Shown here: positions 1 through 9,211 of the stretch, piece by piece
Layout: every line of letters starts with the position of its first letter
Position numbering within the stretch: position 1 is the stretch's first letter
Assembly (NCBI GenBank): GCA_016928495.1
Contig: JAFGKQ010000164.1
Span: 1-9,211, forward strand
Source: Candidatus Fermentibacterales bacterium
GTDB lineage: Bacteria > Fermentibacterota > Fermentibacteria > Fermentibacterales > JAFGKQ01
Length of the DNA: 9,211 bases
Reading direction: 5' to 3'
Made by a program: the position numbers and the translations under genes
The notes under the pieces: model-generated
The model's input: the letters and a program-made list of their open reading frames with translations, nothing else
Told to the model about the DNA's origin: nothing
Database searches by the model: none

Positions 1-487
1 CCACCTTGATCTTCTTGCCCTTGTCGTCGGTCTCGGTACGGAAGGCGAGCACCGTCATCATCGCCTGGAGCTCGTCCATGACGACCAGCATGGGCTTGAG
101 CTGCCCGGTGGCCCGGTACTCGTCGATGGAGGGGTCCCCGAGGGACTCGATAAGCTCCATCCGGCGACGATACTCCGGGAACAGGTAGCCGAGACACATG
201 TCCGTGAACTGCTCGTAGACGTCGCTGAGGGTCCAGTCGCACAGCCACGGCTCGTGGGCCAACTGAGAAGCGAATTCCCTGTATGCAAGTCGCTTCGGAT
301 CGAAGATCACAGCATCCCAGCCCTTCGCCAGGGACTGCCGCAGGAGGCTCTTGGCCAAGTAGGACTTGCCACTGCCAACGGGTGCTATGCAGCAAAGACC
401 GGGGTCCTTGGCGACGTCCCACCACATGTTCAAGCCCCTCTCGGACGAGGTGCCCAAGTACAGCCGGGTATCGAGAGGCCCGCCCAT
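1..487 (-). CDS. FtsK/SpoIIIE/TraB-like DNA translocase motor, C-terminal part cut by window edge
   Basis: The visible 162 residues are the start of a P-loop ATPase motor. A Walker A motif, APVGSGKS, lies at residues 35-42, and a Walker B-type strand with acidic pair, LVVMDE, at about 134-139. Between them sits IFDPK (61-65), as in FtsK/HerA motors, where the strand after the P-loop ends in D-P-K. FtsK/TraB/TcpA proteins are hexameric ATPases that pump double-stranded DNA through a membrane pore in division, conjugation or sporulation. There are only about 34 residues before Walker A, so this polypeptide has no membrane or beta domain of its own; the preceding gene supplies a plausible one. 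The start is ATG at 487, sharing one base with the upstream TGA (TGATG), which implies translational coupling. The C-terminal half, including any DNA-orienting gamma domain, is outside the window. A conjugative coupling ATPase is the main alternative. Confidence 0.85.
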   Translation of the reverse strand, partial: MGGPLDTRLYLGTSSERGLNMWWDVAKDPGLCCIAPVGSGKSYLAKSLLRQSLAKGWDAVIFDPKRLAYREFASQLAHEPWLCDWTLSDVYEQFTDMCLGYLFPEYRRRMELIESLGDPSIDEYRATGQLKPMLVVMDELQAMMTVLAFRTETDDKGKKIKV

Positions 488-1206
488 CACTTCCCCCCGT
501 AGCGAGCGTAGAGATCGCCCTCGGGGAACTGGGCGATACGGACATCCACGTGACGGGTCTCTCCCCTCGAGAAGTCCACGGAGGACGCAAAGCCATTGAG
601 TCCCAACTTGGACTGCAGGACGGCGAGCTTGCCGGCGAGCTTCTCAGAGTCCATCCCCGGCTGCGTGGTGTCGAACCGCAGACGGATCTCCTGGCCGAGC
701 GTCGGACGAATACCCGAGGGCGGCAGGGGCTGTCCCTCGGACTCGAGGATCCGGCGGACCGTATCCAGGTCGACCACGAAGGCCACCGACGGATAGACAC
801 GGCGGAACCGCACCAGGGGCTTGCCGTCGGTCCCGGTGGTCGTCTCCTTCTGCTCCACGACCCACTTCAAGTAGTCACAGGCCTCTTCTAGACACGCGTA
901 AGCTCCGGCATGCTCGGGGCTGGCAAGCAGCAGCCGCGTGACCGCCACCCGCTGACGGGTCTCCGGACGGGCCATCACCTGGCGATAGCCCCACACGGCC
1001 AGGGCGACGATACCGACGACAGCGAGCACGTCGAGGCCCTTGGCCCAGAGGGGCTGGTCGGTGAGCAGGAGCCAGCTCGGGATGAGGGCGACCAGGAAGG
1101 CCACGCCGGCAATCACACGGCCCGGCGTATAGGCCTGAGCCTTCACCCTGGCAGACCAGGTGCTCTCCGGATCCCACGGTATGACGATCTCCTCGATGCC
1201 GGCCAT
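487..1206 (-). CDS. Two-TM membrane protein, likely membrane/beta-domain half of a split FtsK/TraB-type translocase
   Basis: A 239-residue protein with two hydrophobic helices at about residues 30-49 and 57-77, joined by a short loop, then a soluble C-terminal region. Residues 168-224 (beginning RPTLGQEIRLRF, ending HVDVRI) read as strand, helix, strand, with the helix EKLAGKLAVLQSKLGL. This resembles the small alpha/beta domain that precedes the motor in FtsK-type proteins, and the next gene begins just where the motor would start. I infer that the pair forms one translocase encoded by two genes; no signature motif proves this. The ATG at 1206 is chosen because a GGGAGGGGG ribosome binding site lies just upstream, between the previous TAG stop and the ATG. 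Reading upstream of this start would run through the preceding gene. An unrelated membrane protein of a conjugation module is the alternative. Confidence 0.75.
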   Translation of the reverse strand: MAGIEEIVIPWDPESTWSARVKAQAYTPGRVIAGVAFLVALIPSWLLLTDQPLWAKGLDVLAVVGIVALAVWGYRQVMARPETRQRVAVTRLLLASPEHAGAYACLEEACDYLKWVVEQKETTTGTDGKPLVRFRRVYPSVAFVVDLDTVRRILESEGQPLPPSGIRPTLGQEIRLRFDTTQPGMDSEKLAGKLAVLQSKLGLNGFASSVDFSRGETRHVDVRIAQFPEGDLYARYGGK

Positions 1207-1220
1207 GACAGCCCCCTCCC

Positions 1221-1451
1221 CTAGACGCTCCGCATGTACGCCTCGAAAGCCTCCCGCACGGCAGCCTGCCGCTCGGCCTCCACCCGCTTGTCCCAGCTGG
1301 CATTGAAGCCGCGGGCCAGCTCCTCGGCCTCCTCCTTGTTCCGGCACTCCCGGACCTGGCACTTCCGCTCGGCATCCCACAGCGAGTACTGGGTGTTGAT
1401 GAAGCCCAGCGAACCGGCGGTGGCTATCACCTCGAAACGAGCCTCTCCCAC
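1221..1451 (-). CDS. Small EEA-type protein, function unknown
   Basis: A 76-residue protein. The N-terminal half is beta-like (RFEVIATAGSLG, then FINTQYSLWDAE). It is followed by KEEAEELARGFN and a charged, probably helical tail rich in E, R and A (residues 39-72). The pattern of a short beta hairpin followed by an EEAxxxA helix is common in small phage and plasmid proteins, including several others in this window, but I do not recognise a named family. The start is GTG at 1451, supported by GGAGGGGG six to ten bases upstream. It overlaps the previous gene by 25 bases, the largest overlap here. An alternative GTG at 1430 would give a GTGA overlap, but it would remove the first beta strand and has a weaker ribosome site. 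The next gene starts 14 bases after its TAG. Confidence 0.7.
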   Translation of the reverse strand: MGEARFEVIATAGSLGFINTQYSLWDAERKCQVRECRNKEEAEELARGFNASWDKRVEAERQAAVREAFEAYMRSV

Positions 1452-1762
1452 GGTCCCCCTCCTTCGATCATGCGTGCCCAACTGGACAGGTCGTTCTCCC
1501 GCAGGGCGGGATTCCCCTTGGTATGCGACAGCAGCACCAGGCCATGGGACCAGAGGGCGGCCAGCTCGAACTGCTGCTGGCGGGTGAGGTCCCGGCCCGC
1601 CCAGAGCAGATGGCAATGGAGCCCGTCCTCCAGGCTCGCATGCAGCCCCGCCTCATCCGGCTGCTCCCCCAGCAGGTTCCGGAAAGCCACCACGAAGCCG
1701 AGCAGATCCCGCTCAGCGGAATGGCGATCCCTCGGGGACTCGAAGACGAGGGTTCCGACCAT
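1427..1762 (-). CDS. Degenerate HUH-nuclease-like protein (HxH kept, catalytic Tyr position is Trp)
   Basis: A 111-residue protein that aligns by eye with the 98-residue HUH protein at 2351-2647. It has LHCHLLW at residues 48-54 (histidines 49 and 51), then LTRQQQFELAALWSHG, where W71 and G74 fall at exactly the same residue numbers as in the other protein. Where the other has VAAYLMK, this one has LSSWARM, so the nucleophilic Tyr is replaced by W95 and the motif Lys by Met. Motif 1 is also weak: TLVFES rather than FITLTT. I infer a paralogue that keeps the fold and perhaps metal binding but cannot cleave DNA through tyrosine. It could be a regulator, a dimer partner or a decaying copy. The start is ATG at 1762, in a TGATG junction with the upstream gene. 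Confidence 0.7.
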   Translation of the reverse strand: MVGTLVFESPRDRHSAERDLLGFVVAFRNLLGEQPDEAGLHASLEDGLHCHLLWAGRDLTRQQQFELAALWSHGLVLLSHTKGNPALRENDLSSWARMIEGGGPWERLVSR

Positions 1763-2127
1763 CACAGGATTCCATTCTCGAACTCGCCCAGTTCCGGCAC
1801 GCCACGAAAGGCCGCAGCCAGATCCCCGTCGATACCGACCACGGGCGAGGTGGTCCGCGTGGTCACCGGACCGTCTCCCAGGGGCTCCAGCACGAGCACC
1901 AGCGGCAGGCCGAACGCCGGCCGGGAGGCCGCCGGCAGGAGCAACCACTCGCCATCACGCCGCAGGTCGTGGGTGAACTCGACACGCCGCACGTAGCCGG
2001 GACAGAACTCGTAGACGGATCCCGTGGACGTCTCCACCGCAGCCAGCGGTACCTGCTCGGCGGCATCGAACTTCCGACGGGTGTCCTCGAGGACCTTCCG
2101 CAGGGCCTCCGCACGATCAGCGTTCAC
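1762..2127 (-). CDS. TGSVYEF-family small protein (copy A), function unknown
   Basis: A 121-residue protein with the core TGSVYEFCPGYVRRV at residues 35-49, followed by LRRDGEW (55-61) and VLEPLGDGPVTTRTTSPVV (79-97). The gene at 8606-8902 encodes the same blocks in the same order, so the two are clear paralogues. The pattern of a T/G-S-x-Y strand, an R-R-x turn and an L-R-x-D-G-x-W strand suggests a compact beta-rich fold of a kind met in phage and actinobacterial small proteins; no function is known to me. The start is GTG at 2127, backed by GAGGGGGATACC directly upstream. This gene follows a leader ORF and a promoter, and its ribosome site could be masked by RNA pairing (see the inverted repeat at 2132-2197). 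Copy A has an extra helical N-terminus and a longer C-terminus than copy B. Confidence 0.8.
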   Translation of the reverse strand: MNADRAEALRKVLEDTRRKFDAAEQVPLAAVETSTGSVYEFCPGYVRRVEFTHDLRRDGEWLLLPAASRPAFGLPLVLVLEPLGDGPVTTRTTSPVVGIDGDLAAAFRGVPELGEFENGIL

Positions 2128-2131
2128 GGTA

Positions 2132-2197
2132 TCCCCCTCAGCTCGGCTACGGATGCCCCAGGGGGACCGGCCAGGAAGGCCGCCAGGCAGAGGGGGA
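2132..2197 (-). promoter_or_regulatory. Inverted repeat that could sequester the ribosome site of the 2127 gene
   Basis: On the transcript, TCCCCCTC (2190-2197) is a perfect 8-nt complement of GAGGGGGA (2132-2139), which is the ribosome binding region for the GTG at 2127. Between the arms is a 5-bp hairpin, CGGCC-TTCCT-GGCCG (2168-2182), and a second TCCCCC tract (2161-2166) that could compete for the same site. The upstream arm lies inside the 38-codon leader ORF, so a translating ribosome would break the pairing. Pairing is seen in the sequence; a regulatory role is inferred, and G/C tracts in GC-rich DNA can pair by chance. Confidence 0.35.
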
Positions 2198-2263
2198 GGG
2201 AATGCCCGGCAGAGAAGCCTGGGCACAGGCGAGCACGACAAAAGAGGAAGGCCGTGCCGCCAT
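2147..2263 (-). CDS. 38-aa leader ORF upstream of the TGSVYEF/translocase operon
   Basis: ATG at 2263 is preceded by GGGGAGGTGAGAAGTCCT, whose GGAGGTGA is a full match to the usual anti-Shine-Dalgarno sequence, about 40 bases downstream of the predicted transcription start. The ORF encodes 38 residues, beginning MAARPSSFVVLACAQ and rich in Pro, Ser and Trp near its end, and stops with TAG 19 bases before the GTG of the next gene. Third-position GC is lower than in neighbouring genes, so this need not be a conserved protein. I read it as a short leader whose translation may control the downstream gene by coupling. Another frame is also open across this stretch, ending in a GTGA overlap with the next gene, but it has no start codon after the promoter. 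It may simply be untranslated leader RNA. Confidence 0.45.
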   Translation of the reverse strand: MAARPSSFVVLACAQASLPGIPSPSAWRPSWPVPLGHP

Positions 2264-2308
2264 AGGACTTCTCACCTCCCCTAGACCGGTCCCGATGAAG
2301 CGACCGAA

Positions 2309-2336
2309 AAGATAGCCGGGGAGAGGCGATTGTCAA
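2309..2336 (-). promoter_or_regulatory. Sigma-70/sigma-A type promoter for the 2263-to-1 operon
   Basis: The minus strand reads TTGACA (2331-2336), a 16-base spacer, then TATCTT (2309-2314). The -35 box is the perfect consensus and the -10 box matches four of six positions. The stretch sits in one of only two gaps of any size in the window, directly after the HUH gene stop. It would start an mRNA near 2302, about 40 bases before the leader ATG. Confidence 0.7.
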
Positions 2337-2350
2337 GCATATTCCGGAGA

Positions 2351-2647
2351 TCAGCGGAGATTCGGATACTTCATCAGGTAGGCCGCCACATGACACTCAT
2401 CGCGAGCCCGAGCGATGTTGAGAAAGCCCCACGGCCACAGGTTCTGGAGCTCCTTCCGGGACAGGAACACCCAGTCCCGATACACCAGGTGAACGTGCAT
2501 CCGATCCGCCGGGCCCAGCTCGTAGAGCGGCTCCACAAGCTGCTTCCCATGCTGACGGAGGGCCTCGCAGAAGACGCCGACGGCCTCCTCGAGGACAAAA
2601 AGCTCAGTCGGCTCCCTCGTGGTCAGCGTGATGAAGACGGTACTCAT
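2351..2647 (-). CDS. Minimal HUH endonuclease (rolling-circle Rep-like)
   Basis: A 98-residue protein with the three classic rolling-circle Rep motifs in order. Motif 1 is FITLTT (residues 5-10), motif 2 is HVHLVY (51-56, the HUH metal site), and motif 3 is VAAYLMKY (87-94), with Y90 as likely nucleophile and K93 as the conserved lysine. Between motifs 2 and 3 is LQNLWPWGFLNI, matching the L-x-x-x-W-x-x-G-x-x-x-(I/V) segment of small Rep proteins. HUH enzymes nick single-stranded DNA and form a 5'-phosphotyrosine link to start rolling-circle replication, conjugation or transposition. The protein stops four residues after motif 3, so it has neither a helicase nor an extra DNA-binding domain. 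It starts at ATG 2647 in an ATGA overlap with the previous gene and is the last gene of the long operon. A relative lacking Tyr lies at 1427-1762. Whether it is active is not shown. Confidence 0.75.
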   Translation of the reverse strand: MSTVFITLTTREPTELFVLEEAVGVFCEALRQHGKQLVEPLYELGPADRMHVHLVYRDWVFLSRKELQNLWPWGFLNIARARDECHVAAYLMKYPNLR

Positions 2648-2826
2648 CGCTCCTCCTCCCTTACCTCGTCGACCTCGATACCCAGGGGGTAGGGCAGCCA
2701 GTCGAGCTCGTCCAGCTCCACCAGCGTCAGAGAGTTCGCCTGCCGAGTAGCCTCCCCGAGGTCCGGAGCCTCCAAGTACGCGACCGACTGCTCCCGCCGC
2801 AGGTACCATACGCGGTAGCGGCCCAT
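2644..2826 (-). CDS. DpnD/PcfM-like small protein, function unknown
   Basis: A 60-residue protein: MGRYRVWYLRREQSVAYLEA, then a helical LGEATRQANSL, then an acidic C-terminus. The layout of Y-x-V strand, second strand ending in EA, and a helix with an EA pair is that of the DpnD/PcfM-like family of small plasmid and phage proteins, whose role is not established. Similar proteins are at 3140-3325, 3325-3516, 3516-3722 and 5193-5387. The start is ATG at 2826 in a TGATG junction; a GTG one codon earlier is possible. The Glu-rich end (REEER) is partly dictated by the ribosome binding site of the HUH gene, which is read within it. Confidence 0.7.
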   Translation of the reverse strand: MGRYRVWYLRREQSVAYLEAPDLGEATRQANSLTLVELDELDWLPYPLGIEVDEVREEER

Positions 2827-3143
2827 CACAGCCCCCGAAGGTCACGGAACACCGTGAGGCCGTCTTCCGGGACAACCCGGAGGGGACACGGCTCGTAGCC
2901 GGCCTGACCGAGGGAGATGGCATCCAGCTCCACGGGCTCCCAGTCGTTCCGACGGACACCCCCGCGTACTGCCATACGGGCAGCCCAGCAGGGCCCACAG
3001 TCCTCTACGCAGCCCGCCTTGCGAAGCACGATACGGTAGCCATGCCCCTCCTCCTCGAACACCGGACAGCCGAGGCGATCGAGCTCGTCCACGGCCACCT
3101 GGAGCAGCAGGGTGGCCGCACAATCGCGGGATATTGACCTCAT
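2826..3143 (-). CDS. Small cysteine-cluster protein, function unknown
   Basis: A 105-residue protein. A predicted helix (residues 10-24, TLLLQVAVDELDRLG) is followed by YRIVLRKAG and a cysteine cluster, C45-x3-C49-x2-C52 (GCVEDCGPCWAARM). The cluster could bind a metal such as zinc or be a CxxC redox site. The remainder includes DWEPVELDAISLGQAGYEPCPLRVV. I recognise no family. The ATG at 3143 overlaps the TGA of the next upstream gene (ATGA) and has GGAGGTGCCGGC upstream. The gene ends with an RGL* sequence in which GGGGGCTG doubles as the ribosome site of the following gene, the same junction seen at 5877. Confidence 0.7.
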   Translation of the reverse strand: MRSISRDCAATLLLQVAVDELDRLGCPVFEEEGHGYRIVLRKAGCVEDCGPCWAARMAVRGGVRRNDWEPVELDAISLGQAGYEPCPLRVVPEDGLTVFRDLRGL

Positions 3144-3325
3144 GCCGGCACCTCCTCGACGTTGAAATGAACCTCCCCGTCCTGGTTCCGGACTCCGACC
3201 CAGAACCGCACGCCGGCAGCGTCCATGTCCGCCTGAACCAGCTCCTCGGCCTCCTGCTCGTCCTCGGCCTCGACCTCGACCGAGCCGTACGTCTCCTCGC
3301 AGATTTTCACTCGGTACTTGGGCAT
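3140..3325 (-). CDS. DpnD/PcfM-like small acidic protein
   Basis: A 61-residue, strongly acidic protein and the best match in the window to the DpnD/PcfM-like pattern: KYRVKICEETYGSVEVEAED, then EQEAEELVQADMDAAG. This gives two beta strands ending in VEAE followed by an EEA helix. The family is widespread on plasmids and phages; no biochemical role is established. It is the first of three such genes in direct succession (3140-3722), which suggests tandem duplication followed by divergence. The start is ATG at 3325, in a TGATG overlap with the previous stop, and the stop overlaps the next ATG (ATGA). Confidence 0.75.
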   Translation of the reverse strand: MPKYRVKICEETYGSVEVEAEDEQEAEELVQADMDAAGVRFWVGVRNQDGEVHFNVEEVPA

Positions 3326-3516
3326 CAGGACTCCTCCTCCTCGACACTGAGAATCTCGTAGTCACCGGTCATGTAGAACTTCTCGCCCTCGAAGTCGTCC
3401 TCGGACCACTGCCGGGCGAAGGCCTGCTCGTAGGCCTGCTCCCGGTTCTCGGCCTCGATCTCGACGGTCGTATCGAGCCTCGCAAACCCCCGCACCCACA
3501 CCTCGTAGGTCACCAT
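3325..3516 (-). CDS. DpnD/PcfM-like small acidic protein
   Basis: A 63-residue protein: TYEVWVRGFARLDTTVEIEA, then ENREQAYEQAFARQWSEDDF and a second beta-like part, FYMTGDYEILSVEEEES. The Y-x-V strand, the V-E-I-E-A strand end and the E-Q-A helix align with the neighbours on both sides. The acidic C-terminus EEEES is encoded by GAGGAGGAG, the ribosome binding site of the next gene, which starts in a TGATG overlap. The start is ATG at 3516. Function unknown. Confidence 0.75.
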   Translation of the reverse strand: MVTYEVWVRGFARLDTTVEIEAENREQAYEQAFARQWSEDDFEGEKFYMTGDYEILSVEEEES

Positions 3517-3722
3517 CAGCCCACTTCCTTCCCGGCCTCGTTGAGCACGACCTCATCCTCTTCATCGATCCAGTCCCCCGCCCAGGTGCTGACACGGAAC
3601 ACGCGACCCTCGTCCCAGAGACCGTGGTTCTGCAGCACCGTCTTGGCCTCCTCGGGCGAAGCCGCCTCCACCCGGAGTGAGACACGTTCCTTGCGGGTGG
3701 CACACACCGTATAGACCTGCAT
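3516..3722 (-). CDS. DpnD/PcfM-like small protein
   Basis: A 68-residue protein: VYTVCATRKERVSLRVEAAS, then PEEAKTVLQNHGLWDEGR and FRVSTWAGDWIDEEDEVVL. It keeps the Y-x-V strand, the VEA strand end and the PEEA helix start of the family, with a longer C-terminal beta part that resembles the GDYEI end of its neighbour. It is the third gene of the tandem trio. The start is ATG at 3722, sharing a base with the TGA of the 203-codon gene upstream and preceded by AGGAAGG. Function unknown. Confidence 0.7.
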   Translation of the reverse strand: MQVYTVCATRKERVSLRVEAASPEEAKTVLQNHGLWDEGRVFRVSTWAGDWIDEEDEVVLNEAGKEVG

Positions 3723-4333
3723 CAGGACACCTTCCTTTCTCCGATGAGCTCCCGGTCCAGGTCGATCGGGCGGGTCCAGAAGTCGGGCTCCGCCTGCTCT
3801 TCCAGCGTGTAGAGGGGCAGCAGGTGAGCCTCGGCGGCCGCCAGGCGTTCGGGAGTGACCCCGGTGCCCCAGAGACGGAGAGTCAGGTTGCCCCAGCGGA
3901 CCTCCCCGTGCTCGGCGAGCTTGCCCGCCAGCCACCGCAGGGAGCGGGAACGGGGGGCACGGGCAGTCCGCACGTCGTAGGTACTCAGGTCGCAGCACTC
4001 GGCCTGGATCGCGTAGAGCTGATACTGCTCCAGGGGCTCGAAGCCCTTGATGCCCTCCGGGACATCCGTGTAGGTCTTAATCCAGGCGTCGGGAAAGCGG
4101 ACCCGCTGACCCCGTTGAAGGGTATCGGCGACCTGCCGGCCGTCCAGGTCTGCGGGCATCCGGACAATCACGAGATCATCCAGGAAGGGCAGCTTGACCC
4201 AGACGCCCAGGGCCATGACATCCGGCCGCTGGGAGAGCGTCACCGCATCGTAGCGGCGGAGCGGAGCCACCGAGTACAGGGTGCCATCGCCGCTCCTGAG
4301 CCCGGCCCGGATGCTGTGGATACGATCGCCCAT
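3722..4333 (-). CDS. 203-aa protein of unknown function
   Basis: The largest gene of the middle operon. Its N-terminal half looks beta-rich (TLYSVAPLRRYDAVTL, VWVKLPFLDDLVIVRMP, VRFPDAWIKTYTDVP). A middle stretch, YQLYAIQAECCDLSTYDVRTA, is followed by a basic helix (RSRSLRWLAGKLAEHG). A final block, LRLWGTGVTPERLAAAEAHLLPLYTLEE, could be a helix-turn-helix-like or small alpha-helical unit. There are no catalytic motifs, TM segments or cysteine clusters beyond one CC pair. I do not recognise the family. The start is ATG at 4333, preceded by GGAGG and the recurrent TAGCC junction. It is two to three times longer than its neighbours, so it may be the effector that some of the small proteins serve; that is a guess. 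Confidence 0.75.
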   Translation of the reverse strand: MGDRIHSIRAGLRSGDGTLYSVAPLRRYDAVTLSQRPDVMALGVWVKLPFLDDLVIVRMPADLDGRQVADTLQRGQRVRFPDAWIKTYTDVPEGIKGFEPLEQYQLYAIQAECCDLSTYDVRTARAPRSRSLRWLAGKLAEHGEVRWGNLTLRLWGTGVTPERLAAAEAHLLPLYTLEEQAEPDFWTRPIDLDRELIGERKVS

Positions 4334-4335
4334 GG

Positions 4336-4629
4336 CTAGACCTCCTCTCGGAATTGCCGCTCGATCAGAACCTCGTTCTCGTAGGTCACCCGGTAGCCGG
4401 CATACTGCGGCTCCCCTTGGGGAATCCTCGGCAGGTGAAACTCGACGAGCTCCGTGAGACCCTCGACATCCAGCGAGGCCAGGACATCGACCATCACGGC
4501 ATCCTTCAGGGTCATCCGCTGCCAGAGCTCGTAGGGAAAGTCCGCCTCAATCTCGTCTTCCTCGCAGACGGGATAGACCACAAACTCGGCCGTGTCTCCG
4601 AACCACGGGTTCTCGGTGTAGGGCCCCAT
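4336..4629 (-). CDS. 97-aa acidic protein, function unknown
   Basis: The protein begins MGPYTENPWFGDTAEFVVYP. It is acidic, with a helical centre (KDAVMVDVLASLDVEGLTELVEF) and a closing beta stretch (GYRVTYENEVLIERQF). I see no known motif. ATG at 4629 is chosen over an upstream in-frame ATG because GGAGGAGGACTAGCC stands directly before it and the upstream gene ends in that TAG. It stops in TAG two bases before the next ATG. Confidence 0.7.
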   Translation of the reverse strand: MGPYTENPWFGDTAEFVVYPVCEEDEIEADFPYELWQRMTLKDAVMVDVLASLDVEGLTELVEFHLPRIPQGEPQYAGYRVTYENEVLIERQFREEV

Positions 4630-4631
4630 GG

Positions 4632-4877
4632 CTAGTCCTCCTCCGACCGGTTCCACTCGCCGATGATTCCATAGTCGCCGTCCCAGTACTTCCAGTGGGC
4701 AGCGGTGTCGAGCTGCTCCTCTTGGGCAGCCTCGAAGAGGGCCCGCGAGGAGATGTCGTACTCGTCAGCCTCAGCGTCATAGGGAAGCGGCAGGTCGCAC
4801 AGGTACTCCCCATCCTCCTGGACGTACCAGGTCCACGAGCCGGGCTCGTCGTCACGGTTCAGGAATGCCTCGTACAT
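4632..4877 (-). CDS. 81-aa acidic protein, function unknown
   Basis: The protein contains GSWTWYVQEDGEY (residues 13-25), a long acidic centre (PYDAEADEYDISS), a short helix (RALFEAAQEEQL) and a tail, HWKYWDGDYGIIGEW. The W-T-W-Y strand recalls the GWTWYAT strand of the DUF2958 protein at 6423-6749, but the rest does not align, so I treat it as unrelated. The start is ATG at 4877, one base after the previous TGA, with GAGGAG upstream. The EED end is encoded by the next gene's ribosome site. Confidence 0.7.
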   Translation of the reverse strand: MYEAFLNRDDEPGSWTWYVQEDGEYLCDLPLPYDAEADEYDISSRALFEAAQEEQLDTAAHWKYWDGDYGIIGEWNRSEED

Positions 4878-4878
4878 G

Positions 4879-5190
4879 TCAGGCTCCTCTCTGGGGGCAG
4901 TGGGCGATGGGGCAGCCCTCACAGGTCGCGGAGTGAAGCCCCGGACCGCCGTCATCGACCACCGCCATCTCGTAATCCGGATCCCGGAACACGCCGATCG
5001 ACCCCATCTCCTCCTCCTGCTGCCAGTCGATGACCTCCACCACGCACGCCCGCGAAGGCATCGCCTGCCAACCCAGGTAGGTCTCACAGGCCGGCAAGGC
5101 ATCCGAGTAAGTCCAGGCCACCACCGGGTAGCCGGCTTCCTCAAAGCGTCCGACCATGCGACCCATGCTCTCCCGCATGTCTTCGCCCAC
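4879..5190 (-). CDS. 103-aa protein with C-terminal cysteine motif, function unknown
   Basis: The N-terminus is helical (MRESMGRMVGRFEEAGYPVVAW), followed by ACETYLGWQAMPSRACVVEVIDW and a C-terminal TCEGCPIAHCPQRGA with CxxC plus a third Cys and a His, a possible metal-binding tail. No named family is recognised. The start is GTG at 5190: GGAGGAGTAGCC lies immediately upstream, exactly the junction found before several ATG starts here, and the GTG occupies the start slot. In-frame ATGs further in are not preceded by a ribosome site as good. Confidence 0.7.
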   Translation of the reverse strand: MGEDMRESMGRMVGRFEEAGYPVVAWTYSDALPACETYLGWQAMPSRACVVEVIDWQQEEEMGSIGVFRDPDYEMAVVDDGGPGLHSATCEGCPIAHCPQRGA

Positions 5191-5192
5191 GG

Positions 5193-5387
5193 CTACTCCT
5201 CCCCCTCGACCAGCACCGGCTCCTCAGGGAACTGGAAGACCATGTCGACCTTGAGCATCCGTTCGGTCGCCCGGTCGTAGCGGCCCGCCTCGATGAGCCC
5301 GGCGGTCTGGCGGGCATCCTCGGCTTCGACAATGGCCACCTTGTGCCGCTGGATCGTCTCCCACCAGCGGACCTCGTAGCGGGGCAT
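5193..5387 (-). CDS. DpnD/PcfM-like small protein
   Basis: A 64-residue protein: PRYEVRWWETIQRHKVAIVEAED, then ARQTAGLIEAGRYDRATERM and a closing strand region (VDMVFQFPEEPVLVEGEE). The Y-x-V strand and the IVEAED strand end match the trio at 3140-3722, although the helix lacks the EEA pair. The start is ATG at 5387, five bases after the previous TGA, with GGAG in the end of the upstream gene. It stops in TAG before a GTG start (TAGCC junction). Function unknown. Confidence 0.65.
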   Translation of the reverse strand: MPRYEVRWWETIQRHKVAIVEAEDARQTAGLIEAGRYDRATERMLKVDMVFQFPEEPVLVEGEE

Positions 5388-5392
5388 ACCGA

Positions 5393-5662
5393 TCAGCTCC
5401 TCTCGTTCCGGAAGAACTCCTTCGCCACACCCACAGCGATGTACGGCTCCCCGTACACGGTCTCGCCGCCGATCGTGAGCCGACCGTCGTTGAGGGCCGA
5501 AGCCAATGCCTCCGCACCCTGCCGACTCCCGCACACGAGCCCGTGGTACTGCGGCGTACAGGGACCATCCGGGCCTTCGTCGGCATGGACGAAGTAATCC
5601 ACCACCCGATCGAGCACCATCCAGTACCCCTCGTCGTAGCAGGCCTCGAACCGCTCCTCCAT
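5393..5662 (-). CDS. 89-aa protein, function unknown
   Basis: The protein begins MEERFEACYDEGYWMVLDRV. Its centre, LVCGSRQGAEALASALNDG, has the G/A-x-x-L-A-x-x-L-N helix often seen in small phage proteins that combine a two-strand hairpin with one helix. It ends in a hydrophobic strand (YIAVGVAKEFF). I cannot assign a named family. The start is ATG at 5662 in a TGATG overlap; a GTG one codon upstream is possible. Confidence 0.7.
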   Translation of the reverse strand: MEERFEACYDEGYWMVLDRVVDYFVHADEGPDGPCTPQYHGLVCGSRQGAEALASALNDGRLTIGGETVYGEPYIAVGVAKEFFRNERS

Positions 5663-5877
5663 CACGACCCCTCCTTCCGGACGATGTAGAGGCTGCCCGC
5701 ACGCATCTCCAAGACCAGGGACACGCCGGGGTCCATCAGGTGGGCAACTGCTTCGATGGCCGCTTCAACCTGCCCGTAGGCGGCCATGGCCTCCATGGGG
5801 TTGTCAGCGACAAGCTCTTCCGAGAGACCGCTCCGGTAGAAGCTCCACACGTCAGCACGCACGCTCTGCTTGGCCAT
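5662..5877 (-). CDS. 71-aa protein, function unknown
   Basis: The protein begins MAKQSVRADVWSFYRSGLSE, then a long helix (PMEAMAAYGQVEAAIEAVAHLM), and closes with two short strands (VSLVLEMRAGSLYIVRK). No motif is recognised. ATG at 5877 shares a base with the upstream TGA. The preceding GGGGGCTGTGATGG is identical to the junction at 2826, and the ribosome site encodes the last residues of the upstream protein. Confidence 0.65.
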   Translation of the reverse strand: MAKQSVRADVWSFYRSGLSEELVADNPMEAMAAYGQVEAAIEAVAHLMDPGVSLVLEMRAGSLYIVRKEGS

Positions 5878-6176
5878 CACAGCCCCCTTTCCCGCCAGTA
5901 GAGAGCCAGACCGTCCCAGTCGATGTGGTCGGTGCCCTCACGCAGGAGGGTCGTGCGGAGAGGACCGTCGTCGGGCTCACAAGACGCGAGCTCCTCGATA
6001 CGCTCCCGCACGGCCTCGGCACCCTCTGCCCAGGGACGCCTGAACGAACCCATCCAGGCGTCCGACGGACCCTTGACGCCCGCCAGGAGCTCCCGCAGCT
6101 CCTCCTCAGCGTCACCCCAGATGATGTTCGTGAGGTTCCAGGTGCCCCAGTTCGTGAATCCGTCGTAGTCGGCCAT
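5877..6176 (-). CDS. NWGT/NYETW-type phage-plasmid small protein (copy A)
   Basis: A 99-residue protein with FTNWGTWNLTNIIW at residues 7-20, EEELRELLAG at 24-33, ERIEEL in the centre and HIDWDGLA at 84-91. The arrangement, an N-terminal N-(W/Y)-x-T-W-N signature and a C-terminal (V/I)-(D/N)-W-x-x-(I/L)-A, is that of a family common on phages and plasmids whose best-known members read NYETW-N. I believe this is DUF7249, though the name is from memory. Its function is unknown. A second copy lies at 7338-7613. The start is ATG at 6176 with AGGAGGCGACG upstream, nine bases after the previous TAG. Confidence 0.75.
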   Translation of the reverse strand: MADYDGFTNWGTWNLTNIIWGDAEEELRELLAGVKGPSDAWMGSFRRPWAEGAEAVRERIEELASCEPDDGPLRTTLLREGTDHIDWDGLALYWRERGL

Positions 6177-6185
6177 CGTCGCCTC

Positions 6186-6419
6186 CTAGTTCTCATAGCC
6201 GGCAGTGCCGACCCGGTTGCCGTTGATGTCATGGAGAACCACCGAGCAGTCGAGAGCCTCGGCGTCGGTCTCGAATAGACGCTGCTCCACCGCGTCAGCC
6301 GCCTCCCGCAGGAGCCTCGCGACTTCCCATCCCGATCGAACCTCCGACCCGCTCTCGTTGTAGGCGGCGTCATCCCAGAAACTCGCGTTCTCGACCCGCA
6401 TCCTCACCACGAAGTCCAT
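6186..6419 (-). CDS. 77-aa acidic protein, function unknown
   Basis: The protein starts MDFVVRMRVENASFWDDAAY. The centre is a helix (GWEVARLLREAADAVEQRL), and the end is a beta hairpin (LDCSVVLHDINGNRVGTAGYEN) with a D-x-N-G-N turn. Strand, helix and hairpin fit a small alpha/beta fold of the kind carried by phages, but no family is recognised. The start is ATG at 6419, immediately behind the upstream TAG (TAGGCC-ATG) and GGAGG. Confidence 0.7.
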   Translation of the reverse strand: MDFVVRMRVENASFWDDAAYNESGSEVRSGWEVARLLREAADAVEQRLFETDAEALDCSVVLHDINGNRVGTAGYEN

Positions 6420-6422
6420 GGC

Positions 6423-6749
6423 CTAGAACCTCCCTAGCTCGCTGAGCCGACAAGGCGTGAAATACAAGTCCCGCTCGATACCGATGCCCGGCATGCGGAT
6501 GGGCTTGAGCATGTCGGAGGCGTACCAGGAGCCCCACTCGGCCTCGAAGCCCTCGACGTAGCCCTCGAAGATGCCGTTGGCCTCGTCGTAGGCCGTGGCG
6601 TACCAGGTCCAACCCGTCGCGTAGGGATCGAAGAACTTGGCGAACAACACCGGATCCTCGTCGCGGAAGGAAGCGAAACACCAGGCTGTCGTGAGGGCCC
6701 TGTACTCCTTCGTGCTCAGCAAGGGCGTACCGTTCTGGAGCCGCTCCAT
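6423..6749 (-). CDS. DUF2958 domain protein
   Basis: A 108-residue protein recognisable as DUF2958 along nearly its whole length: LSTKEYRAL near the start, FAKFFDPYATGWTWYATAYD (residues 36-55), IFEGYVEGFEAEWGSWYASDM (60-80), and GIGIERDLYFTPCRLSEL near the end. DUF2958 proteins are about 100-120 residues, are frequent on conjugative plasmids, genomic islands and prophages, and have no assigned biochemical role. This copy is full length. The start is ATG at 6749 with GGGAGGGGGTAGCG upstream. Its presence supports the view that the window is a mobile element. Confidence 0.85.
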   Translation of the reverse strand: MERLQNGTPLLSTKEYRALTTAWCFASFRDEDPVLFAKFFDPYATGWTWYATAYDEANGIFEGYVEGFEAEWGSWYASDMLKPIRMPGIGIERDLYFTPCRLSELGRF

Positions 6750-6751
6750 CG

Positions 6752-6988
6752 CTACCCCCTCCCGTCGAAGCGGCCGAGCATCTCCAGCCGCCAATCCTCG
6801 TCCCGCACTTCCCAGGACACGCCGGCGAGATGGTGCATGCGGCCCCAGTCCTCGATGCACTCCCGGAGGGACTTGGAGGACGGACAAGCGAAGCCACCGC
6901 CGACGTAATACTCGCCCTCGACCTCATCCAGGTACTGGACCTCCCAGTAGCCTTCACCACGGGACACGAAAACCACCTGAGCGAGCAT
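6752..6988 (-). CDS. 78-aa protein, function unknown
   Basis: The protein begins MLAQVVFVSRGEGYWEVQYL, followed by YYVGGGFACPSSKSLRECIEDWG and an acidic, Trp-containing end (VSWEVRDEDWRLEM). The run of two N-terminal strands, a glycine turn and a short helix with S-x-x-E-C-I faintly recalls HicB-like folds, but the diagnostic residues are not there and no HicA partner is adjacent, so I do not assign it. The start is ATG at 6988 in a TAGCC-ATG junction preceded by GGAGG. Confidence 0.65.
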   Translation of the reverse strand: MLAQVVFVSRGEGYWEVQYLDEVEGEYYVGGGFACPSSKSLRECIEDWGRMHHLAGVSWEVRDEDWRLEMLGRFDGRG

Positions 6989-6990
6989 GG

Positions 6991-7335
6991 CTAGGCCTCC
7001 CCAAACGAACCGGGAATCTCCCCACTCACGACGTAGCCATCGGAGGTGAAGCACCGATGAAGAGGCGAGACCCCCTCGAGGACCACCTGCCGTTGATGAC
7101 CGCTCGGCGTCGCCTTGAAGCGTTCCGGATGGACGGTCGCCTCGAACTTCGCCAGGGCGTTCTCCATGCGGTTGAACGCGTGCTCCCGAGGACACCGGGA
7201 GCATGGCCCCGCGAAGACACACCGCCTGTCCAATCGAAGCCTCGGGCCGCCGAACCCGAACCTCACGGACTCCGTGACCCACAGGCACGTAATCTCCTCG
7301 TAGGGCGGATTCCCGACTTTCGATGGATGGCCCAT
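6991..7335 (-). CDS. 114-aa cysteine-cluster protein, function unknown
   Basis: The centre holds RRCVFAGPCSRCPREHAFNRMENALAKFEATVHP. C39, C45 and C48 with a following His (C-x5-C-x2-C-x3-H) could bind zinc, and the segment after it is a helix. C17 and C95 are isolated. The first 37 residues are beta-like and basic (ITCLWVTESVRFGFGGPRLRL). I recognise no family. The start is ATG at 7335 with GGAGGAGTAGTC directly upstream. A nucleic-acid-binding zinc finger is a reasonable guess from the cysteines and basic residues, but only a guess. Confidence 0.65.
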   Translation of the reverse strand: MGHPSKVGNPPYEEITCLWVTESVRFGFGGPRLRLDRRCVFAGPCSRCPREHAFNRMENALAKFEATVHPERFKATPSGHQRQVVLEGVSPLHRCFTSDGYVVSGEIPGSFGEA

Positions 7336-7337
7336 GA

Positions 7338-7613
7338 CTACTCCTCCCAGCCCATGACCTCGTTGGCGAGGGCAACCCAGTCGATGTTCATGCGACCGTC
7401 TTCCAGGTAGGCCTCGGTGAAGGGACGCTCGCGAAGCTCGGGATCCTTCTCGTCCTCGATCCGCTCGTCCACCCAGTCCCGAAGAACCCGATCGGCATCG
7501 ACACGCGTGGTACAGCCGGCGAGGAGGTCCCGTACCTCGTCCTCGTAGAACTCGTCAGCGAGCAGGTCGGAGATCTGCTTGGTGCCCCAGTTCGCGTAGC
7601 CCATGTAGCCCAA
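7338..7613 (-). CDS. NWGT/NYETW-type phage-plasmid small protein (copy B)
   Basis: A 91-residue protein paralogous to 5877-6176: YANWGTKQISDLLADE (residues 6-21), EVRDLLAG (26-33), a middle acidic helix (DWVDERIEDEKDPELR) and MNIDWVALANE (75-85). It keeps NWGT but lacks the W-N that follows in copy A. The start is taken as TTG at 7613 because it stands in the TAGCC-start slot found elsewhere (AGGTGAGTAGCC then TTG). The in-frame ATG at 7604 would shorten the protein by three residues. The C-terminal WEE is encoded by the next ribosome site. Confidence 0.75.
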   Translation of the reverse strand: MGYMGYANWGTKQISDLLADEFYEDEVRDLLAGCTTRVDADRVLRDWVDERIEDEKDPELRERPFTEAYLEDGRMNIDWVALANEVMGWEE

Positions 7614-7615
7614 GG

Positions 7616-7834
7616 CTACTCACCTGCCTTCTCGACGGAGAGACGGAGGGTACGCACCGCCAGGGCAGCGGCCCCGGCGAGGAGGACCAGGCCCGTGAGG
7701 ACCGCGAAGGCAGGACGCCCGGCGGAGACGGCCGCGGAGGCCACGAGGGCCATGACGAACAGGTAGCAGACGCCCTTCCAGGGAACCGGACCCCCCGATG
7801 AAGCCACGCGGTTGAGACGCTCGACCGGTGCCAT
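7616..7834 (-). CDS. Small two-TM membrane protein, first gene of the long operon
   Basis: A 72-residue protein with a short basic N-terminus (PVERLNRVASS), hydrophobic helices at about residues 21-39 and 41-62 separated by a GRP turn, and a short charged tail (RLSVEKAGE). This is a hairpin membrane protein with both ends probably cytoplasmic. Function unknown; on mobile elements such proteins serve in entry exclusion, holins or conjugation, but nothing here decides. ATG at 7834 lies 11 bases from GGAGG; GTG at 7840 (5 bases) is an equally good start and adds two residues. It is the first gene after the promoter at 7874-7901. Confidence 0.7.
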   Translation of the reverse strand: MAPVERLNRVASSGGPVPWKGVCYLFVMALVASAAVSAGRPAFAVLTGLVLLAGAAALAVRTLRLSVEKAGE

Positions 7835-7873
7835 GAACACCACTTCCTCCCCGCCGTCCGATAAGGCTGCCTA

Positions 7874-7901
7874 GGTATAGCCGCGGAGCCGAATTCCGCA
7901 A
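7874..7901 (-). promoter_or_regulatory. Probable promoter of the 20-gene middle operon
   Basis: The minus strand reads TTGCGG (7896-7901), a 16-base spacer, then TATACC (7874-7879). Both boxes keep the most conserved bases (TTG and TATA). The site lies in a non-coding gap and would start RNA near 7867, about 20-30 bases before the first start codon, leaving room for the GGGGAGG ribosome site. It is weaker than the promoter at 2309-2336. Confidence 0.5.
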
Positions 7902-7951
7902 GGATCGACACGGAGATTTCTCGAAGAACTTCCTCCGGCGGTCGCCGCATT

Positions 7952-7985
7952 CCCGGCCCCTACTCGAGTAGTCGAGGGAACCGGG
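7952..7985 (-). other. GC-rich hairpin in the gap between operons
   Basis: On the minus strand CCCGG, CCC and CTAC pair with GTAG, GGG and CCGGG around a TCGA loop, with small bulges on one side. The core CTACTCGAGTAG (7960-7971) is a perfect 12-base palindrome. It sits about 40 bases after the stop at 8024 and before the promoter at 7874-7901. It could end the upstream transcript (there is no T-run, so not a canonical intrinsic terminator) or be a protein-binding site for an element regulator. Confidence 0.4.
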
Positions 7986-8023
7986 CCGTCTTCAAGGAAA
8001 TCAGCGGAAGAATCTCGGGGCGT

Positions 8024-8194
8024 TCAGCGAGGGAGGCCCACTTGCTTGCGGTACTCGTCCCGAGCGAGGCTCCCGAGCCATAGGCGGATGTCCTCCTCGG
8101 ACATGCCGCGGGCGATGGCATCGGCCACAATCTTCGGCAGGAAGTCAGGGATGAGCTCGGAGATGTCCACGGTCGGACGCATGATGTCAGCCAT
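8024..8194 (-). CDS. 56-aa protein, last gene of the upstream operon
   Basis: A 56-residue protein: MADIMRPTVDISELIPDFLP followed by a helical segment (KIVADAIARGMSEEDIRLWLGSLARDEYRKQVG). The M-S-E-E-D-I-R-x-W helix start looks like an ordinary small alpha-helical phage protein or the last helices of a DNA-binding fold, but it is too short to assign. The start is ATG at 8194 in a TGATG junction with GGGAG upstream. It is followed by the 189-base gap containing the hairpin and promoter. Confidence 0.65.
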   Translation of the reverse strand: MADIMRPTVDISELIPDFLPKIVADAIARGMSEEDIRLWLGSLARDEYRKQVGLPR

Positions 8195-8412
8195 CACACA
8201 CTCCCTTCGGTACGCACGGCTTCTATCGCGGGCACGGGACAGCCAGGGCGATGGCCGAAGCCCGCACATGGATCGGGGTCGAAGTTCGTGCGGACTGTCT
8301 CACCGTTGTCGGCATCGCAGAAGCGGCAATGCGGACGGTACTCCCCGAAGTAACCGCCATCCCACCACCACATGGCAGGGAACGATCGGATGGCCTCCTC
8401 TACGGCAGTCAT
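8194..8412 (-). CDS. Small zinc-finger-like protein
   Basis: A 72-residue protein with HCRFCDAD (C29, C32) and later GHRPGCPVPAIEA (H54, C58), a C-x2-C ... H-x3-C arrangement typical of small phage and plasmid zinc-binding proteins in which the second half reads H-x-x-x-C-P-V. C49 may be an extra ligand. The N-terminus is a short amphipathic helix followed by WWWDGGYFGEY. It probably binds zinc; the biological role is unknown. ATG at 8412 overlaps the upstream TGA (ATGA). Confidence 0.7.
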   Translation of the reverse strand: MTAVEEAIRSFPAMWWWDGGYFGEYRPHCRFCDADNGETVRTNFDPDPCAGFGHRPGCPVPAIEAVRTEGSV

Positions 8413-8603
8413 GAGGGCACCCTCTCGTCATCCAGCACTTGTGCCGGATCCTTCGGGAAGCACCGATGGAGCATGACGAGCTGCCCGGTACTCGGGAGCA
8501 GCACGGGAACCTCGTCCTCGCCGCGGGCATTGGCCCGATCGACGGCCTCCCGGATGGCCTCCAAGTCGGGACCCCGCAGGAACTCGATGGACACGTCACC
8601 CAC
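8409..8603 (-). CDS. 64-aa protein, function unknown
   Basis: The protein reads GDVSIEFLRGPDLEAIREAVD, then ARGEDEVPVLLPSTGQLVMLHRC and an acidic end. The fold is probably strand, helix, strand, strand. No family is recognised. The start is GTG at 8603, in the same GGAGGGGTAGCC-start junction as many genes here; the only upstream alternatives would overlap the whole preceding gene. The stop overlaps the next ATG (ATGA). Confidence 0.65.
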   Translation of the reverse strand: MGDVSIEFLRGPDLEAIREAVDRANARGEDEVPVLLPSTGQLVMLHRCFPKDPAQVLDDERVPS

Positions 8604-8605
8604 GG

Positions 8606-8902
8606 CTACCCCTCCTTCGGGACCCACTCGATGGACACGACGGCGGTGGTGCGGCGTTCGGTGTGGGGGCCCTCGCCGAGGGGCTCCAGGAAGAGCACCA
8701 TCGGGCGGCCCTTGAAAGGCACGGTGCCATCGGAGACGGAGAGCCAGTCCCCGTCCCGGCGGAGAGGCCCCTCGGGGTTCACCCGACGGACGCGATCGGG
8801 CAGGAACTCGTAGACGGAGCCCGTCTCGGTCTCGACCCGCATGAGGTCGCCGTCCGCGGAAGCGGCCGCGAGGGCGGTCTGGAACTGGTCCCAGGTGGAC
8901 AT
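8606..8902 (-). CDS. TGSVYEF-family small protein (copy B), function unknown
   Basis: A 98-residue protein with TGSVYEFLPDRVRRV at residues 27-41, LRRDGDWLSV at 47-56, FKGRPMVLFLEPLGEGP at 63-79 and RRTTAVVSIEW at 83-93. Every block recurs in the gene at 1762-2127, giving the clearest paralogous pair in the window. The fold is probably all-beta after an N-terminal helix (WDQFQTALAAA). The start is ATG at 8902 in a TGATG junction. The two copies lie near opposite ends of the window, in different operons. Confidence 0.8.
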   Translation of the reverse strand: MSTWDQFQTALAAASADGDLMRVETETGSVYEFLPDRVRRVNPEGPLRRDGDWLSVSDGTVPFKGRPMVLFLEPLGEGPHTERRTTAVVSIEWVPKEG

Positions 8903-9183
8903 CACTCCTCCTCCCAGCCGGCGAAGAGCTCGGGCTGCTCGCAGGGCTCGGGCGGACGGGGCCCCCGCTTGGGGTGCTCCTTCCAGTCGGGGCAGACCTC
9001 CTGCCCCCGGCAACGGCCGTCAGCACCCAGCTGCCAGACCTTGCAGTTGGGCTTGCGGTAGGGACGGACACAGGCCTTGGCGGCCCACCCGTACTCGGTC
9101 AGGCCCTCTCCCCGCATCGCCTTCAAGGCCGCACGGGACTCCTCCTTGAACGCCTGGGAGTTGCGGTACCGGTACCGGGCCAT
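8902..9183 (-). CDS. Cysteine-rich small protein, start uncertain (may extend beyond the window)
   Basis: 93 residues from the ATG at 9183: a basic N-terminus (ARYRYRNSQAFKEESRAALKA) and five cysteines at residues 38, 47, 58, 64 and 81, in ACVRPYRKPNC ... RCRGQEVCPDW, which suggests a zinc-binding core. It ends GWEEE, the Glu run being the ribosome site of the next gene. The reading frame stays open upstream to the window edge (QEDEQGREW before the Met), and the ATG lacks the close GGAGG seen before almost every other gene, so the true start may lie outside the window. Family not recognised. Confidence 0.6.
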   Translation of the reverse strand: MARYRYRNSQAFKEESRAALKAMRGEGLTEYGWAAKACVRPYRKPNCKVWQLGADGRCRGQEVCPDWKEHPKRGPRPPEPCEQPELFAGWEEE

Positions 9184-9211
9184 CCACTCGCGGCCCTGCT
9201 CGTCCTCCTGG

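Follow-up and report, generated by a model that had tools for sequence, protein, structure and literature searches.

A tyrosine-less, probably HUH-fold protein encoded near an HUH replication initiator on a contig of small genes

Gene organization of the contig

The window, i.e. the whole stretch of DNA that was analysed (9,211 nt), is an entire contig of a 2.3-Mb genome bin comprising 337 contigs at 81% completeness. It harbors about thirty small genes, all of which are located on the minus strand and many of which display overlapping stop and start codons. The features considered here are the following:

2..490, minus strand: P0003, an FtsK/HerA-type ATPase, truncated where the contig ends
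490..1206, minus strand: P0004, 239 aa, hydrophobic in two stretches close to the N-terminus and soluble thereafter
1221..1451, minus strand: small gene after P0001, start codon GTG at 1451 or 1430
1427..1762, minus strand: P0001, 111 aa, probably a divergent protein of the HUH fold, with H49xH51, W71xxG74, a possible third ligand H41 and no Tyr
1762..2127, minus strand: unnamed 121-aa gene, the first of the P0001 gene run, its TGA overlapping the P0001 ATG; paralogue of 8606-8902
2128..2350, minus strand: intergenic stretch of 223 nt separating P0002 from the P0001 gene run, with a promoter-like TTGACA-16-TATCTT at 2336..2309
2351..2647, minus strand: P0002, 98-aa HUH replication initiator with TLT, E43, H51xH53, W71xxGF and Y90xxK93Y94

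P0001 is thus part of a run of overlapping or closely spaced genes, in which it is preceded by a small gene and followed by another small gene and by the genes of a membrane protein and an FtsK-type ATPase. The upstream gene run terminates with P0002. The proposal of an earlier note on this DNA that the two genes are under different promoters is supported by this arrangement into distinct gene runs, which are separated by the 223-nt gap with the only promoter-like site of this kind in the contig (0.7 expected by chance). That P0001 precedes genes for a membrane protein and an FtsK-type ATPase had not been mentioned in that note. P0003 matches phrog_1358 (FtsK/SpoIIIE-like) with an E-value of 2.4e-4, while DUF87 stayed below the cut-off; a tblastn search against plasmids yielded FtsK/SpoIIIE-domain proteins at 27% identity, many of them residing in Enterococcus elements typed MOBT. 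For P0004, no significant match was obtained in Pfam and PHROG.

As single-stranded DNA, the intergenic stretch 2128-2350 folds better than all of 200 shuffled sequences (z -2.8), and it might be speculated from its sequence that this region serves as an origin or control region. A second long gene-free stretch, at 7835-8023, precedes the gene run whose last member is P0002. By eye, this stretch contains a promoter-like TTGCGG-16-TATACC in a layout similar to that of the site at 2336..2309, and a palindrome near 7954-7985.

The tetranucleotide pattern of the contig is an outlier in its own bin, with a correlation of r 0.22 compared to 0.44-0.58 for eleven other contigs. The contig is therefore either a foreign element or wrongly binned, and its host is uncertain. 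No terminal overlap indicative of a circular contig was found. A search for overlapping contig ends within the same genome did not recover further parts of the element, and searches with P0003, P0004 and two small genes did not reveal closely related elements. Apart from P0002, no relaxase was seen on the contig, nor were an oriT or an integrase.

P0002 as an HUH replication initiator

P0002 matches the Pfam family PF23343 (REP_ORF2-G2P) above the cut-off (E 1.6e-8; 35.2 bits at a cut-off of 27.8; profile positions 2-94 of 99), and in addition phrog_3584, replication initiation protein, with an E-value of 2.5e-4. In an alignment of nine Reps, i.e. P0002 and eight Reps of microviruses, plasmids and phages, all 11 invariant columns are present in P0002, among them TLT, Glu43, His51, His53, Trp71, Gly74, Phe75, Tyr90 and Tyr94. 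HUH motif III has been described as YxxK or YxxKY (PMC6668415), and the YLMKY of P0002 fits this pattern. A model of P0002 folded alone comprises strands at residues 3-10, 36-44, 50-57 and 74-81 and helices at 16-32 and 64-70. By its sequence, P0002 is a genuine HUH replication initiator and a member of REP_ORF2-G2P, in line with the earlier description of the neighbor of P0001 as an intact HUH protein. The relatives of P0002 that were identified are one microvirus Rep in viral contigs and Reps of plasmids and phages that matched weakly, which were used as input for the Rep profile described below; none were found in genome contigs.

P0001 lacks tyrosine and retains the HxH motif

The reading frame of P0001 extends from an ATG to a TGA and encodes 111 aa. 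The GC content by codon position (0.72/0.46/0.82) is similar to that of the neighboring genes, and the stop codon of the preceding gene and the start codon of P0001 overlap in a TGATG. We therefore take P0001 to be a real, translationally coupled gene. The translation agrees with the previous description of a 111-residue protein with H49-C-H51, W71, G74, W95 and M98, and tyrosine is absent from its entire length. Since there is no tyrosine, the covalent HUH mechanism is not available to P0001 by itself.

The motif II HxH of P0001 (H49xH51) aligns with H51xH53 of P0002 and is located in a strand (49-55) which is followed by a helix (61-73). The WxxG(F) motif after motif II is represented by W71SHG74, followed by a leucine where phenylalanine is expected, and the tyrosine of motif III, YxxK(Y), is missing. 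Thus, the claim that the conserved residues share their numbers with those of P0002 holds for W71 and G74, but not for the HxH pair (49/51 compared to 51/53). The proposed positions of W95 opposite Tyr90 and of M98 opposite Lys93 are plausible, but are drawn from one global MAFFT alignment, in a part of the model with a pLDDT below 50; local alignments between P0001 and Reps end at residue 82-83. In the MAFFT alignment, His41 occupies the position of the invariant glutamate of the Reps (E43 in P0002), and it is possible that H41 serves as a third metal ligand.

In a single-sequence AlphaFold model of P0001 folded alone, strands are predicted at 2-8, 40-45, 49-55 and 76-80 and helices at 13-31 and 61-73. 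This beta-alpha-beta-beta-alpha-beta topology is the one expected of an HUH core, at a mean pLDDT of 60.5 (76.6 for P0002, modeled separately in the same way) and with generic ferredoxin-like folds as the only structure matches. The order of strands and helices is identical in the two models; hence, unrelated folds, which the earlier note had named as grounds for abandoning the relationship, were not obtained. Structure searches with both proteins returned common ferredoxin-like folds only, which is consistent with an HUH core but no proof of it. As these searches cannot tell HUH apart from other folds, and P0002 as a true HUH protein fared no better, the missing HUH entries near the top of the list for P0001 carry little weight.

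Relationship of P0001 to HUH Reps

A single BLASTP comparison of P0001 with P0002 (E 0.002) gave 27% identity in an alignment of 79 aa, which extends co-linearly from the first strand to beyond WxxG. The Smith-Waterman score of the pair is 49. When each protein was shuffled 20,000 times, this score was attained 26 times for P0001 and 13 times for P0002, and the next-best other frame in the window scored 34. Similar results were obtained with Reps from elsewhere: the score was 51 for the Rep of the Fusobacterium plasmid p40A2 (no shuffle among 2000 as good) and 42 for a human-gut phage Rep (matched by 6 of 2000 shuffles). An hhalign comparison of the nine-Rep profile with P0001 gave a P-value of 1.9e-4 at a probability of 47%. 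On a Rep profile from which P0002 had been left out, P0001 scored 8.0 bits, higher than all shuffles, and of roughly 640 real frames taken from unrelated DNA, one presumably unrelated frame scored 8.2 bits; upon addition of P0002, P0001 rose to 11.5 bits and the tying frame fell to 5.5. The sole sequence match of P0001 in the PDB, weak at an E-value of 1.3, is the HUH nuclease domain of parvovirus NS1 (4r94), aligned on the HxH.

These data make it very likely that P0001 is homologous to HUH Reps. It probably adopts the HUH fold and represents a highly divergent protein of the REP_ORF2-G2P type. The members of this family (PF23343) are found in microviruses and in small plasmids of the rolling-circle type, such as Fusobacterium p40A2. 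P0001 shares with them HxH and WxxG, the one-domain size and the predicted succession of strands and helices; it differs in the missing tyrosine, in TLV instead of TLT, in GL instead of GF and in the apparent replacement of the conserved glutamate by histidine, and it is missed by the Pfam model. It is unlikely that P0001 is a small ferredoxin-like protein unrelated to HUH in which HxH and WxxG occur by coincidence, as might be argued from the lack of any Pfam or PHROG match even at an E-value of 1 (PF23343 included), the hhalign probability, the presumably unrelated frame which ties P0001 on the P0002-free profile, and the generic fold matches of low confidence. Against such a coincidence, the same register is found in partly independent comparisons (with P0002, with the Reps of the Fusobacterium plasmid and the human-gut phage, and with parvovirus NS1), and a neighboring gene, P0002, encodes an HUH Rep.

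Accordingly, the claim that P0001 is a relative of the neighboring HUH protein stands as that of a probable, distant relationship beyond chance, as indicated by BLASTP, shuffling and hhalign, but not as that of a close duplicate. P0001 is not a recent copy of P0002, because the scores of P0002 are 78-104 with Reps from foreign plasmids and phages and only 49 with P0001. To speak of a catalytic copy and a tyrosine-less copy was an overstatement, since P0001 scores 49 with P0002 and 51 with the foreign plasmid Rep. The sequences suggest that P0001 is either an old relative of P0002 or evolving fast.

No relatives of P0001 were found in viral contigs, 84,980 species genomes, plasmids, phages and 42 genomes of the phylum. 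Three weak matches among 117 relatives and controls (E 0.001-0.009), two of them with stops, were not taken as real. The lack of conserved homologues and the loss of catalytic residues would fit a functionless Rep remnant that is decaying or drifting freely. We consider this quite improbable, as the frame is intact, the coding pattern is normal, the stop-start overlap with the preceding gene is in place, and HxH and WxxG are retained.

Possible roles of P0001

Inactivated HUH domains are already known, and P0001 would be a further variant of these. Polyomavirus T antigen and papillomavirus E1 possess inactivated HUH domains as their origin-binding domains, and an HUH domain without tyrosine is still able to bind hairpin or single-stranded DNA (PMC6668415). 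P0001 probably has in common with these viral domains an HUH fold, and like them it lacks the catalytic tyrosine; however, none of the three motifs is left in the T antigen and E1 domains, which are joined to a helicase, whereas P0001 is a stand-alone protein which has kept HxH. In the literature, which was covered in part, no account was found of a tyrosine-less HUH paralogue beside an active Rep.

A parallel to the gene arrangement is provided by the Tn916/ICESt3 superfamily. In a Tn916-type element found by the ATPase search, two small YdcP proteins are encoded directly upstream of the FtsK gene, which is followed by MobT. OrfL and OrfM (YdcP, HelP) of ICESt3 form a complex and act as auxiliary proteins of the relaxosome (PMC12614216). 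Like P0001, OrfL and OrfM are small proteins whose genes lie shortly before that of an FtsK-type coupling ATPase, and a helper role has been proposed for them as it is here for P0001. The likeness is one of position only, since OrfL and OrfM are OB-fold proteins and P0001 is HUH-like, and the relaxase of these systems is MOBT (Rep_trans). Auxiliary relaxosome proteins of this type are defined by an OB or a ribbon-helix-helix fold and by being required for transfer, and the topology predicted for P0001 is not OB.

Because inactivated HUH domains serve as origin-binding domains, and because of the operon context, our best guess is that P0001 is a tyrosine-less, HUH-fold DNA-binding helper of P0002 or of DNA transfer which helps to couple nicked DNA to the FtsK-type ATPase, a tentative reading to which we would assign a probability of roughly 0.45. 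Having lost the tyrosine nucleophile, P0001 would no longer carry out the usual nicking and joining of DNA. Instead, it might bind the replication or transfer origin of the element, or the nickase P0002 itself, and might thereby help to couple the nicked DNA to the ATPase of the same operon. The observations underlying this helper role are the gene itself, its HUH Rep-like sequence and topology, the missing tyrosine, the intact HUH neighbor and the ATPase operon; binding of DNA, binding of metal by H49 and H51 (perhaps also H41), a partnership with P0002 and a role in transfer are what we infer from them. Several points speak against it: OrfL and OrfM, as OB-fold proteins, offer a positional parallel only; the searches for homologues gave no sign of conservation; the ATPase P0003 is weakly matched and truncated; P0002 is the only relaxase seen, with neither oriT nor integrase; and an HxH motif retained without tyrosine is odd for a pure DNA-binding role.

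Alternatively, P0001 might be a tyrosine-less regulator which competes with P0002 for the origin or forms inactive heterodimers with it and in this way sets the copy number. HUH Reps bind DNA and are often regulated, both genes reside on one element and are alike in size and predicted fold of their products, and P0001 belongs to its own gene run behind a promoter-like site. As P0001 is placed with the ATPase operon rather than beside P0002, and as the large divergence between the two proteins leaves no obvious common DNA site or surface for dimerization, we regard such a regulatory role as rather unlikely.

The retained HxH, and H41 opposite the otherwise invariant Glu43, also raise the question of whether P0001 is still an enzyme, either a metal-dependent hydrolytic HUH nuclease that dispenses with the covalent tyrosine step, or a half-site completed by the tyrosine of P0002. 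There is a precedent for the latter in the transposase TnpA of IS608, whose active site is assembled in trans from the tyrosine of one monomer and the HUH motif of the other (PMC5934647). This Y1 HUH transposase is, like P0001, a small protein, and it has the HUH fold that P0001 probably shares, but it forms a homodimer and possesses its own tyrosine. No sign of dimer formation or metal binding was seen here, and the lysine is also lost if the alignment holds; we therefore think it improbable that P0001 is an enzyme at all. A heterodimeric HUH nickase in particular, in which P0001 would contribute the metal-bound HUH site (possibly His-His-His) and P0002 the tyrosine in trans, appears very unlikely. 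If it did exist, the element would control nicking by producing the two halves from separate operons.

If P0001 does work as a stand-alone, tyrosine-less HUH protein beside an active one, it would represent a prokaryotic case of the principle behind the polyoma- and papillomavirus origin-binding domains, and would illustrate how a mobile element can convert a nicking enzyme into a protein with a helper or control function. As single-domain proteins of this size, P0001 and P0002 should be biochemically easy to test.

Other gene families of the contig

The contig contains further related genes, all on the minus strand. The products of 1762-2127 and 8606-8902 are clear paralogues (z 30) with the common core ETxTGSVYEFxPxxVRRV...LRRDGxWL and without a Pfam match. 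A second pair of paralogues (z 14.5), which could not be assigned to a family, is encoded at 5877-6176 and 7338-7613 and is characterized by an FxNWGT motif close to the start and an IDWxxLA motif close to the end. The small proteins encoded at 3140-3325, 3325-3516 and 5193-5387 are similar to one another, and one of them displays a weak DpnD/PcfM-like match to PF14207 (E 8.8e-5), just below the cut-off.

What the first reader, a model, noticed from the sequence alone, without database searches (positions are those of the whole stretch)
2351..2647. A 98-residue protein with a complete set of HUH rolling-circle Rep motifs
FITLTT, HVHLVY and VAAYLMKY occur in order at residues 5, 51 and 87, matching the classic motif 1, motif 2 (HUH) and motif 3 (u-x-x-Y-u-x-K) of rolling-circle initiators. 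The protein ends four residues after motif 3. Most Reps carry a helicase or further DNA-binding domain, so a lone nuclease domain at the end of a long operon of tiny genes, next to a DNA-pump operon, is unusual. It could be the nickase of the element's replication or transfer, or a nuclease used by an accessory system.
Basis: partly seen in the sequence, partly recalled or inferred. Interest (0 to 1): 0.8.

Follow-up and report, generated by a model that had tools for sequence, protein, structure and literature searches.

The report
Smallest-form rolling-circle DNA-nicking protein
A mobile DNA element found in a little-studied bacterium carries a 98-residue protein that is almost certainly a rolling-circle (HUH) DNA-nicking enzyme of a known family, pared down to the bare catalytic domain that its sampled relatives carry inside proteins two to four times longer.

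Summary
In detail: window 2351-2647, minus strand, encodes 98 aa with FITLT (5), HVH (51-53) and YLMKY (90-94), plus the E43 and LWxxGF positions of one Rep family. Pfam REP_ORF2-G2P (PF23343) matches residues 4-94 above its curated cut-off. An AlphaFold2 model gives the HUH core topology; among solved structures Foldseek and VIA-align 2 place the lone-domain rudivirus protein SIRV1 ORF119 third, and viral-library matches include microvirus and ORF2/G2P initiators. The protein is truly short: codon-position GC shows no coding continuation upstream in frame or downstream in any frame. In 25 relatives whose three motifs could be located, 85-145 residues follow motif 3; here 4 do. Next door is an operon with an FtsK-like motor whose best solved relative is the conjugative coupling protein TcpA; this kind of Rep with TcpA is a published pairing in streptococcal mobilizable elements. 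Best explanation: the rolling-circle initiator and/or relaxase of a mobile element in a bacterial MAG. The family and pairing are known; the stripped, lone-domain form is the new part. Activity, origin and element type are not shown.

The parts
2351..2647 (-). 98-aa lone HUH endonuclease domain, REP_ORF2-G2P family; last gene of the upstream operon
2618..2635 (-). motif 1, F5-ITLTT
   Evidence: sequence; F5, T7, L8, T9 invariant in alignment A3
2489..2497 (-). motif 2, H51-V-H53
   Evidence: sequence; both His invariant in A1, A3 and A4
2366..2389 (-). motif 3, V87-AAY90-LMK93-Y94
   Evidence: sequence; both Tyr positions occupied by Tyr in the relatives aligned by eye
2228..2261 (-). hairpin with an 11-nt pyrimidine-rich loop, about 90 nt downstream of the gene; candidate nick site/origin, or leader hairpin of the next operon (speculative)
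   Evidence: 226-nt gap z -2.64; coordinates; hairpin alone z -3.67, picked after the fact
2309..2336 (-). promoter-like site TTGACA-16-TATCTT just after the rep stop, reading into the FtsK-like operon
   Evidence: the only promoter-like site; 0.7 expected by chance
2644..7834 (-). tightly packed operon of about 20 small genes (about 60-200 aa), nearly all without a known family, ending in the HUH gene
487..1206 (-). 239-aa protein with two hydrophobic, probably membrane-spanning stretches (by eye), encoded just before the motor gene; no Pfam family
   Evidence: sequence
2..490 (-). FtsK/TcpA-like motor, 163 aa, cut by the contig end; Walker A and B present
   Evidence: TcpA 6o1w, E 5e-5 over residues 21-155; phrog_1358 FtsK/SpoIIIE-like, E 2.4e-4

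Best explanation
The protein is a minimal HUH endonuclease of the REP_ORF2-G2P (Microviridae/small-plasmid Rep) family, and it is the rolling-circle initiator and/or relaxase of the mobile element on this contig. Shown by sequence and model: motifs, family, fold, true length and neighbourhood. Inferred: H51 and H53 hold a metal ion; Y90 (and perhaps Y94, spaced as in two-tyrosine initiators) attacks one strand at an origin on the element and forms a 5'-phosphotyrosine link; the free 3'-OH primes rolling-circle synthesis by host enzymes with a host helicase, and/or the bound strand is passed to the TcpA/FtsK-like motor for transfer; a second transesterification re-joins the strand. Because the usual N- and C-terminal parts are missing, origin recognition must come from the domain itself, perhaps as a dimer, or from a partner protein, perhaps one of the small co-operonic proteins.
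For: Family above curated cut-off and PHROG hit. F5, T7, L8, T9, E43, H51, H53, L67, L70, W71, G74 and F75 invariant across microviral and Firmicutes relatives. Model topology b-a-b-b-a-b-a with H51/H53 on strand 50-56 and Y90 on the last helix. SIRV1 ORF119 (2x3g) at TM 0.71 and Z 9.9; microvirus and ORF2/G2P initiators in the viral library. True 98 aa, coding-like base pattern. Motor relative TcpA and published PHA00330 + TcpA pairing in IMEs (PMC5357655, PMC5704250); a Rep of this kind and an FtsK-domain protein also share Fusobacterium plasmid p40A2.
Against: No origin or nick site is identified. No close homologue was found in viral contigs or genome contigs, nor in the 42 genomes of the phylum, so selection on the gene cannot be measured. 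The C-terminal helix with Y90 has low confidence (pLDDT about 60), and ferredoxin-like ribosomal S6 folds score as high as SIRV1 Rep in the PDB comparison. The contig shows no recognised integrase, mating-pore gene or closed circle. Every measured relative is longer, so a 98-aa form may have lost initiator function.
Confidence: 0.75

Rival explanations
1. It is an active HUH nuclease but serves an accessory or anti-competitor task (cutting other replicons, DNA processing) while another protein outside the contig replicates and transfers the element.
For: It sits last in a long operon of small unknown proteins; it lacks the extra domains of replicating relatives; the contig is incomplete (no end overlap; motor cut by the end).
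Against: No defence or anti-defence family was recognised among the neighbours scanned with Pfam; the FtsK/TcpA-like operon next door fits a transfer role.
Confidence: 0.13
2. It is a decayed or split Rep: the catalytic domain remains after loss of the flanking parts and is no longer an initiator.
For: All 25 measured relatives carry 85-145 residues after motif 3.
Against: Every catalytic position is intact; start overlaps the upstream stop; coding-type GC pattern; no trace of the missing C-terminal part in any frame downstream, where a promoter-like site begins.
Confidence: 0.1
3. It is a chance ferredoxin-like small protein with motif look-alikes.
For: Ribosomal S6 and other ferredoxin-like folds score as high in the PDB comparison.
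Against: Pfam match over the curated cut-off across the whole domain and shared E43 and LWxxGF positions besides the three motifs.
Confidence: 0.02

Closest known systems
REP_ORF2-G2P domain proteins (PF23343) of microviruses, small plasmids and Firmicutes integrative elements
   Same: whole catalytic domain, FxTLT, E, HxH, LWxxGF, YxxKY
   Different: relatives measured have 85-145 residues after motif 3 and motif 1 at open-frame residue 59 or later; here 4 residues and residue 5
SIRV1 ORF119 Rep (PDB 2x3g), rudiviruses of archaea
   Same: small lone HUH domain (119 aa by its name; 116 residues in the entry), closest solved HUH fold found (Z 9.9, 2.6 A over 91 residues); nicking and joining shown in vitro according to PMC6668415
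   Different: 16% identity; archaeal linear virus; a separate Rep cluster in PMC6668415
Streptococcal IMEs with Rel_PHA00330 relaxase and TcpA coupling protein
   Same: microvirus-type Rep together with an FtsK/TcpA-like motor (PMC5357655, PMC5704250)
   Different: there tcpA lies upstream of the relaxase gene and an integrase is present; here the HUH gene precedes the motor operon and no integrase is recognised on the contig
Actinobacterial AICEs (pSAM2 type): RepSA plus FtsK-like Tra
   Same: rolling-circle initiator plus FtsK-like motor (PMC3218068)
   Different: no RepSA-length initiator or integrase seen here; the motor's best solved relative is TcpA

Membership tests
HUH endonuclease superfamily (rolling-circle Rep) | motif 1, HUH motif and catalytic Tyr motif in order and spacing | tested here: met
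HUH endonuclease superfamily (rolling-circle Rep) | HUH fold with the His pair on a central strand and Tyr on a following helix | tested here: inconclusive
   Model topology fits and SIRV1 Rep is among the top matches, but ferredoxin-like folds score equally and the Tyr helix has pLDDT about 60; distances between His and Tyr not measured
HUH endonuclease superfamily (rolling-circle Rep) | metal-dependent nicking through a covalent Tyr-DNA link | not testable with these tools
   needs purified protein
REP_ORF2-G2P (PF23343) | score over the curated Pfam cut-off along the domain | tested here: met
   35.2 bits against 27.8, profile positions 2-94 of 99
REP_ORF2-G2P (PF23343) | usual (not defining) setting: inside a protein of about 240-400 aa | tested here: not met
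   98 aa; 25 relatives measured. A common feature of the family, not one that defines it
IME with PHA00330 relaxase and TcpA | microvirus-type Rep plus TcpA-like coupling protein | tested here: met
   the motor is cut by the contig end and its TcpA match is modest (E 5e-5)
IME with PHA00330 relaxase and TcpA | integrase and attachment sites | tested here: inconclusive
   none among the proteins scanned, but the contig is incomplete and not every small gene was scanned
SIRV1-type rudiviral Rep | sequence similarity to rudiviral Reps | tested here: not met
   no sequence match to 2x3g in the PDB set; 16% identity by structure only

The most novel reading that the evidence does not exclude
Some bacterial mobile elements use a catalytic-domain-only HUH protein of about 98 residues as complete initiator or relaxase, with DNA recognition supplied by separate small proteins of the same operon: a split Rep, and one of the smallest natural HUH enzymes.
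Probability: 0.3. Interest if true: 0.55.

Novelty: new variant of a known kind. Interest (0 to 1): 0.37.

Why it matters
It would show how little of a Rep is needed to start rolling-circle replication or transfer, extend the microvirus-type Rep plus TcpA pairing beyond Firmicutes to an under-studied bacterial phylum, and offer a very small HUH domain for covalent protein-DNA tagging.

Tried and rejected
Longer protein by an upstream start: the in-frame stretch 2648-2998 has a non-coding GC pattern and overlaps two genes. Frameshifted C-terminal part: none in any frame. Close relatives: one weak viral hit, none in genome contigs by single protein, none in the 42 genomes of the phylum. Scans with the Fusobacterium and Staphylococcus Reps found nothing. 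The Synechococcus phage S-B68 hit (E 0.7) lies on the strand opposite to the annotated gene and is taken as chance. Open-frame lengths (0 of 33 full-domain matches under 225 codons) were not used as proof, since the window's own open frame is 217 by the same measure; residues after motif 3 were measured instead. Circularity: no end overlap. The other intergenic gap, 7835-8023, folds no better than shuffles. A shared CCGCTGAT-like word at both gap starts (3 mismatches) was not pursued. No HUH fold in the PDB comparison stood clear of ferredoxin-like folds.

Full report
What is there. The window is a whole 9,211-base contig (C257) of a 2.31-Mb, 81% complete bacterial MAG in 337 contigs (bacterial 16S on C316). 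The phylum holds only 42 sampled genomes. GC of the contig is 65.5% against 63.7-65.2% in nine other contigs, and its tetranucleotide correlation with them (0.947) lies within their own range of 0.934-0.982, so nothing suggests a wrong bin, though it has no matching element elsewhere in the MAG or phylum by the three proteins searched. The genes described here are all on the minus strand.

The observation. The 98-aa reading frame at 2351-2647 (minus) has exactly the motifs named. Pfam PF23343 covers residues 4-94 at E 1.6e-8, above its curated cut-off; PHROG 3584, a replication initiation protein, agrees. By tblastn the relatives are replication initiators of microviruses, plasmid Reps and an integrative element with an adjacent integrase. 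Alignments with them keep T7, L8, T9, F26, E43, H51, H53, L67, L70, W71, G74 and F75 throughout. MAFFT shifts motif 3 by four residues in some rows because the motif holds two tyrosines; read by eye, Y90 and Y94 are Tyr in the window protein, L002, L011, L012, L013, L021 and L029.

Real length. The start codon overlaps the stop of the upstream gene. Base composition by codon position is coding-like inside the gene, not in the in-frame stretch upstream and not in any frame downstream. In 25 relatives whose three motifs could be located (some near-identical), motif 1 starts at open-frame residue 59-166 and 85-145 residues follow the last tyrosine; in the window these are 5 and 4. The N-terminal figures are measured from the preceding stop, so they are upper limits; the C-terminal ones are exact. 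The lone-domain form is therefore real and unusual in this sample. The sample was chosen by similarity and is not a census.

Fold. AlphaFold2 on 15 sequences gave mean pLDDT 78 and pTM 0.70, with strand-helix-strand-strand-helix-strand-helix, H51/H53 on the third strand and Y90 in the last helix, where confidence falls to 60. Foldseek's third PDB match is SIRV1 ORF119 (2x3g; TM 0.71), and VIA-align 2 gives it Z 9.9 at 2.6 A over 91 residues, level with ribosomal S6 proteins, which share the ferredoxin-like core. The viral library's leading matches are mostly proteins of 170-470 aa; most of those that bear names are microvirus replication initiators and ORF2/G2P proteins. Fold alone does not settle membership; fold plus motifs plus Pfam does.

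Neighbourhood. The gene ends an operon of about 20 small genes (2644-7834). After it come a promoter-like site, a gap with more folding than shuffles (z -2.64) including a hairpin at 2228-2261, and then an operon with a probable membrane protein and a motor cut by the contig end. The motor's best solved relative is annotated 'DNA translocase coupling protein' (6o1w; E 5e-5 over residues 21-155); that this is TcpA of conjugative plasmid pCW3 is my own knowledge. One small protein has a sub-threshold DpnD/PcfM match.

How it most likely works. In streptococcal IMEs, PHA00330-type relaxases (the microvirus initiator family; the relative L013 is annotated 'similar to PHA00330') occur with TcpA in 19 of 21 cases, and RCR-type relaxases in ICEBs1 and Tn916 both replicate and transfer their element (PMC5357655, PMC5704250). 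Actinobacterial AICEs pair a rolling-circle Rep with an FtsK-like Tra (PMC3218068). The same logic fits here: nick by tyrosine at an origin, replicate by rolling circle and/or hand the strand to the motor, re-join. No step has been shown for this protein; the hairpin downstream is only a candidate origin, chosen after inspection.

What is new. Family and pairing are known. The catalytic-domain-only form is not usual in the family; its nearest precedent in size is the archaeal SIRV1 Rep, whose nicking and joining activities were confirmed (PMC6668415). I file it as a member of PF23343 and a new variant by architecture.

Noticed in passing
window 1762-2124 and 8606-8902 (minus): Two related small proteins (TGSVYEF..VRRV..LRRDG..L..P..LVLEPLG) at the two ends of the window, with a 72% DNA repeat at 1982-2038 and 8781-8837: a duplicated family of unknown function.
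   Followed up: no
window 5877-6176 and 7338-7613 (minus): Two paralogous proteins with a NWGTWNL/NWGTKQI start (37% identical), faintly like DUF7249 (below cut-off).
   Followed up: partly
window 2-1206 (minus): The FtsK/TcpA-like system looks split: a probable membrane protein in one gene and the motor domain in the next.
   Followed up: partly
window 3140-3325 and 3325-3516 (minus): Two adjacent small proteins with sub-threshold DpnD/PcfM matches.
   Followed up: no
window 2346-2360 and 7996-8010 (minus): A 15-base word (CTTCCGCTGATTTCC, 3 mismatches) lies at the start of both long intergenic gaps; 3 of 200 shuffles had two or more matches. Could be a regulatory site or chance.
   Followed up: partly
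L011 (Fusobacterium polymorphum plasmid p40A2): A 5-kb plasmid with an FtsK-domain protein, a Txe/YoeB toxin gene and a REP_ORF2-G2P-like Rep at 3693-4586 annotated only as hypothetical protein.
   Followed up: no
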